A DNA stretch of 64,000 nucleotides, from positions 1 through 64,000 of the forward strand of contig JAJFJU010000026.1 in NCBI GenBank assembly GCA_021773645.1. Reading direction: 5' to 3'. The stretch comes from Gammaproteobacteria bacterium (lineage in GTDB: Bacteria > Pseudomonadota > Gammaproteobacteria > HK1). The notes beneath the pieces were generated by a model. That model saw only the letters and a list, made by a program, of their open reading frames with translations. It did not search any database and was not told where the DNA came from. Shown here piece after piece: positions 1 through 64,000 of the stretch. Each line of letters starts with the position of its first letter. Position 1 is the stretch's first letter. The translations under genes were made by a program, and so were the position numbers.

Positions 1-201
1 GTGGGCGGTGGCAATGGTGATGCCGCGCTCGCGTTCTTCCGGGGCATTATCAATCTCGTCAAAGGCCTTGGCATCACCACCATGGGTCAGCGATAACACT
101 TTGGTCATGGCCGCCGTTAGCGTGGTCTTGCCATGGTCAACATGACCGATGGTTCCGACGTTTACGTGCGGTTTAGTCCGCTCAAATTTTTCCTTCGACA
201 T
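1..201 (-). CDS. tuf: Elongation factor Tu, N-terminal part (cut by window edge)
   Basis: The leftward frame beginning at ATG 201 encodes the start of EF-Tu, the GTPase that delivers aminoacyl-tRNA to the ribosome. The first 67 residues are visible. They include the P-loop GHVDHGKT near residues 20-27 and the switch-I region ending RGITIATAH. The gene runs off the left edge. It follows tRNA-Tyr, -Gly and -Thr on the same strand, the arrangement known from tufB loci of gammaproteobacteria, so it is probably co-transcribed with the tRNAs. Confidence 0.97.
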
Positions 202-306
202 TTAATGGCCTCCCCGCAGTATTAAAATTAGGCTGTCATACAACCCATGAGTACCAGGATTTGCAGAAACCTACCTACAACCCTGTTTTACAACACACAA
301 AAAATA

Positions 307-382
<76 letters not shown>

Positions 383-414
383 AGAAAAAACCATGCTTTA
401 GCTAGGCCGAAACC

Positions 415-488
415 TGGAGCGGGTGATGGGAATCGAACCCACGTATTCAGCTTGGAAGGCTGAAGTTCTACCATTGAACTACACCCGC
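415..488 (-). tRNA. tRNA-Gly (TCC)
   Basis: This is a 74-nt minus-strand cloverleaf with acceptor GCGGGTG/CACCCGC and an encoded CCA. The T-arm GGTTCGATTCC is present. The anticodon loop CTTCCAA gives anticodon TCC. It is the middle member of the Tyr-Gly-Thr cluster. Confidence 0.97.
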
Positions 489-522
489 CTGAATCTGGAT
501 CCACCACCTAACTCAGGTTCAA

Positions 523-607
523 TGGTGGAGGGGGGAGGATTCGAACCTCCGAAGGCTGAGCCGTCAGATTTACAGTCTGATCCCTTTGGCCACTCGGGAA
601 CCCCTCC
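523..607 (-). tRNA. tRNA-Tyr (GTA)
   Basis: This is an 85-nt minus-strand class II tRNA with a long variable arm. The acceptor GGAGGGG pairs with CCCCTCC and CCA is encoded. The anticodon loop CTGTAAA gives GTA. It is the first gene of the tRNA-tuf transcription unit. Confidence 0.97.
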
Positions 608-623
608 AAAAAGCAAGCAGCGT

Positions 624-652
624 ATTTTGTTTGAGAGAGGACCGCCTGTCAA
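624..652 (-). promoter_or_regulatory. sigma70-type promoter of the tRNA-tuf operon
   Basis: On the minus strand a perfect -35 TTGACA (652-647) is followed by a 17-nt spacer and a -10 CAAAAT (629-624). The -10 lies about 16 nt upstream of the tRNA-Tyr 5' end. The G+C-containing stretch between the -10 and the tRNA resembles the discriminator of stringently controlled stable-RNA promoters; that control is inference. Confidence 0.75.
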
Positions 653-676
653 GACGAATGCAGTAGTAAAACGAGG

Positions 677-1633
<957 letters not shown>

Positions 1634-1637
1634 CTAC

Positions 1638-3956
1638 TCAGCTAGAGGATTCCTCTCCAGCCTCCTTATCCTCCAACGATAAGCTGTAGGAACATTCCTT
1701 CTGCGGACACACTTTCTCCCGTCCTCGCCGTTTGGTGGTCTTTATAGTCAGTAGTGGCCAGCTACAATCGGGACAGGGCTCCGCCACCGGCTCATTCCAA
1801 ACCGCATATTTGCATTCGGGGTAGCGGGCGCAGGAATAAAAAATCTTGCCACGCCGGGATTTGCGCTCCAGCAGATTTGCCTTGCTGCACTCCGGGCACA
1901 GCACACCGGTATCCCGCGGTTTCTCCAGCGGCTCCATGTGTTTGCATTTCGGGTAGGCGGTACAGCCGATAAACTTGCCGTAACGTCCACGCTTGATGGC
2001 CAACGGAGATTCGCACTTCGGACACTGCCGGCCTTCCACGATCTCGGGCTCATCGTTATTGTTATCCCCATCCGCATCATCCCCCAGATTGCGGGTATAG
2101 GTGCATTCGGGATAAGCAGTACAACCGATAAAACGCCCGCGCCGACCGAGACGAATGGACAAAGGACTCTCACAACGCGGGCATTTCTCGTCCATCTTTT
2201 CCTGCGTTACATCGCTGCGCTTTACGCTCTCGGTCTTGTCGTCTACACGTTTTTTAAAATCGCCCCAGAAGCTTTTTAGCACTGGCACCCATTCCTTTTC
2301 CCCACGGGAGATGGCATCCAGCTCATCCTCCAACCCGGCGGTGAATTTGTAATCCACATAGGGGGTAAAATGCTCGGTGAGAAAGCGACTCACTACTCGC
2401 CCCACATCGGTAGGCTGGAAGCGGCGCTTCTCCAAAGTGACGTATTCGCGCTGCTGCAGCGTAGAGATGATGCTGGCATAAGTGGAAGGCCGACCGATTT
2501 CGTACTCTTCCAGGGTCTTTACCAGACTGGCCTCCGAAAAACGCGGTGGTGGCTCGGTAAAGTGCTGGATAGGCCGTATTTCCAATAGATCGACCTCATC
2601 ACCCTTTTCCAGCGGCGGCAACCGATTCTCCTTGCCAGAGGTCGACGGAGCGTTATCGCTGCCCTCTTCATAAACCTTCAGAAAGCCAGCGGAAACGATG
2701 GTAGAACCGACGGCGCGAAACTGGTTGCCCTCGCCACAATCCAAGGTGACGGTAACGGTATCCATCACCGCCACTTCCATCTGACAGGCCACCGCCCGCT
2801 TCCAGATCAAGGTATAGAGCTTGAGTTGCTCGGCAGTCAGGGCAGCACTGAGATCCTTGGGTCGACGCAATACCGAAGTGGGCCTGACCCCTTCATGGGC
2901 CTCTTGTGCGTTCTTCGCCTTGGTTTTGAAAGACCGCGGACTCTTGGGCACATCCTCCGCGCCATACTCACTGCCAATGAAGCTGCGAATCTCCTCCACC
3001 GCTTCCTGGGCGAGATTGACCGAGTCGGTACGCATATAGGTGATTAGACCCGTCGGGCCGTCATCAGTCTGGATGCCTTCGTACAGTTGCTGCGCCACCC
3101 GCATGGTGCGCTGGGCGGTGAAACTTAGTTTGCGCGCCGCCTCCTGCTGCATGGTTGAGGTGGTAAAAGGAGGTGCCGGGTTACGCCGGCGTTTGCGTTT
3201 CTTTACCTCGCTGACCAACAACTTGCCGTCGGCCAACTCACGCAACGTTTTCTCTACTGCCAGCGTCTGGGTCTCATTTTCCAGGCTGAACTGGCTGAGC
3301 TTGTCGCCCTGATAGGTATGTAGCTTGGACAGAAAGCCCTGCTCTGAACGAGAAAGATCCGCCTCAACGGTCCAATACTCACGCGCCACAAAACGCTCTA
3401 TCTCTTCCTCACGCTCAACGATCATCCGCAACGCGGGACTTTGTACCCGCCCGGCAGACAGACCGCGCCGAATTTTTTTCCACAGCAGCGGCGAGAGATT
3501 GAAACCCACCAGATAATCCAGCGCCCGGCGCGCCTGCTGGGCATTGACCAAATCGGCTGCCAGCTCACGCGCAGCCTCCATGGCCTCCAGGATCGCGCGC
3601 TTGGTGATCTCGTGAAACACCACCCGCCGCACCAGTTTGTCCTCTAGCGCCTTGCGCTCCTTAAGGATCTCCACCAGATGCCATGAAATCGCCTCGCCCT
3701 CGCGATCCGGGTCAGTTGCGAGATAAATTTCCTCGGCTTTTTTAGCCGCTCGAACTATAGCGGAGACATGTTTCTCGCTCTTATCGATGACCTCGTAATG
3801 CATGGCAAAGCCATCATCCGGGTCAACGGCTCCTTCTTTAGGGCGCAGATCCCGCACATGCCCATAAGAGGCCATCACCTCGAAGCCCTTGCCGAGATAT
3901 TTTTTGATGGTCCGCGCCTTTGCCGGCGACTCTACGATAAGTAATTGCTTGGCCAT
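1638..3956 (-). CDS. topA: DNA topoisomerase I
   Basis: This 772-aa type IA topoisomerase relaxes negative supercoils. The Toprim domain starts at residue 1 (LLIVESPAKARTI, then TDPDREGEAI near 81-90). The catalytic tyrosine is Tyr307 in GLITYMRTDS. The C-terminus carries four zinc-finger-like modules; the first three follow the CPxC...C..YPxC pattern and the last is degenerate (CPDC...CPQKEC). Position next to smg and dprA is conserved in gammaproteobacteria. Confidence 0.98.
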   Translation of the reverse strand: MAKQLLIVESPAKARTIKKYLGKGFEVMASYGHVRDLRPKEGAVDPDDGFAMHYEVIDKSEKHVSAIVRAAKKAEEIYLATDPDREGEAISWHLVEILKERKALEDKLVRRVVFHEITKRAILEAMEAARELAADLVNAQQARRALDYLVGFNLSPLLWKKIRRGLSAGRVQSPALRMIVEREEEIERFVAREYWTVEADLSRSEQGFLSKLHTYQGDKLSQFSLENETQTLAVEKTLRELADGKLLVSEVKKRKRRRNPAPPFTTSTMQQEAARKLSFTAQRTMRVAQQLYEGIQTDDGPTGLITYMRTDSVNLAQEAVEEIRSFIGSEYGAEDVPKSPRSFKTKAKNAQEAHEGVRPTSVLRRPKDLSAALTAEQLKLYTLIWKRAVACQMEVAVMDTVTVTLDCGEGNQFRAVGSTIVSAGFLKVYEEGSDNAPSTSGKENRLPPLEKGDEVDLLEIRPIQHFTEPPPRFSEASLVKTLEEYEIGRPSTYASIISTLQQREYVTLEKRRFQPTDVGRVVSRFLTEHFTPYVDYKFTAGLEDELDAISRGEKEWVPVLKSFWGDFKKRVDDKTESVKRSDVTQEKMDEKCPRCESPLSIRLGRRGRFIGCTAYPECTYTRNLGDDADGDNNNDEPEIVEGRQCPKCESPLAIKRGRYGKFIGCTAYPKCKHMEPLEKPRDTGVLCPECSKANLLERKSRRGKIFYSCARYPECKYAVWNEPVAEPCPDCSWPLLTIKTTKRRGREKVCPQKECSYSLSLEDKEAGEESSS

Positions 3957-4116
3957 TCTTTAACGTGTGCTCTTCATAAGTGTGGGTATCGTCCCTACAT
4001 AGCGCTATAAATGGCGCGAGGTGCTTCAGGTCCGAGTGCCGATACGAAAAAATGAGGCAGCTCTGATTGATGAGCTGCTTTGGTCTTGCCGAGGAAACAG
4101 CGGAGTGCTGTCGCGG

Positions 4117-4593
4117 CTAATGCATGCTGCCGCTGCCGGAGAAAACCAAATCCTCCATCCAGTGCGCGGTCTCACGACTACCGGGGCGATTAAACAGCAC
4201 CATCAGCACCACCCATTTGAGTTGCTCAAGATCAAAATCCTCTACCTCAAGCGCCATAGCCTTAGCGATCACACACTCCCTAGCGACCGGGTCCAGCACC
4301 CCGACCTGCTCCAGGAAAAGCAGAAAACCACGGCCCTCAACATCCAGCCTATCTGCCTCCTCCGAGGTATAGATCCGCATCGCCTGGCTCTGTTTTTGAG
4401 AACCATGAGGGAAGGCCTCCGGTTGCTCGTGCAGATCCTCCAGCCAAGCAAAGGCCTTGCTGATCTGCCCTTCCGGAAAACCCGCATGGCTCAGTTCCTG
4501 GCGCAGCACTTCCTCGTCGGAATCCACATTCACCTCTTCATCCATATAGTGCTCAAAGAGGTACATGAGGACATCCAAAACATTTTCTTTCAT
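4117..4593 (-). CDS. smg: Smg family protein (DUF494)
   Basis: This 158-aa acidic protein begins MKENVLDVLMYLFEHY, typical of the Smg/DUF494 family, which is encoded between topA and dprA in many gammaproteobacteria. The biochemical role is not known. The ATG at 4593 follows the dprA stop by 3 nt. A TTG codon directly in front (4596) could extend the frame by one residue, but the ATG has the better placed AAGGGA element inside the end of dprA. The tight spacing indicates translational coupling with dprA. Confidence 0.93.
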   Translation of the reverse strand: MKENVLDVLMYLFEHYMDEEVNVDSDEEVLRQELSHAGFPEGQISKAFAWLEDLHEQPEAFPHGSQKQSQAMRIYTSEEADRLDVEGRGFLLFLEQVGVLDPVARECVIAKAMALEVEDFDLEQLKWVVLMVLFNRPGSRETAHWMEDLVFSGSGSMH

Positions 4594-4596
4594 CAA

Positions 4597-5703
4597 TTAT
4601 TTCCCTTGTGTACAGCGGCTGTAGACGCCACCGGCCGCACACGCGACGGTACCCTGTAATTCGAGGCGCAACAGCATGGAGGAAAGCATATCGGCCGTCA
4701 ATCCAGTGCGCTCCACCAATATATCAATGGGCGTAGGTTCATATCCCAAGGCCTCCAACAACTGCAGATAGTCAGGATCCAAGGGTTCATCCGGCCGATT
4801 GTCTGCTGGCATTTCAGGGGTGCTGGACGCCTCTAATAGTCCACGAGCTTGATCCGCAATCTCCTCGAGCACATCGTTTTCGGTCTGCACCAGCTTGGCA
4901 CCATCCCGAATCAAGCGATTGCAGCCACGGGCCAGCGGGCTATGTATGGAACCAGGGATGGCAAAGACCTCCCGCCCCTGCTCACCGGCCAGACGAGCGG
5001 TAATCAACGCACCACTGCGTTCCGCCGCCTCCACCACCAGGACGCCAAGGGAGAGACCACTGACGATACGATTGCGGCGAGGAAAATTTGATGCCGATGG
5101 TGGCGTGCCCACGCAAAATTCAGAGACCACCGCACCGCTTTCGGCGATCTCCTCGGCCAACTCTCTATGGGCAGCTGGATAAATACGATCCGGCCCACAA
5201 CCAGTTACCGCCACCGTTTCACCCGCTACCGCCAACACTCCGCGATGTGCCGCGGCATCAATGCCGCGCGCCAATCCGCTGGTTATGGTTAGGCCACTCT
5301 GGGCCAGTTTTCGGGCAAAGGAATGGGCGGTTTCGCGCCCCACCACGGTGGGATTTCTGGCCCCCACGATGCCGATTTGTACCGAGTGCAGGGCTTCGGG
5401 ATGACCATTGATAAATAACAGGGGAGGTGGATCGGCAATCTCACGCAACAAAGGGGGATAAGTTAAGTCCTTCAGGGTAAGCAGATGGTGCCGGGGAAGT
5501 GCCAGCCATTGGAGATCTTGCTCCACCGCCTGCCAATCTGGATGTTGGATAGCAGCAATACTTTCAGCCCCGATACGCAATTTCTGCAGCTCGGCCGAAC
5601 GCGCCTGAAAAACCGCTTGGGGGGATTCAAAATGTGCCAGCAAAGTGGCAAAGCGACGGCTTCCAATGCCAGGAATACGATGCAGCGCCAACCAGTATTT
5701 CAA
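4597..5703 (-). CDS. dprA: DNA-processing protein DprA
   Basis: This 368-aa protein is DprA/Smf, which loads RecA on incoming single-stranded DNA during natural transformation. The helix-hairpin-helix-like N-terminus (HRIPGIGSRRF) is followed by the Rossmann-like core with IGIVGARNPT near residue 115 and TSGLARGIDAAAHRG near 140-155. SGALITARLAGEQGREVFAIPG follows as two adjoining motifs. The C-terminal winged-helix domain is present (IDILVERTGLTADMLSSML). It reads into smg. Type IV pilus genes elsewhere in the window are MSHA rather than competence pili, so transformation ability is not shown here. Confidence 0.96.
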   Translation of the reverse strand: MKYWLALHRIPGIGSRRFATLLAHFESPQAVFQARSAELQKLRIGAESIAAIQHPDWQAVEQDLQWLALPRHHLLTLKDLTYPPLLREIADPPPLLFINGHPEALHSVQIGIVGARNPTVVGRETAHSFARKLAQSGLTITSGLARGIDAAAHRGVLAVAGETVAVTGCGPDRIYPAAHRELAEEIAESGAVVSEFCVGTPPSASNFPRRNRIVSGLSLGVLVVEAAERSGALITARLAGEQGREVFAIPGSIHSPLARGCNRLIRDGAKLVQTENDVLEEIADQARGLLEASSTPEMPADNRPDEPLDPDYLQLLEALGYEPTPIDILVERTGLTADMLSSMLLRLELQGTVACAAGGVYSRCTQGK

Positions 5704-5837
5704 AGCACCACCATCATCACGCGGTCAGATTTAAGATATCGTTTTGGCATCCTGCGTCCTTGCAGCAAGCGGGAAAGACCATTCTGGCCGAGCTAATTAG
5801 AAGCGATAGCGTTGCCTGATAATTATTCGGCAGTCGG

Positions 5838-7010
5838 CTAGGGATTACGCACCTTATCGGCAATATGCATGGGCCGAATCGCATCCATCACCAAGGCGTA
5901 ACTGACTCGTTCAAAAGGCCGAAAAACCATCAATATGCCCGCACGTTCCTCGGGGAGATGCACCTGATTCTCCTTACTCTCCGGAGTCAGGGCCTGATGA
6001 ATACTCTGTACCACACGATCAACGGAAGCGAATAAACCCGCGGCCCCACCTTGCTGATCTGGGTCCGTTGCCTTAACGGTATTGAGGTCCTCTCTGACCT
6101 CCGCAACCGCATAGGGATCTTTAACCTTGATGCCGCGCTGGTAAACCGCCATGACATGTCCTACTTCAATGCCTTCACGCTCCCCTAGATTAAGCACTAC
6201 CACCTGATATTGCCCCACCTGAGTTACCCCATCAAGCACCGCAATAATTTCACCGTTGAGGGATGAATCCGGTACCCGCGGCATGAAGTTTTGATCGGCC
6301 CTCTCGTCCTGTACAGGAAGCAAGCGGTCACCAATGCGGACTTCCCGGGAGGAGGAGGTCAAGCGCATGGTGGCTGGATCGCCGGCTCGCTCTACCAGTG
6401 CATCAGCCACGTGTACAGCTTCGTACCCAAGGATCTCTTCCTTGCCCGCCACCGTCTGGGTATACGCCGGTCCACTGCGTAGCACTGCGTAACGCACCGC
6501 CTCAGCATCCTCGACGCCACGCACATAAACCGAATGATCCTTACCGGCTACCAAATGCTCCTTCCCCACGGAAACGATGTACGGTGCCGCATCAAGCTCC
6601 CCTTCCGCCACTACCCTCGGACGACTGAGAAATTGCTTAATAGCATCGATGGGAATGGTGGGGATAGCGCCGCTTTCCCGTGGCAGGGTCCGCGCGCCCG
6701 GAGAAAGCTTAACCGTGGGACGGCCACGCCGATGAACCCGCAGGACCGGTTTGCCATCTTTATAGCTCAGGGAAATTTCATCACCCGGATAAATGAGATG
6801 GGGATTCCGAATCTGGGGATTAACCTCCCAGATCTCCGGCCAGCGCCACGGCTCGGTTAAAAAGCGCTCGGAAATATCCCAAAGCGTGTCACCCTTTACG
6901 ACAATATAGCGCTCTGGATGCGTCGGATTCAGGGCAAGAGTGTCGGCCAGGACTGCTCCCGAGGCCAGGAAAAGGCACCACCACAGGACAAGGATCTTCT
7001 TTAAAGACAT
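5838..7010 (-). CDS. LysM-domain secreted protein
   Basis: The 390-aa product has an N-terminal signal peptide (hydrophobic core about residues 6-21, likely cut after VLA). One LysM peptidoglycan-binding domain follows at about 35-82, including YIVVKGDTLWDISERFL and NPHLIYPGDEI. The remaining 300 residues have no motif I recognise. A LysM gene next to dprA and divergent from def is a standard gammaproteobacterial arrangement; its cell-wall role is inferred from the domain only. Confidence 0.92.
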   Translation of the reverse strand: MSLKKILVLWWCLFLASGAVLADTLALNPTHPERYIVVKGDTLWDISERFLTEPWRWPEIWEVNPQIRNPHLIYPGDEISLSYKDGKPVLRVHRRGRPTVKLSPGARTLPRESGAIPTIPIDAIKQFLSRPRVVAEGELDAAPYIVSVGKEHLVAGKDHSVYVRGVEDAEAVRYAVLRSGPAYTQTVAGKEEILGYEAVHVADALVERAGDPATMRLTSSSREVRIGDRLLPVQDERADQNFMPRVPDSSLNGEIIAVLDGVTQVGQYQVVVLNLGEREGIEVGHVMAVYQRGIKVKDPYAVAEVREDLNTVKATDPDQQGGAAGLFASVDRVVQSIHQALTPESKENQVHLPEERAGILMVFRPFERVSYALVMDAIRPMHIADKVRNP

Positions 7011-7227
7011 GGTCTCCCCCCAAAAACGACAATCAGCAACTGTGTATAAAACCTATCCACACTTACCATAATGGTCTAAATATAGGCCATATTACACTGA
7101 AATTTCAAGAAAAGAACGGGGATTGGATCTCACTAACACGGCACACGCAGTAATCGTTTTCATGCTCATCAACGCGCCATACTCCAGTATAGTGAGCGGT
7201 TAGACATCGAATATCCGAAATTTACCC
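7011..7227. promoter_or_regulatory. Divergent promoter region between the LysM gene and def
   Basis: These 217 A+T-rich bases separate two divergent operons and must hold both promoters. I could not place -35/-10 boxes with confidence. No RNA gene or repeat is visible. Confidence 0.4.
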
Positions 7228-7731
7228 ATGGCTATACTCCCAATCCTGCACTTTCCCGACCCACGATTACGCGATAAGGCGCGCGCCGTTACTACCATCG
7301 ATGATGAGCACCGCCGCCTTGTGGACGATATGCTTGAGACCATGTACGCAGCGCCGGGTGTTGGCCTGGCCGCTACTCAAGTTGGAATAGCTAAGCAACT
7401 TATCGTATTCGATATCTCCGAGACTAGAGACACACCACAATGCCTGTTCAATCCGCAGGTCCTGTCTACAGACGGAATTTCTGAACGTGAGGAAGGCTGC
7501 CTATCAGTGCCAGGGGTTTATGAAGCAGTCACGCGAGCCGAAAGTGTGCGCGTGCGGGGGCGGGATCGTGAGGGGAAAACGGTAGAATTCGAGGCCAAGG
7601 GTTTTCTTAGTCACTGCATACAACATGAAATTGACCATCTTGATGGAAAACTCTTTGTCGACTATCTCTCTGGCCTCAAGCGCTCAAGGATCCGTAAACA
7701 GGCGCTAAAGCGCCGCCGGGAAAAATCCTGA
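7228..7731 (+). CDS. def: Peptide deformylase
   Basis: This 167-aa metalloenzyme removes the formyl group from nascent proteins. The three family motifs are intact: [10 protein letters not shown] (44-53), EGCLSVPG with metal ligand Cys91, and HEIDHLDG with His133, catalytic Glu134 and His137. It is followed after 13 nt by fmt, the gene that adds the formyl group, as in most bacteria. Confidence 0.98.
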
Positions 7732-7744
7732 AAGCTCATTCACT

Positions 7745-8686
7745 ATGAACCAAGCTCGCTCCCTGATATTTGCCGGCACGCCAGATTTTGCTGCCACCAT
7801 TCTCGCTGGCCTGCTCAACACGGATCATCGCATCGTGGCGGTGCTAACCCAACCCGATCGACCGGCAGGACGCGGCCGCAAGCCACGACCCAGCCCGGTG
7901 AAACAACTTGCGACGCTACACGGCATCCCGGTTCTGCAGCCGCAAACTTTGAAAGATGAAGCAATCCAGCGCCAACTTGCGGCTCTCAAGCCCGATGCAC
8001 TGATAGTTGCCGCCTACGGTCTGTTGCTGCCACCCGCCGTACTGGAACTGCCTCGCTACGGGTGCATCAATGTACACGCCTCATTATTGCCACGCTGGCG
8101 TGGCGCGGCACCGATTCAGCGCGCGCTACTAGCCGGTGATGAAGAAAGCGGGATCTCCATCATGCAAATGGATAAGGGACTCGATACCGGCGACATCCTC
8201 GCCCTCGCCCCCTGCCCCATTGCCCCCACCGACACCGCCAGCAGTCTGCATGATCGACTGGCCCAGCTAGGCATCGAGACCCTGAATACCACCCTGGAGC
8301 AATTGGGCGGTGCGCAACTGCAACCCAGCCCGCAGGATAATGCCGAGGCCAACTACGCCGAGCGTCTTAGCAAGCAAGAGGGTGAATTGGACTGGACCCT
8401 GCCCGCAACCACCCTGGAACGCCGGGTTCGCGCCTTCAATCCCTGGCCTGTGACCTATACCACCCGGGAACAGACACGCCTTAGAATATGGCAGGCAAAG
8501 CACATCTCAGACGACACAAACAATACGCCCGGAACGGTCATCGCGACCTCCGCTGAGGGCATTGATGTGGCTACTGGCGATGGTCTGCTACGGCTACAGA
8601 CGGTGCAACGCCCCGGCGGACGCGCACTAAAAGCCAGCGACTATCTCAATGCCTGTCCCATAACCATTGGTGAACAGCTTGGATAG
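7745..8686 (+). CDS. fmt: Methionyl-tRNA formyltransferase
   Basis: The 313-aa product formylates initiator Met-tRNA using 10-formyl-tetrahydrofolate. The N-terminal formyltransferase domain shows FAGTPDFAA at the start, the catalytic segment NVHASLLPRWRGAAPIQ (Asn109, His111) and MDKGLDTGDIL. The C-terminal OB-like tRNA-binding domain follows (RVRAFNPWP). Length matches the E. coli enzyme. It forms one operon with def and rsmB. Confidence 0.98.
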   Translation: MNQARSLIFAGTPDFAATILAGLLNTDHRIVAVLTQPDRPAGRGRKPRPSPVKQLATLHGIPVLQPQTLKDEAIQRQLAALKPDALIVAAYGLLLPPAVLELPRYGCINVHASLLPRWRGAAPIQRALLAGDEESGISIMQMDKGLDTGDILALAPCPIAPTDTASSLHDRLAQLGIETLNTTLEQLGGAQLQPSPQDNAEANYAERLSKQEGELDWTLPATTLERRVRAFNPWPVTYTTREQTRLRIWQAKHISDDTNNTPGTVIATSAEGIDVATGDGLLRLQTVQRPGGRALKASDYLNACPITIGEQLG

Positions 8687-8731
8687 TTCCAAGCCCTCAC
8701 ACCCACCGTATATCGAGACCTGAGTCCGAAA

Positions 8732-10051
8732 ATGGCCCGAAAAAAAACCGTACTCCGCGCCCGTGGCTTCGCCCTGCGTGCCCTGCTAGAGGTCCTCCAC
8801 GAGGGGCATTCCCTGTCCCGGACATTAGCCCAACGGACCACTACACTGACCGATCCACGGGAACAAGCACTCGCCGGGGAACTCTGCCACGGGGTATTGC
8901 GCTGGCTGCCACAACTGGAGGCGATCATCGGGCAGTGCGTCCATCGCCCCATCAAGGCACGCGATCGTGATCTGCGCATCGTCCTGCTGCTCGGAATCTA
9001 CCAACTGCTGCATACCCGCATTCCCCCTCATGCGGTGGTTGCGGAAACGGTTGCTCTGGCCGAAACCCTGGGTAAAGGCTGGGCCAAGGGCTTCGTCAAC
9101 GGCATTCTGCGTGGTCTGCAGCGCGATCAAGAAAGCATAGTCGCCGGCATCAAAAGCAAGCCGGTAGCGGCGCTGGCCCATCCGGCCTGGCTGATCGACG
9201 CCACCAAAAAGGCCTGGCCAGAGCATTGGCAGGCGGTATTACAGGCCAATCTGGCCCGCGCCCCCATGACCTTGCGGGTCAACCTCCAGCGCCAGAGCCG
9301 TGAATACTATCTGGAGCAATTGGCCGCCGCTGGCCACAGTGGCCACGCCGCAGAATACGCCGAGACCGCCATTCATCTGGATGAAGCCTGTGCCGTCCAG
9401 GCCCTGCCCAGCTTTGCCGAAGGCGATGTTTCGGTGCAAGATGCCGCCGCCCAGCTAGCGGCACCATTGCTCGATCCACAAGCCGGGCAGCGGGTACTCG
9501 ATGCCTGTGCCGCACCGGGAGGAAAAACCGCCCATCTCTTGGAATATGCCCCCGCCATCAAAACTCTCACCGCCCTGGAATGCGATCCGGAGCGCATCCC
9601 ACGGCTGCAAGAAAACCTGCAACGCTTGCAGCTTGCAGCAGACATACGCTGTGCCGATGCCACTCAGACAGCCGATTGGTGGGACGGCGAGCCCTACGAT
9701 CGGATCCTGATAGATGCGCCCTGCTCGGGAACTGGCGTAATCCGCCGACACCCCGACATCAAGGTGCTGCGCCGCGCCGGTGATATCCCACGCTTGGCCC
9801 ATAAACAGCATCAACTGCTGGAAGCTCTATGGCCCCTGCTGGCCCATGACGGGGTGCTGCTATACGCTACCTGCTCCATACTGCCAGCGGAAAATCAGCA
9901 ACTTGCACACGACTTCGCAACGCTACATAGCGACGCCAAGGTACAAATCATCGATGCCAGCTGGGGACATGCCAAGGCACCTGGGCGACAAATTCTTCCC
10001 GCAGAGGACGGCATGGACGGATTCTTTTATGCACGCTTCCAAAAACACTAA
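8732..10051 (+). CDS. rsmB: 16S rRNA m5C967 methyltransferase
   Basis: This 439-aa protein methylates C967 of 16S rRNA. An N-terminal NusB-like RNA-binding domain (about 1-135) precedes the SAM-dependent methyltransferase domain. That domain contains DACAAPGGKTAHLLE near 255-270, the active-site segment DAPCSGTGVIRRHPD and the catalytic cysteine in YATCSILPAENQ. It is the standard downstream neighbour of fmt. Confidence 0.97.
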   Translation: MARKKTVLRARGFALRALLEVLHEGHSLSRTLAQRTTTLTDPREQALAGELCHGVLRWLPQLEAIIGQCVHRPIKARDRDLRIVLLLGIYQLLHTRIPPHAVVAETVALAETLGKGWAKGFVNGILRGLQRDQESIVAGIKSKPVAALAHPAWLIDATKKAWPEHWQAVLQANLARAPMTLRVNLQRQSREYYLEQLAAAGHSGHAAEYAETAIHLDEACAVQALPSFAEGDVSVQDAAAQLAAPLLDPQAGQRVLDACAAPGGKTAHLLEYAPAIKTLTALECDPERIPRLQENLQRLQLAADIRCADATQTADWWDGEPYDRILIDAPCSGTGVIRRHPDIKVLRRAGDIPRLAHKQHQLLEALWPLLAHDGVLLYATCSILPAENQQLAHDFATLHSDAKVQIIDASWGHAKAPGRQILPAEDGMDGFFYARFQKH

Positions 10052-10074
10052 AAACGGCCAGCCAAGCCCCTGAT

Positions 10075-10638
10075 ATGCGCCATGGAAATACCCTGGTCTG
10101 GAGCTGTTTCTGTGCCCTATGCCTGCTAAGCCAAGCAGCGACAGCCCAAGCCTTCAGCATCCACCAAGCCGACACCCGATTGGCGAATGATGTCTATTTA
10201 CTCAATGCCCAGGCCAAGCTCAATCTCAGCAAAGAAAGCCTGGAGGCACTGGAGAATGGAGTGCCGCTAACCATCAGCCTGGAGACTGAGGTATTACGCC
10301 AACGCAAATTGCTGTGGCCGAAGCGCATCGCCCGGATAAACACACGCTACCAACTGAAATTTCATGCTCTGAGCCAGCAATATCTATTGAAGAATCTGAG
10401 CACCGGGGTCACCACAGGATTTCGGCTACTGGTGGATGCCTTGGAGACCCTCGGCAACTTGCAGGATTTTCCACTCATTGATCGGACCCTGCTCAAAGCT
10501 AGCCAGCACTATTTTGGCCGCCTACGCTTACGCCTCGACATTGCAGCACTGCCCGCACCGCTGCGCCTGGTGGCCTACCTCAGCCCGACATGGCGCATGA
10601 AGAGCGCCTGGTATCAATGGCCATTACAACTGCCATGA
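10075..10638 (+). CDS. DUF4390 protein
   Basis: This 187-aa exported protein has a signal peptide (residues 1-26, ending ATAQA) and the DUF4390 pattern (NLSKESLEALENGVPLTI, then LLWPKRIARINTRYQLKFH). Members of this family lie between rsmB and an NtrY-like kinase in many gamma- and betaproteobacteria, and a link to that sensor is plausible but unproven. Its TGA stop overlaps the ATG of the kinase gene (ATGA at 10635). Confidence 0.88.
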   Translation: MRHGNTLVWSCFCALCLLSQAATAQAFSIHQADTRLANDVYLLNAQAKLNLSKESLEALENGVPLTISLETEVLRQRKLLWPKRIARINTRYQLKFHALSQQYLLKNLSTGVTTGFRLLVDALETLGNLQDFPLIDRTLLKASQHYFGRLRLRLDIAALPAPLRLVAYLSPTWRMKSAWYQWPLQLP

Positions 10639-12830
10639 CAACGGCTATAAGGCGTTGGCTAGGGGGATCCAGTCCGGCTATTTTCCTGGTGCTGCTGATC
10701 CTCAGCTCGCTGTTCCTCATGAGCGAGGCCACTCAAAATTCTGCGCGCTTTGGTGAGCTCTACTTACTGCTATTTCTGGCCAACGCCCTGGCGATACTAT
10801 TTCTCGCCTTCCTCATCAGCTGGAAGCTGTTCAGCCTGCTACGTCAAGTGCGTCAACGGGTCGGCGGTGCCCAACTCACCATGCGCCTGGTGGCGATGTT
10901 CATGCTGCTATCCCTGACACCGGTTATCGTGCTCTATGCCTTCTCCCTGCAATTCCTCCAGCGTGGCATCGATAGCTGGTTCGATGTGCGCATTGAAAAT
11001 GCTCTGGAAAGCTCACTCGAACTGAGCCGTAGCGCCCTCGATAATCGCATGCGAGAACGCCTTAAGCAGACCAAACTCATGGCCGAAGAGCTCAGTCTCG
11101 CACCACGGGAATTCATCGCTGGACAACTCAATGAGGTGCGCCGCCGCCGCGATGCCTCAGAGCTGGTGCTGATGGCCACCGCGCAGCAGGTTATCGCCAT
11201 GAGTAGCGCCGACCCCACCGCTATCCTGCCGCACCTGCCTGAGGAGGCGATCTTGCTGCAATTGCGCCAAACCGGACGTTATATGGGGCTCGACCCCATT
11301 GCCGATGTCGGGCTGCATATCCGCGTCATTTTGCCCCTGCCCAACGCCTCAACCACCGAGAATGCACTGCTGCTCCAGGCCCTGTTCCCGGTTACCCCAC
11401 GGCTTAATGAGTTGGCCAATGAAGTGCAGTCGGCCTTTGCGCAATATCGTGAGCTCGCCTACCTGCGCAAACCGCTAAAGCTTAGTTTCATTCTCACCCT
11501 GTCGCTGGTGTTACTACTCAGCGTGCTGGGGGCCATTTGGGCAGCCTTTTATTCCGCCCACCGCTTAGTGGCCCCACTACGGGATCTTGCCCGCGGTACC
11601 CGTGCAGTGGCCGGTGGTGATTACGGCACCCGACTACCCGGCTCCGGTAGCGATGAAATTGGCTTTCTGGTGGATTCCTTCAATGATATGACCGCAAAGC
11701 TTGGCCGCGCCCGCGACGAAACCCGCCTTAGCCAGCAGCAGGTAGAAGAACAACGAAGCTATCTTGAGGCCATATTGAGTCATATGTCTGCCGGCGTGCT
11801 GACCCTAGATCAACAAGGCCAGCTGCACACCGCAAACCAGCGGGCAGGGCAAATCTTAGACCTCGAATTACGTGGCCAGGAAGGCCTTAGTCTGACGGCG
11901 CTTGCACAACGCTATCCCCACATAGTTGGGCTGGTAGAAAGCGTACAGGAGAAGCTGGAGGCACGAAGCGCAGACTGGAGCGAGGAAATCATCTTGCAGG
12001 GTGAAAGTGCCCGCCAGGTACTCATGTGCCGAGGCACTCCGCTAACCAGCGTGGACGGTCCCTCACCCGGACATGTCATCGTCTTCGAGGATATTACCGC
12101 GCTGGTCCAGGCCCAACGGAATGCCGCCTGGAGTGAGGTGGCACGCCGTCTGGCTCACGAGATTAAAAACCCCCTCACCCCGATTCAGCTCTCCGCCGAG
12201 CGCCTGCGACAGAAATACCTGCCCATTCTTGAGGAAGAACAAGGTGCCACTCTGGACCGTCTCACCCACACCATCGTGCAGCAGGTGGAGGCATTAAAAG
12301 GTATGGTTAACGCCTTCTCCAGCTATGCTCGCAGCCCGCAAAGCCACCCCTGCACCCTCGATCTCGGTAGCCTGGTAAATGACGTCACCGAGCTCTACCG
12401 CAGCAATCGCGCCGGCACCACCGTCCACTGTCATATTGAAAAAGACTTACCCTTGATAGAGGCTGACCCGGACCGCCTCCGGCAAGTGCTGCACAACCTC
12501 GTACGCAATGCCCTGGAGGCGGATACGAATAACGATGCAACGGAGATAAGCATCGAGGTCGAGCGCTACGCCCACAACAATCAAGTTGGTGTCGAATTGC
12601 GCGTCCGCGATCAGGGCAGTGGTTTTTCCGAGGATCTGCTGGCCCAAGCGTTTGAACCTTATGTCACCACCAAAACCAAAGGCAACGGCCTCGGCCTTGC
12701 CATCGTCAAGAAGATCGTCGAGGAGAACGGTGGCATGGTGTGGGCAGAAAATAATTCTGAGGGGGGCGCAAGCATCGTCCTGCGTTTTCCCTTAAGCCAC
12801 CTAACAACAAAGTTAAAGGCTGAAGCATGA
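10635..12830 (+). CDS. NtrY-like membrane sensor histidine kinase
   Basis: This 731-aa kinase has N-terminal membrane segments (about 12-32 and 40-65), a periplasmic part and a third membrane segment near 285-310. A HAMP linker (LVAPLRDLARGTRAVAGGDY), a PAS domain, a HisKA phospho-acceptor box RRLAHEIKNPLTPIQLS and a HATPase_c domain (LHNLVRNALEA, GNGLGLAIVKKIV) follow. I chose ATG 10635, which overlaps the upstream stop; in-frame ATGs at 10617 and 10590 are alternatives that would lie deeper in the DUF4390 gene. It is coupled by a 4-nt overlap to the NtrX-like regulator. The signal it senses is unknown; NtrY-type kinases are tied to nitrogen or redox control. Confidence 0.92.
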   Translation: MTTAIRRWLGGSSPAIFLVLLILSSLFLMSEATQNSARFGELYLLLFLANALAILFLAFLISWKLFSLLRQVRQRVGGAQLTMRLVAMFMLLSLTPVIVLYAFSLQFLQRGIDSWFDVRIENALESSLELSRSALDNRMRERLKQTKLMAEELSLAPREFIAGQLNEVRRRRDASELVLMATAQQVIAMSSADPTAILPHLPEEAILLQLRQTGRYMGLDPIADVGLHIRVILPLPNASTTENALLLQALFPVTPRLNELANEVQSAFAQYRELAYLRKPLKLSFILTLSLVLLLSVLGAIWAAFYSAHRLVAPLRDLARGTRAVAGGDYGTRLPGSGSDEIGFLVDSFNDMTAKLGRARDETRLSQQQVEEQRSYLEAILSHMSAGVLTLDQQGQLHTANQRAGQILDLELRGQEGLSLTALAQRYPHIVGLVESVQEKLEARSADWSEEIILQGESARQVLMCRGTPLTSVDGPSPGHVIVFEDITALVQAQRNAAWSEVARRLAHEIKNPLTPIQLSAERLRQKYLPILEEEQGATLDRLTHTIVQQVEALKGMVNAFSSYARSPQSHPCTLDLGSLVNDVTELYRSNRAGTTVHCHIEKDLPLIEADPDRLRQVLHNLVRNALEADTNNDATEISIEVERYAHNNQVGVELRVRDQGSGFSEDLLAQAFEPYVTTKTKGNGLGLAIVKKIVEENGGMVWAENNSEGGASIVLRFPLSHLTTKLKAEA

Positions 12831-14179
12831 GTGCTCATATACTGGTGGTGGACGACGAGCCGGACATCCGGCTACTGGTACAAGAAATTCTTCAGGATGA
12901 AGGCTATGAAGTCGTGGTAGCGGAAAATGCCGCTGCGGCCCGCGAGGCCCGTCAGGCTCGCCGCCCGGATCTCATCCTGCTGGATATCTGGATGCCCGAT
13001 ACCGACGGCATCAGCCTATTGCGGGAATGGACCGAAAGCGGCCAATCCAATCCCCCGGTGATCATGATGTCGGGCCACGGCACGGTAGAAACTGCGGTAG
13101 AGGCGACCCGTCACGGGGCCTACGATTTCCTCGAAAAGCCCCTCTCCCTAGCCAAATTGCTACTCACCGTCCGCCACGCCCTGGAAAACACTCTTCTTGT
13201 CCAGGAGAACCTTGGCCTTAAGGGGGCTGGTGATAGCCTCGCTGAACCCATTGGCCACAGCGAGGCCATGGCGCAGCTACGCAGCCAAGTACAGCGTATG
13301 GGAAACCATGACACCCCGGTGCTATTAAGTGGTGAAGCAGGCTGCGGCAAGGAGATCTGCGCCCACTATCTACACCAACAAAGCGCCCGCCGTAACGGCC
13401 CTTATGTGCGCGTGGCGGTGGCTGGCAAGGGCAACGCCAACGTACTCACAGAGCTATTCGGCAGTGAAACAGATGGCGAAATTCATTTTGGCTCCCTGGA
13501 GCAAGCCAACGGCGGTACCGTACTGCTCTCGGATATTGCCGACATGGATGAGGAAACCCAGGTCAAGCTGCTCGGGGCCCTGCAACACGGCAGTTTTTTG
13601 CGCAGTGGTGGCAGTGAGGAAGTGAAGGTGGATATCCGACTCATCAGTGCCACCCGCCGGGATCTTGCCCAAGAGGTCAAGAACGGGCGCTTTCGTGAGG
13701 ATCTCTACTACCATCTGAATGTGTTGCCACTAACCGTACCTCCGCTGCGAGAGCACGCCGAAGATATCCCGGAACTGCTGGAGTACTACGTCAACCAACT
13801 CGCCGTCCGTGAACAGCTCCCTTATCGCCACTTTAGTGTGGCCGCACAAAATCGCCTGCGCCACTATCCCTGGCCCGGCAACATCCGTGAGTTAGGCAAT
13901 ATCGTACAACGCCTGTTGATCCTCGGCAGCGGTCCGGAAATAGATGCTCCTGAGGTAGACCAGGCCTTGGGAGAGGGACGTGATGCCGCCGTCAATGCCG
14001 TCAGCCCCGATCTGGGAATTCCCCTGAAAGAGGCGAGGGAAAACTTTGAGCGCAGCTATCTGGAACAACAACTACTAGAGGCCGGAGGCAGCATCAGCGA
14101 GGCGGCGAGGCGCAGTGGTCTGGAACGCACTCACCTTTATCGCAAATTGCGCAGCCTCGGCATCCAGCGCCGTAGCTGA
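12827..14179 (+). CDS. NtrX-like response regulator with degenerate sigma54 domain
   Basis: This 450-aa regulator has a receiver domain (phospho-acceptor Asp53 in LILLDIWMPD), an AAA+ domain of the sigma54-activator type and a C-terminal Fis-type helix-turn-helix (ISEAARRSGLERTHLYRKL). The AAA+ domain keeps a Walker A (GEAGCGKE) and the FREDLYYHLNV segment. The loop that normally carries GAFTGA is shortened to LFGSETDGEIHFGSLEQA, and the Walker B acidic pair is altered (LLSDIADM in place of LDEIGDM). GAFTGA is the known sigma54 contact, so this protein probably does not activate sigma54-RNA polymerase and may act as a sigma70-type activator or repressor. It is the cognate partner of the kinase upstream. 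Confidence 0.92.
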   Translation: MSAHILVVDDEPDIRLLVQEILQDEGYEVVVAENAAAAREARQARRPDLILLDIWMPDTDGISLLREWTESGQSNPPVIMMSGHGTVETAVEATRHGAYDFLEKPLSLAKLLLTVRHALENTLLVQENLGLKGAGDSLAEPIGHSEAMAQLRSQVQRMGNHDTPVLLSGEAGCGKEICAHYLHQQSARRNGPYVRVAVAGKGNANVLTELFGSETDGEIHFGSLEQANGGTVLLSDIADMDEETQVKLLGALQHGSFLRSGGSEEVKVDIRLISATRRDLAQEVKNGRFREDLYYHLNVLPLTVPPLREHAEDIPELLEYYVNQLAVREQLPYRHFSVAAQNRLRHYPWPGNIRELGNIVQRLLILGSGPEIDAPEVDQALGEGRDAAVNAVSPDLGIPLKEARENFERSYLEQQLLEAGGSISEAARRSGLERTHLYRKLRSLGIQRRS

Positions 14180-14256
14180 ATCTCCCAGTACTTGGACTTT
14201 CCCATGCTATTTTCGCAGAATGCCCGCTGGGCGTTATCAGGGGTGCTTTTCCAACC

Positions 14257-15630
14257 ATGAAAATCATCATTCTCGGTGCGGGACAGGTAGGCAGCTCGCT
14301 GGCCGCCAGCCTCGCCAATGAAGCCAACGACATTACTGTAGTAGACGAAGACGGGGAGCAACTGCGTCTGCTCCAGGATCACCTCGATCTGCGCACCGTA
14401 CGTGGACACGCCGCCTATCCGCATATCCTCGAGCAAGCGGGTGCAGAAGATGCCGATATGTTGGTGGCCGTTACGGATAGTGACGAGACCAATATGATCG
14501 CCTGTCAGGTGGCCTTCACGCGCTTTCATACCCCGACAAAAATTGCCCGCATTCGGGCACCGGAATTTGCCAGCGAAAAGGCCTTATTCTGCCAGGAAGC
14601 ACTGCCAATCGACGTAATCATCAGCCCCGAAAAACTGGTGACCCACGCCGTCCAGCGCCTGATTGAAACACCCGGCGCCCTGCAGGTAATGGATTTTGCC
14701 GGCGGCAAGGTGCGGCTGGTGGCTGTTAAGGTTTATCACGAAGGTGCCCTGGTCGGGCATAAACTGAAATCCATCTCGGCACTGGTCCCCGAAATTGAGA
14801 TGCGTATCGCCGCTATCTTCCGCCAAGGGGAATCCATTATCCCCAAACGCGATACCGAACTGGAAGCCGACGATGAAGTCTTCTTTCTGGCCGCTCGGGA
14901 ACATATCGCTGTACTCATTCACAAGTTGGTGAAAATGGATGAGCCGGTACGTAACATCATCCTCGCCGGCGGCGGCAACATTGGCAAACGGCTGGCGCTG
15001 GAGCTGGAAAACAACTATCAAGTCAAACTCATCTGTCACCGCCGTCCGCGGGCCAAAGAGCTTTCCCATGAGCTAGCAAACACCATCGTGCTACAGGGTG
15101 ATGCGGCGGATGAAGAGCTACTGCGAGACGAGAACATCGAGCGCACAGACGTATTTTGCGCAGTCACCAACGATGATCAGGTCAACATTCTCTCGGCCAT
15201 GCTGGCCAAGCGCATGGGTGCCCACAAGGTCATGGCCCTGATTAATCGGCCAGCCTACGTCGATCTGGTTCAAAGCGACATGCTGGATATCGCCATCTCG
15301 CCGCAGCAGGCCACCATCAGCGGCCTACTGACCCATGTGCGACGCGGTGACGTGGTGGCGGTCCATTCCCTACGCCGTGGTGCAGCAGAGGCCATCGAGG
15401 CCATTGCCCATGGCGATACCAAAACCTCACGCGTGGTGGGCAAACGTATCGAACAGCTAAAACTTCCTAAAGGCTGCACCATTGGTGCCATCGTGCGCGG
15501 TGATGAAGTGGTCATGCCGCATCACGAAACCATCATCGAGGCGGATGATCACGTCATTCTGTTTCTGGTAGACAAGCGCCGAGTATCAGAAGTTGAAAAG
15601 CTGTTTCAGGTTGGGATCGGCTTCTTTTAA
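14257..15630 (+). CDS. trkA: Trk potassium uptake regulatory subunit TrkA
   Basis: The 457-aa peripheral protein binds NAD(H) and gates the TrkH channel. It has two RCK units in tandem: Rossmann motif GAGQVGSSLAASL near residues 6-18 and a second GGGNIGKRLALEL near 235-247. Each is followed by a TrkA-C domain. The length equals that of E. coli TrkA (458). The membrane partner trkH follows after 5 nt. Confidence 0.97.
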   Translation: MKIIILGAGQVGSSLAASLANEANDITVVDEDGEQLRLLQDHLDLRTVRGHAAYPHILEQAGAEDADMLVAVTDSDETNMIACQVAFTRFHTPTKIARIRAPEFASEKALFCQEALPIDVIISPEKLVTHAVQRLIETPGALQVMDFAGGKVRLVAVKVYHEGALVGHKLKSISALVPEIEMRIAAIFRQGESIIPKRDTELEADDEVFFLAAREHIAVLIHKLVKMDEPVRNIILAGGGNIGKRLALELENNYQVKLICHRRPRAKELSHELANTIVLQGDAADEELLRDENIERTDVFCAVTNDDQVNILSAMLAKRMGAHKVMALINRPAYVDLVQSDMLDIAISPQQATISGLLTHVRRGDVVAVHSLRRGAAEAIEAIAHGDTKTSRVVGKRIEQLKLPKGCTIGAIVRGDEVVMPHHETIIEADDHVILFLVDKRRVSEVEKLFQVGIGFF

Positions 15631-15635
15631 TCCCC

Positions 15636-17087
15636 ATGCGCAGACCAGCTATACAACGCATTCTGGGGCTATTGCTGATGGTTTTCAGCCTTACTATGCT
15701 GGCACCCTATGGGGTTTCTCGCTGGTATGCCGACGGTGCCGGTGAGGCTTTCCTCACCGCCTTCGGACTCATTCTCGGCAGTGGAATACTCCTCTGGCTG
15801 CCAGTCTGCCGGGTGCGCCGTGAGCTGAAACTGCGTGACGGCTTCATCGTGGTGCTGCTGTTCTGGGTGGGACTGAGCCTCTCGGGGGCGGTGCCCCTGA
15901 TGCTGGCGGAGCATCCCCATATGCGTCTTGCCGACGCCGTCTTCGAATCTATATCCGGACTCACCACCACCGGTGCCACGGTACTTACCGGCATCGATGA
16001 ACTGCCGCGCTCAATTCTGTTTTATCGCCAGTTCCTGCAATGGCTGGGCGGCATGGGCATCATCGTGTTAGCCGTCGCCATTCTGCCGCTGCTCGGCATC
16101 GGTGGCATGCAGCTCTATCGCGCCGAAACCCCGGGGCCCATGAAGGATCACAAACTCACCCCGCGCATCGCCGAAACCGCCAAAGCCCTCTGGTATATCT
16201 ACCTCGCCCTCACCATCCTCTGCGCCGGGGCCTACTGGCTGGCCGGGATGACACCCTTTGACGCCATAGGACATAGCTTCTCCACCGTGGGTATCGGCGG
16301 ATTTTCCACCCATGATGCCAGCCTCGGTTACTTTGATAGCCCATTGATTGAAGCCATTGCGGTGGTTTTTATGACCATAGCGGGCATAAATTTTGCTCTC
16401 CATTACGCCGCCTGGCATACACTCACTATTCGCGCCTACCGTGGTGAAGAGGAACTAAAGGTTTATCTAATTTTACTCTGTGGACTAGCGATTATTTCCA
16501 CTCTCTATTTGTATTTCAGCGGTACCTTCAGCGGCTTTCTCAACGCCGCCCGCTTCGGCATCTTCCAGGCCGTTTCCATAAGCACTACCACCGGTTTTAC
16601 CACAGCCGGTTACCATGTGTGGCCCAGCTTTCTGCCGGTGCTATTGCTATTTGCCAGCTTCATCGGCGGCTGTGCTGGCTCCACTGGCGGCGGCCTCAAG
16701 GTGATTCGCATACTGCTACTGTTCAAACAGGGTATGCGCGAAATTCTCCGCCTCATCCATCCCAATGCAGAGATACCCATCCGCGTTGGCGGTGCGGCCT
16801 TGCCGGATCGAGTGGTGGATGCGGTGTGGGGTTTTTTTGCCACCTACGTGGCAATCTTTTCATTCTTGCTGCTGGCCCTGATGGCCACCGGCCTAGATCA
16901 GGTCACCGCCTTCTCGGCAGTGGCCGCCAGCATGAATAATCTGGGCCCTGGCTTGGGGGATGTCGGTGCCAACTACGGCATGATTAGTGATACCGCCAAG
17001 TGGTTACTGTCCCTGGGCATGCTGCTTGGCCGACTGGAGATCTTTACCCTGCTGGTGATCCTATCCCCCAGCTTCTGGCGGGCCTGA
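15636..17087 (+). CDS. trkH: Trk potassium uptake membrane protein TrkH
   Basis: This 483-aa integral membrane protein forms the K+ pore. About ten to twelve hydrophobic segments are visible. The four selectivity-filter-like loops are recognisable: ISGLTTTGATVL, FSTVGIGGFSTHD, STTTGFTTAGY and ASMNNLGPGLGDVG. The signature FIGGCAGSTGGGLKVIR is intact. It forms a two-gene operon with trkA. Confidence 0.97.
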   Translation: MRRPAIQRILGLLLMVFSLTMLAPYGVSRWYADGAGEAFLTAFGLILGSGILLWLPVCRVRRELKLRDGFIVVLLFWVGLSLSGAVPLMLAEHPHMRLADAVFESISGLTTTGATVLTGIDELPRSILFYRQFLQWLGGMGIIVLAVAILPLLGIGGMQLYRAETPGPMKDHKLTPRIAETAKALWYIYLALTILCAGAYWLAGMTPFDAIGHSFSTVGIGGFSTHDASLGYFDSPLIEAIAVVFMTIAGINFALHYAAWHTLTIRAYRGEEELKVYLILLCGLAIISTLYLYFSGTFSGFLNAARFGIFQAVSISTTTGFTTAGYHVWPSFLPVLLLFASFIGGCAGSTGGGLKVIRILLLFKQGMREILRLIHPNAEIPIRVGGAALPDRVVDAVWGFFATYVAIFSFLLLALMATGLDQVTAFSAVAASMNNLGPGLGDVGANYGMISDTAKWLLSLGMLLGRLEIFTLLVILSPSFWRA

Positions 17088-17113
17088 GGCCTTTTCACCC
17101 ACAAAGTGAAAAG
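17081..17113. terminator. Possible terminator between trkH and pyrD
   Basis: A small GGCC-TGA-GGCC hairpin followed by TTTT overlaps the trkH stop. It is followed by an 8-bp stem CTTTTCAC/GTGAAAAG with a 7-nt loop. The two genes are convergent and need a terminator, but neither hairpin is strong. Confidence 0.35.
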
Positions 17114-17135
17114 AGGGCGCTACCATTTGCCCTAC

Positions 17136-18092
17136 CTAAGGAGTTCCGTTAAGCACCAATTTCCCGGTGAGTTCCGTAACGCTTTTAAGATCGTGACGGA
17201 CAAGATATTCCAGTAGGCCTGCATTGATCTTCGGACATACCAGTGGGTCGTAAAACAGTGCCGTCCCCACCCCCACCGCACTTGCTCCGGCGAGCATAAA
17301 CTCTATCGCATCTCCCGCTGTCTGCACCCCGCCCTGACCGATGATCGGTACACCATGAGGACGGGCCACCTGATACACCTGATGTACCTTCAATAGCGCC
17401 ACCGGCTTGATCGCAGGGCCGGAAAGGCCACCCTGATTGTTACCCAACTGTGGCTGCCGAGTCTCAATATTGATGGCCATACCCGCCAGCGTATTCATCA
17501 CCGAGAAGGCGCTGGTGCCAGCATCAATACAACGGCGCGCACACTTGGCGATATCGGTCTGATTGGGGGAGAGTTTGGTGATAAGCGGCTTGTCAGTTAC
17601 TGCCCGGCAGACAGCGACCACTCGTGCCGACATTTCCGGGTCATTGCCAAACTGCTGACCACCGGCACGAACATTGGGGCAGGAAATGTTGATCTCGATG
17701 GCGTCGATGGGAGAATCATCGAACACACGGGCAACCTCTGCATATTGCTCCAACGTGGCACCGGCAATATTGGCAATGTAACGGGTTTCGGAAAAATCCA
17801 GACTCGGGAGAATACCGTCCACCACGTGCCGGGCACCGGGGTTTTGCAGCCCAATGGCATTTAGCATACCGCTGCTGGCCTCGTAGACCCGGTGGGTCGG
17901 ATTTCCCAGACGCGCCTCCAAGGTAGTACCTTTGAGACACACTGCACCGGCATCGGCGTTGGAAAAGCCCTGAACCCGCGTGTACTCTTCGCCGAATCCC
18001 ACGCAACCCGAGAGCAAGACCAGCGGCGTGGCCAATTTCAACCCACAGAATTCTACCGCCAACGCGGCCTTATCCGATTCAACTACCGCCAT
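17136..18092 (-). CDS. pyrD: Dihydroorotate dehydrogenase, class 1B type
   Basis: The 318-aa product oxidises dihydroorotate to orotate in pyrimidine synthesis. The FMN barrel shows the class 1 active-site region EINISCPNV with the catalytic cysteine, SVMNTLAGMAI, GGLSGPAIKP and IGQGGVQTAGDAIEFMLAGA. A catalytic cysteine rather than serine, and the lack of an N-terminal membrane extension, indicate class 1B, the NAD-linked form that normally works with the iron-sulfur flavoprotein PyrK. No pyrK is seen here. The ATG at 18092 overlaps the divergent trmL start; a TTG at 18062, preceded by AAGG, would also fit and leave a short gap. Confidence 0.9.
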   Translation of the reverse strand: MAVVESDKAALAVEFCGLKLATPLVLLSGCVGFGEEYTRVQGFSNADAGAVCLKGTTLEARLGNPTHRVYEASSGMLNAIGLQNPGARHVVDGILPSLDFSETRYIANIAGATLEQYAEVARVFDDSPIDAIEINISCPNVRAGGQQFGNDPEMSARVVAVCRAVTDKPLITKLSPNQTDIAKCARRCIDAGTSAFSVMNTLAGMAINIETRQPQLGNNQGGLSGPAIKPVALLKVHQVYQVARPHGVPIIGQGGVQTAGDAIEFMLAGASAVGVGTALFYDPLVCPKINAGLLEYLVRHDLKSVTELTGKLVLNGTP

Positions 18093-18552
18093 GTTCCACG
18101 TCGCCCTCTACCAACCCGAAATCCCGCCCAACACCGGCAACATTATACGCCTGTGCGCCAATGCCGGGGCCACGCTCCATCTCATTCATCCACTGGGCTT
18201 CGCCATGGACGACCGCAAGCTCAAACGCGCCGGGCTCGACTACCATGAGTGGGTGACAATTTCCGAACATGCTGATTTTGAGCACTTTCAAAATACCGTC
18301 AAACCCCGCCGTCTACTAGCCTTTTCCACTCGTGGAAGCTGCCGCTACAGTGACTTTAGTTTTCAGGCCGATGATGCCCTGCTGTTTGGCCCGGAGACTC
18401 GTGGACTGCCAACAGAACTGCTCACCGAGCTTCCGGAAAATCACTGCCTACGGATCCCCATGCGCCCTGATAATCGCAGCCTGAATCTCTCCAATGCGGT
18501 AGCCATCGTGCTCTATGAGGCATGGCGGCAAATGGATTTCTCAGGCGCTTAG
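18091..18552 (+). CDS. trmL: tRNA (cytidine/uridine-34 2'-O)-methyltransferase TrmL
   Basis: This 153-aa SPOUT-class methyltransferase modifies the wobble base of tRNA-Leu species. The start MFHVALYQPEIPPNTGNIIRL (two adjoining parts) is the family N-terminus, which fixes ATG 18091 against a longer upstream frame. The knot region LLFGPETRGLP and RIPMRPDNRSLNLSNAVAIVLYE (two adjoining parts) forms the SAM site. It shares the palindrome CATG with the pyrD start on the other strand. The membrane-protein gene begins 3 nt after its stop. Confidence 0.95.
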   Translation: MFHVALYQPEIPPNTGNIIRLCANAGATLHLIHPLGFAMDDRKLKRAGLDYHEWVTISEHADFEHFQNTVKPRRLLAFSTRGSCRYSDFSFQADDALLFGPETRGLPTELLTELPENHCLRIPMRPDNRSLNLSNAVAIVLYEAWRQMDFSGA

Positions 18553-18555
18553 AAA

Positions 18556-20517
18556 TTGCGACTAAGCCCGGAACAAACCGCTATTTTCAGTGGCTTACTG
18601 CTGTTCAGCGCCCTCACTGTTAGTCTGGCTTATAACGGCATCCATCTCCAATATTTCGCCGTTGCCATTGCCTTACTGTTGGCCGCCATGACCAAAGGCC
18701 TGCTGGAGAGCCATCGTGACGGTATTACATTTCCCGTCACGGCACTCACCCTTTGCCTGCTGTTGTTCTGGGGCTGGCAGGGGCTGAGTATATTTTGGAG
18801 CGTCACCCCGTACATCAGCGTCATCATGTTCTGGTGGCTAGGCGCCCTGCCACTGGCCTTCCTGAGTTGGATGCTATTTCCCTCAACGCAACGCTGGCAG
18901 GCGCTGTTTTTTTTCATCCAGTGCCTCGGCCTTGGCCTGGCGGTATATGCGCTATATCAGAACCTTTATCTGCATACGGATCCGCGCTCGGTATTCTTAA
19001 ATCGAAATTCCCATGCTGCTTTTTTGAACCTCATCGCCCTCGCCGGCATGGGCACATTACTGCACGCCCTCGCCGCCAGACGCACCAACGCGCTATGGCA
19101 CGGAACGGTACTTTTCATCCTCGCGCTAGCGGTCTTTCTCACGGGCAGCCGTGGTGCCACCCTAGTGCTTATTATCGGTAGCCTCATTGTGCTCCGCCCC
19201 CATCGACAAATCTTGCCAACCCACGCCCCGCTAATGGTTGTGCTTTTAATGGTCGGTGCTTATGCCACCAGCCATTTCGGTTTTGTGGCGGGAGCATCCA
19301 ACATCGATCGACTGCTAAGTCTCTACAGTCCTGGCAGTGCCGGCCTCAGCCGCTTTGTCATCTGGGAGGCCGGCTGGCGTATGTTTCTCGATGCCCCGTG
19401 GCTGGGATGGGGGGCTGGCACCTTCTGGTTGGCTTTTCCCCCTTACCGCCATGCTCGCGATACCAGCGCTGGCTTTTATGTCCATAACGACTACCTGCAA
19501 CTGGCCATTGAGACCGGCCTGATCGGCCTGCTGCTATTTCTCATTTTTCTCATTGCAGTACTGCTGCTCTATGTCCGTAAGCGGCACATTAAACACGAAA
19601 CGTCCGCCCTGTTTGCCGCCTTGGCGGCCACCGCGATGCACAGCTTTTTCACCTTTAATCTCTATGTATTTCCCATCGCCCTACTTGCCGGGCTAATCCT
19701 TGGTCGGCTACACCAATTGGTATATACCGAAGCACCTACTGCCAGTTGGCGGCTCCATCCCAGTCAATATTTCCGATTACAGCCCTATCGACTCATCGTT
19801 ACCCTTGGAAGCGCAGTACCACTGCTCTACTTACTAAGCGTTGGCCTAGCCTTTCATTTCTCCGTGCAAGCCCGCCAGCTGTTAAATCAAGGTCAGTATC
19901 GACAGGCACTCACCACCCTGAAACAGGCTCAACGCTATGGACCAGACATCCATGTTTCACTCATGGAGGAGGCTCGAATTTATACCGCCTTGTTAGAGCA
20001 CGATCGAGAAATGACTACTAACCAGCGCACCACCCTTTATCGGGAGGCACTGCACCTGCTGGATAAAGCGCAGAGCAATAACCCCCTCTCACCCCGCTCC
20101 TACTTTTTACGGGCACGTCTGCACCTAACCATACCGGCACCAGCTCAGGATGAATGGAAAACTAAAGCGGGCTATTTCTACACCGAGTCACTGCGAGTCG
20201 ATCCGTTGTTTTACCCGGCTAGAGTGGCCTACGCCCGTTTATTGCTAACGGATTCAAAGGCCGCTGAGGCACTAGCAATGCTCGAAGCTGGCAGCCATTA
20301 CCCCTATCCACCCAGCGTCGCAGTGCTGCGCTACTACCACCTGCTGGCCGAGCAAAACCGGGCCGCGGGAAATGTGAAGAGAACGGCCCAGATCGAGGCC
20401 CGTTATCAGGCGCTTGCGGCACAACTCATCGCCATAGGAATCTTGGTAGAAAAGGAAAATATGCCGCTGACAAATGCTGGGGAAGGAACCCATAAAAACT
20501 TGCCTAGGAGCAAATAG
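18556..20517 (+). CDS. O-antigen ligase/polymerase family membrane protein with C-terminal TPR-like region
   Basis: The 653-aa protein has about ten to twelve membrane segments in residues 1-440. It has the Wzy_C-type signature: FLTGSRGATLVLIIG, then a loop with WLGWGAGTF and VHNDYLQLAIETGL. A soluble helical C-terminus (about 445-640) looks like tetratricopeptide repeats (LLNQGQYRQALTTLKQAQR). Such proteins join or polymerise surface glycans, or transfer them to pilins (PglL/PilO type). The substrate cannot be told. The start is TTG 18556, 3 nt after the trmL stop; no nearby ATG preserves the first membrane segment. Closeness to the pilus locus suggests, without proof, a pilin glycosyltransferase. 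Confidence 0.82.
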   Translation: MRLSPEQTAIFSGLLLFSALTVSLAYNGIHLQYFAVAIALLLAAMTKGLLESHRDGITFPVTALTLCLLLFWGWQGLSIFWSVTPYISVIMFWWLGALPLAFLSWMLFPSTQRWQALFFFIQCLGLGLAVYALYQNLYLHTDPRSVFLNRNSHAAFLNLIALAGMGTLLHALAARRTNALWHGTVLFILALAVFLTGSRGATLVLIIGSLIVLRPHRQILPTHAPLMVVLLMVGAYATSHFGFVAGASNIDRLLSLYSPGSAGLSRFVIWEAGWRMFLDAPWLGWGAGTFWLAFPPYRHARDTSAGFYVHNDYLQLAIETGLIGLLLFLIFLIAVLLLYVRKRHIKHETSALFAALAATAMHSFFTFNLYVFPIALLAGLILGRLHQLVYTEAPTASWRLHPSQYFRLQPYRLIVTLGSAVPLLYLLSVGLAFHFSVQARQLLNQGQYRQALTTLKQAQRYGPDIHVSLMEEARIYTALLEHDREMTTNQRTTLYREALHLLDKAQSNNPLSPRSYFLRARLHLTIPAPAQDEWKTKAGYFYTESLRVDPLFYPARVAYARLLLTDSKAAEALAMLEAGSHYPYPPSVAVLRYYHLLAEQNRAAGNVKRTAQIEARYQALAAQLIAIGILVEKENMPLTNAGEGTHKNLPRSK

Positions 20518-20576
20518 CGCCATAACGAATCGCCCAGCAGCTGATGGTCAACGGCAGGGCCGTGCCGGACGATCTG

Positions 20577-20969
20577 CTACGGGAAAACTACGGTCGCGAG
20601 CACCTGTCGCGAGACAAAGCCGTGATCACCGAGACTGCCACGGCTAGCGGTAGCAGTGAGATTATAAATCGTGTAGTTGGCCGCACCCTCGGTGACTGGC
20701 TGACTGGTGCAATCCACACTTAATGCATGGCCATCCAAGGCAAAGGCCACTGTGCCCGGGCAGGTCAGTGAAGACGCCGTGTTGTTGACGATATCGCTGG
20801 TGGCCCATTCAATGCCACTACGGGCAGTAAAATGGGCCCGTGTGCCCAATGCCGAGAGCATACCGCTAGTGTGCTGGGTACCACTCAGGCTCGCCATATA
20901 ACCCCCCAGCGCCGCCAGCACGACCAACAGGAAGATAGCGCTTACCAGCGCAAAGCCCTGCTGTCTCAT
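20577..20969 (-). CDS. mshP: MSHA biogenesis protein MshP
   Basis: This 130-aa pilin-like protein has a short leader MRQQG followed by FALVSAIFLLVVLAALGG, a prepilin-type N-terminal helix that lacks the usual Glu at +5. This is the MshP/PilX type of minor component. It is the last gene of the MSHA operon and overlaps the mshO stop by 4 nt. Its N-terminus would be processed by a prepilin peptidase encoded elsewhere. Confidence 0.85.
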   Translation of the reverse strand: MRQQGFALVSAIFLLVVLAALGGYMASLSGTQHTSGMLSALGTRAHFTARSGIEWATSDIVNNTASSLTCPGTVAFALDGHALSVDCTSQPVTEGAANYTIYNLTATASRGSLGDHGFVSRQVLATVVFP

Positions 20970-21841
20970 GGCACGTTACTCACATGGACCTGTTGCATCA
21001 GGGCTACTTTCTCCCCCTGATTCGACACCGTAATACGCAGGGTGAGCAGTCCTCCGCGAGTAGCGGTACCCGCCTGATAACTAAAGCTGCAGGCGCTAAT
21101 CCCATCCGCCAATAACCGTCCCGTAGCACCCGCGCCCGTCAGCTCAGCCGCACTGTCCACGTTAGACTGGAGCGCAGTGACTGTATGACCCGCATAGCGC
21201 ACTACGGAACCTGCCCCCAGATCGCAGAGATAGGCCACTGGCCCATCGACAATGTAAAAACGCTGTCCGGGTGAGGTCAGCGGAAACGGTGTGGCACGAG
21301 CGAAGCCTACGGACGCAGCAGTCACAATTTGTAATGCAGCGGCATTATCCAGAGCATAAAAATTGGCCCCCACCTGACCGGTGTTGTAGATAACCAGGCA
21401 GTCCGTTGTTCCAGCGGCACAATCGCCCGGGACTGCACCCAGATTACTAGCAATCAGCCCGGGAGGAGCCATGTTGGGAAGCACACCAAGGACGTCGAAA
21501 GTATCCGTGTTCGCGCTAAAGTCCAACACATCACCAGGACCAGCCGTACGATAACGCGCACCACTCACGGTACGGGCAAACTCAACGACCCGACCCGTGC
21601 CATCCACCCGGATACTATTGGGCAAAGCCAGGCGGATCTCACGGCTCATGCGTTCCAACGTTATTGCCGCCACATCCACCAGCTGCGCGCGACGGCTCAA
21701 GTCCATAAACCCCTGGATCGGCTGGGCAATAAAGCGCCCAACCACCACCGCAATGATGCCGGTGATCATGATCACCATAACCATCTCAATAAGGGTAAAC
21801 CCCCGTCCGAACGCACGCCTTGAAAGGCTAGAAATTCGCAC
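20966..21841 (-). CDS. mshO: MSHA biogenesis protein MshO (minor pilin)
   Basis: This 291-aa protein has a type III prepilin leader ending at Gly14 and then FTLIEMVMVIMITGIIAVVV. The body (LVDVAAITLERMSREIRLALP) matches the MshO/PilW class of minor pilins, which are thought to prime pilus assembly. It overlaps mshD by 14 nt upstream and mshP by 4 nt downstream. Confidence 0.9.
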   Translation of the reverse strand: MRISSLSRRAFGRGFTLIEMVMVIMITGIIAVVVGRFIAQPIQGFMDLSRRAQLVDVAAITLERMSREIRLALPNSIRVDGTGRVVEFARTVSGARYRTAGPGDVLDFSANTDTFDVLGVLPNMAPPGLIASNLGAVPGDCAAGTTDCLVIYNTGQVGANFYALDNAAALQIVTAASVGFARATPFPLTSPGQRFYIVDGPVAYLCDLGAGSVVRYAGHTVTALQSNVDSAAELTGAGATGRLLADGISACSFSYQAGTATRGGLLTLRITVSNQGEKVALMQQVHVSNVP

Positions 21842-22319
21842 GGTAACCCGTCAGAGAAAGGCCCACATCCGGCACCCGCGTGTGGCTCACGGTCACCTCC
21901 ACGCGCTGTACTGGAGCACCATTCAGAGTCGAAGCCACCACACTGACCCCGACGGTATAATTGGGCAAATCATCAATGGGGACACCAAACTGATCGCAAG
22001 CACAGTTGCCTAATACCGGGCAAGCAGCACTGGTACTCAGACAACCATTGCTGGCAAGGGCATGGTAATCATCCACATCATCGTAAATCTCCCGGTTAGC
22101 GCCCTCAGCATCGACATCGGGATCGGCAAAGTCACGAAGCAGGATCTCTTCCAGGTAGGACTGGGCGATGGCAAGGGCCTGCATACGCAACACCGGATCG
22201 GCACTTTTGGCAGTGGTGAGATTCATCACCCCGAGTATCCCAGCCAGACCGACCGAGATGATCACGATACTGATCACCAATTCAATTAGGCTTGCACCAC
22301 GGTGGCTATTAAAGCGCAT
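21828..22319 (-). CDS. mshD: MSHA biogenesis protein MshD (minor pilin)
   Basis: This 163-aa pilin-like protein starts MRFNSHRG followed by ASLIELVISIVIISVGLAG, a prepilin cleavage site with Ala at +1 and Glu at +5. The PilV-like segment AIAQSYLEEILLRDF follows. I chose ATG 22319; the frame is open further upstream, but that extension lies in mshC and has no pilin features. It overlaps the mshC end by 11 nt. Confidence 0.87.
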   Translation of the reverse strand: MRFNSHRGASLIELVISIVIISVGLAGILGVMNLTTAKSADPVLRMQALAIAQSYLEEILLRDFADPDVDAEGANREIYDDVDDYHALASNGCLSTSAACPVLGNCACDQFGVPIDDLPNYTVGVSVVASTLNGAPVQRVEVTVSHTRVPDVGLSLTGYRANF

Positions 22320-22815
22320 GGGAGTAACCAGTCTCGGCCTCGATACGCATACCAAGGGCACCGATAGACAGATTAGTAGCAGCGCCGAGAATGCTCCCGG
22401 AGCCAGGATCCCGTGGCCGACCGGCACGGTCAAAATAGAGGCTGGCTGTACCCCCCACACTGGTCCCCGCCGGCGGACTGGCGGCAAAGCCGCCGGCCCG
22501 GCTCGGATGGGGTATAGCCACACTAAAGGTGCCGGTGCTACAACCAGTATTACGGCGACTGAGACTATAGCCACCGGCATTGATACTCACCTGCACATCG
22601 CAACCCGAGGCCAACGCCACCTTCTGTGCATAACGCACCGCCGCCAGGGTTTCCTCGAAGTAGCCACTCTCGTCGAACACCCCCCGATCGAAAAAGCGCG
22701 GCAGGGCCACCACGGCAAGAATACCGGTGATGCTAATAACCATCACCAATTCCATTAGGCTAAAACCTGCGGAATCCCTGGCGCTGCCATATCTGCGCAG
22801 ACCTTGCCTCAACAT
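22309..22815 (-). CDS. mshC: MSHA biogenesis protein MshC (minor pilin)
   Basis: This 168-aa GspH/FimT-like pseudopilin has its leader end at Gly17, followed by FSLMELVMVISITGILAVV. The motif AAVRYAQKVALASGCDV is typical of the family. The ATG at 22815 is preferred; a GTG pair at 22836/22833 would extend it by seven residues. Neither has a good ribosome site. It lies about 90 nt after the major pilin gene. Confidence 0.87.
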   Translation of the reverse strand: MLRQGLRRYGSARDSAGFSLMELVMVISITGILAVVALPRFFDRGVFDESGYFEETLAAVRYAQKVALASGCDVQVSINAGGYSLSRRNTGCSTGTFSVAIPHPSRAGGFAASPPAGTSVGGTASLYFDRAGRPRDPGSGSILGAATNLSIGALGMRIEAETGYSHAL

Positions 22816-22905
22816 AGGCGGGTACTCAGACACCACATGAAATGCTCATAATGAGCGCCCCGCACCCACCCGGCCAGGAATGGGCGACAAAATAATCAGG
22901 GCTTC

Positions 22906-23256
22906 CTATGGGATAGCGTGTCCGACAAAGCTTGCAGCTGCCCCAGAAGTATGGACCACATTACATCCGGGAATGCCGCCACTAATCGAATAGTTAGCCG
23001 GCAAACCACCATCCAGGGTACTTGCAATATCACCACAACTTGCCACAGCGTCACCATTGGCAACATTCAAGCTACGCACCGCAAGATTGATGGCTGAGCC
23101 CGAACCTAGGGCACCCGCGATTCCGTCGGTCGCTGCCTGTTGGGCTTCCGTCGACAGATCAGTGAACTTCGGGATTGCCGTCGCTGCCAAAATACCCAGA
23201 ATAACGATGACCATTACCAGCTCGATCAGGGTGAAACCTGCTTGTTGCTTACTCAT
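22906..23256 (-). CDS. mshA: MSHA major pilin
   Basis: This 116-aa type IVa pilin has the short leader MSKQQAG cut before [20 protein letters not shown]. Two cysteines (in VASCGDIAS and GIPGCNV) could form the C-terminal disulfide loop. The second of two ATGs was chosen because AAGGAG lies 6 nt before it and directly abuts the first. It is preceded by its own roughly 100-nt leader with dyad symmetry, fitting a strongly expressed major subunit. Only one mshA/mshB-like gene is present, whereas Vibrio has both. Confidence 0.9.
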
Positions 23257-23354
23257 TTCCATCTCCTTTAATCGGGGCCAAGCCCCATCTTTTTCGATGG
23301 CATCAGTCTATGCCACCGGACTTAAAAAAACCCTTAATCACCACACATTCTTAC
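23257..23354 (-). promoter_or_regulatory. mshA leader region with two dyads
   Basis: The 98 nt between mshF and mshA hold a palindrome TGGCAT-6nt-ATGCCA (23299-23316). Nearer the start is a hairpin GGGGC-TTG-GCCCC just before the Shine-Dalgarno. The first could be an operator, and the second could protect or control the pilin mRNA. A promoter for separate mshA expression is likely here, but boxes could not be placed surely. Confidence 0.4.
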
Positions 23355-23948
23355 TTAGCCATCCGTGCCCACTGTAGCAGTCCAACGGTAGGACTCGCGT
23401 GGGCGCAGGTGAATCGCTGAAAAACGATCCTGTTCCGGATCATAGCGACCGTTATCGTTAACATCGGTATAACTCAGCCGCACCTGGAAGCGGGCCCTTT
23501 CAGCCCCCGGCAGTGCACTGCGGAAATACCCGCCATGATTGACCCGGTAAACCAGGCTGGCCTCCGGGACATCGAAATACCAGCTCCCTCCAGCGATATC
23601 TGCCGCCTCCGAGTCATTGATCTCGCCTAAGTAATTAGCCATGCGCTGGAGTGGCGAAACCACCGCATCATCCTGTCCTGATCGGCGCAGCTTGATGGCA
23701 AAGGGATTGCTGTATTCCAACTGACCAATTCCCACTTTATCCTGGTGTATCAGGCGGCTCAGAGCCGTCATGCTGAGTGCCTGCCGAAGGTTATACAGTG
23801 TCGCTTCCATGCTGCTCTGTTCTGCTAGCGCCATCAGTCCACGCATCTTGTGGATACCCACCACGATGAGCAACAACACAATGGCCGTGACCATGCCCAA
23901 TTCCATCAGGCTTAGCTGACGCTGAATATGTTGGCTGTACAGAGCCAT
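23355..23948 (-). CDS. mshF: MshF-like pilus biogenesis protein
   Basis: This 197-aa protein has one N-terminal hydrophobic helix (LSLMELGMVTAIVLLLIVVG) resembling a pilin N-terminus, with Glu at +5. Gln replaces the Gly that prepilin peptidase normally needs at -1, so it may not be processed and may stay as a membrane anchor. Its place between mshG and mshA is that of mshF. It contains YTDVNDNGRYDPEQDRF, a possible calcium-binding Asp-rich turn. The start at ATG 23948 lies 2 nt after the mshG stop; the open frame further upstream overlaps mshG and is not needed. Confidence 0.75.
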   Translation of the reverse strand: MALYSQHIQRQLSLMELGMVTAIVLLLIVVGIHKMRGLMALAEQSSMEATLYNLRQALSMTALSRLIHQDKVGIGQLEYSNPFAIKLRRSGQDDAVVSPLQRMANYLGEINDSEAADIAGGSWYFDVPEASLVYRVNHGGYFRSALPGAERARFQVRLSYTDVNDNGRYDPEQDRFSAIHLRPRESYRWTATVGTDG

Positions 23949-23950
23949 CA

Positions 23951-25177
23951 CTAACGCTGGGTCGCCGCCGAACCAAGGTCCCACATAGGCAGAAAGACAC
24001 CCAGTGCGAGAATCAATACCATGCCCCCCACCGCCACCAACAAGATGGGCTCAATAGCAGCACTCAGGTTCTTGATGTCATAACTCACCTCACGCTCATA
24101 GAAGCCTGCCACCTCCTCCAGCATGTCATCCACCGCACCAGTCTCTTCGCCCACAGCAATCATCTGCAATACCAGCGGGGTGAACATGCCAGTAGCGGCA
24201 GCGGTGCGAGAAAGCGAGTCACCGCGCTCAATGCCATTACGCATTTCCAGTATGCGATCCCCCACAAATTCGTTATCTACCGCTCGCGCCACCACCGCTA
24301 AAGCCTGAATCAGCGGCACACCGGAGCGCGCGGTGATAGAAAAAGCCCGAGCAAAACGCCCCAATGTCGCGCGTTCAAGGATCCCCCCCACCACCGGTAT
24401 GCGTAGCTTCCATTTGTCCCATCGATATCGCCCCTCTTCTGTGCGTACCCAAGCACGGATGCCAATAAAAGCGAGCACTAGCAGACCCAGCATATGGGGC
24501 CAATAACTGACAAAAAATGCTGACACGGACATCAACAGCTGAGTTGCCCAAGGTAATTCGGCATGAAACTGCTCAAACACCTTGGCGAAGGCGGGAATCA
24601 CAAAAACATTGATAATGCCCATGGCGATACTGATGGCGATGATGACGAAGATGGGATAACGCAGCGCCGCCTTGATCGCATCCCGGGTCTCCCGTTCCAA
24701 TTCCAGATATTCGGTAATACGCAGGAAGGCCTCATCCAGGCGCCCGGTGTTCTCACCGACACGAACCAGGCTGATAAACAAACTGCCAAAAACATCATCG
24801 TAGCGGGCCAGTGAATTACCCAGCTCCTGCCCCGACTCCAGGTTTTCCCTTATATCATCAAGGATCTCCACCATGCGCGGATTGCGTGAGGATTCCGATA
24901 GCCGCCGCAGGCCTCGAATCAACGGCACCCCCGCCTTCATCAAGGTGTACATCTGACGGCTGAAGAGAATGAGATCCCCAAGATCCGGATCACGCGCAGT
25001 GAGGCGCGTATTCAGGGCTGCGAACACATCCGTGTGCACCGTCTGCTCACGGATATCCACCGGCGTAACACCAGTATTTAGCAGTTGTGCAGCCGCCGCA
25101 TCGGCTGAGGCGGCATCAAGTTGCCCTTCCAGCAGATCGCCGCGGAGCCCCCGTGCCTTGTAGTGAAAAAGCGCCAT
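23951..25177 (-). CDS. mshG: MSHA platform protein MshG
   Basis: This 408-aa inner-membrane protein belongs to the GspF/PilC family, which couples the ATPase to pilin addition. Two T2SSF domains are visible: LILFSRQMYTLMKAGVPLI near 80-100 and RFARAFSITARSGVPLIQAL near 275-295. Three long membrane segments occur near 170-195, 220-240 and 375-400. It starts 3 nt after the mshE stop. Confidence 0.94.
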   Translation of the reverse strand: MALFHYKARGLRGDLLEGQLDAASADAAAAQLLNTGVTPVDIREQTVHTDVFAALNTRLTARDPDLGDLILFSRQMYTLMKAGVPLIRGLRRLSESSRNPRMVEILDDIRENLESGQELGNSLARYDDVFGSLFISLVRVGENTGRLDEAFLRITEYLELERETRDAIKAALRYPIFVIIAISIAMGIINVFVIPAFAKVFEQFHAELPWATQLLMSVSAFFVSYWPHMLGLLVLAFIGIRAWVRTEEGRYRWDKWKLRIPVVGGILERATLGRFARAFSITARSGVPLIQALAVVARAVDNEFVGDRILEMRNGIERGDSLSRTAAATGMFTPLVLQMIAVGEETGAVDDMLEEVAGFYEREVSYDIKNLSAAIEPILLVAVGGMVLILALGVFLPMWDLGSAATQR

Positions 25178-25180
25178 GCC

Positions 25181-26959
25181 CTAGGTCCCAGACTCCGCCA
25201 TGGACAGTGCTGGAGAATCAGTGGCAGCCCCTTGCTTTGGCGGCTCATCCTCGGACTCGTCCAGGGTGCCCATGAGACCCATGGCCTCCTCCAGCGTGGT
25301 TTCACCCACCAGCGCCAGCGCCGCGGCATTATGTGCCAGTGACCGACCCGCCATCTGCTCTGCAGCCAACTCGGCAAAAGATTCGGTATCATCATTGCGC
25401 AGGGCTTTTTGCAGCGCCGGGTCGATATCCAGAATCTCGAACACGCCACGTCGACCGGAATAACCCGTGTGATTGCAATGGGTACAACCGGTCCCATGTC
25501 GGAGCTGCTGCCCGCCAAGTTGCCCGTCGAGCATCTGCTCCAGCCAGGCCATCTCGTGCTCCGTAGCTTGGTATTCCTGCACACAACTCTCACAGATGCG
25601 ACGCACCAGACGCTGTGCCACCACGGCATTTAGCGAAGATGCCGTGAGATACCCCTGGGCCCCCATGTCGAGCAGACGGCTCACAGTACCTACCGCATCG
25701 TTGGTATGCAGGGTGGACAACACCATGTGGCCGGTCATGGCGGCACGCAGGCCGATCTCCACAGTCTCTTCATCACGCATTTCGCCCACCAGCACCACAT
25801 CCGGATCCTGGCGCAGCACCGCACGCAACACCCGCGCAAAAGTCAGATCAATCTCGGTGTTTATCTGCACCTGATTGACTCGGGGCAAACGATATTCCAC
25901 CGGGTTTTCCACTGTGATGAGCTTGGTCTCCGGGCGATTAAGATGGGAAAGGGCCGCATACAGGGTGGTGGTCTTACCACTACCGGTAGGACCGGTTACC
26001 AGCACCATGCCGTGGGGCCGTTCAATAGCAGCCTCGTAACGGCGGCGCTCATCCGCATTCATACCAATCCGATCCATGCTGATAAGACCAGCAGATTGAT
26101 CAAGCAGACGCATCACCACGGATTCGCCGTGCAGCACCGGCATGGTGGAAAGCCGCACATCCACCGCTCGATCCCTAATTTTGAGGCTAAAACGACCATC
26201 TTGCGGCAGGCGTTTTTCCGAGATATCGAGCCCCGCCATGAGCTTGAGGCGTACCACCAGCGCCGAAGCGATACGCTTCTCGTCCATCACCTGCTCCTGC
26301 AGCACACCATCCACACGCTGGCGAATACGCAATACTGTTTCGTCAGGCTCTATGTGAATATCAGACGCATGCACCTGCAAGGCATCCTCAAACAGCGTGC
26401 GTATAAGCTTGACCACCGGTGCCCCGGCAATATCATCACTTTCAGTCAAATCCTCCAGATCGATGTCACGATCCGACAGTTCTTCCTGTAATTCTTCGGC
26501 TAGCGAGCTAATTTCCTCGGTGCGCCGATAGATGGTGTCGAAGTTTTGTAGCAGCTCGATCTCGCTAACCACCGCGACCTGCACAGGGCAACGCAACTGA
26601 CGGACAATTTCATCGTAGGCAAAGATGTCAGTCGGGTCGGCCATGCCCACTAGCACCCCATCATCCACCTCCTCCAAGACCAATGCCCGGTGACGACGTG
26701 CCTGAATCTCCGGTAGACGATGGATAACTTTCGGGTTGAAGGAAAAATGCTTTAAATCGACGTAGGGTATATCCAGCTGACGGGCAAGAAATTCCAGCAG
26801 GGCCTGCTCGGCAATATAACCGTTGTCGATAAGCACCCGACCGAGCTTGCGACCACTCTTCTTCTGGTCCTTAAGGGCCACGGTAAGCTGTGCTTCCGAA
26901 ATCACCTTATGCTGAACCAGCAGGTCACCAATGCGAATTTTTAGTCGTTTTAGAGCCAT
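25181..26959 (-). CDS. mshE: MSHA extension ATPase MshE with c-di-GMP-binding N-domain
   Basis: This 592-aa GspE/PilB-type hexameric ATPase drives pilus extension. The N-terminus carries two tandem MshEN motifs: RIGDLLVQHKVI...LTVALKDQ (Arg9 to Gln32) and KLGRVLIDNGYI...LLEFLARQ (Lys38 to Gln61). This is the pattern known to bind cyclic di-GMP. The ATPase core has Walker A GPTGSGKTTTLY, Asp and His boxes, and Walker B DPDVVLVGEMRDEET. A zinc-binding CESC...CTHC element follows. Pilus extension is therefore probably c-di-GMP dependent. Confidence 0.96.
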   Translation of the reverse strand: MALKRLKIRIGDLLVQHKVISEAQLTVALKDQKKSGRKLGRVLIDNGYIAEQALLEFLARQLDIPYVDLKHFSFNPKVIHRLPEIQARRHRALVLEEVDDGVLVGMADPTDIFAYDEIVRQLRCPVQVAVVSEIELLQNFDTIYRRTEEISSLAEELQEELSDRDIDLEDLTESDDIAGAPVVKLIRTLFEDALQVHASDIHIEPDETVLRIRQRVDGVLQEQVMDEKRIASALVVRLKLMAGLDISEKRLPQDGRFSLKIRDRAVDVRLSTMPVLHGESVVMRLLDQSAGLISMDRIGMNADERRRYEAAIERPHGMVLVTGPTGSGKTTTLYAALSHLNRPETKLITVENPVEYRLPRVNQVQINTEIDLTFARVLRAVLRQDPDVVLVGEMRDEETVEIGLRAAMTGHMVLSTLHTNDAVGTVSRLLDMGAQGYLTASSLNAVVAQRLVRRICESCVQEYQATEHEMAWLEQMLDGQLGGQQLRHGTGCTHCNHTGYSGRRGVFEILDIDPALQKALRNDDTESFAELAAEQMAGRSLAHNAAALALVGETTLEEAMGLMGTLDESEDEPPKQGAATDSPALSMAESGT

Positions 26960-27018
26960 GTTTTAAAGAGGGTGTATTTGTCCTAGTGAGTTTCTATTCG
27001 ACACGCGTAACCATTCCG

Positions 27019-28221
27019 CTACCGGGTGGCTGCCAGCTTCTGCTCCACAAATTGCAGCACCTTTCCCCTCAAACTGCCGCTACCCTGCGCCTTCGTATAG
27101 GCATGACGCGCCTCAGCACGCTCACCCAATGCCTCCAGGGAAAGCCCAAGACCCATCCACCATGTGCCGGAAGATGGTTGTGACAGGAGTAAGGCGCGGT
27201 ACAGACCCACCACCTCCTGATGATGGCCGGCTCGCTGCAAAACAGCGGCATGCAAAGCATGGTATGTCTCATTTCCCGCCACTGGCGGAGAGGCTAATTT
27301 TAGAATATTCAATGCCCGGGCCAAATTTCCCTGCTCCACCAACATGCGCGCCCACATGCCGGCAAAACGAGGCTCACCAGGCACCTCTTGCAGACCTGCA
27401 GCTAGCAGTTTTTCTGCCCCAGAAAAATCGCCACGATGGGCTAAACGAGCTACCAAAAGCTCACGTGCATCTATGTGACGGGAATCCAGAGTCAAGGCCG
27501 TCCTGAGCCCAACCTCCCCGCGCTCCGTCGCGCCCACTCGCAGCAATTCCTTGGCCTTAAAAAATTCTTGCTCAGCCCGTTCTTGTGGGCTAAACGGCAC
27601 CGGCGTCTTTGTCAGCGTTATTGCCTTGACTGTGGGACGCTGCTCCGATGGCGGAGGTCCTGCATTCTGTTTAACGGCAGACAACTTTGTACGATTTTCC
27701 AGCGGCGCTTTGTTCTGGCTGGTTTCCACGGCAATCCGCACTGGCTTAAGCACTCCTTTTGCTACAACTACGGGTAACGCCTTGACCGCCGCTATTGGCG
27801 TTGCAGGCTTTGGTGTCCGCGTCAGACTATGGGCAAGTCTTAAACGATGCTGCCGCGGAGGGGCTGGTGATACAGACATCGGGAACGGGTCAATATCAGC
27901 TGCCACTGGCACCACCGGTTGCGTCACCGCGGGCCTCGGCACAGGCGCTGCTGCCGGCAACTTTTCCGCTACGGGGCTCACTGAAACTAGAGCCTGCTGC
28001 CATGGCCACGCTATTTCCAACGGGGGGCCACGCCAAACCAAAGCCGCTAATACGACGATAAGCAACACCAACATCAAACCCGATACACCACGGAAACCAT
28101 CCACTCTTTCCGGCGGCACTCCACTGGCACTCAATTCCGACAGCACTTCGCCATTAGCAGCCACCACGCCACCAGCTTGGCGCCGCTCGAGATCCTGTAG
28201 CATCTGGTTTACGAGACTCAT
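27019..28221 (-). CDS. mshN: MSHA biogenesis protein MshN (TPR protein)
   Basis: The 400-aa protein starts MSLVNQMLQDLERRQAG, the usual MshN N-terminus. A single membrane segment lies near 46-66, then a long Pro/Ala/Lys-rich linker, then C-terminal tetratricopeptide repeats (about 245-400). ATG 28221 was chosen over a longer frame that would run back into mshM. MshN is believed to help secretin or pilus assembly in the periplasm. Confidence 0.88.
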   Translation of the reverse strand: MSLVNQMLQDLERRQAGGVVAANGEVLSELSASGVPPERVDGFRGVSGLMLVLLIVVLAALVWRGPPLEIAWPWQQALVSVSPVAEKLPAAAPVPRPAVTQPVVPVAADIDPFPMSVSPAPPRQHRLRLAHSLTRTPKPATPIAAVKALPVVVAKGVLKPVRIAVETSQNKAPLENRTKLSAVKQNAGPPPSEQRPTVKAITLTKTPVPFSPQERAEQEFFKAKELLRVGATERGEVGLRTALTLDSRHIDARELLVARLAHRGDFSGAEKLLAAGLQEVPGEPRFAGMWARMLVEQGNLARALNILKLASPPVAGNETYHALHAAVLQRAGHHQEVVGLYRALLLSQPSSGTWWMGLGLSLEALGERAEARHAYTKAQGSGSLRGKVLQFVEQKLAATR

Positions 28222-28231
28222 GAAGGCCCCC

Positions 28232-29152
28232 TTAGAGCTGCCAGGCCGCAGTGATCGCCAAGCCCAGCAGCAAGCCGACTGAAGCCACTCCGCCACGCCA
28301 TCCGTTCCATGGCCAGCGCAAACCTTGGCCGCTTCGATGCTCACGTACACTGGCGGTATCTACCACAGCCATGCGCAGCAGAGTTCGGTTCACCTGCTTC
28401 ACACCTTTGCCATAAGCCGCCATTAGTGCCTTGTGACAAAGCACGTTAATCAGTCGTGGCGTACCGGCACTATGGCGATAAAGTAGCTTGAGGGCGCCGC
28501 GGTCAAAGCAGGGAGCCCCCTGATAACCTGCCAATACCATGCGCCGGGTCACGTAGGCATCCGTTGCCGGCCGATTCATTGGTAACAGGCGATAGGAAAA
28601 GGTAATGCGCTGGGTCAGTTGACGCACATTCTTGCTACGCAGTAGTTCATCCAACTCCGGCTGACCAAAAAGCACCACCTGCAGCAACTTGCGCTTCTCG
28701 GTTTCCAGATTGGTAAGCAGACGCAGCACCTCCAGGGTCTCCACAGGCATTGCCTGTACCTCATCGAGGCACAGCACCACCCGTCGGCCCTCATCATGAA
28801 CCGCCACCAGACGTTCCCCGAGCTGCTTGAGCAACTGATGCTGCCCAGCCCCAGGATCTACCGACACCGACAATTCATCTGCTACGGCTTGCAGCAATGA
28901 CGGTGGGTCCAGATAGGGGTTATGAATGTAGGCAGTGACGAAATCATCACCCAGAGTATTTAACAGCTTGCGACACAGCAGCGTCTTTCCGGTACCTACC
29001 TCACCCACCACCTTGACGAAGCCCTCGCCATTGCGGAGCGCCACCAGCAAGACGTTTAGGGCATCCTGATAGCCCGCATGATTGATAAAAAACGAGGTAT
29101 CCGGGGTCAGGCTAAAGGGGCTTTCCCTAAGACCAAAGTGCTTGAGATACAT
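28232..29152 (-). CDS. mshM: MSHA biogenesis ATPase MshM
   Basis: This 306-aa ExeA-like AAA ATPase has Walker A GEVGTGKTLLCRKLL near 51-65 and Walker B VVLCLDEVQAMP near 130-141. The sensor region is TPRLINVLCHKALMAAYG. A C-terminal hydrophobic segment (VASVGLLLGLAITAAW) anchors it in the inner membrane. ExeA-type proteins help secretin insertion through the peptidoglycan. It lies between mshL and mshN as in Vibrio. Confidence 0.92.
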   Translation of the reverse strand: MYLKHFGLRESPFSLTPDTSFFINHAGYQDALNVLLVALRNGEGFVKVVGEVGTGKTLLCRKLLNTLGDDFVTAYIHNPYLDPPSLLQAVADELSVSVDPGAGQHQLLKQLGERLVAVHDEGRRVVLCLDEVQAMPVETLEVLRLLTNLETEKRKLLQVVLFGQPELDELLRSKNVRQLTQRITFSYRLLPMNRPATDAYVTRRMVLAGYQGAPCFDRGALKLLYRHSAGTPRLINVLCHKALMAAYGKGVKQVNRTLLRMAVVDTASVREHRSGQGLRWPWNGWRGGVASVGLLLGLAITAAWQL

Positions 29153-29211
29153 AGGCTATCCCAGGGCTCAGAGTGAGCCGCCATACCCCGGTCGTGTCTG
29201 CGTAAAAGCGC

Positions 29212-30939
29212 TCATTTTTGCTGCCTAGGCATTCTAATTTCATCCAGACGCTTTTTCGTCCGACGCATATCATTGGCCCACTGGCGTCCACTATCGACCA
29301 CCGTTGGTCGCAGCAAAATGACCAATTCACTCTTGCGCACGCTCTTGCGCTTGTGTCGGAACAAGCCACCAATACCCGGCAGATCACCCACGCCCGGCAC
29401 ACTGGCATCGTCATCGTTCGTCCGGTTTTGCATTAGCCCGCCGATCACCACCACTTGGCCACTTTTTGCGCGAATAATGCTGTCGGATTCACGCACGGTG
29501 GTCAGCGCCAGCGGCAGCGTCTGGGTGTTGCCGCCCACGGTAATAAGCTTTTGCTGATCAACCACTTCACTGATGGCGGGGTGTACATGCAGGGTAACCG
29601 CACCGTCTGCGCTGATCTGCGGGGTCACATCCAGGGCAATACCAGAGAAAAAAGGAGTCAGCTCGATGGACGGTGTCGTCGTACTGGCAGTACCCGTCAC
29701 CGTGGTACTGGAAACATCGGTGACGAAGAATTCGTCGGCCCCCACCTTAATCACCGCCTTCTGATTATTCATCGTGGCAATGCGTGGACTGGAAAGCACA
29801 TGCACCGAGCCTTGGGTTTCCAGCAATTCGATGAAGGCGTTGAAATCACCCAGGGCTAGGGCGGCGGTAAACATGCCACCGAAGGCCGAGGCCGCGGTTC
29901 CCAGAATGGGGACCAATGCGGCCGGGTTCAGAACGCCAGAGTTACCAACAATGCCACTGGTTCTGGTGGGACTAGCAAAGATTGATCCGCCACCGGTCTG
30001 CCCCAGGGTCACCGTTTTGCCATTTACCCCAACTACCCCAGCCCAGTTAATGCCCTGTTGGGCACCATCACGCAATTCCACCTCAATGATTTTTGCCTCA
30101 ATGATCACCTGACGCGCGACGATTCCTTGGGTTACACGCAGATATTCCTCCACCTCGCGCAATTCCTCGGGCATAGCACGCACCACCACCACACCAGACT
30201 GCGGATTAACCACCACGCTGCGCCCCGGTGCGCCTCCGAGTATGGCGTTAATGGAATTCGCCAGCTCTTCCCAGAAACTGGTCTCCGGCTGCGAGGTATT
30301 AATCTCGCTGCCCGAAATAGCCAAACCCTGCTGGGAACTACTATCTGTGGTGTCTTCGTCGCTACTAGTGGTGTGGGAATCAGCATCACCCGAACCGGAA
30401 ATTCGCCCAGAACTCACCCGGGTACGGGAGGTACCGGTACGACGCATATTGAGAAAATCCACCTGAAAAACCCGTGAGCGTATGCGTGCGGGCAGCACCT
30501 CATAACCAAAGCGGGTACGGCGGAAGTCATAGCCATAGACATCCCGCAGGATCTCCATGACATCATTCACGCCAACGTTTTTGAGTTCCAGGGTAATGGA
30601 CCCACTGACCTCCGGATGCACCACCATATTGAGTGCAGTGCCTTCCACCAAGCTCATAAAAAACTGCTTGGCCGGAGAGTTATGTACGGTAATCTCAAAA
30701 CGCTCCGTGACCTCCGATCGCTCAGGACCAGCACCAACGGTAATCTTCGGCATCAGCGCCGCGGCAACCTCGGGGGGGGGCAAGGGCGTCGCTGGTTGCG
30801 AAGCAATCCCCTGCTCCAGGCTACGATCCATCTCCTTGACCACCTCATCGGTGCGCACCGAGGCGCTCTCACAAGCACTCAGTAAGCCGAAACCCAGACA
30901 GCTCCCCAGAACCAATAGTTTCTGTCTCCAGGTCCTCAT
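29212..30939 (-). CDS. mshL: MSHA secretin MshL
   Basis: This 575-aa outer-membrane secretin is the pore through which the pilus exits. The lipoprotein signal ends LLSAC with Cys23. A secretin/TonB short N-domain follows (EVSGSITLELKNVGVNDVM), then a Ser/Asp/Thr-rich segment. The C-terminal secretin domain includes VLSSPRIATMNNQKAVIKVG and SGQVVVIGGLMQNRT. Its start overlaps the mshK stop by 4 nt. Confidence 0.95.
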   Translation of the reverse strand: MRTWRQKLLVLGSCLGFGLLSACESASVRTDEVVKEMDRSLEQGIASQPATPLPPPEVAAALMPKITVGAGPERSEVTERFEITVHNSPAKQFFMSLVEGTALNMVVHPEVSGSITLELKNVGVNDVMEILRDVYGYDFRRTRFGYEVLPARIRSRVFQVDFLNMRRTGTSRTRVSSGRISGSGDADSHTTSSDEDTTDSSSQQGLAISGSEINTSQPETSFWEELANSINAILGGAPGRSVVVNPQSGVVVVRAMPEELREVEEYLRVTQGIVARQVIIEAKIIEVELRDGAQQGINWAGVVGVNGKTVTLGQTGGGSIFASPTRTSGIVGNSGVLNPAALVPILGTAASAFGGMFTAALALGDFNAFIELLETQGSVHVLSSPRIATMNNQKAVIKVGADEFFVTDVSSTTVTGTASTTTPSIELTPFFSGIALDVTPQISADGAVTLHVHPAISEVVDQQKLITVGGNTQTLPLALTTVRESDSIIRAKSGQVVVIGGLMQNRTNDDDASVPGVGDLPGIGGLFRHKRKSVRKSELVILLRPTVVDSGRQWANDMRRTKKRLDEIRMPRQQK

Positions 30940-31328
30940 TGATGAATCCTCGTCTTTTTCATAAAGCTTGTATTTCTACCAGAAGATAGCCCGCCACCCA
31001 ATTGAACTTGGACTCGCTCGCCTGCCCATTCCAGCAACACACCAGAGGAATGGATCTCCAAAACTTTTGCCTCTTCCACCACATCACCCTCGTGAACTCG
31101 CCGGCCATTGAGTAATGCGCTGCGCACCACCGGGGTAATACGCACCAGCCGCAAGTCCCAAACCGGGGAAATAAGCGGCTCTTCCCCTGCAACATCCACC
31201 ACCAGCGGCACAAAATCAGCGGGTGGGCGGGTCGGATCGCCAAGCGACTCAGCATGCCCCAAAGGCAGTACCCCGAACATAAAGACCATCAGCCAGAGCC
31301 TGCCTAGCTTTCCCAAAGCGCCCATCAC
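30936..31328 (-). CDS. mshK: MSHA biogenesis protein MshK
   Basis: This 130-aa exported protein has a signal peptide (about residues 1-26, ending GHA) and the conserved start of the mature part SLGDPTRPP. It also has VVRSALLNGRRVHEGD, a pattern shared with PilP/GspC-like periplasmic proteins. It probably links the inner-membrane complex to the secretin MshL. It overlaps mshJ and mshL by 4 nt each. Confidence 0.88.
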   Translation of the reverse strand: MMGALGKLGRLWLMVFMFGVLPLGHAESLGDPTRPPADFVPLVVDVAGEEPLISPVWDLRLVRITPVVRSALLNGRRVHEGDVVEEAKVLEIHSSGVLLEWAGERVQVQLGGGLSSGRNTSFMKKTRIHQ

Positions 31329-31996
31329 AAGCCAATCCAGCCTTCATCAAGACTAACGGAATACACCGCCAACGCGGTCTCGGTTTGAGGATGATTCTGC
31401 ACATCAAGACTCACCCGCTCCCAGAGGAAATGCCAGGGCAGGGCCTCCAGTGCCCGGAAGTAGCCCAGAATTTCCAGATAGCCGCCGGCGAACACTGCCT
31501 CCAGGCCATGCTTGTAGAGGCTAAGCTCCGGCGCTGTCACCACCGGTTTCTCTACCTTTGCCTTCTTAGCTATCGGGGCCAACAAGGGTTGAGCCCCCAA
31601 CCCACGCAGCCGCATCAGGTGCAAGCCACCACCACGATTAACCACCGCCTGCAGTACCTCGGCCATCTCGCCCGGTGGTACCAGCCGGCTAGCAAATTTT
31701 TGCAACGCCGTTGACAGCTTAGCGGCTTCCTTACGCAGCACAGCTAACTGAGCCCGATTTTCTATATCAGGGTCACGACTACGAGTCGCCACCTGAAACT
31801 TCACCTGGGCATTTGCACCCGCGATCTCCTTTTTCAGGGAGGAAATTCTATTTTCCAGCCCCTGCTGGCGAGCCCCCAACGGCTGCATAAACCAGGCATC
31901 CCACGCGCCCCAAAGCAGCCCCAAAATCACTGCCAACATGATCCCCCGCTCCCGCAGGGAGAGCGCATCCACCCGCTCCATGTACTTTTGTAGCAT
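31325..31996 (-). CDS. mshJ: MSHA biogenesis protein MshJ (PilO-like)
   Basis: This 223-aa protein has one N-terminal membrane helix (RGIMLAVILGLLWGAWDAWF, near 16-35), a coiled-coil segment (LENRISSLKKEIAGANAQ) and a PilO-like ferredoxin fold. ATG 31996 has AAGG 6-7 nt before it and lies 10 nt after the preceding stop. A much longer open frame upstream overlaps the PilN-like gene and was rejected as the start. With the two MshI-type genes it forms the PilM/N/O-equivalent alignment complex. Confidence 0.88.
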   Translation of the reverse strand: MLQKYMERVDALSLRERGIMLAVILGLLWGAWDAWFMQPLGARQQGLENRISSLKKEIAGANAQVKFQVATRSRDPDIENRAQLAVLRKEAAKLSTALQKFASRLVPPGEMAEVLQAVVNRGGGLHLMRLRGLGAQPLLAPIAKKAKVEKPVVTAPELSLYKHGLEAVFAGGYLEILGYFRALEALPWHFLWERVSLDVQNHPQTETALAVYSVSLDEGWIGL

Positions 31997-32006
31997 CAGC
32001 ACCTTG

Positions 32007-32609
32007 CTAACCTTCTGCCTTAACGGTGGAGAGTCTGAAATCGAAAACAGCCGAATCACCGGGAGCACGCTCAAGCTCCAAGGTATGGAACTGTAAACCG
32101 GCAAATACCGCCTCTCGGGAAAGGCGCTCCACCAACACGGGAACCAGCTCTGGCCGCAGTGCACTGCCACGTAGGCTAAGGGCCTTGCCACCCTGACTAA
32201 TCTCGATGTTGCGCAGCCATAAACCTTCAACCCGTTGCCGTGCAAGACCTTCAAAATAAGCTGAAAAGCCCCGTCGTTGCCCGACAGCACCTTCGGAAAT
32301 TGCCGCTACCACCCGACGCTTCTCCCCGAGCTCTTTACCCAGACGACCAAGCTCGGTCAGCAATAATTTACTTTTCCCACGCTTGGGCAAACGCTTATCC
32401 AAGCCCGCCAGGGTTTGTCGCGCGGCATCGGCTTGGGTATTGAGGCCGGCAACCTCATCTGCCAGCAATCCCACCTGCCAACGGCCATAGCCGTAGAGCA
32501 GGCTAAGCCCAAGGATCATGATCCCAGCACACGCCAACATCGCCTTGGCGGAAAACACCCGCCGCTCATGGCGAAACATCGGTTGATAGAGATTGATTTG
32601 CTGAATCAC
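32007..32609 (-). CDS. MSHA biogenesis protein MshI2 (PilN-like)
   Basis: This 200-aa bitopic protein starts MIQQINLYQPMFRHERRVFS, the PilN-type N-terminus that docks to PilM. A membrane helix lies near 24-44 and a helical then alpha/beta periplasmic part follows. It overlaps mshI by 4 nt and is 10 nt before mshJ. Many annotations call this frame MshI2. Confidence 0.85.
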   Translation of the reverse strand: MIQQINLYQPMFRHERRVFSAKAMLACAGIMILGLSLLYGYGRWQVGLLADEVAGLNTQADAARQTLAGLDKRLPKRGKSKLLLTELGRLGKELGEKRRVVAAISEGAVGQRRGFSAYFEGLARQRVEGLWLRNIEISQGGKALSLRGSALRPELVPVLVERLSREAVFAGLQFHTLELERAPGDSAVFDFRLSTVKAEG

Positions 32610-33568
32610 AGGCTGCGCTCCTCAGCCCTTAAAGCGGCCCCTAAGACAGGAAAACAACGCGCCTGCGCAATGGCATCCACCGTCTCCCCACAATCGATAA
32701 GACTTTCCAAATCCAGCATGCGGCCCTGCAAACCCAGCTGTTGGGCAAGATAATCTGCCATGCCCGGCACCGCCATCTCTAGCGGCGCAATGGCCAAATG
32801 ACCAATTGGGGGCTGGGAAAAATGACTTTCGTAATAATCCAGTGAGCGCTGCACCTCTACCACCAGGCCGTCCATCCACCCTCGCACCGCCTCGGATGCA
32901 CTTCCCGATTCAGCATCCGAGACCATGGGAAAGCTGCGTAGGCCAAAATCCAGACGACGGGCCAAAAAGAGCTGGGACTGACGAGTGAGCGTGATCCCTC
33001 CAGAATTCATTCCCAAGTGGATCAACACCACGCCCGATACGTCCTCAGGCAACTGTGAGGCAATATTGCGCATCGCCAACTCAGGGATATCCACCACGGT
33101 AAGTTCCAAACCCACCTGCTCGGCCAGCTTGGTCAGCGCACCTACCTGTGGAATGCGGGCCGCTACCACGTACATCATCCGTGCCCCGGCCTTCTGATCG
33201 GGGATATCAAAAACGTCTATAACCGCATCATCTACATGAAAATCAATAAGTTCTTTGACTTTCCAACGTATTGCAGCGCGGATTTCATCCGCAGGCACCG
33301 AAGGAGCCTCCACCATCAACAAGGAGTACGACTCCGGTTCGACCAACAACGTACACGGCCCATTATCAAGCTTTTTCGAGCGACGCAGGGCGGTCAGTGC
33401 CTGTAGCCGGGTCGTGCTGCTATCCACCGCATGATAGCCACAACTTTCCAGTACCGGAGGTGCACCAGAGAGACGTTGCACCCGAGCCACGGAAATTCCC
33501 TCTGTGCTGAACGCCACCGCGTTCAGCACACCTTCGGAACGACGTTTCCTGAGCCAAGGCAATATCAT
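32606..33568 (-). CDS. mshI: MSHA biogenesis protein MshI (PilM-like)
   Basis: This 320-aa cytoplasmic protein has an actin-like (PilM) fold: AVAFSTEGISVARV at the start, VEAPSVPADEIRAAIRWKVKELIDF in two adjoining parts, and VVLIHLGMNSGGIT. It should bind the N-terminus of the PilN-like partner and link the machine to the ATPase. It is the first of the fifteen tightly packed core msh genes; the 146-nt gap upstream probably holds a promoter. Confidence 0.88.
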   Translation of the reverse strand: MILPWLRKRRSEGVLNAVAFSTEGISVARVQRLSGAPPVLESCGYHAVDSSTTRLQALTALRRSKKLDNGPCTLLVEPESYSLLMVEAPSVPADEIRAAIRWKVKELIDFHVDDAVIDVFDIPDQKAGARMMYVVAARIPQVGALTKLAEQVGLELTVVDIPELAMRNIASQLPEDVSGVVLIHLGMNSGGITLTRQSQLFLARRLDFGLRSFPMVSDAESGSASEAVRGWMDGLVVEVQRSLDYYESHFSQPPIGHLAIAPLEMAVPGMADYLAQQLGLQGRMLDLESLIDCGETVDAIAQARCFPVLGAALRAEERSL

Positions 33569-33714
33569 GAGTTATATAGCGTCCCTACTCCCCGTTTCTT
33601 GAAAAAAGAACTCAGCTCTGGAAATGGCACTTCCGAAACAGAAAATATATTCGCCAAATGGTCGCTTAGAGCCGCTTCTTAACAAAACGGTTTAACTTTA
33701 ATACAAGCGGACGC

Positions 33715-36276
33715 TTATTGCCAAGGTTCACGGATGTGGATGAAATACTGGGAGCCTTGGAAGATACCGAAGGTAACCCTTCCCTGGGGATTGTCATCAC
33801 CGACAATGCCATCCCAATCGAACTGTAACCACGGCAAATTGGCACCGGTGCCCGAGAGATTGACCTCTATATTGGCAAAACCGGTATTGCCCGCTCCAGG
33901 GGCAAAGAAAGAGAGCCCGCTGTCACCGGCGGCCAGCGGCGTATTAGCCAGCGTAGCCGTGGTGGTAGCCGCACCAATAATAATGTCGCCGTCTGTCTGT
34001 CCAGCTTCGTCATCATTGGAGAGTGTCAGATCAGTGGTTAGCAGAGACGTACAGCTGTCTCCTGTATTGGTCACAAATCCTGTGGCAGTGAAATACTGAG
34101 CGACCAAGGGAACAGCCAAAGCTAACAACTCCGAGCCATGCGCATTGCTGATGGCGATACGACCGTAACGCTGCTCCTTACCGCTGGAAAAGGGAATACC
34201 ATTGCCTGCCGTGGCATCACCGAACTTCACCGGATTGGTGGCGTAACTCACACCATCGACATCAACCACATCAATCTGCAGCCCAATCTCCGCATCAAAG
34301 GAGACCATCGGCCCGGCTCGACTAAATGCAATGCCACCGCCATCACTGAAGGCCAAGGCCCCGGTACCATTACCATTATCAGTGATGCCCGGATCGGGAG
34401 TCGGAACTAGGACCAGATCAAGTGTACCGGCCAAAGTGTTATAGGCCTTGTTGCCGTTAGCCACTAACTCCGCATCAGTAATCTTCCACCACACACCGGC
34501 ATAATTTTGAGTCGTTCCGGCGGCGGCATTGCGCGCGGTGACGGTAATCAACGGTGCCGTGGCATAAGTAAAGCCTTGTCCCAAATAGCTAAAGCTGCCG
34601 CCTGGACAGGCGGTATTAAACCCTGGGCTGTTCAGCGCCACCCCGAAATCAAAGGGAATAAAGCGACCCACGCTGCCACTAGCCGTTCCCGTGACATCTC
34701 CGGCACCTAGATAGTCTCCATCACCCACGCTGCCGGTGAGCTGGATAATCCCCACCTCACCCCAGCTAAAGTCTGTACCTGTTGTCACGCCTGCGGCAAA
34801 GGGAGAAAAGCCAGCAACAAACTGGATGGGCGGATTATTCACGCCGCCCGCCGCCACCAGCGTCGGAGTCAATAGCACGCCCTCCGGCACACTTTCCTGG
34901 CCATAATTAGGGGTGGTGCTACCTTCCGAGTCCCTTGCCGTCACTGTAAGTGTGAAAGGATTACCGGCGGCGATGAAGACTGTTCCGTTCTCATCCGCAG
35001 CACCCGGGTTGGCAAAAGCATCACTGGTACGCTGGATACCACTCAACACCAAATCTGCGGGCTTCACTACGAAGGGATTGGTGCTTCCACGTATGCCATT
35101 AGGCAAATTTGGATCGGCGACGCTGTCATCCTTCATGGCGACCTGGATACTACCCACATCCTTATATTTCGCCGCCACTTGAGCGCGCCCGGAGACAAAG
35201 CTCACATTCTGATTCGCCGCACCACCTTCTGCCGTGGCAATAGCCGTACCATCTATAGACGCCGCGATGGTTCCGGAAACTGGATTGTTGTAGCTGGACC
35301 AAAATTTCAAATTCTTTGGGCCGTCGTAGCTCTCAATGACGCCACAGGTAGGATTCGCCGGGGTTTGGCCAAAAGCCGTGAGATGCAAGGCAAACACGCT
35401 GCCGGCAGTCTGTGTAGCAATAGCGTTGATGGTTCCCGGTGGCCCGGCATCCGGGGTAACGGTAAAACCACTGGGAGAGAAGCTGATAGTACCTTCTAAA
35501 TCATCATCGCTAGCAGAACCATCACTGACGGCAATATTTACCGGCGTGGCACCTTCCTGATAATCCAGGGTGAAGCTGGCCACGCCATTATCTGCGGCCA
35601 CATAGGTATAGGTGGCCAAGCCATCGTTAGCGATGGCATCAGTGAAGCTGCCATTGCCAGAGGCCAGACTCCAGGAGCCTTTGCCGGTCTGGGTGTTCAG
35701 GGTCATGGTGCCGGTATGGCCAGGAATCGTTGCGTTAGTGCCATCCTCAGCAGTCACGGTGATGGTTTCGCCCAGGCAATGGATACCAAAGCCATCATGA
35801 TCGATATCGAAGTGATCGGCTCCCGTCACCTGCACCTGAAGACTATCCGTGATCAAGGCACCGCTATCAGCAATCCCGGTATAGGTGACGGTGTAGTTAC
35901 CAGGGGTGGTATAGGTATGAGCGCGTGGCGTCAACGCAGAACCACAGGCACTGACGGTCGAGGTCTCCAGCGGGCTGCCATCACCATAATCCCACTGCTG
36001 AGTGACATTCCCCACCCGCACTACCATGGTGCTAATGAAGGAGCCAACATCTGCAACGCCATCCCCATCACAATCCACCTGCGCAGTCAGGGTAACGGTA
36101 TAAATCCCGGCATTATTATAAGTATGGGAACCGATGTTCGGTTTGGTTCCCGCGGTCCAAGGAGCACCAGGAACGACCTCACTGGTACCGTCGCCATAAT
36201 CGACGGTATAAAAGGCCTGCACGCCATTGCCCCAAAGCAGCAATAAGGTCGCAAGCAGCTGAACGAGGCGGAGCAT
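33715..36276 (-). CDS. mshQ: MshQ-like secreted protein with N-terminal PKD domains
   Basis: This 853-aa exported protein has a signal peptide (1-21, ending VQA). Two PKD-type repeats follow (VDYGDGTSEV...GIYTVTL near 23-90 and WDYGDGSPLET...GNYTVTYTG near 93-150). The long beta-rich region that follows has the features of DUF6701/MshQ proteins (DHFDIDHDGFGIHCLGETIT, FSPSGFTVTPD, ARNAAAGTTQNYAG). MshQ is linked to the MSHA pilus and may be a surface adhesin. In Vibrio mshQ is at the far end after mshP; here it is at the head of the locus, 146 nt before mshI. The next upstream gene ends 5 nt before its start. Confidence 0.75.
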   Translation of the reverse strand: MLRLVQLLATLLLLWGNGVQAFYTVDYGDGTSEVVPGAPWTAGTKPNIGSHTYNNAGIYTVTLTAQVDCDGDGVADVGSFISTMVVRVGNVTQQWDYGDGSPLETSTVSACGSALTPRAHTYTTPGNYTVTYTGIADSGALITDSLQVQVTGADHFDIDHDGFGIHCLGETITVTAEDGTNATIPGHTGTMTLNTQTGKGSWSLASGNGSFTDAIANDGLATYTYVAADNGVASFTLDYQEGATPVNIAVSDGSASDDDLEGTISFSPSGFTVTPDAGPPGTINAIATQTAGSVFALHLTAFGQTPANPTCGVIESYDGPKNLKFWSSYNNPVSGTIAASIDGTAIATAEGGAANQNVSFVSGRAQVAAKYKDVGSIQVAMKDDSVADPNLPNGIRGSTNPFVVKPADLVLSGIQRTSDAFANPGAADENGTVFIAAGNPFTLTVTARDSEGSTTPNYGQESVPEGVLLTPTLVAAGGVNNPPIQFVAGFSPFAAGVTTGTDFSWGEVGIIQLTGSVGDGDYLGAGDVTGTASGSVGRFIPFDFGVALNSPGFNTACPGGSFSYLGQGFTYATAPLITVTARNAAAGTTQNYAGVWWKITDAELVANGNKAYNTLAGTLDLVLVPTPDPGITDNGNGTGALAFSDGGGIAFSRAGPMVSFDAEIGLQIDVVDVDGVSYATNPVKFGDATAGNGIPFSSGKEQRYGRIAISNAHGSELLALAVPLVAQYFTATGFVTNTGDSCTSLLTTDLTLSNDDEAGQTDGDIIIGAATTTATLANTPLAAGDSGLSFFAPGAGNTGFANIEVNLSGTGANLPWLQFDWDGIVGDDNPQGRVTFGIFQGSQYFIHIREPWQ

Positions 36277-36281
36277 GGTGG

Positions 36282-36914
36282 CTACGGCCAGGTAACCGTA
36301 AAGACCTGGACGTACTGAATCCCGTCTATATCCTCCCAGGTGACCGTAAACCTCACCTGGGTATTTGAATCCAGGACAAATTTCTTATCTGCATCGTTCA
36401 CGAATTCCATCTCATCAATATCGATGACCTGGCCGGGTGTCACATCAAAGGTAAATCCGGGGTTCTTGTCGAACAGGGTCACGGGGAAGGGCTTGACCCC
36501 CGGGTAGGGACCATTGTCCTTATAGTGTTTTCCACCACCTTGGGGAACACCATTCCCTACCTTGAGATAGAGGAACTCCCAGTTAGCGCAGCTTTCTCCC
36601 TGATCGCCAGGCCCAGCTCCAGGGTCATTGAGGCACTCCCAGTCCACCCCAAAGCTCCTCAAGGTAATGGTGCTTGGGCTGTCATTACGTATCTGCCAGG
36701 CGATTTCAGAGTTATCGCCCTTCTTTGGGTGCTCGGAACCGGGCACCTCAATTAGCAGGTCATCACATATCACCACCGCATCAAAGCTAACGGGCGAGCC
36801 TACCGGCACCACGATGGGGCCATTGCTACCCCCCGAGGTGATATCCACACTGGCCGCCTGCACTGCCCCGATACCGAGCCAGGCGAGTAATAAAATCAAT
36901 GACAGCCTGTACAT
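36282..36914 (-). CDS. Secreted protein of unknown function at the head of the MSHA locus
   Basis: This 210-aa protein has a signal peptide (MYRLSLILLLAWLGIGAVQA). The mature part is rich in Gly, Asp, Pro and aromatic residues, has four cysteines and ends in a beta-rich stretch (TQVRFTVTWEDIDGIQYV). No family is recognised. The start at ATG 36914 follows GGAGG by 5 nt; an upstream in-frame ATG at 36926 overlaps that site and is unlikely. It is transcribed just ahead of the MshQ-like gene with only 5 nt between them, so the two products probably act together, perhaps as a tip or adhesin pair. Confidence 0.75.
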   Translation of the reverse strand: MYRLSLILLLAWLGIGAVQAASVDITSGGSNGPIVVPVGSPVSFDAVVICDDLLIEVPGSEHPKKGDNSEIAWQIRNDSPSTITLRSFGVDWECLNDPGAGPGDQGESCANWEFLYLKVGNGVPQGGGKHYKDNGPYPGVKPFPVTLFDKNPGFTFDVTPGQVIDIDEMEFVNDADKKFVLDSNTQVRFTVTWEDIDGIQYVQVFTVTWP

Positions 36915-37162
36915 GTCTTCCTCCATCCGGCCTTGCCGGTGCCTTGCTTATTCCTGATATCTGAAAAGTGTACGCCAACACACATGCTGGCGCTGAGATC
37001 GAACGCAATGTTTAGAGCGCTGTTCTGCATCATCCAGGCAGCGGCAAAACAGCCATTTTCTTTAAATCTAATCAGAAAAAAGAATGCGTACTATTAAAGA
37101 AAGGGAATTTCCAGCCGTTAGTTTGAGTCTACCGGTGTAGCAATATCTCTCAGGAGCCCCTG
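36915..37162. promoter_or_regulatory. Divergent regulatory region between the MSHA locus and the GGDEF-EAL gene
   Basis: These 248 A+T-rich bases separate the leftward pilus locus from the rightward c-di-GMP enzyme and must carry both promoters. An A-rich stretch around 37070-37110 with TTCTTT/AAAGAA symmetry stands out. No promoter boxes could be fixed with confidence. Confidence 0.4.
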
Positions 37163-39982
37163 TTGCCTGTATCACAACTGCAATCTCTTGCCAGCTCGGC
37201 TATACCCACCGTTCGCGCTTCGCGGCTGCGGAACCTGCTGCTAGGCGCTTTTATTGCCACTGCGATTTTGCTGGGCAGCCTCGGCATTTTCTACTACCAG
37301 GCAGAGCGGCAAATCACCTACCACGCCCCTCACCAACACGCGATATTGGATATCGTTCAATACACCACCCTGGCCAATCTCTGGCTTGAGGGCGTCGTCC
37401 ACGGTGATCAACGTGCTGACATCAACACCATCCGTGAGCTCTTTGACGAGGCCGAAGAATACGCAACGGCGCTGCTTAAGGGAGGTCACAAGAGTGATGA
37501 AGGCGATAAAATTCTTGCCCTGGAGCCGGCCTCTCCCCTACGCCAACAGGCCACCGAGCTCCTTAAATTGCTATACAGCCTGCGCCACCAAAGCGAACAA
37601 CGCTTTGCCGCTTACACACTGCCGGGTAGCCTGCGGGTAGATCAGGGCGCCGACATCCTCTTCTCCCACTTTATCGCCAGCGCCGAGAAGTTGAAAAATG
37701 CCATTGAAGCAAAGGCCCTGCTAGCTCACCTGCACTTTAAACATATCGCCTGGCTCATCATGGGTGGCTTATTTATCTGCGCCCTGTTAGTCAGCTTCCT
37801 TATTGTTCGTTTTGAAAGACAGCGTAGCCAGGATTTATCGGCACTCCAACGCGCTGCCCGGGAAAGTGAGGCGCAACGAGACGCCCTGCATAACCGCAGC
37901 CAGCGCCTGAACCTCGCCATCGAGGCGGCCGAGGGAGGAATATACGAATATAAGGTCGCCACCGGGGAGCTCGAATACGCGGGTGAGGGTTTTGCCAAAC
38001 ATCTCGATCTGGATGACACCCAGCTGGCCGGAATCCAGCACTTTACCCGTTGGCTAAAAGAACGCGCCCATCCTGATGACAAAGCCAACCTGCAACAGGC
38101 TCTGGAGCAATTTCATCAGGGCATAGAGGAAAAATTCAACTATCTCTGCCGCGTCTATCGCCAGGGCGAGTGGGCCTATCTGCAGTTTCGCGCCCATGCG
38201 CTGGAAAGAAATACCCAGGGTCAAGTACTGCAGGCCAATGGCGTGGTCACTGATCGCACCGAGCGCAAGCAATTTGAAGTCGCCTTATTCGAGGAGAAGG
38301 AACGTCTCCAGGTTACCCTGCATTCCATCGGCGATGGCGTTATCTCCACCGATCCCGAGGGTCACATCGAATATCTGAACCCTGCAGCCGAGCGCCTCAC
38401 CGGTTGGGATGCCGGCAAAGCGGTAGGGGAAAAACTCAGCACGGTCTTTAACATCGTTGACGAAAGCAGTGGAAAACCGGTGGCCGATCCGGTCAAACAC
38501 TGTCTGGAGCAAGAAAATGTCGTGCAACTGCCAGCCCCGAGCCTATTGCTAAACAGTAATGATGACGATTACGCCATCCAGTACACCGCCGCCCCCATTC
38601 ACGCTCCCACCGGTGAGATCCACGGCGTCGTGCTGGTATTCAAGGATGTTACCGAAGCACGACGCATGGAGCAGGAACTCAGCTATCAAGCCACCCACGA
38701 TCCACTCACCGGGCTGGTTAATCGCAAGGAGTTTGGCCACCGCCTGCATACCGCGCTCACCATCACCCGTGAAAACGGTGCAGCCCACACCCTGCTATTT
38801 CTGGATCTTGATCAATTTAAGTTGGTCAATGATACCGCCGGGCATCTCGCCGGAGATGCCTTGCTGCAAGAGATCGCGCAGCTGCTGCAAAGCAAAATCC
38901 GCACCCACGACACCCTGGCCCGCCTAGGTGGCGATGAATTTGCCGTATTACTGGAGGGCTGCCCCAAGGAAAAGGGTCTGGGCATTGCCCAATCCATGGT
39001 CACAGCATTGCGCAATCACCGATTCAAGTGGGAAGGAAAAACTTTCGGTATCGGCGTCAGCATCGGGCTGGTAGCGATCAATGGCGATATCCTGGATGCG
39101 GTAGAGCTTATGAGCCAGGCGGATGTGGCCTGCTATGCGGCTAAGGACGCGGGGCGTAATCGGGTTCAGGTCTATGAGGCGGAGGGCGCCGATCTCAGCC
39201 CCCGGCATAACGAAATCCTGCGGGCTACCGAACTCACAGAACATTTGGAAAATGAGCGTTTTTGCCTATATGCCCAGGCCATCATGCCCTTGAATGACAG
39301 CCACGCCACACTCCACCTGGAGATACTCGTGCGCATGCTCGGTAATGAAGGTGAAATACTGCCACCGTCATCCTTCATTCCCGCCGCCGAACGTTTCGGC
39401 ATCATGGCTGCCATTGACCGCTGGGTCATCAAGACCACGTTGGCGCAATATCACGCGGTAACGGCATCTGCCGGAGAGGTTGTACTCGCCATCAACCTCT
39501 CCGGCAACTCCCTTACCGATGACGATTTGCTGGATTTTGTACTGGAGCAACTCGAGCTCAACAAGGTGCCGGCAGAGAGCATCTGCTTCGAGATTACCGA
39601 AACCGCCGCCATTGCCAATTTGAATCAGGCCTCCCACTTTATCCGCCATCTACGACGCCACGGTTGCCGTTTTGCCCTGGACGATTTTGGCAGCGGCCTT
39701 TCGTCCTTTTCCTATCTTAAAAAACTCCCCATCGACTATCTAAAAATCGACGGCAGTTTTGTCCGTGACCTGGTGGATGATCCTATCGACCATGCCATGG
39801 TGGCTGCCATCAATCAGGTGGGGAAAATCATGGGCATCCAGACCATTGCCGAATGGGTGGAAAATACCGAGACCATGCACGCACTACAGAAACTGGGGGT
39901 GGATTACGCCCAAGGCTACGGCATCGACAAACCGCTACCCCTGGATGAAATACGCCGGCCTACTATCCGACTAGCGGGATAG
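37163..39982 (+). CDS. Membrane GGDEF-EAL protein with PAS sensing
   Basis: This 939-aa c-di-GMP enzyme has two membrane segments (about 24-45 and 193-217) enclosing a roughly 145-residue periplasmic sensor. Two PAS/PAC units follow (about 240-370 and 375-495), then GGDEF (about 505-665) and EAL (about 680-930) domains. The cyclase site GGDEF is intact and the product-inhibition site RTHD lies five residues before it. The EAL domain reads LEILVR in place of EALLR but keeps the metal and catalytic residues (DDFGSG, EITE, KIDGS), so both activities are possible. The start is TTG 37163, 7 nt after AGGAG. It is divergent from the MSHA locus, whose ATPase carries a c-di-GMP domain. Confidence 0.93.
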   Translation: MPVSQLQSLASSAIPTVRASRLRNLLLGAFIATAILLGSLGIFYYQAERQITYHAPHQHAILDIVQYTTLANLWLEGVVHGDQRADINTIRELFDEAEEYATALLKGGHKSDEGDKILALEPASPLRQQATELLKLLYSLRHQSEQRFAAYTLPGSLRVDQGADILFSHFIASAEKLKNAIEAKALLAHLHFKHIAWLIMGGLFICALLVSFLIVRFERQRSQDLSALQRAARESEAQRDALHNRSQRLNLAIEAAEGGIYEYKVATGELEYAGEGFAKHLDLDDTQLAGIQHFTRWLKERAHPDDKANLQQALEQFHQGIEEKFNYLCRVYRQGEWAYLQFRAHALERNTQGQVLQANGVVTDRTERKQFEVALFEEKERLQVTLHSIGDGVISTDPEGHIEYLNPAAERLTGWDAGKAVGEKLSTVFNIVDESSGKPVADPVKHCLEQENVVQLPAPSLLLNSNDDDYAIQYTAAPIHAPTGEIHGVVLVFKDVTEARRMEQELSYQATHDPLTGLVNRKEFGHRLHTALTITRENGAAHTLLFLDLDQFKLVNDTAGHLAGDALLQEIAQLLQSKIRTHDTLARLGGDEFAVLLEGCPKEKGLGIAQSMVTALRNHRFKWEGKTFGIGVSIGLVAINGDILDAVELMSQADVACYAAKDAGRNRVQVYEAEGADLSPRHNEILRATELTEHLENERFCLYAQAIMPLNDSHATLHLEILVRMLGNEGEILPPSSFIPAAERFGIMAAIDRWVIKTTLAQYHAVTASAGEVVLAINLSGNSLTDDDLLDFVLEQLELNKVPAESICFEITETAAIANLNQASHFIRHLRRHGCRFALDDFGSGLSSFSYLKKLPIDYLKIDGSFVRDLVDDPIDHAMVAAINQVGKIMGIQTIAEWVENTETMHALQKLGVDYAQGYGIDKPLPLDEIRRPTIRLAG

Positions 39983-40984
39983 CTCCGGGCGACTGTCTCG
40001 GCTTAACAGATTATCCACCGCGCACTCCGGCGATAACTCACCGCTAAGCACGCGCGCCACCTGTGCTGAAATTGGCACTTCCAGATCCAGCGCCTCGGCC
40101 CGACGCACCACCTCATAGACGGTATCCGCACCTTCTGTCGCCCGCCCCACGTGGCGGCGGGCATCCGCAAGGTTCATACCCTTAGCAAGGGCAAGCCCCA
40201 ATTGCCGATTGCGTGACTGGTCATCGGTGCAGGTGAGCACCAGATCTCCCAGCCCGGATAGCCCCATCAGGGTCTCACGGCGACCACCCAGAGCATCGCC
40301 TAAACGCACCAGTTCCGCCAAACCCCGGGTAATCAGTGCGGCACGGGCATTGGCCCCATAACCTAGTCCATCCGAAATTCCGGCAGCAATGGCCAATACA
40401 TTTTTTACCGCCCCTCCCACCTGCACGCCCACCACATCATCACTGCTATAGACGCGAAAACGGGGGGAATGAAAACGTGCGGCGAGTTGCTCCCGAAAAT
40501 GTTCATCCCGGGAGGCAATAGTCACGGCTCCAGGCAGATCAGCTGCCACCTCTGCCGCAAAGCTGGGGCCAGAAAGCACAGCCAGTGGGCGCTCTTTACC
40601 GGTCACCTCTGCTGCCACTTGGTGCAACAGCTCGCCGCTACCCGGCTCAAAGCCCTTGGTGGCCCAGGCGATGCGGGTATCTGTGGATAAAAATGGCAAA
40701 ACGGCCTGCAACAAGCCACGAAAGGCATGACTTGGCACAACTAACAGCAAGTCCTGAACCCCGGCCACGGCAGCCTCCAAATCCGACTGCAAGCTGATTT
40801 CTACTGACAAGGAGTAATCGGGAAGAAACGTCTCATTGCAGCGCTGGGCCGCCATCGCTTCCATGCGCGAGGCATCCCTGCCCCAAAGCACCGGGTGCTG
40901 GCCATTTCGAGCCAGCAATATAGCCAACGCGGTCCCCCAGGAACCCGCTCCCAGAACCGCTATACCAGTATGGGTTTTTGCCAT
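39971..40984 (-). CDS. gpsA: Glycerol-3-phosphate dehydrogenase [NAD(P)+]
   Basis: The 337-aa cytosolic enzyme makes sn-glycerol-3-phosphate for phospholipids. The Rossmann motif AVLGAGSWGTALAILLA lies near 9-25. The conserved LSGPSFAAEV and the catalytic lysine region GGAVKNVLAIAAG are present, followed by GLSGLGDLVLTC. Its 3' end overlaps the end of the convergent GGDEF-EAL gene by 12 nt. It is downstream of secB as in most gammaproteobacteria. Confidence 0.97.
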   Translation of the reverse strand: MAKTHTGIAVLGAGSWGTALAILLARNGQHPVLWGRDASRMEAMAAQRCNETFLPDYSLSVEISLQSDLEAAVAGVQDLLLVVPSHAFRGLLQAVLPFLSTDTRIAWATKGFEPGSGELLHQVAAEVTGKERPLAVLSGPSFAAEVAADLPGAVTIASRDEHFREQLAARFHSPRFRVYSSDDVVGVQVGGAVKNVLAIAAGISDGLGYGANARAALITRGLAELVRLGDALGGRRETLMGLSGLGDLVLTCTDDQSRNRQLGLALAKGMNLADARRHVGRATEGADTVYEVVRRAEALDLEVPISAQVARVLSGELSPECAVDNLLSRDSRPELSR

Positions 40985-41004
40985 AGCCGGAATAAGCAGA
41001 TTGT

Positions 41005-41499
41005 TTAGTGCACTGCCTCGTCGGCTCCCTGTTCCGCCTGCGCCTTCTGCATATGCTGAGCATAAAGCGCATCGAAATTGACTGGGGTGACCAATAGTTG
41101 CGGAAAGCCGCCGCGAGTTACCACATCGGAGATGGTTTCACGGGCATAGGGAAACAGGATGTTGGGACAAAAGCTGCCCAGCATGGGCCCCATCTGCTCA
41201 TTGGGGAAACCCTTGAGGCCAAAAATACCGGCTGTTTTTGTTTCCACCAAATAGGCCGTCTTATCTTCAATTTTGGCGGTGAGCGTTAAGGTCAGGACCA
41301 CCTCGAACAGGTCATCTTCTATGCGGTGCGCCTCGTTATTGATCTCCAGCTTAATATCCGGTTTCCATTCGGAACGAAAAACCGCCGGTGAGGCCGGATT
41401 CTCGAAGGAGAGGTCCTTCAGGTAGATCTTCTGGATCGCAAACTCGCCCTGGGCAGTCTCTTGTTCGGCCTTTGCTTCGGTATCAGTCTCGTTAGTCAT
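41005..41499 (-). CDS. secB: Protein-export chaperone SecB
   Basis: This 164-aa acidic protein keeps precursor proteins unfolded for SecA. Family segments are FAIQKIYLKDLSFENP, FEVVLTLTLTA, GIFGLKG and SFCPNILFPYARETISDVVTRGGFPQLLVTPVNF (several adjoining parts). The C-terminal tail is Ala/Gln/Glu-rich. It precedes gpsA by 20 nt. Confidence 0.97.
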   Translation of the reverse strand: MTNETDTEAKAEQETAQGEFAIQKIYLKDLSFENPASPAVFRSEWKPDIKLEINNEAHRIEDDLFEVVLTLTLTAKIEDKTAYLVETKTAGIFGLKGFPNEQMGPMLGSFCPNILFPYARETISDVVTRGGFPQLLVTPVNFDALYAQHMQKAQAEQGADEAVH

Positions 41500-41591
41500 G
41501 GGTCAACTCCGGGTGTATGTTTAATAGCCAGTGGTGTGAAGATTAGAGCGCAAAGTCGCTGCTTTACAGTGTCTCCAGCTCCACTGACCGT

Positions 41592-42020
41592 TTATTTTCT
41601 GGATAGGGGTAGATTGGCGTTTTGCCACGCAAGCGTGCCGCCACCCAGCACATGAATATGGCTAAAGCCCTGCTTGCTCAGGGTCATGCCGGCACTCGCT
41701 GAGCTCTGCCCGCTGCGACAACTCATGAGAATTGGCTGCTCACGATATTGCTCCAGCTTGGCTAACTCTTTATTCAGGCTGGCCATGGGGACATGCAAGG
41801 CGTTGAGAATATGGCCCTGCTCAAACTCGCCTTGGGGCCCCACATCGATCACAATTGCACCCTCACGGTTTATCAGCTCGGTGGCCGCCATGGGGCTTAA
41901 TTTTCGTACCCCCCGGAAATGACTTTCCAGAAAGGAAGCGCCGACTAATAGCGCGAGCGCTACAAAGGCCAAGGATAATATCCAGTGTTCTGTCAGAAAT
42001 TGGGTCAATTGCTCCATCAT
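41592..42020 (-). CDS. Membrane-anchored rhodanese-like protein
   Basis: This 142-aa protein has an N-terminal membrane helix (ILSLAFVALALLVGASFL, near 14-31) and one rhodanese domain with active-site cysteine in MSCRSGQSSASAG. It corresponds to YibN of E. coli, found beside secB. The glutaredoxin gene grxC, which usually lies between them, is absent; only 92 nt separate the two genes. Two adjacent ATGs (42020, 42017) are possible starts. Confidence 0.92.
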   Translation of the reverse strand: MMEQLTQFLTEHWILSLAFVALALLVGASFLESHFRGVRKLSPMAATELINREGAIVIDVGPQGEFEQGHILNALHVPMASLNKELAKLEQYREQPILMSCRSGQSSASAGMTLSKQGFSHIHVLGGGTLAWQNANLPLSRK

Positions 42021-42096
42021 GTTTCCAAAGGAATCGCTAAAAGTCCGAAGCGGACTAACACGAGCCCGCCAGCAAACGCGCTAGTATAACCGAAGC

Positions 42097-43317
42097 ATGC
42101 TCAACCACACCCCTCGATCCCGCACTCCTGTTTGGCACGGCCTTAGCCTACCGCTATGCCTGCTGCTGGCTTTCACTCCACCTGCCGCAGTCCGCGCAGG
42201 AGAACAGGAAACCAAGGCTCAGCTGCAAAATCTGGGGCACAAGATCGGTGGCCTACGTCAGCAACTAAAAACCCAGCGCGCCTCTCGCAAACAAACCGCC
42301 ACACGCCTGCGCAAAGCCGAATTGCGCCTAGGCGCACTCCGCCGCCAGCTACGAGATATCGAGACCGGCCTGGCTCATAAATCTGGCTTACTCAAGGTGC
42401 TCCGACGCCGCCTCACCAAACAGCAGCACAAATTACGGCAACTGCGCCATACACTCGCCGACCAGTTACGGGCCGCCTATGCCACCGGACGCGAGGATTA
42501 TCTCAAGGTCATACTCAATCAAGAGGATCCCCATGCGCTGGCGCGGGTGATGACTTACTACCAGTATTTTAGTCGCGCCCGTGCCGCCCAAATCGTGGAA
42601 CTTCAACAGCAGCTCCAACAACTAACTGAGACCGAAATTACCATCAGGCTAGAAAAGGCGGCCCTCGCCCACCTGCAAACACGCAAGACCCTATCCCGCG
42701 CCGAGGTGCAGACGCAACGTCGCGAGCGACGCCTGATTCTTGGTCGTATGGATAAAGGGATTCGAGATGACAATGCCCAGCTGAGACAATTACTGCACAA
42801 CAAGAAACAATTGGAAAAGCTGCTGCATGAACTCGGCCAGAAATTATCGGATATTCCAAAACAATTCGATAACAACGCACGCTTCTCTCTACTCAAAGGA
42901 CGTTTGCCTTGGCCAACTCGAGGGCGCCTTGTACAGCGTTTTGGAACTCTTTCCTCCAGTGGAAACCTAAGTCGCCAAGGAGTGAAAATTGCCGCCCCAC
43001 GTGGTGAAACAGTCAGTAGTATTTTTCGTGGCCGTGTGGCCTTTGCAGATTGGCTTCGAGGCTTTGGTCTGTTGCTTATCATTGACCATGGAAACGGCTT
43101 CATGAGCCTCTATGGCCACAATGAAAGTTTATTAAAGGAAGCAGGTGATTGGGTCGACCAAGGAGAGACTGTTGCTAGCGTCGGCGATAGTGGTGGACAG
43201 GCAAAGAATGGCCTGTACTTTGCCATTCGCCGTAACGGCAAACCGGTCAATCCGCAAAAATGGTGTCGTAAGGGCAGGCCACTAGCTTCCCTAACAAAAA
43301 CTGCCCGCCAGCGATGA
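42097..43317 (+). CDS. envC: Murein hydrolase activator EnvC-like protein
   Basis: This 406-aa exported protein has a signal peptide (to about residue 36), a long coiled coil (about 38-250, rich in Gln, Arg and Leu) and a C-terminal LytM/M23 domain. In that domain the zinc ligands are degenerate (KIAAPRGE, LYGHNESL, LYFAIRRNG). This pattern is typical of EnvC, which activates amidases at the division septum and is not itself a hydrolase. A ctp protease and yibQ follow in the same direction, a conserved cluster. Confidence 0.93.
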   Translation: MLNHTPRSRTPVWHGLSLPLCLLLAFTPPAAVRAGEQETKAQLQNLGHKIGGLRQQLKTQRASRKQTATRLRKAELRLGALRRQLRDIETGLAHKSGLLKVLRRRLTKQQHKLRQLRHTLADQLRAAYATGREDYLKVILNQEDPHALARVMTYYQYFSRARAAQIVELQQQLQQLTETEITIRLEKAALAHLQTRKTLSRAEVQTQRRERRLILGRMDKGIRDDNAQLRQLLHNKKQLEKLLHELGQKLSDIPKQFDNNARFSLLKGRLPWPTRGRLVQRFGTLSSSGNLSRQGVKIAAPRGETVSSIFRGRVAFADWLRGFGLLLIIDHGNGFMSLYGHNESLLKEAGDWVDQGETVASVGDSGGQAKNGLYFAIRRNGKPVNPQKWCRKGRPLASLTKTARQR

Positions 43318-43394
43318 TCCGAGGCAAACACAGCCGCTTGTACGCCTTCCGACCGCACCTGTATCCTTGCGGCCTATTGTTTTAAAGAGTTTTT

Positions 43395-44735
43395 ATGGAG
43401 AACACGATGAGAACGCATTTTCGTCATTACGCCATCCTCATAACCGGACTGGTACTCGGCTTTCTGCTTTCCCTGGGACAAGGCGTGCTGGCAGATCGTA
43501 ACGAGCAGAGCACTCTGCCGCTGGACGATTTGCGTATTTTTTCGGAAATATTCAGCAAAATAAAATCCGATTATGTCGAACCCATAGAAGACAAGGCGCT
43601 ACTTCAAAATGCCATTCGCGGCATGCTTTCCGGGCTGGACCCCCACTCCGCTTACCTCATTCCAGATGAATACAAAGACCTTAGAATCGGCACCTCCGGC
43701 GAGTTTGGTGGTCTTGGCATTGAGGTCAGCATGGAAAACGGCTTTGTAAAGATCGTTGCCCCCATCGACGATACCCCAGCCCAACGTGCTGGCATGCAGA
43801 CCGGTGATTTGATCATCCGCCTCGATGACACTCCGGTAAAAGGTATGAGCCTTGGTGATGCCGTCAAAATCATGCGCGGTAAGCCAGGTGAGAAAATCAT
43901 CCTCACGGTATTACGCAACGGTGAGGACAAACCGCTAAAAGTCACCATTGTGCGTGCAGTCATCCGCGTAACCAGTGTTAAAAGCAGGATGCTGGAATCA
44001 GGCTATGGCTATCTCCGTATCAGCCAGTTTCAGACCCGCACCAGCGAGGCCCTGCAAAAAGCCATCTTGAAGATGAAAAAGGAAAACAAGGATGGCATCA
44101 AGGGACTCGTACTGGATCTGCGTAATAATCCTGGCGGTGTGCTTAGTGGTGCGGTAGCTGTCTCTGACGCCTTCCTGAAAAAGGGCCTTATCGTCTATAC
44201 CGAAGGCCGCATGACCGACTCACAATTAAAATTTAACGCCAAGCCCACGGATGTACTCGGTGGCGCCCCTATGGTGGTGTTGGTAAATGGTGGCTCAGCC
44301 TCGGCATCAGAAATCGTAGCCGGTGCACTGCAAGACCATAAACGTGCCGTCATCATGGGCAGCAAAACCTTCGGCAAGGGTTCGGTGCAAACCATTCTGC
44401 CGATGGAAAATGGCTCGGCGCTGAAGTTGACCACTGCCCGTTATTTCACCCCGTCCGGCACCTCCATCCAAGCCGAGGGCATCACTCCCGATATCGTGTT
44501 AGAGGATGTGCGGGTTTCCAGCAAAAAGGATTCAGGCATTAGCCGTATCAAGGAAGCCGATCTTGCGCGCCATCTGGGTAATGGAAATGGGAAAAATGCT
44601 AAGAAGGACACGAAAAAAACCTCTAAGGACTCTAGCAGTACAAAAAAACCTGAGTCTCTCGCCCGCACTGATTTTTCACTCTACCAGGCCCTCAATCTGC
44701 TCAAGGGTCTGACCATCCTTAACGCGCAACGCTAA
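43395..44735 (+). CDS. Carboxyl-terminal processing protease (S41 family)
   Basis: This 446-aa exported protease has a signal peptide or N-terminal anchor (YAILITGLVLGFLLSLGQGVLA) and a PDZ domain (about 95-175, GGLGIEVSMENGFVKIVAPI). The S41 catalytic core has nucleophile Ser in GGSASASEIVAGALQD and Lys in SKTFGKGSVQ. A Lys/Ser-rich low-complexity stretch precedes the C-terminus. A second ATG at 43407, with GGAG 6 nt before it, is an equally good start. It lies between envC and yibQ as in many gammaproteobacteria. Confidence 0.94.
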   Translation: MENTMRTHFRHYAILITGLVLGFLLSLGQGVLADRNEQSTLPLDDLRIFSEIFSKIKSDYVEPIEDKALLQNAIRGMLSGLDPHSAYLIPDEYKDLRIGTSGEFGGLGIEVSMENGFVKIVAPIDDTPAQRAGMQTGDLIIRLDDTPVKGMSLGDAVKIMRGKPGEKIILTVLRNGEDKPLKVTIVRAVIRVTSVKSRMLESGYGYLRISQFQTRTSEALQKAILKMKKENKDGIKGLVLDLRNNPGGVLSGAVAVSDAFLKKGLIVYTEGRMTDSQLKFNAKPTDVLGGAPMVVLVNGGSASASEIVAGALQDHKRAVIMGSKTFGKGSVQTILPMENGSALKLTTARYFTPSGTSIQAEGITPDIVLEDVRVSSKKDSGISRIKEADLARHLGNGNGKNAKKDTKKTSKDSSSTKKPESLARTDFSLYQALNLLKGLTILNAQR

Positions 44736-44751
44736 GGAAGCTCTGTTCCAT

Positions 44752-45555
44752 ATGCATGTACAGTGGCTACGTTATTTGCTGTCGGCCTTGTTGCTGTTAG
44801 GACTTGCACCGTCAGTCTATGCGACAGATTTGGGAGCACACCGCACACCCATTGCTATTATCATTGATGACATGGGCAACCAACGGGCTCTTGGACTGCA
44901 GGCATTGGAGCTGCCCGGGTCCATCACTTATGCATTTTTACCACACACTCCCTATGCGGTGCGCTTTGCCCGCCTTGCTCATTTACTTGATCGGGAAATC
45001 ATGCTGCACCTGCCCATGGAGACAGAGGCCGGACACAGACTCGGCCCCGGCGGACTCACCAGCGCCCAGAGTCAGCGTGAACTGCTAGAAAATCTTCGGC
45101 AGGACTTACAGGCCATCCCCCACATCCGCGGTGTTAACAATCATATGGGCAGCTTGCTCACCCAGCGGATACAGCCGATGCGTTGGGTCATGGAGGCACT
45201 ACAAAAGAATCCACGGCTATTTTTTGTCGATAGCCGCACCAGCCCGGATACGGTCGCTGGCAAGGCCGCAGTGCAAAACGGCATACCCACCCTGGCCCGG
45301 GATATTTTCCTGGATCATGTGCAGGACCCTACTACCATTACCCATCAATTTCAGCGCTTGATCGCCTTGGCAAAATTACAGGGTGGCGCACTCGCCATTG
45401 GTCATGCCCACCCGGAAACACTCGCCGTCTTAGAGACCGAGCTTCGGCGTCTCGATCAGTACGGGGTGCAACTGGTATCCGTCTCGCGCTTACTCGCTCT
45501 TGGCCGCACGCCAAATCCTTCCAGTCCCCCGCAACGCCTCGCCATTAACCCCTAA
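44752..45555 (+). CDS. Divergent polysaccharide deacetylase family protein (YibQ-like)
   Basis: This 267-aa exported protein has a signal peptide (ending SVYA near residue 24) and the YibQ/DUF610 fold. Markers are IAIIIDDMGNQRALG, EIMLHLPMETEA, VNNHMGSLLTQ, FVDSRTSPDTVA and AIGHAHPETLAVL. It resembles NodB-type deacetylases but with a different metal site; the substrate is unknown. It starts 16 nt after the protease gene. Confidence 0.92.
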   Translation: MHVQWLRYLLSALLLLGLAPSVYATDLGAHRTPIAIIIDDMGNQRALGLQALELPGSITYAFLPHTPYAVRFARLAHLLDREIMLHLPMETEAGHRLGPGGLTSAQSQRELLENLRQDLQAIPHIRGVNNHMGSLLTQRIQPMRWVMEALQKNPRLFFVDSRTSPDTVAGKAAVQNGIPTLARDIFLDHVQDPTTITHQFQRLIALAKLQGGALAIGHAHPETLAVLETELRRLDQYGVQLVSVSRLLALGRTPNPSSPPQRLAINP

Positions 45556-45653
45556 TCCAAGTACTCCCTACCCATCATTCTGCTATCTTTTAGTTAGACA
45601 CACCGGCTGTTTTATGTAGTGTCTGCCCAGCACAATAACAAGGGGGATTTGCC

Positions 45654-45830
45654 ATGTCTGACCTGACCTTTAGCCCGCAAGAACAAGCCTTGCTGCAGGA
45701 GGTGGTGGCACGTTTCGTTGCAGATCTGCGCACCGAGATCGCCGATACCGACAACTTCGACTACCGCACAGGACTCAAGGAAAAACGTGATGCCCTGACT
45801 GCGTTAGGAGAACGGCTCGCTATCCACTGA
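45654..45830 (+). CDS. Small helical protein of unknown function (58 aa)
   Basis: A 58-codon frame starts at ATG 45654 with AGGGGG about 9 nt upstream. The product is acidic and probably helical (SPQEQALLQEVVARFVADL). It has no recognised family. Its end overlaps the open frame of the DUF123 gene, which is in the +1 frame and lacks its own start codon, so the two may be linked by coupling or by a frameshift. Confidence 0.6.
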   Translation: MSDLTFSPQEQALLQEVVARFVADLRTEIADTDNFDYRTGLKEKRDALTALGERLAIH

Positions 45831-46299
45831 CGCCACCTGCTTCATCACGAAGGCGAAAAAGGGCAGCTATGCGCTGGTACTGCGCTCGACCGCAGAGGGT
45901 GAGGTTTGTGTAGGTCGAGGCGGGGTACTGGTACAAACACCAGGCTATTACATCTACTCGGGCAGCGCCTTCGGTCCGGGAGGGGTGGCAGCACGGCTGG
46001 GGCACCACCTGCGCGTTTCCAGCAAGCCCCATTGGCACATCGATTATCTACGCCAACACACCGTGCCGGTGGAACTCTGGTGGAGTTTTGACCCGCTGGC
46101 GCGTGAACATCACTGGGCCACGGTGCTCAGAACATTCCCCAGAACCCAGATGCCATTAACAGGCTTCGGTGCCTCCGATTGCAACTGCCCGACCCACCTC
46201 TACTTCAGCCCAACGCAACCGTCATTTAGAGCCTTTAGCCAACGCCTGCATCGGGCCTTTCCCGGACATACCCGGGTCTATCATCAGGCTGTCGTCTAG
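45808..46299 (+). CDS. DUF123 (GIY-YIG-like) protein without a standard start codon
   Basis: The frame 45808-46299 encodes a DUF123 domain: KGSYALVLRS, GYYIYSGSAFGPGGVAARL, HWHIDYLRQ and GFGASDCNCPTHLYF all fit. No ATG, GTG or TTG occurs between the preceding in-frame stop (TAG 45805) and the first domain strand; the first is GTG near 45982, which would cut off a third of the domain. Options are a rare start (ATC/ACG near 45844, CTG 45874), a frameshift from the 58-aa frame just upstream, a sequencing error or a decaying gene. The rest of the domain looks intact. It overlaps the convergent DUF1820 gene by 4 nt. Confidence 0.65.
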   Translation, partial: ENGSLSTDATCFITKAKKGSYALVLRSTAEGEVCVGRGGVLVQTPGYYIYSGSAFGPGGVAARLGHHLRVSSKPHWHIDYLRQHTVPVELWWSFDPLAREHHWATVLRTFPRTQMPLTGFGASDCNCPTHLYFSPTQPSFRAFSQRLHRAFPGHTRVYHQAVV

Positions 46300-46640
46300 G
46301 AAGAACCGGAACCACCATTAGGGGGATAACCGGTAGCTGGAAAGGGCGTTACATTGGCACTGTCGCCACCATCACTGATAATTTTGTTGGCCCCGCCCTT
46401 TTCAACCTCGTCAATACGGATAACCGCGTGCAAGGGAATATGAGTGCGCTTTACCGCCTTGAATTCTGCCTTCAGGCGTTCCTCTGAGGGGTCCACCAAT
46501 ACCCCACTACGTTCGCCGAAGATAATCTCGCCTAACTCTACAAAACCGTATAGCTCGCCCTGACTTACGCTACGCGCATAGAGTTCATAGACCTTGCCCT
46601 GATTGTGGAATACCACTCGATAAACGTGTTTCTTGGCCAT
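46296..46640 (-). CDS. DUF1820 family protein
   Basis: This 114-aa protein begins MAKKHVYRVVFHNQGKVYEL and contains YGFVELGEIIFGE and HAVIRIDEVEKGG, the DUF1820 pattern of gammaproteobacteria. The C-terminus is Gly/Ser/Pro-rich and probably unstructured. No function is known. It is a single gene, convergent with the DUF123 frame. Confidence 0.88.
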   Translation of the reverse strand: MAKKHVYRVVFHNQGKVYELYARSVSQGELYGFVELGEIIFGERSGVLVDPSEERLKAEFKAVKRTHIPLHAVIRIDEVEKGGANKIISDGGDSANVTPFPATGYPPNGGSGSS

Positions 46641-46732
46641 AGCTCTGTTTCAGTTTCCAATGTACGGTGGAGCGCGGATTATACGGCAACTCCGACTGCC
46701 CGCGGCGCGGCAGATCGGCCACAATGAGTAAA

Positions 46733-46892
46733 GGAAGCTTTAATCTATTCATGAACTTATATCTTGCGCCCAAAATGCCCATCTTTATCGTTGCTGCTCT
46801 TTGCAATAGAACAACTATTACGTGCGAACAGCGCCTCAAAGCTGAACATTTTGAATCAAAATCTACGTCGCCCAGAATAAATCAGAGCTTCC
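46733..46892. mobile_element. MITE-like inverted-repeat element, copy A
   Basis: This 160-bp non-coding element begins GGAAGCTTTAATCTATTC and ends GAATAAATCAGAGCTTCC, imperfect terminal inverted repeats of 18 bp. TAAA flanks both ends, a possible 4-bp target duplication. It matches copy B (58733-58891, opposite orientation) over its full length at roughly 83% by eye, including the block CAGCGCCTCAAAGCTGAAC. The internal inverted repeat seen in B is eroded here. Its right end lies only 6 nt before the cbpA start. It has no open reading frame of note. Confidence 0.8.
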
Positions 46893-46898
46893 TAAATA

Positions 46899-47786
46899 AT
46901 GAAATATAAGGATTACTACAAAATTCTCGGCCTGAAGCGGGGCGCAGACGAGAAAGAAATGAAGAAGGCCTATCGCCGCCTGGCCAGAAAATACCACCCG
47001 GATGTGAGCAAGGAGCCGCAGGCAGAAGAGTGTTTCAAGGCCGTGCAAGAGGCCTATGCCGTGCTCAAAGATCCGGAAAAACGACGTGCCTATAACGAGC
47101 TTGGCGCCAACTGGCAGGCTGGCCAGGAATTCCGCGCTCCTCCGGGCTGGCAGACTCCGCGGCGAGGCTTTGGCCAAGGCGCGGGCGGAGCCGATCCCTT
47201 CAGCGACTTTTTCTCTTCACTGTTCGGTAATGGTACGGCCAATGCCGGAAGGCGCCCACGCCAGCAACGCAGTGAACCGGTAGCAGTACGTATCAGCCTG
47301 GAGGAGGCCTTTACCGGTACCGAACGAAACTTAAGGCTGGGCAACCCCAATGGTGGCCCAGCGCGTACCCTGAAGGTACGCATTCCCGCCGGCGTCATCA
47401 GTGGCCAGCAGATCCGCCTACCCGGCCAGGGTGGCGGTGGACACAGTGACCTGTTTCTGAAAATTGAACTCTCCCACCACCCGCTGTTTCGAGTAGAAGA
47501 ACGGGATATCCATCTGCAACTTCCAGTCGCCCCGTGGGAGGCCGCCCTCGGTGCAAAGATCCAGGTTCCTACCCTCAAGGGCGCAGTGCAATTGAGCATT
47601 CCACCCGCCTCCAATAACGGCAGCCGACTACGCCTCAAGGGGCGTGGATTGGGAGGAAAAAAGGCCGGTAGCCAATACGTAAACCTGGAGGTAAAAATCC
47701 CGCCAGCGGATACCGATGAGGCGCGTGCCGCTTATCAACAATTCGCTGAGGCGCTTCCATTTAACCCGAGAGACAACTTAAAATAG
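46899..47786 (+). CDS. cbpA: DnaJ-class curved-DNA-binding chaperone (CbpA-like)
   Basis: The 295-aa protein has an N-terminal J domain (1-70, with the HPD motif in YHPDVSKE), a Gly/Arg-rich linker and two C-terminal substrate-binding folds (VRISLEEAFTGTERNLRL, KVRIPAGVISGQQIRLPGQG). It lacks the zinc-finger domain of DnaJ, which places it with CbpA. It should stimulate DnaK ATPase. The MITE copy A ends just before the start codon and no Shine-Dalgarno can be seen there, so the element forms its 5' leader. Confidence 0.92.
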   Translation: MKYKDYYKILGLKRGADEKEMKKAYRRLARKYHPDVSKEPQAEECFKAVQEAYAVLKDPEKRRAYNELGANWQAGQEFRAPPGWQTPRRGFGQGAGGADPFSDFFSSLFGNGTANAGRRPRQQRSEPVAVRISLEEAFTGTERNLRLGNPNGGPARTLKVRIPAGVISGQQIRLPGQGGGGHSDLFLKIELSHHPLFRVEERDIHLQLPVAPWEAALGAKIQVPTLKGAVQLSIPPASNNGSRLRLKGRGLGGKKAGSQYVNLEVKIPPADTDEARAAYQQFAEALPFNPRDNLK

Positions 47787-47841
47787 CCTTATATTTCAAT
47801 ATATTGAATTGCGTTTGGCACATCACACAAAGGGAGCATCC

Positions 47842-49203
47842 ATGGCTCGTCTGGGCAATATACTCATCATTCTTGCATGCACATTGAGCCTCAATGCACA
47901 GGCCGGCTTGCCCACAGCTATTGGTGGCACACCACTGCCGAGCCTCGCGCCGATGCTCGAACTCGCCACCCCCGCAGTGGTGAATATTGCAGCCCACGGC
48001 TCCGTTACGGTGCGGGAAAACCCGTTACTCAGTGACCCCTTCTTTCGCCGCTTCTTCAATGTCCCGAATCGCCCGCGTAAGCGCCGCACCCAAAGCCTCG
48101 GCTCTGGCGTTATTGTCGATGCCGCCCAGGGCTACATCCTAACCAACAATCACGTTATTCAACACGCCCAGGAAATCAGCGTCACCCTGCGCGATGGGCG
48201 ACGTTTTGCCGCAAAGCTGGTGGGCACCGACCCAGATACTGATGTGGCGGTGATCCGCATCGAGGCGAAAAATCTCAGTGCCCTGCCGCTGGCCAATTCT
48301 GATGGCCTGCGGGTGGGCGATTTTGTAGTCGCCATTGGTAATCCCTTTGGCCTTGGACAAACCGTCACCTCGGGCATTGTCAGCGCCCTGGGACGTAGCG
48401 GGCTAGGCATTGAAGGTTTCGAGGATTTCATCCAGACCGATGCCTCCATCAATGTCGGCAATTCCGGTGGCGCACTGGTAAATCTGCGTGGCGAACTGGT
48501 GGGCATCAATACTGCCATCTTTGCCCGCGGGGGCGGCAGTATCGGCATCGGTTTTGCCATTCCTATCAATATGGCGCGCGACATCATGACTCAGCTAGTG
48601 ACCTTCGGCGAGGTACGGCGCGGACTGCTGGGTGCATCGGCGCAGGATCTAACTCCGGCCCTCGCCGAGGCCTTCGGGATCGCTCAGACCGAGGGCGCAG
48701 TGGTGATTGAAGTCGCTGAAGGTTCGCCGGCGGATAAAGCTGGCCTCAAGCCCGGCGATATCGTCACCCAGGTCAACCAACGACCGATCCGATCCGCCGC
48801 CGATGTACGCAATGCCATTGCGCTGCTACGGGTGGGTCAGACCGTGCGCCTGGAAATATTACGCAGCGCCAAAACGCTGAGCCTGCAAGCCATGATTACG
48901 GAAAATAAGCTGGAAGTGCTTGCCGGTGACGCCTTTCACCCACGCCTGTCCGGAGCTATCTTCGCCGATATCGTCGAGGGCAGCCCACTCTACGGCAAGC
49001 TAGAGGGTGTCGTGGTGCTGGACGTGGAAAGCAACGCCCCGGCGGCCCGTTCGGGCCTACGCAAGGGCGACATCATCACCGCAGTTAATCGCACTCGCAT
49101 ACGCAGCATGAAGGAGTTCCAACACCTTGCGCGTAAAGGTGGCAACGCACTGGTCCTCAATGTACGTCGTGGTCGCGGTTCGGTGTTTATTCTGATTCGC
49201 TAG
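47842..49203 (+). CDS. Periplasmic serine protease of the DegQ/DegP family
   Basis: This 453-aa exported protease has a signal peptide ending LNAQA (about residue 21) and a trypsin-like domain. The catalytic triad is His in TNNHVIQ, Asp in TDPDTDVAVI and Ser in GNSGGALVNL. Two PDZ domains follow (EGSPADKAGLKPGDIV and NAPAARSGLRKGDII). ATG 47842 is preferred over an upstream in-frame ATG because AAAGGGAG lies 5 nt before it and the signal peptide starts there. It overlaps the convergent rmuC end by 17 nt. Confidence 0.95.
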   Translation: MARLGNILIILACTLSLNAQAGLPTAIGGTPLPSLAPMLELATPAVVNIAAHGSVTVRENPLLSDPFFRRFFNVPNRPRKRRTQSLGSGVIVDAAQGYILTNNHVIQHAQEISVTLRDGRRFAAKLVGTDPDTDVAVIRIEAKNLSALPLANSDGLRVGDFVVAIGNPFGLGQTVTSGIVSALGRSGLGIEGFEDFIQTDASINVGNSGGALVNLRGELVGINTAIFARGGGSIGIGFAIPINMARDIMTQLVTFGEVRRGLLGASAQDLTPALAEAFGIAQTEGAVVIEVAEGSPADKAGLKPGDIVTQVNQRPIRSAADVRNAIALLRVGQTVRLEILRSAKTLSLQAMITENKLEVLAGDAFHPRLSGAIFADIVEGSPLYGKLEGVVVLDVESNAPAARSGLRKGDIITAVNRTRIRSMKEFQHLARKGGNALVLNVRRGRGSVFILIR

Positions 49204-50506
49204 GCGTTTCGTCAGCTGCTGCCGGGATGCGCGGGACAGCCCCCTCGAGTTCGACTTTCTCGATCTTGGTAAAGCGGCTGCTGATCTTGCGTGCGGAGGT
49301 ATGTACCTGTTCCACATCCTTATGAGCGGCATTTATATGCTGGGATAGCTTATCCATACGCAACTGAAAACGGCCAAAATCCTTGGCCAGCATGCCTAAA
49401 TGCTCCTGAATCACATGCACCTGCTCGCGGGTCGCCTCGTCCTTTAACACTGCGCGCGCGGTGTTGAGCACCGCCATCAGGGTGGTGGGCGAAACGATCC
49501 ACACCCGACGCTTCTGCGCCTCCTCCACCAGATCCGGATGGTGAGCCTGAATCTCGGCAAATACCGCCTCGGCTGGCAGGAACATCATCGCACCATCGGA
49601 GGTTTCCCCGGGGAGGATATATTTCGATGAGATATCCTGGATGTGTTTACGGATGTCCACTTTGAACTGCCGTTCCGCGGCCTTCTGCTCAGACGAATCC
49701 AGGCTGCTATCGGTCATGCGCCGATAGGATTCCAGGGGAAATTTCGCATCGATGGCCACATTACCCGTGGGGGCCGGTAAGAACAGCACACAGTCCGCGA
49801 TCTTGCTATTGCTCAGAGTGTGCTGAAAGGAAAAGCTGCTCTCTGGCAGGACATTCCGCACCAGCCCTGCCAGCTGCACCTCACCAAAGGCGCCCCGGGA
49901 GCGCTTGTCATCCAACACCTGCTGCAGGCTAACCACATGGGTGGATAACTCAGTAATCTTCTGCTGAGCCGCATCGATCAACGCCAGCCGCTTAACGATA
50001 TCTGCAAAGGTAGCGGTGGTCTTCTCAAAACCCTCGCTGAGTCGTTTCTCCACTTGGCCGCTGATTTCCTTCAGGCGCTTATCCGCCGTCTCGGTCAGCC
50101 CCCCCACCTGCTTAACCAGCTTTTCAGTATTACGTTCCAGCGCATCACTCAACTTTCCATCAAGGGTTAACAAGCCCTTTTGTAGCGACTCTTGCAGACT
50201 GCTAAGCGCCTCCCCCTGACGCCGCTCGAAGCGCTGGCGGAAGTCCCCCAGCCGCTCCCCCATCTCCTCCCGCGCCAAAGCCCTATCCTCACGCAACGCA
50301 CGGTCCAGATCCCGCACCAGCGCCTCCAGCGCGCTGCTCCGTTCTTCCATGCGCTGGGTATGCTCCTGCAAGCGTGTCTCAAAACGAACCGTAGCATCAC
50401 GTTGCACCGCGGCATCAGCCCCCCTGCGCCCAAACAACCACAACCCAAGGAGCAGTACGGCGAAGGTTCCCAACTGCAGCCACAATATTGCATTGCCCAT
50501 ATTCAC
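49187..50506 (-). CDS. rmuC: DNA recombination protein RmuC
   Basis: This 439-aa protein has an N-terminal membrane helix (LWLQLGTFAVLLLGLWLFG), a long coiled coil (about 45-180) and the RmuC core (SRGAFGEVQLAGLVRNVLPE, VAIDAKFPLESYRRM, VWIVSPTTLMAVLNTARAV). RmuC limits recombination at short inverted repeats. The start is GTG 50506 with GGGGGAG 6 nt before it. Confidence 0.94.
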   Translation of the reverse strand: MNMGNAILWLQLGTFAVLLLGLWLFGRRGADAAVQRDATVRFETRLQEHTQRMEERSSALEALVRDLDRALREDRALAREEMGERLGDFRQRFERRQGEALSSLQESLQKGLLTLDGKLSDALERNTEKLVKQVGGLTETADKRLKEISGQVEKRLSEGFEKTTATFADIVKRLALIDAAQQKITELSTHVVSLQQVLDDKRSRGAFGEVQLAGLVRNVLPESSFSFQHTLSNSKIADCVLFLPAPTGNVAIDAKFPLESYRRMTDSSLDSSEQKAAERQFKVDIRKHIQDISSKYILPGETSDGAMMFLPAEAVFAEIQAHHPDLVEEAQKRRVWIVSPTTLMAVLNTARAVLKDEATREQVHVIQEHLGMLAKDFGRFQLRMDKLSQHINAAHKDVEQVHTSARKISSRFTKIEKVELEGAVPRIPAAADETPSESE

Positions 50507-50521
50507 TCGATGCTCCCCCGA

Positions 50522-50803
50522 TCAGTCATAGGTCAACCGCTCGCCACTGCCTATCAGAATTTCCATCCCCTTCACATCGCCCGTCGTGGAAAGTGGTAAA
50601 CGCAGCTTGCCAAAGCAGTGCACCCGCCCGGCCTCACAACCGGAACCCTGCATCAATATCTCCTCAAAACGAACCGTGGCTATCGCCTCGGATTCATTCT
50701 GCTCAAGAATTTCTACTTCCAAGGTGTCGTTGTCCGGCCATCCGTTTTGGCTACATAAACGGCTAATCTCCCGGCAATTCAACAGATACTCGTGGATTTT
50801 CAT
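50522..50803 (-). CDS. Small protein of unknown function (93 aa)
   Basis: This acidic 93-aa frame begins MKIHEYLLNCREISRLC and has a beta-rich remainder (TLEVEILEQNESEAIATVRF). It has no signal peptide and no recognised family. The frame is open upstream to about 50965 but that part runs through the repeat region, so the internal ATG 50803 is taken as start. It lies 15 nt before rmuC on the same strand and may be co-transcribed with it. Confidence 0.65.
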   Translation of the reverse strand: MKIHEYLLNCREISRLCSQNGWPDNDTLEVEILEQNESEAIATVRFEEILMQGSGCEAGRVHCFGKLRLPLSTTGDVKGMEILIGSGERLTYD

Positions 50804-50902
50804 CCCAGAAACTCCAAATAGATAAGTAGACAACAAAGAAGGTCCGTATGTGGGGCTAGTATACGTGGGAAAGAAACCAGGCTTGTCAGAGAGATCGCAA
50901 GC

Positions 50903-50930
50903 AAAAAAACGGCCCTCTCGGACCGTTTTT
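50903..50930 (-). terminator. Duplicate copy of the tRNA-Gln terminator
   Basis: The hairpin ACGGTCC-GAGA-GGGCCGT followed by seven Ts on the minus strand is identical to the one at 51063-51091. It ends the repeat element described at 50939-51062. It is preceded by AAAAA, so it could also work in the other direction. Confidence 0.75.
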
Positions 50931-50956
50931 CTTAGCATGGCTGGGGGACAAGGATT
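50903..50956. repeat. 54-bp direct repeat, copy 1 (terminator plus tRNA-Gln 3' end)
   Basis: Positions 50903-50956 and 51064-51117 are identical over 54 bp. Each copy holds a terminator hairpin and the last 19 nt of tRNA-Gln including the CCA. Only copy 2 belongs to a complete tRNA. The unit is 161 bp apart centre to centre. Confidence 0.9.
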
Positions 50957-51062
50957 ACTCAGCACATCCCTGTGCTTCGCCCCTACGGGGCCCGCCTGCG
51001 GCGGTTCAAAATTGTTCCAAACAATTTTGTCGAACCAAGCTTCTCATCCTTATCCCCCAGCC
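50939..51062 (-). repeat. tRNA-3'-end-bounded multi-hairpin element
   Basis: This 124-nt stretch is closed by 17-bp inverted arms (50939-50955 and 51046-51062, one G-U type mismatch) derived from the tRNA-Gln acceptor/T side (GGCTGGGGGA). Inside are four consecutive hairpins: AGCAC/GTGCT (50961-50976), GCCCC/GGGGC (50979-50991), CCGCC/GGCGG (50992-51004) and a 10-bp CAAAATTGTT/AACAATTTTG (51007-51029) framed by GGTT/AACC. The layout looks like an over-sized cloverleaf and is followed by its own terminator. No coding frame fits. Origin and function are unknown; a mobile tRNA-derived repeat or a structured RNA are the main possibilities. Confidence 0.7.
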
Positions 51063-51091
51063 AAAAAAAACGGCCCTCTCGGACCGTTTTT
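51063..51091 (-). terminator. tRNA-Gln terminator
   Basis: On the minus strand the hairpin ACGGTCC-GAGA-GGGCCGT, followed by eight Ts, starts about 12 nt after the tRNA CCA end. It should stop transcripts of rplM-rpsI-tRNA-Gln. Confidence 0.85.
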
Positions 51092-51117
51092 CTTAGCATG
51101 GCTGGGGGACAAGGATT
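51064..51117. repeat. 54-bp direct repeat, copy 2 (terminator plus tRNA-Gln 3' end)
   Basis: This is the original copy of the 54-bp repeat; it overlaps the 3' end of the complete tRNA-Gln gene. Copy 1 at 50903-50956 is the displaced duplicate. Confidence 0.9.
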
Positions 51118-51172
51118 CGAACCTTGGTTGGCGGAGTCAGAGTCCGCAGTCCTACCACTAGACGATCCCCCA
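51099..51172 (-). tRNA. tRNA-Gln (CTG)
   Basis: A 74-nt minus-strand cloverleaf starts TGGGGGA and ends TCCCCCAGCCA with an encoded CCA. The anticodon stem GCGGA/TCCGC encloses loop CTCTGAC, giving CTG. The T-arm GGTTCGAATCC is intact. It begins 9 nt after the rpsI stop, so it is probably processed from the ribosomal-protein transcript. Confidence 0.96.
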
Positions 51173-51181
51173 AATTGCGGT

Positions 51182-51574
51182 TTAGCGCTTGGAGAACTGT
51201 GGCCGTTTGCGGGCTTTATGCAGGCCGACTTTCTTACGCTCCACCTCACGGGCATCGCGAGTCACGAAACCCGCCTGACGCAGGACCGGACGCAGGGTTT
51301 CGTCGTAACGCATCAGCGCACGGGTGATGCCATGACGGATAGCGCCCGCCTGACCGGTACCGCCGCCGCCTTTGACGTTGACTTGGATGTCAAAGGTATC
51401 GAGCATCTCTACGGTTTGCAGCGGCTGCTGCACCACCATGCGAGAGGTCTCACGGCCAAAGTATTCATCCAGCGAACGTTTGTTGATGACGATGTTGCCG
51501 GTGCCGCGGCGAAGAAGTACGCGTGCGGTGGAAGACTTGCGTCGGCCGGTGCTGTAATAGGTTTCGTCTGCCAT
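51182..51574 (-). CDS. rpsI: 30S ribosomal protein S9
   Basis: The 130-aa protein has the S9 pattern [17 protein letters not shown] at the start, [19 protein letters not shown] in the middle and the basic C-terminus [17 protein letters not shown]. It lies 9 nt after rplM and reads toward tRNA-Gln. Confidence 0.98.
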
Positions 51575-51583
51575 TGAGATTCC

Positions 51584-52012
51584 TTAAAACTCCAGTTGAG
51601 TGGGCTGCTGCGCCTCGTGCTGATGTTCCGGACCCGCATAAACTTTCAGCTTGCGGAACATGGCGCGCCCTAGAGGGCCCCTGGGCAGCATGCCCTTTAC
51701 CGCCTTTTCAATCGCCCGGGTGGGGGCCTTTTCCATCAGCTTGTCAAAGGTGATGGACTTGATGCCGCCGGGATAGCCACTGTGGCTATAGTAGGTCTTG
51801 TCAGTACGCTTTCTGCCGGTGACTGCCACCTTCTCGGCATTGATAACGATGATGTAATCACCAGTATCCTGATTTGGGGTGTAGATGGTCTTATGCTTTC
51901 CCCGCAACCGGCGAGCAATCTCCGTGGCAAGGCGGCCCAGCACTTTTTGCTCGGCATCGACTACGAACCAACCGCGCTCTACTTCGGCCGGTTTCGCGCT
52001 AAAGGTACCCAT
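51584..52012 (-). CDS. rplM: 50S ribosomal protein L13
   Basis: This 142-aa protein has [19 protein letters not shown], the L13 core [17 protein letters not shown], and [23 protein letters not shown] in two adjoining parts. The ATG at 52012 with GGGGA about 5 nt upstream is the family start; an open extension upstream is not conserved. It is the first gene of the rplM-rpsI operon. Confidence 0.98.
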
Positions 52013-52174
52013 AACAATCCCCAATCTAAATAAATGGCAAGGATAACCACCGCGCCCAAAAGGCACAGTCGGTGCTCCCCAAAAAAGGGCCGAAATGCTA
52101 CCCCCCACTCCCGCTGTTGTCAATCGACAGATGGACTATCGAAAGCAGCCGCACATGTTAACAGCAAAGCACCC

Positions 52175-52957
52175 TCAACCGCGCAACCGCCTACCGATCA
52201 ATACGGTCGCCAGGGCATAGGCAAGCCCCCCATAAAAAGCCAGCACTAACAAATGGATAGCGACATCAGAAAGCGCTGTGCCGGTCATCAGCGGACGTAC
52301 AATCGCTACTGTGTGGGTTAGAGGCAACCACTCCGCAACAGCGCGCACGGTGGGCGGTAGGCCATCCAAGGGGAAGAACACCCCGCCAAGGAGCAGGCTG
52401 GGGGTCACGAACAGGGTGTGGTAATAGAGGAAAAAATCGTAATTCTTCGCCAGCCCGGCGATCACCAGTGCCATGCCGGTAAAACACAGGCTGGCAGCAA
52501 AAATGGCGGGCAAGGCCCATAAGGCCCGCCAACCGTCCACCGCTCCCAATGCCGCTGCAACCAGCAGGATGGCCGCGGCGCTGATCAGGCTTTTGCTAGC
52601 TCCCCAGATCAGCTCTCCCAACACGATATCGCCCACCTCCAACGGTGTGGCAAGCATCGCCTCCCAAGTGTTTTGTACCGCCATGCGAGTATAGGCCGAA
52701 TACATGCCTTCAAAAGAGGCAGTGAACAGGGCGCTGGAACAGATGATCCCCGAGGCTAAAAACACCAGATAAGGTAATTCTCCGACGACACCTACTAGAG
52801 AACCCAGGCCATAGCCAAGCGCCAATAGGTAGAGCAAGGGCTCGCCAAAATTTCCCACCAGGGCCGGACCGGCCAGCTTGAACCAGACCCGCAGGTTGCG
52901 CCGCCACACCGGCAGCCAGCGTAGTGCCGCTGGCATCAAGCCATTATCAGGCATCAC
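52175..52957 (-). CDS. ABC-2 type exporter permease (NodJ-like)
   Basis: This 260-aa membrane protein has six hydrophobic segments and the NodJ/ABC-2 signature region. Its N-terminal domain (LRVWFKLAGPALVGNFGEPL) precedes the first helix. The end of the ATPase gene upstream overlaps its start by 11 nt, so the pair forms an exporter. NodIJ-type systems export oligosaccharides or drugs; the substrate here is unknown. Confidence 0.9.
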   Translation of the reverse strand: MMPDNGLMPAALRWLPVWRRNLRVWFKLAGPALVGNFGEPLLYLLALGYGLGSLVGVVGELPYLVFLASGIICSSALFTASFEGMYSAYTRMAVQNTWEAMLATPLEVGDIVLGELIWGASKSLISAAAILLVAAALGAVDGWRALWALPAIFAASLCFTGMALVIAGLAKNYDFFLYYHTLFVTPSLLLGGVFFPLDGLPPTVRAVAEWLPLTHTVAIVRPLMTGTALSDVAIHLLVLAFYGGLAYALATVLIGRRLRG

Positions 52958-53855
52958 GCAGCTCCCTACCGGTCAGGCGCAGAAAGACATCTTCCAGATT
53001 GGCCGGCCGATGCAAATAGCTAAGTTCGGGGTGTCCGCTTAAAGCCTCGAGTAGTGGGCACTCATCCTCCGCGTAGTAAAAGCAGGTATCGCCCGCCTGC
53101 TCAAAGCGCTCGGCCAGGGCCTCCCCATTGGCCCCATGCCAGCTATCCAGGCCCTTGCCATAGACCTCCACCACCTGCGCCTCGATGTGCCGTGCAATGA
53201 GTTGCTGAGGAGAGCCATTATCCAGAATCCGACCATGATCCATGATGGTTACCTGATCACACAGACGCGTGGCCTCCTCCATATAATGAGTGGTCAGCAC
53301 CAGCCCCATGCCGCGAGTACGCAGGGCCCTGAGTTGCTGCCAAATCAACTGCCGCGCCTGCGGGTCAAGGCCAGTGGTAGGCTCGTCGAGGATTAACAGC
53401 TTCGGCTCATTCACCAAAGCCCGGGCCAGGGACAAACGCCGTTGCATACCCCCGGAAAGGGCCGTGATAGAAGAATCTGCACGGGATTCAAGCGCAGCAA
53501 ATTTCAACAATCTGGAAACTCTGGGTTGTAACTCGGCACGGGAGATTCCGAAATAGGAGGCATAACTGCGCAGGTTCTCCACCACACTGAAGTCCACATC
53601 CAGATTATCCTGCTGGGGAACGACACCAATATGGCGACGCAATTTCAGCGCCTCACGCGGCACCTCATGACCCAGCACCCGCAGACTACCGACATCAGGC
53701 GAGGTATTACCGGTGAGCATACGCAGAAAGGTGGTTTTCCCCGCGCCATTGGGCCCCAACAGCCCCCAGCAAATCCCGGCTGGCACGCTAAGGCTCAGGG
53801 CATCAACGACGCGCTGATCTCCGTAGGATTTGCTTAGATCTTTGGCCTCAATCAT
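52947..53855 (-). CDS. ABC exporter ATP-binding protein (NodI-like)
   Basis: This 302-aa ATPase has Walker A GPNGAGKTT near 38-46, signature LSGGMQRRLSLARAL and Walker B LLILDEPTTGLDP. The switch His lies in VLTTHYMEEA. A C-terminal domain of about 80 residues is typical of NodI/DrrA-type exporters. ATG 53855 was used; GTG 53858 would add one residue. It is coupled to the permease gene. Confidence 0.92.
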   Translation of the reverse strand: MIEAKDLSKSYGDQRVVDALSLSVPAGICWGLLGPNGAGKTTFLRMLTGNTSPDVGSLRVLGHEVPREALKLRRHIGVVPQQDNLDVDFSVVENLRSYASYFGISRAELQPRVSRLLKFAALESRADSSITALSGGMQRRLSLARALVNEPKLLILDEPTTGLDPQARQLIWQQLRALRTRGMGLVLTTHYMEEATRLCDQVTIMDHGRILDNGSPQQLIARHIEAQVVEVYGKGLDSWHGANGEALAERFEQAGDTCFYYAEDECPLLEALSGHPELSYLHRPANLEDVFLRLTGRELRDA

Positions 53856-53962
53856 CACTCAATCTATACCCCTCAAACCGTATTGCTTACTGGCGGCCAT
53901 CTTTCACTGCGCTAAGATAGCTACCACTCCCCTTATTACTCTATTCACAAACGGTTATCCCC

Positions 53963-54601
53963 ATGCAACAGCTTGATCTGCCCGATCGCGTCATCGTCCA
54001 CTTCGACCAAGCGCTGCGCACTCTGTTAGGCAAGGCGCGGGGTAGTGGCCGAAAAAACCCGGGGGAGTATCAGCCACCGGTCGATCTCTCCGCAGAAGAA
54101 GCACGACACGCGGCGGGGCTGATGCGGGTTAATCATGCCGGCGAAGTCGCGGCCCAGGCCCTGTATGAAGGGGCCGGTGTGACCGCTCATCAACCCGCGG
54201 TAAAGCAACTCATGCAGCAGGCCGCCAGGGAGGAAGGGGATCACCTCATCTGGTGTCGCGAACGTCTGAAACAACTCGGTTCACACACCTCTTATCTTGA
54301 CCCACTATGGTACGTGGGATCACTCGCTATCGGTGGTATTGCCGGTGCCGCCGGGGATCGCTGGAGCCTAGGCTTCGTGGTGGAAACCGAACATCAGGTG
54401 GTAGCTCACCTCGATGATCACCTTAAACGCTTGCCCAGCAAAGATAGCAACAGCCGCGCTATTTTAGAGCTGATGCGCGAGGATGAAGGCCGACACGCCA
54501 CCGCCGCGCACCATGCCGGTGGGGCCCAATTGCCTTGGCCCGTACGCAAGGCCATGCACCTGGTTTCCCGCATCATGACGCGTACCGCTTACTGGCTGTA
54601 A
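53963..54601 (+). CDS. coq7: Ubiquinone biosynthesis hydroxylase Coq7
   Basis: This 212-aa di-iron monooxygenase hydroxylates the demethoxy-ubiquinone precursor. The carboxylate and histidine ligands are visible: MRVNHAGEVAAQALYEG, AREEGDHLIWC, VETEHQVVAHLDDHL and MREDEGRHATAAHHAG. It is a single gene, divergent from the ABC exporter. It indicates oxygen-dependent ubiquinone synthesis. Confidence 0.96.
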   Translation: MQQLDLPDRVIVHFDQALRTLLGKARGSGRKNPGEYQPPVDLSAEEARHAAGLMRVNHAGEVAAQALYEGAGVTAHQPAVKQLMQQAAREEGDHLIWCRERLKQLGSHTSYLDPLWYVGSLAIGGIAGAAGDRWSLGFVVETEHQVVAHLDDHLKRLPSKDSNSRAILELMREDEGRHATAAHHAGGAQLPWPVRKAMHLVSRIMTRTAYWL

Positions 54602-54677
54602 GTACTTACTAACAACAAAAGCCCATGCCCATAAATAACTTATATGCTTCCTCATATTCCACCACCAGAGGCCGCCC

Positions 54678-56657
54678 GTGCTAAGCCGCTGGAATGATGC
54701 CGAGGCGGCAAAATATTCCGGCCCACTAGGCCCGCGGATCTATAGCTCACGCCTGTTGGGCCAGGAGCCCTCGCTAGTACTCCATGGCGGCGGCAACACC
54801 TCGGTAAAACTGCTGGAAAAGGATCTCTACGGTGACGAGGAATCAATCCTCTACGTTAAGGGCAGTGGCTGGGATCTGGAATATATAGAAGCCGCTGGCT
54901 TTGCCCCGGTGCGGCTCAATCCGCTGCTAAAGCTCGCCACCCTAGAGCAACTTTCCGATGAACGCATGGTCAATGAGTTGCGTGGCCACATGACCCGCGC
55001 CGACGCACCCACCCCGTCGGTAGAGGCCATCCTGCACGCCATTTTGCCTTATCGTTATGTGGATCATACCCACACCAGCGCGCTGCTCAGTATCACCAAC
55101 ACCCCAAACGGTGCGGCGCGCATCCGCGAGATCTATGGCGACTCGGTGGTGGTTATCCCCTACATCATGCCGGGCTTCGATCTCGCACGCCTGTGTGCCG
55201 AAGGTTTTCCCCGGGATGTGGGGCCAAACACCATCGGCATGGTGCTAATGAATCACGGCCTGTTTTCCTTTGCCGATGATCCGCGGGAATCCTATGAAAA
55301 CATGATCAAACTGGTTAGCCAAGCGGAAGACTATCTACGGCAACAAGATGCTTGGGAAGTCGAGATCTCCGATAACCGCGAGCAACCGCACGACAGAGAA
55401 TCCGCCACCGCGCTCGCTAAGTTACGCCTGGCTATATCGCAAGCCGCTAAAAGCCCGATGTTGCTACCGAGCTATTCCACCCCCCGTATACGACACTTTA
55501 TCGCCCGCAAGGATAGTCAGCAGATCTCCCAACAGGGACCCGCTACCCCCGATCACATCATTCGCACCAAACAGCTGCCGCTCCTTGGCCATGACGTAGC
55601 TGGCTACGCAGAAAATTATCGACGCTATTTTGTCCAACACAGTGCTCCAGCTGATACCAAACTGGAGATGCTCGATCCGGCCCCGCGGGTCATCCTCGAT
55701 CCCGAGTTCGGACTTTGTACCGCCGGTACCAGTATGGCCAATGCCCTCATCGTACGTGACCTTTACGAAGAGACCATGAACGTCATCGAGCGTGCGGAGC
55801 ACCTGGATAAATACCAGGCGCTGGCCAGCCCAGAGCTATTTGCCGTGGAGTACTGGGAGTTGGAACAGGCCAAGCTGCGCAGTGGCGGAAGCCCACCCCA
55901 ATTTTCCGGAGAGATCGCACTGGTCAGCGGTGCCGCCTCCGGTATCGGACGAGCCACGGTAAAGGCCCTGCTCACTCGTGGCGCCGCTGTCATCGGCATC
56001 GATATAGCCCCAGAAATTCACACGGTTTCAAAGCAGAGTGCCTTTCTAGGTATCCAGTGCGATCTGCGAGAGTCAGAACAATTGTCCAAGGCCCTGTACC
56101 AGGGTGTTCATCATTTTGGTGGCCTCGATATGCTCTTTCTCAATGCCGGTATCTTCCCGGAAAGCCACGCTATCCACGAATTACCAGACACCGTGTGGCA
56201 GCAGAGCATGGCCATCAATGTAGATGCCAACCTGAGCTTATTACGTACATCGCATCCCTTGCTCTGCCTTTCACCAAGTGGCGGACGAGTGTTAATCATC
56301 GGCTCAAAGAATGTACCAGCGCCCGGCCTCGGTGCCGCCGCCTACTCCGCTGCAAAGGCAGCACTCAATCAGCTTGGACGCATCGCTGCACTGGAATGGG
56401 CTCCAGACAATATCCGGGTGAATCTACTCCACCCGGACGCGGTTTTTGACACCGGAATCTGGACCACAGAAGTACTGGAAAAACGTGCCGACGCCCACCA
56501 AATGAGCGTAGCTGAATACAAACGGCGCAACCTGCTAGGAGTGGAAATATCGAGCCACGATGTGGCTGAGCTGGCGGTGGAAATGTGTGGCCCACTGTTT
56601 GCTAAAACCACCGGGGCCCAGCTTCCCATTGACGGTGGTAGCGACCGCATCATCTGA
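54678..56657 (+). CDS. Bifunctional class II aldolase / short-chain dehydrogenase
   Basis: This 659-aa fusion has an N-terminal class II aldolase domain (about 1-400, with HGGGNTSVK, YVDHTHTSALLS and MNHGLFSF supplying zinc ligands). A C-terminal short-chain dehydrogenase domain follows (about 410-659, with ALVSGAASGIGRAT, active-site YSAAKAALNQLGR). The architecture is that of RhaD/RhaS-type proteins that cleave and oxidise deoxy-sugar phosphates. The exact sugar is not clear. The start is GTG 54678, 7 nt after AGAGG. No sugar-uptake genes are nearby. Confidence 0.93.
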   Translation: MLSRWNDAEAAKYSGPLGPRIYSSRLLGQEPSLVLHGGGNTSVKLLEKDLYGDEESILYVKGSGWDLEYIEAAGFAPVRLNPLLKLATLEQLSDERMVNELRGHMTRADAPTPSVEAILHAILPYRYVDHTHTSALLSITNTPNGAARIREIYGDSVVVIPYIMPGFDLARLCAEGFPRDVGPNTIGMVLMNHGLFSFADDPRESYENMIKLVSQAEDYLRQQDAWEVEISDNREQPHDRESATALAKLRLAISQAAKSPMLLPSYSTPRIRHFIARKDSQQISQQGPATPDHIIRTKQLPLLGHDVAGYAENYRRYFVQHSAPADTKLEMLDPAPRVILDPEFGLCTAGTSMANALIVRDLYEETMNVIERAEHLDKYQALASPELFAVEYWELEQAKLRSGGSPPQFSGEIALVSGAASGIGRATVKALLTRGAAVIGIDIAPEIHTVSKQSAFLGIQCDLRESEQLSKALYQGVHHFGGLDMLFLNAGIFPESHAIHELPDTVWQQSMAINVDANLSLLRTSHPLLCLSPSGGRVLIIGSKNVPAPGLGAAAYSAAKAALNQLGRIAALEWAPDNIRVNLLHPDAVFDTGIWTTEVLEKRADAHQMSVAEYKRRNLLGVEISSHDVAELAVEMCGPLFAKTTGAQLPIDGGSDRII

Positions 56658-56675
56658 ATGATGAGTTCATAGGCC

Positions 56676-57800
56676 ATGCAGATTTTTCTTGTGGGCGGCG
56701 CGGTCCGGGACCAATTGCTCAAACTCCCCATTCGGGATCGTGACTGGGTGGTGGTTGGGAGCACCCCTGAGGAAATGGAGCGCCAGGGATTCACTCGTAT
56801 TGATGCCAATTTCCCGGTCTTCTTCCACCCAAAAACCGGAGAGGAATACGCCCTCGCACGAACCGAAAATAAATCTGCCAGCGGCCATAAAGGCTTCACC
56901 ATCCATGCGGGCCCAGAGATCACTCTGGCAGAGGATTTACGCCGACGGGATCTCACTATCAATGCCATTGCCAAAGATATTGATGGCAAGTTAATCGATC
57001 CGATGGATGGCCAGCGCGATCTTGCAGATCGATGCCTGCGCCACGTCTCACCCGCCTTTATAGAAGACCCTTTGCGCGTGCTGCGGGTGGCACGTTTTGC
57101 CGCACGCCTAGCACCACGCGGCTTCCGAGTCGCAGCTGAAACGCTCGCACTAATGCAGACCATGTCCAAAGATGGTGAGCTCGGCACCCTCTCACGGGAG
57201 CGCATCTGGCAAGAAACTCGGCGGGCCTTGGACGAACCATCCGCTACAACTTACTTTCAGCTATTACATCAATGCGACGCGTTGAAAACCGTGTTTCCCG
57301 AACGACTCAACACCCAAACTCCGGCAGACGATCTGGAGGGAGCGCTCGCCGCGCTAAAACATGCGCAAGCATTGTCCACCAAAGCATCCATCCGTTTTTC
57401 CGTACTGCTAGCCGCCATTGCCTTAAAAAACGAAGTTACAGAAGTAAAACTGATCTGCAACCAACTTCGAGCACCCGCGCGTTACCGGGAACTGGCAGAA
57501 CTGGTAATCACAGTTTATCCGCTTATTACAAACCTCAGGCATGCAGACCAACTCCTGGCTTTGCTAGAAAAACTGGATGCCTTTCGCCGCAGCTCACGCT
57601 TCCGAGATTTTCTCATCGCAGCCACGGCCCTTGCAGCCACCCAACCTACGAGAGAACCACGGCGCGTCATCATGCTGGAACAGGCCTTTCTCAAGGCATC
57701 ACGAGTTAGGCGTCCAGCCACTGGAAAAACACATGACAGCGGCATCCGCTTTTCTGAGAGATTTCGCCAACTTCGGATAGAGGCTATCGAGGCGCTATAG
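56676..57800 (+). CDS. cca: CCA tRNA nucleotidyltransferase
   Basis: This 374-aa enzyme adds or repairs the tRNA CCA end. The nucleotidyltransferase core has LVGGAVRDQLL near 5-15, the catalytic DRDWVVVG, the RRDLTINAIA flexible loop and DPLRVLRVARFAARL. It is shorter than E. coli Cca (about 412 aa) and has no recognisable HD phosphohydrolase motif in its C-terminal part. It starts 18 nt after the aldolase stop. Confidence 0.96.
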   Translation: MQIFLVGGAVRDQLLKLPIRDRDWVVVGSTPEEMERQGFTRIDANFPVFFHPKTGEEYALARTENKSASGHKGFTIHAGPEITLAEDLRRRDLTINAIAKDIDGKLIDPMDGQRDLADRCLRHVSPAFIEDPLRVLRVARFAARLAPRGFRVAAETLALMQTMSKDGELGTLSRERIWQETRRALDEPSATTYFQLLHQCDALKTVFPERLNTQTPADDLEGALAALKHAQALSTKASIRFSVLLAAIALKNEVTEVKLICNQLRAPARYRELAELVITVYPLITNLRHADQLLALLEKLDAFRRSSRFRDFLIAATALAATQPTREPRRVIMLEQAFLKASRVRRPATGKTHDSGIRFSERFRQLRIEAIEAL

Positions 57801-57805
57801 CTGCA

Positions 57806-57846
57806 CTCATAAAAAAAGCCGAGCAATGCCCGGCTTTTTTTATGAG
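57806..57846. terminator. Strong bidirectional terminator between cca and the H1-like gene
   Basis: A perfect 16-bp inverted repeat (57806-57821 and 57831-57846) contains a GCCG/CGGC core flanked by seven As on one side and seven Ts on the other. It can end both the rightward cca and the leftward H1-like transcript. Confidence 0.92.
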
Positions 57847-57861
57847 AACGATTAAGTACTG

Positions 57862-58575
57862 CTAGGCAGCTCGCTTCTTCCTAACGACCTTTTTTTTCTT
57901 TACCGCCCGCTTCTTCCGGACCACTGCTTTGGCACGCTTGGCCAACTTCTTGTCATAGTCCCTCAGGAAGCGCTTGCTAAAGCGTTCAAGTGCCGCCGCC
58001 AAATCAGTACCACGTTTTTGAACAGCCTTCTCTTGCTGCACCTGCCCCCGAACGTCCGCGCGTGCTGCATTACGCTTCTCGGTCAACTCAGTGACCCGAT
58101 TCTTCGCCTTGAGCGCGCCTGCACGGGCCCGGTCCAAAGCCAGACGGGTGCGCCCGGTCTTGGTGCTGCGATCATTGGCAACAGCAACCCGAACCCTATC
58201 TCGCGCCGCCACCCTGGCCGCTTTCGCTTTAGCCAATCGCCCTTCGGCAGCCACTACCCGCACATTCAACTTCTCGATTGCTGGCGAGGTCACCACCACT
58301 CTGCGTTTTTTACGCACCGTGGCTTTCTTGCGAACCGCAACCTTTCTACGCGTCACCGGAGCTTTCTTGCGTACTGCTGAAACCTTTTTCCGTACTACGG
58401 TCTTCTTACGCACTGCGGTCACTTTTTTACGCACCGCTGCCTTTTTACGTACAACCTTCTTTTTCACGGCTTTAGCCGCGCTTGCGACTATCCTTTTCTT
58501 TGCTACGCGCTTCTTTGCGCCAACGGCGGAAACTCTCTTCTTTTTCCGAACCCCTACTTTTGCTGTTTTGACCAA
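57862..58575 (-). CDS. Lysine/arginine-rich histone H1-like protein
   Basis: This roughly 237-aa, very basic protein has three parts. There is an N-terminal tail of (V/A)RKK-type repeats (residues about 5-95), a charged helical middle likely to form a coiled coil (IEKLNVRVVAAEGRLAKAKA onward, about 100-190) and a short second basic tail (KAVVRKKRAVKKKKVVRKKR). Such proteins (AlgP, HctB-like) bind DNA through their tails. I prefer TTG 58575 as start because GAGGAG lies 6 nt upstream; ATG 58596 would add seven acidic-leaning residues and has no ribosome site. It is a single gene with its own strong terminator. Confidence 0.8.
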   Translation of the reverse strand: MVKTAKVGVRKKKRVSAVGAKKRVAKKRIVASAAKAVKKKVVRKKAAVRKKVTAVRKKTVVRKKVSAVRKKAPVTRRKVAVRKKATVRKKRRVVVTSPAIEKLNVRVVAAEGRLAKAKAARVAARDRVRVAVANDRSTKTGRTRLALDRARAGALKAKNRVTELTEKRNAARADVRGQVQQEKAVQKRGTDLAAALERFSKRFLRDYDKKLAKRAKAVVRKKRAVKKKKVVRKKRAA

Positions 58576-58732
58576 GATCGTCTCCTCGTTTCGCATAGCA
58601 CATAAATAACTAACTACGAATTATAGAAGTTGCCCCAAGATGTGCAAGACAACTGTCACAATCACCACTCCCTTGCCAGCCATCTCTATCTCTGTTGCAA
58701 TTGCCCTCAATCTCCCGTTTTGAAACTATAAG

Positions 58733-60475
<1,743 letters not shown>

Positions 60476-60514
60476 CCATTTTCTCCACGCTATACGTTTT
60501 GCACGTCAGTGCCA

Positions 60515-60970
60515 TTAAAAACCAATGATAACCGGCTCTACTAGGCGCTTATAATCACTAAATGAGAGGCGCACCAGCTCAGTGTGAGAACCTGCGTTGA
60601 AGGCAATGCTTTCATCCTCAGCCAGTTTTTCTGCTGCATAGACCTTCATATCGTAAAGATTACCGAAAGGCGGCATTGCACCGGTTTCACATCCGGGAAA
60701 CAAACCCCAAAAATCTCTTTCGCTGGCAAGCTCCACAGCACGTGCACCAATGGCTACCCTTAATTTCTCTATGTGCACCATGGCCGTCGCCGGCAGTACA
60801 GCCATTGCCATAGCGCCGTCCACCTTCACCATCACCGTCTTGGCTATCTCGATCCCTGGCACATGCGCCGAGGCGGCCACCTCCTGCGCCGCATAGGCCC
60901 GTGAATGCTGGATGCTCACATATTTGATGTGATTCTCATCAAGAAATTGCTTCAGTTTTTTTACCGGCAT
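60515..60970 (-). CDS. YbaK/EbsC-type aminoacyl-tRNA deacylase family protein
   Basis: This 151-aa protein has the YbaK/ProX fold: VVKTV-like core EIAKTVMVKVDGAMAMAV, then GAMPPFGNLYDMKVY and FNAGSHTELVRLSFSDY. Relatives remove mischarged amino acids from tRNA. The start at ATG 60970 follows TAAGGAGG by 5 nt, which decides against a longer open frame reaching 61063. Confidence 0.92.
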   Translation of the reverse strand: MPVKKLKQFLDENHIKYVSIQHSRAYAAQEVAASAHVPGIEIAKTVMVKVDGAMAMAVLPATAMVHIEKLRVAIGARAVELASERDFWGLFPGCETGAMPPFGNLYDMKVYAAEKLAEDESIAFNAGSHTELVRLSFSDYKRLVEPVIIGF

Positions 60971-61376
60971 AACCGCCTCCTTACGTAGAGGGGAGCCGGC
61001 ATTTCCCCCGACCTCCTCCACGCTCTGTAGTACACCCATTTGCCTCACATGGCATGCCACCATTCACCCAGCCCGTGGCGTACCGGCAAAGCCATCATGC
61101 TTAAAGTATGGCAAGCACATCTAGGGGGTTCAACGCGGTTATTCAGAGCCTGCCGGAGGGATAGTCGCGGTCGCCAAAGACGACCAGATATACATCCGGT
61201 ACTACAGCAGACAGCCCCTCATGAAAGCCCAAGTTGTGTCCCCGGTCACAAAGACGGAACTAGGGCTAAAGTACGGTAGTCATATACCGCTAACAGTTAT
61301 GAAGTTGGCGCACCTGCAGTTTCGGTGCACACCCATCACTCCTGAGCCTTATATCTACAGACATAGCTGAACAGAA
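60971..61376. other. Gene-free stretch upstream of the nucleotide cyclase
   Basis: Apart from the ribosome site of the deacylase gene and the dyad at 61235-61250, nothing definite is seen in these 406 bases. A frame on the plus strand (about 61125-61370) is open for 80 codons but lacks a start in its first third and has no recognisable motif; it could be a gene remnant. Confidence 0.5.
61235..61250. promoter_or_regulatory. CRP-like palindrome
   Basis: TGTGT-CCCCGG-TCACA matches the cAMP receptor protein consensus TGTGA-N6-TCACA at nine of ten positions. One or two such matches are expected by chance in 64 kb. Its position 340 nt upstream of a putative adenylate cyclase makes it worth noting. 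Confidence 0.3.
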
Positions 61377-61514
61377 ATGCTTACTCCACTTATCGATATC
61401 GTCAAAGCGTTGGTCATCGTCATGGCAGTCGTCTTTGCCCTGAATGCGGGGCTGCTCAGCAGCTCAGATTCCACCCATTCCGCGGGCGAAATTCATCAGG
61501 CTGGCGGAGATTAG
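61377..61514 (+). CDS. Possible 45-aa single-span membrane protein
   Basis: A 45-codon frame from ATG 61377 encodes one hydrophobic helix (IVKALVIVMAVVFALNAGLL) followed by a short polar tail. The ribosome site is weak. It lies 74 nt before the cyclase gene on the same strand. It has no recognised family; the composition argues for a real membrane peptide but the evidence is thin. Confidence 0.35.
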   Translation: MLTPLIDIVKALVIVMAVVFALNAGLLSSSDSTHSAGEIHQAGGD

Positions 61515-61588
61515 TCGCTGACAATAACTGCCGGCGCATCTGGCCTCACACGGGCATCTGGCCCAGAGAGTGGTGCGCGCCCTCGCAA

Positions 61589-62626
61589 ATGCCGTTCGGC
61601 AGACATGGCCTGAAGGCACCACATGCTGACAAAGCCATGAAAATGAGCAAACGATCCAGACTGATTTCCAATTTACGCCGTGTAACCAGTCGCCGGGCTT
61701 TTGAGTTCGCCGGTGGCAAACGAATATTGCCACCCCAATCTGCCGTCGCCCTGATGTTTACCGACATCGAAGCGTTTACCCCCATAACCCTAGCCTTGAA
61801 AGAAAAGGCCATCCATCTATTGGGGCTGTATTTCGGCGCCATGAGCGAATATATCTACCAGGCCGGCGGGGATATCGACAAATTCATTGGCGATAGTATC
61901 TTTGCCTATTTCTTTGATCCACAGGCTCCCGAGAACGCCGTTAATATTGCCTTTGATACAGCCATTACCATGTCAAATGCAGATATGGCCTTTGCAGACA
62001 ATCCAGAGTGGCAACAATGCCAACGGTTCAAGACTAGGTTTGGGCTGCACTGGGGGGAGGTGGTAGCCGGGTCTTTTGGCTCCGAGCAACGCGCGGACAG
62101 CACGTTATTGGGCGACAACGTAAATCTGGCCGCACGGATGGAATCGCTGAATAAAAAGTATCAGTCCTACATCCTATTAACGGATGACTTTTATCGGAAA
62201 CTTTCCACCAAGCGCAAAACCCAATGCCGACTCCTGGACCGCGTTGCCGTAGCTGGGCGCGAAGAACACCCACTAGATATCTATGTGGCCGACCTGAATC
62301 CTTTGCCGAAGTCTTTTCTGAAGCTTTTCGGAAAAGCCCTGCAATATTATTTCAGCGGTGATTGGCAATCAGCCCATCAGACCTTTGCAGAAGCACGAAA
62401 AGTTCTGGCTAACGATGGACTACCTGACGATGGGCCCACAAATGCCTTGTTAAACAGAATAGAAAAAACGAATTTGTTTTGGAAAAAAGCGTTGAGGCAC
62501 TTTGGCGACAACGTTCCTGAAATAATGACTCCCGAAATTGTCTCGGCAATCACGGAAAAACTCACTGAAAAAAAATACCTGGCTCCGATGGATTGGCCCG
62601 GGCACTGGCGCTATCTCGAAAAGTAA
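61589..62626 (+). CDS. Class III adenylate/guanylate cyclase
   Basis: This 345-aa soluble protein has a class III cyclase domain at about 50-235. Metal-binding aspartates are in MFTDIEAFTP and KFIGDSIFAYF, a substrate lysine precedes the second one, and the transition-state Asn and Arg are in GDNVNLAARME. A helical C-terminus (about 235-345, resembling one or two TPRs) follows. It has no membrane segment. The start is uncertain; ATGs at 61589, 61637 and 61643 are in frame and none has a good ribosome site. Whether it makes cAMP or cGMP cannot be decided here, though the Lys favours ATP. Confidence 0.88.
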   Translation: MPFGRHGLKAPHADKAMKMSKRSRLISNLRRVTSRRAFEFAGGKRILPPQSAVALMFTDIEAFTPITLALKEKAIHLLGLYFGAMSEYIYQAGGDIDKFIGDSIFAYFFDPQAPENAVNIAFDTAITMSNADMAFADNPEWQQCQRFKTRFGLHWGEVVAGSFGSEQRADSTLLGDNVNLAARMESLNKKYQSYILLTDDFYRKLSTKRKTQCRLLDRVAVAGREEHPLDIYVADLNPLPKSFLKLFGKALQYYFSGDWQSAHQTFAEARKVLANDGLPDDGPTNALLNRIEKTNLFWKKALRHFGDNVPEIMTPEIVSAITEKLTEKKYLAPMDWPGHWRYLEK

Positions 62627-62668
62627 GCACCTCCCTCTCCGGATGCCGCCCGGCGCAATTGTAGCCTG

Positions 62669-64000
62669 CTAGAGTTCCAGTTCCCGGATCTTGCGGGTGA
62701 GGGTATTTCGGCCCCAGCCAAGCAGCTTCGCGGCATCCTGTCGACGGCCATCGGTGAACTTAAGCGTCGTTTCGATCAGTACCCGCTCAAATTTTGATGC
62801 CGCGCTGTCTAGCAATGGATGTGCGCCCTGTGCGAGTTGATATTCGGCCCAGCGCCGCAATGCGGACTCCCAGTCCGCGGACGATTCCGCTTGCTCCGTG
62901 CCCTGAGTCAGTTCTGGTGGCAGGTCTTTGCGATGAATCTCCTCACCTGGCGCCATTACCGTCAACCAGCGACAAACATTGAGCAACTGCCGAACGTTGC
63001 CAGGCCATGGCAAAGTCATAAGATGTCCAAGGGTGCGGTCACGCAACATTTTGGCCGGAACGCTGAGTTCCCGTGCCGCCGTATCCAGAAAAAACTTCGC
63101 TAAAAGCGGAATATCCTCACGGCGCTCGCGCAGCGGCGGCACGTGCACACGAATAACGTTTAGCCGATGCCAGAGATCTTCCCGAAACTGTCCCTCGCTG
63201 ACTCGCGCCTCCAGATCCTGATGAGTGGCGGCAATGATGCGTACGTCCACGGTGAGCGGCGCATGCCCTCCCACACGATAAAAAGCGCCTTCGGCGAGTA
63301 CGCGCAATAATCGGCTCTGAAGTGCCGCTGGCATGTCTCCAATCTCGTCCAGAAACAAGGTGCCCCCATCGGCCTGTTCGAAACGTCCGCGACGTCGTTC
63401 TACCGCACCGGTGAAGGCACCACGTTCGTGCCCAAATAATTCAGACTCCATCAATTCCTGCGGGATTGCTGCCATATTGAGCGCAATGAAAGGCTTGTTC
63501 GCCCGGGGGCTATGGCGGTGTAGGGCCTCGGCCACCAGCTCTTTTCCAGAGCCTGATTCACCCGTGATTAGCACCGTAATATGTGAGCTGGAAAGCCGGC
63601 CGATAGAGCGAAACACTTCCTGCATGGCGGGCGCTGAACCAATAATCTGGCGACTGGAAGCAACCCCCTTCTCGATAGATGGAGCCTCAGTATCACCCAC
63701 ATGCTCCAAGGCTCGTGCCACCAGATCCAAAACCTGCTTCAGGTCGAAAGGCTTGGCAAGATAATCGAAGGCACCGCCCTTATAGGCAGATACCGTGCTC
63801 TCAAGGTCAGAGTAAGCGGTCATGATAATGATGGGCAAGCTTGGGTGCTGTGCCTTTATCTGCTGCATCAGCGCCAGACCGTCAATATCAGGCATGCGTA
63901 CATCTGAAAGCACGACAGACGGCTGATTGCACTCCAATTGCTTCAACAGGCTGCGGGCATTGGAAAAACTTTTCACCTCATAGCCGCTTTTACGCAGAGC
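62669..64000 (-). CDS. glnG: Nitrogen regulator NtrC, N-terminus cut by window edge
   Basis: At least 443 residues are visible. The receiver domain (phospho-acceptor Asp in VVLSDVRMPDIDG, Lys in YLAKPFDL) lacks its first strand because the window ends. The sigma54-activator domain is complete: Walker A GESGSGKE, GAFTGA loop in ELFGHERGAFTGAVERR, Walker B GGTLFLDEIGDM. The C-terminal Fis helix-turn-helix (GRRQDAAKLLGWGRNTLTRKI) is typical of NtrC. It should switch on nitrogen-assimilation genes when phosphorylated. It is convergent with the cyclase gene. Confidence 0.95.
   Translation of the reverse strand, partial: ALRKSGYEVKSFSNARSLLKQLECNQPSVVLSDVRMPDIDGLALMQQIKAQHPSLPIIIMTAYSDLESTVSAYKGGAFDYLAKPFDLKQVLDLVARALEHVGDTEAPSIEKGVASSRQIIGSAPAMQEVFRSIGRLSSSHITVLITGESGSGKELVAEALHRHSPRANKPFIALNMAAIPQELMESELFGHERGAFTGAVERRRGRFEQADGGTLFLDEIGDMPAALQSRLLRVLAEGAFYRVGGHAPLTVDVRIIAATHQDLEARVSEGQFREDLWHRLNVIRVHVPPLRERREDIPLLAKFFLDTAARELSVPAKMLRDRTLGHLMTLPWPGNVRQLLNVCRWLTVMAPGEEIHRKDLPPELTQGTEQAESSADWESALRRWAEYQLAQGAHPLLDSAASKFERVLIETTLKFTDGRRQDAAKLLGWGRNTLTRKIRELEL

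Follow-up and report, generated by a model that had tools for sequence, protein, structure and literature searches.

Behind the tRNA-Gln gene of the window, by which we mean the whole stretch of 64,000 nucleotides analysed here, lies a multi-hairpin element that, judging from covariance models and gene context, is very probably a divergent relative of the tRNA-linked RtT repeats. Its central hairpin chain, a core of 70-75 nt, recurs inside tRNA copies, inside dispersed repeats and inside its own hairpins, and is likely to be a mobile insert separate from the tRNA-derived arms that enclose it.

Results

Organization of the tRNA-Gln locus

The initial annotation had described an exact 54-bp duplication, made of a terminator and the last 19 nt of the tRNA, at a spacing of 161 bp, and this description holds: the two blocks (Table 1) are identical and 161 nt apart, whereas 500 shuffles of the region gave no direct repeat longer than 12 nt. 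The arms that it had drawn around a 124-nt stretch are real as well, but the 17 bp assigned to them and the length of the stretch were understated, the element between the repeat copies measuring 125 nt and its closing stem 18 pairs. The inverted copy in the 5' arm aligns to positions 51099-51129 of the tRNA 3' end and spans the whole T-arm, that is, further than its pairing with the direct copy, in which the segment 51046-51063 is the partner of the 3' arm. Read as RNA on the minus strand, the window carries behind tRNA-Gln an inverted and a direct copy of the 3' end of this tRNA. The core takes the place of the T-loop in the direct copy, between GGTTCGA and ATCC of T-arm-like sequence.

Table 1. 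Features of the element downstream of tRNA-Gln (positions in the window)
Feature	Position	Strand	Basis
tRNA-Gln (anticodon CTG), intact	51099..51172	-	ARAGORN; Rfam tRNA 61.3 bits
Repeat copy 1: last 19 nt of the tRNA and first terminator	51064..51117	-	Exact 54-nt repeat
5' arm: inverted copy of the tRNA-Gln 3' end (T-arm and acceptor)	51033..51063	-	31 nt, 87%; repeat search and fold
hp2: perfect 10-bp stem, loop TTTGGA followed by ACA	51007..51029	-	Fold; comparison with orthologues
Core: 74-nt hairpin chain C-hp2-AA-hp3-hp4-GA-hp5-GAGTA	50956..51029	-	Held-out model R1 and core fold
3' arm: direct copy of the tRNA 3' end (ATCC...CCA), closing the element	50938..50955	-	Repeat search and fold
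Repeat copy 2: 19 nt of the tRNA 3' end and second terminator	50903..50956	-	Exact repeat

The predicted RNA fold of the unit consists of the closing stem, one of the two longest in the family, followed by the hairpin chain and then by a terminator, with an energy of -88.6 kcal/mol against -50.6 +/- 4.1 kcal/mol in shuffles (z -9.2). The four successive hairpins noticed at the outset are seen in this fold, one of them with a perfect 10-bp stem (CAAAATTGTT/AACAATTTTG), together with a weak fifth; Rfam microRNA matches over the palindrome were dismissed as chance. Both terminators fold as 13-bp stems with a U run; a consensus terminator scan of the minus strand detected neither, despite this fold. 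Because a strong terminator stands between tRNA-Gln and the element, expression of the latter needs read-through. On the other side of the tRNA gene, 9 bases separate the rpsI stop from the tRNA-Gln start (51172-51182), and because the distance is so short the tRNA is probably co-transcribed with rplM-rpsI, in which case its processing would end that mRNA.

Relationship with RtT and other known elements

The Rfam model of RtT (RF00391) matches the element over its full length (1-130) with 35.8 bits (E 1.8e-5), below the curated gathering cut-off of 45 bits. R1, a covariance model built from 21 cores located behind tRNAs, none of them from the genus of the window, matches positions 50952-51049 with 76.5 bits (E 1.5e-20) and E. 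coli RtT with 46.9 bits. As one and the same model recognizes both, the two elements are homologous, and we call that of the window divergent since it misses the Rfam cut-off nonetheless. In E. coli, RtT is repeated behind tyrT, and the annotation gives three copies there as RtT sRNA, a product of processing of the tyrT transcript. Like these copies, the window element stands directly downstream of a tRNA gene and on its strand, in a repeat unit that comprises the last 19 nt of that tRNA (exactly 19 nt of tRNA-Gln), and it shares with them an inverted arm derived from its own tRNA, the GAUGAGAA and GAGUAAU ends, the hairpin chain and the occurrence of tandem copies. It differs by the identity of the tRNA, which is tRNA-Gln and not tRNA-Tyr, by an hp2 of the long AAAATTGTT type, by the 18-bp arm, by a terminator in each unit and by the sub-cut-off score. 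RtT has also been found to hold a tandem-GA motif by CaCoFold (PMC7657543), and the number of rtT repeats varies in Salmonella (PMC2658671). The literature on the family beyond E. coli, as far as our partial coverage extends, contains nothing on insertion into loops; such a report may exist elsewhere.

A second Rfam family, the Aggregatibacter small RNA AaHKsRNA22 (RF02902), matches at the same place and on the same strand (32.3 bits, E 2e-4); the same hairpin chain is recognized across its whole length, but the score lies under the cut-off of 39.8 and the model lacks tRNA-derived arms. REP/BIME and other MITEs resemble the element in being small, non-coding, palindromic and dispersed, and cores do occur inside such repeats; yet the core stands apart as a module that unrelated REP and MITE families and tRNA copies have in common, it has no terminal inverted repeats of its own, and its association with Y1 (RAYT) transposases is weak. 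When MITE criteria are applied, the arms turn out to be copies of the host tRNA and not fixed element ends, and the core, without inverted ends, shows a junction of GA followed by C...GARTA. Rickettsia palindromic elements, which are small palindromic inserts entering genes of several kinds, share these general traits with the element but have other sequences.

A class-wide family with covarying stems

An exact-pattern search of 257 Gb gave 119 matches, about 70 of them without a tRNA within 400 nt; as some 230 chance matches are expected for so loose a pattern, only the tRNA-linked matches (50 loci) were used. Together with an RtT search in public genomes, they place relatives behind tRNA-Gln, Arg, Tyr, Ser, Lys, Pro, Glu, Val and Cys. 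R1 finds matches in 125 of 274 Gammaproteobacteria genomes sampled evenly from the class, and a tRNA lies within 900 nt upstream in 39 of the 65 matches examined. The 21 aligned cores have 97.8% of their cells paired and display 64 double-sided changes, compared with 13.3 in shuffles. The family follows a common plan, in which the inverted 3' end of the own tRNA leads through GGATGAGAACC and a short loop to GGTTCGA, and the core C-hp2-hp3-hp4-hp5-GAGTA is followed by ATCC and the remaining tRNA 3' end down to CCA. In Bacteroidota, RtT-like elements behind tRNA-Ser or tRNA-Cys (L009, L011, L065, L118), known from tRNA-linked pattern loci and R1, give weaker model matches and have differently shaped cores.

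The origin of the arms was examined in 45 non-redundant elements, which stand behind eight types of tRNA. Of 10 positions compared, the arm shares 5.56 with its own tRNA and 3.06 with other tRNAs (0 of 5000 permutations); beyond the T-loop, on the side that has no pairing with the 3' copy, it shares 2.60 and 1.79 of 6 positions, respectively (again 0 of 5000). The 5' arm of the window reaches 9 of 10 and 6 of 6. The idea of a tRNA-derived mobile repeat, raised in the initial annotation along with a search for relatives having conserved, covarying stems beside several tRNAs, finds support in this class-wide family, its strong covariation, the many tRNAs concerned and the likeness of the arms to their own tRNA; a single copy without relatives or compensatory changes is not what was found. 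Two points had escaped that first description: the family is already known, under the name of RtT, and the hairpin chain forms a module distinct from the tRNA-derived arms and occurs also away from tRNAs.

The core inside tRNA copies, repeats and its own hairpins

Filled and empty sites can be compared between sister species and within one genome. In one sister species of the window's genus (G001), the orthologous element holds a 71-nt nested hairpin chain in the hp2 loop, cleanly placed between TTTGGA and ACAA, whereas the window's own genome (G000) and the third species (G002) are without it; this nested insert is about 90% identical to the one in a tRNA-Arg element of G000, and the two may stem from one event. 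In genome G261, a MITE with a REP-like loop is present in about 40 full-length core-free copies (CTGGGA followed by GAGGG) and in at least 11 copies with the core at that same point, the filled copies probably going back to one insertion that was copied along with the MITE. Cores reside inside other dispersed repeats in G137 and G279. The core further interrupts the T-loop of a tRNA copy at four loci (L250, L269, L271 and, in the window's genus, L177) and the D-loop at two (L252, L262); the interrupted copies adjoin an intact tRNA of the same kind, and with the core removed ARAGORN recognizes a tRNA in three of the six. At L252, L262, L269, L271 and L177 the order is the reverse of that in RtT, the interrupted or partial copies preceding the intact tRNA. 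A tRNA-Ser (GCT) locus of G261 (L218) has two tandem cores in one T-loop position, joined at GGAGAC-CAAATG. Wherever the empty site is known, the core follows GA; R1, built on tRNA-linked cores, has a preference of its own for CGA ahead of the core, which biases any count of GA junctions in its matches, and we therefore take the rule from empty sites only.

History of the element in the genus

The element stands behind tRNA-Gln in all three species of the genus, and none was seen behind the rpsI-adjacent tRNA-Gln in any of the 13 other genomes of the taxonomic family with a readable site. As these 13 keep tRNA-Gln beside rpsI without the element, the simplest reading is that it was probably gained in the genus. 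Within each of the genomes G000 and G002 the two repeat copies agree at every position, and three positions differ between the two genomes; because identity within species goes together with difference between species, we interpret this pattern as concerted evolution by recombination. That G002, a separate assembly, has the same arrangement with different bases also disposes of the concern, raised at the start, that the duplication could be an assembly artefact. The G002 assembly breaks in the rpsI/tRNA-Gln region beside the element, where the start of its contig C30 and the end of C10 overlap. A DNA search of the window's own genome yielded no second close copy, a plasmid search gave no match, and the covariance model found two more members in the own genome: one behind tRNA-Ser(TGA) (L172, G000:C7:227728-227827), and a degenerate one behind tRNA-Arg(CCG) (L176, G000:C10:5033-5139), which carries a nested hairpin chain in its hp2 loop.

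Discussion

The explanation that we consider probable combines an arrangement related to RtT, a mobile core, duplication and recombination of tRNA ends, and RNA made by read-through. A mobile hairpin chain would enter folded DNA or RNA at a loop, immediately behind GA. Where the target is a tRNA gene, its insertion would come with a local duplication that leaves one intact tRNA, either upstream, as in RtT and in the window, or downstream, as with the interrupted copies. Recombination between the tRNA-end copies may then account for their identity, for tandem arrays and for expansion or loss of units, and the inverted arm would derive from the own tRNA. Y1 transposase (PF01797), considered as the mover, is weakly associated with the core: it occurs in 90 of 125 carriers and 84 of 149 non-carriers, a slight enrichment (odds ratio 2.0, uncorrected for phylogeny), and is absent from 35 of the 125 carriers.

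In its boldest form, a proposition to which we lend belief and doubt in equal measure, the RtT core would be a protein-less mobile element of 70-75 nt and four hairpins that inserts after GA in T- and D-loops of tRNAs, in REP and MITE hairpins and in its own hairpins, RtT RNAs being its tRNA-resident form. Insertions into tRNAs would have been survived because the event duplicates the tRNA end, and an element of this kind is not described in the literature that we searched.

A competing view, which we regard as a serious possibility but rate somewhat short of even, is that of a purely structural, selfish REP-like DNA repeat that lands at tRNA 3' ends and serves no function as RNA, its transcription and folding being by-products. 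The cores in MITEs and palindromes away from tRNAs, the degenerate and nested copies in the window's genus and the terminator between tRNA and element are all in keeping with it. The strong hairpin covariation of the 21 tRNA-linked cores speaks against it, although cruciform or single-strand folding of DNA could select likewise, and so does the report that RtT is transcribed and cold-induced in Thioalkalivibrio (PMC8092127).

It is improbable, in our opinion, that the host keeps the locus as a double terminator and tRNA-end decoy, which would shield the tRNA gene from integration or secure termination behind the ribosomal-protein operon. Both terminators are indeed intact and identical within species, and the tRNA follows rpsI closely; many relatives, however, have no terminator between tRNA and core (e.g., L021, L029, L133), thirteen members of the taxonomic family manage without the element, and the hairpin chain is left unexplained.

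Islands made by an integrase are usually recognized by a direct copy of a tRNA 3' end, and such a copy is present, as an attL/attR duplication would leave it after loss of most of an integrative element. This origin is very unlikely and already contradicted by the class-wide family: the same spacing class (about 120-200 nt) and the same core recur in dozens of genomes, an inverted tRNA-end copy is not expected from an att duplication, and, in line with the first description, which had held an island duplication to be inadequate, no gene, integrase or cargo lies in the 161-nt spacing between the tRNA-end copies. Most remote of all is a chance product of local replication slippage or template switching, of which inverted and direct copies are typical products and through which the arms may have arisen, since such an event cannot yield the same hairpin chain in 125 genomes and is contradicted by the match of the window to a held-out model.

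Returning to the mobile core and its tRNA-resident form, it seems reasonable to ask what RNA the locus could deliver. By analogy with E. coli RtT, read-through from rpsI-tRNA-Gln would produce an RNA with an 18-bp closing helix and a tRNA-like CCA end, which tRNA-processing enzymes would cut free. The element is a plausible source of small RNA, given that the annotation of its E. coli homologues is that of an RtT sRNA from the tyrT transcript, and we see an even chance that it gives a stable RNA product in the window's species.

RtT has so far passed for a peculiarity of the tyrT operon in E. coli. If our reading is true, it would represent a single aspect of a small repeat family that ranks among the more widespread in Gammaproteobacteria, as the 125 carriers among 274 sampled genomes suggest. 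We know of no described mobile element with a target preference for hairpin loops, and because filled and empty copies can be compared in one genome and across sister species, both the insertion mechanism and the enzyme are directly searchable. The family would then also give rise to new small RNAs linked to tRNAs and to interrupted tRNA copies.
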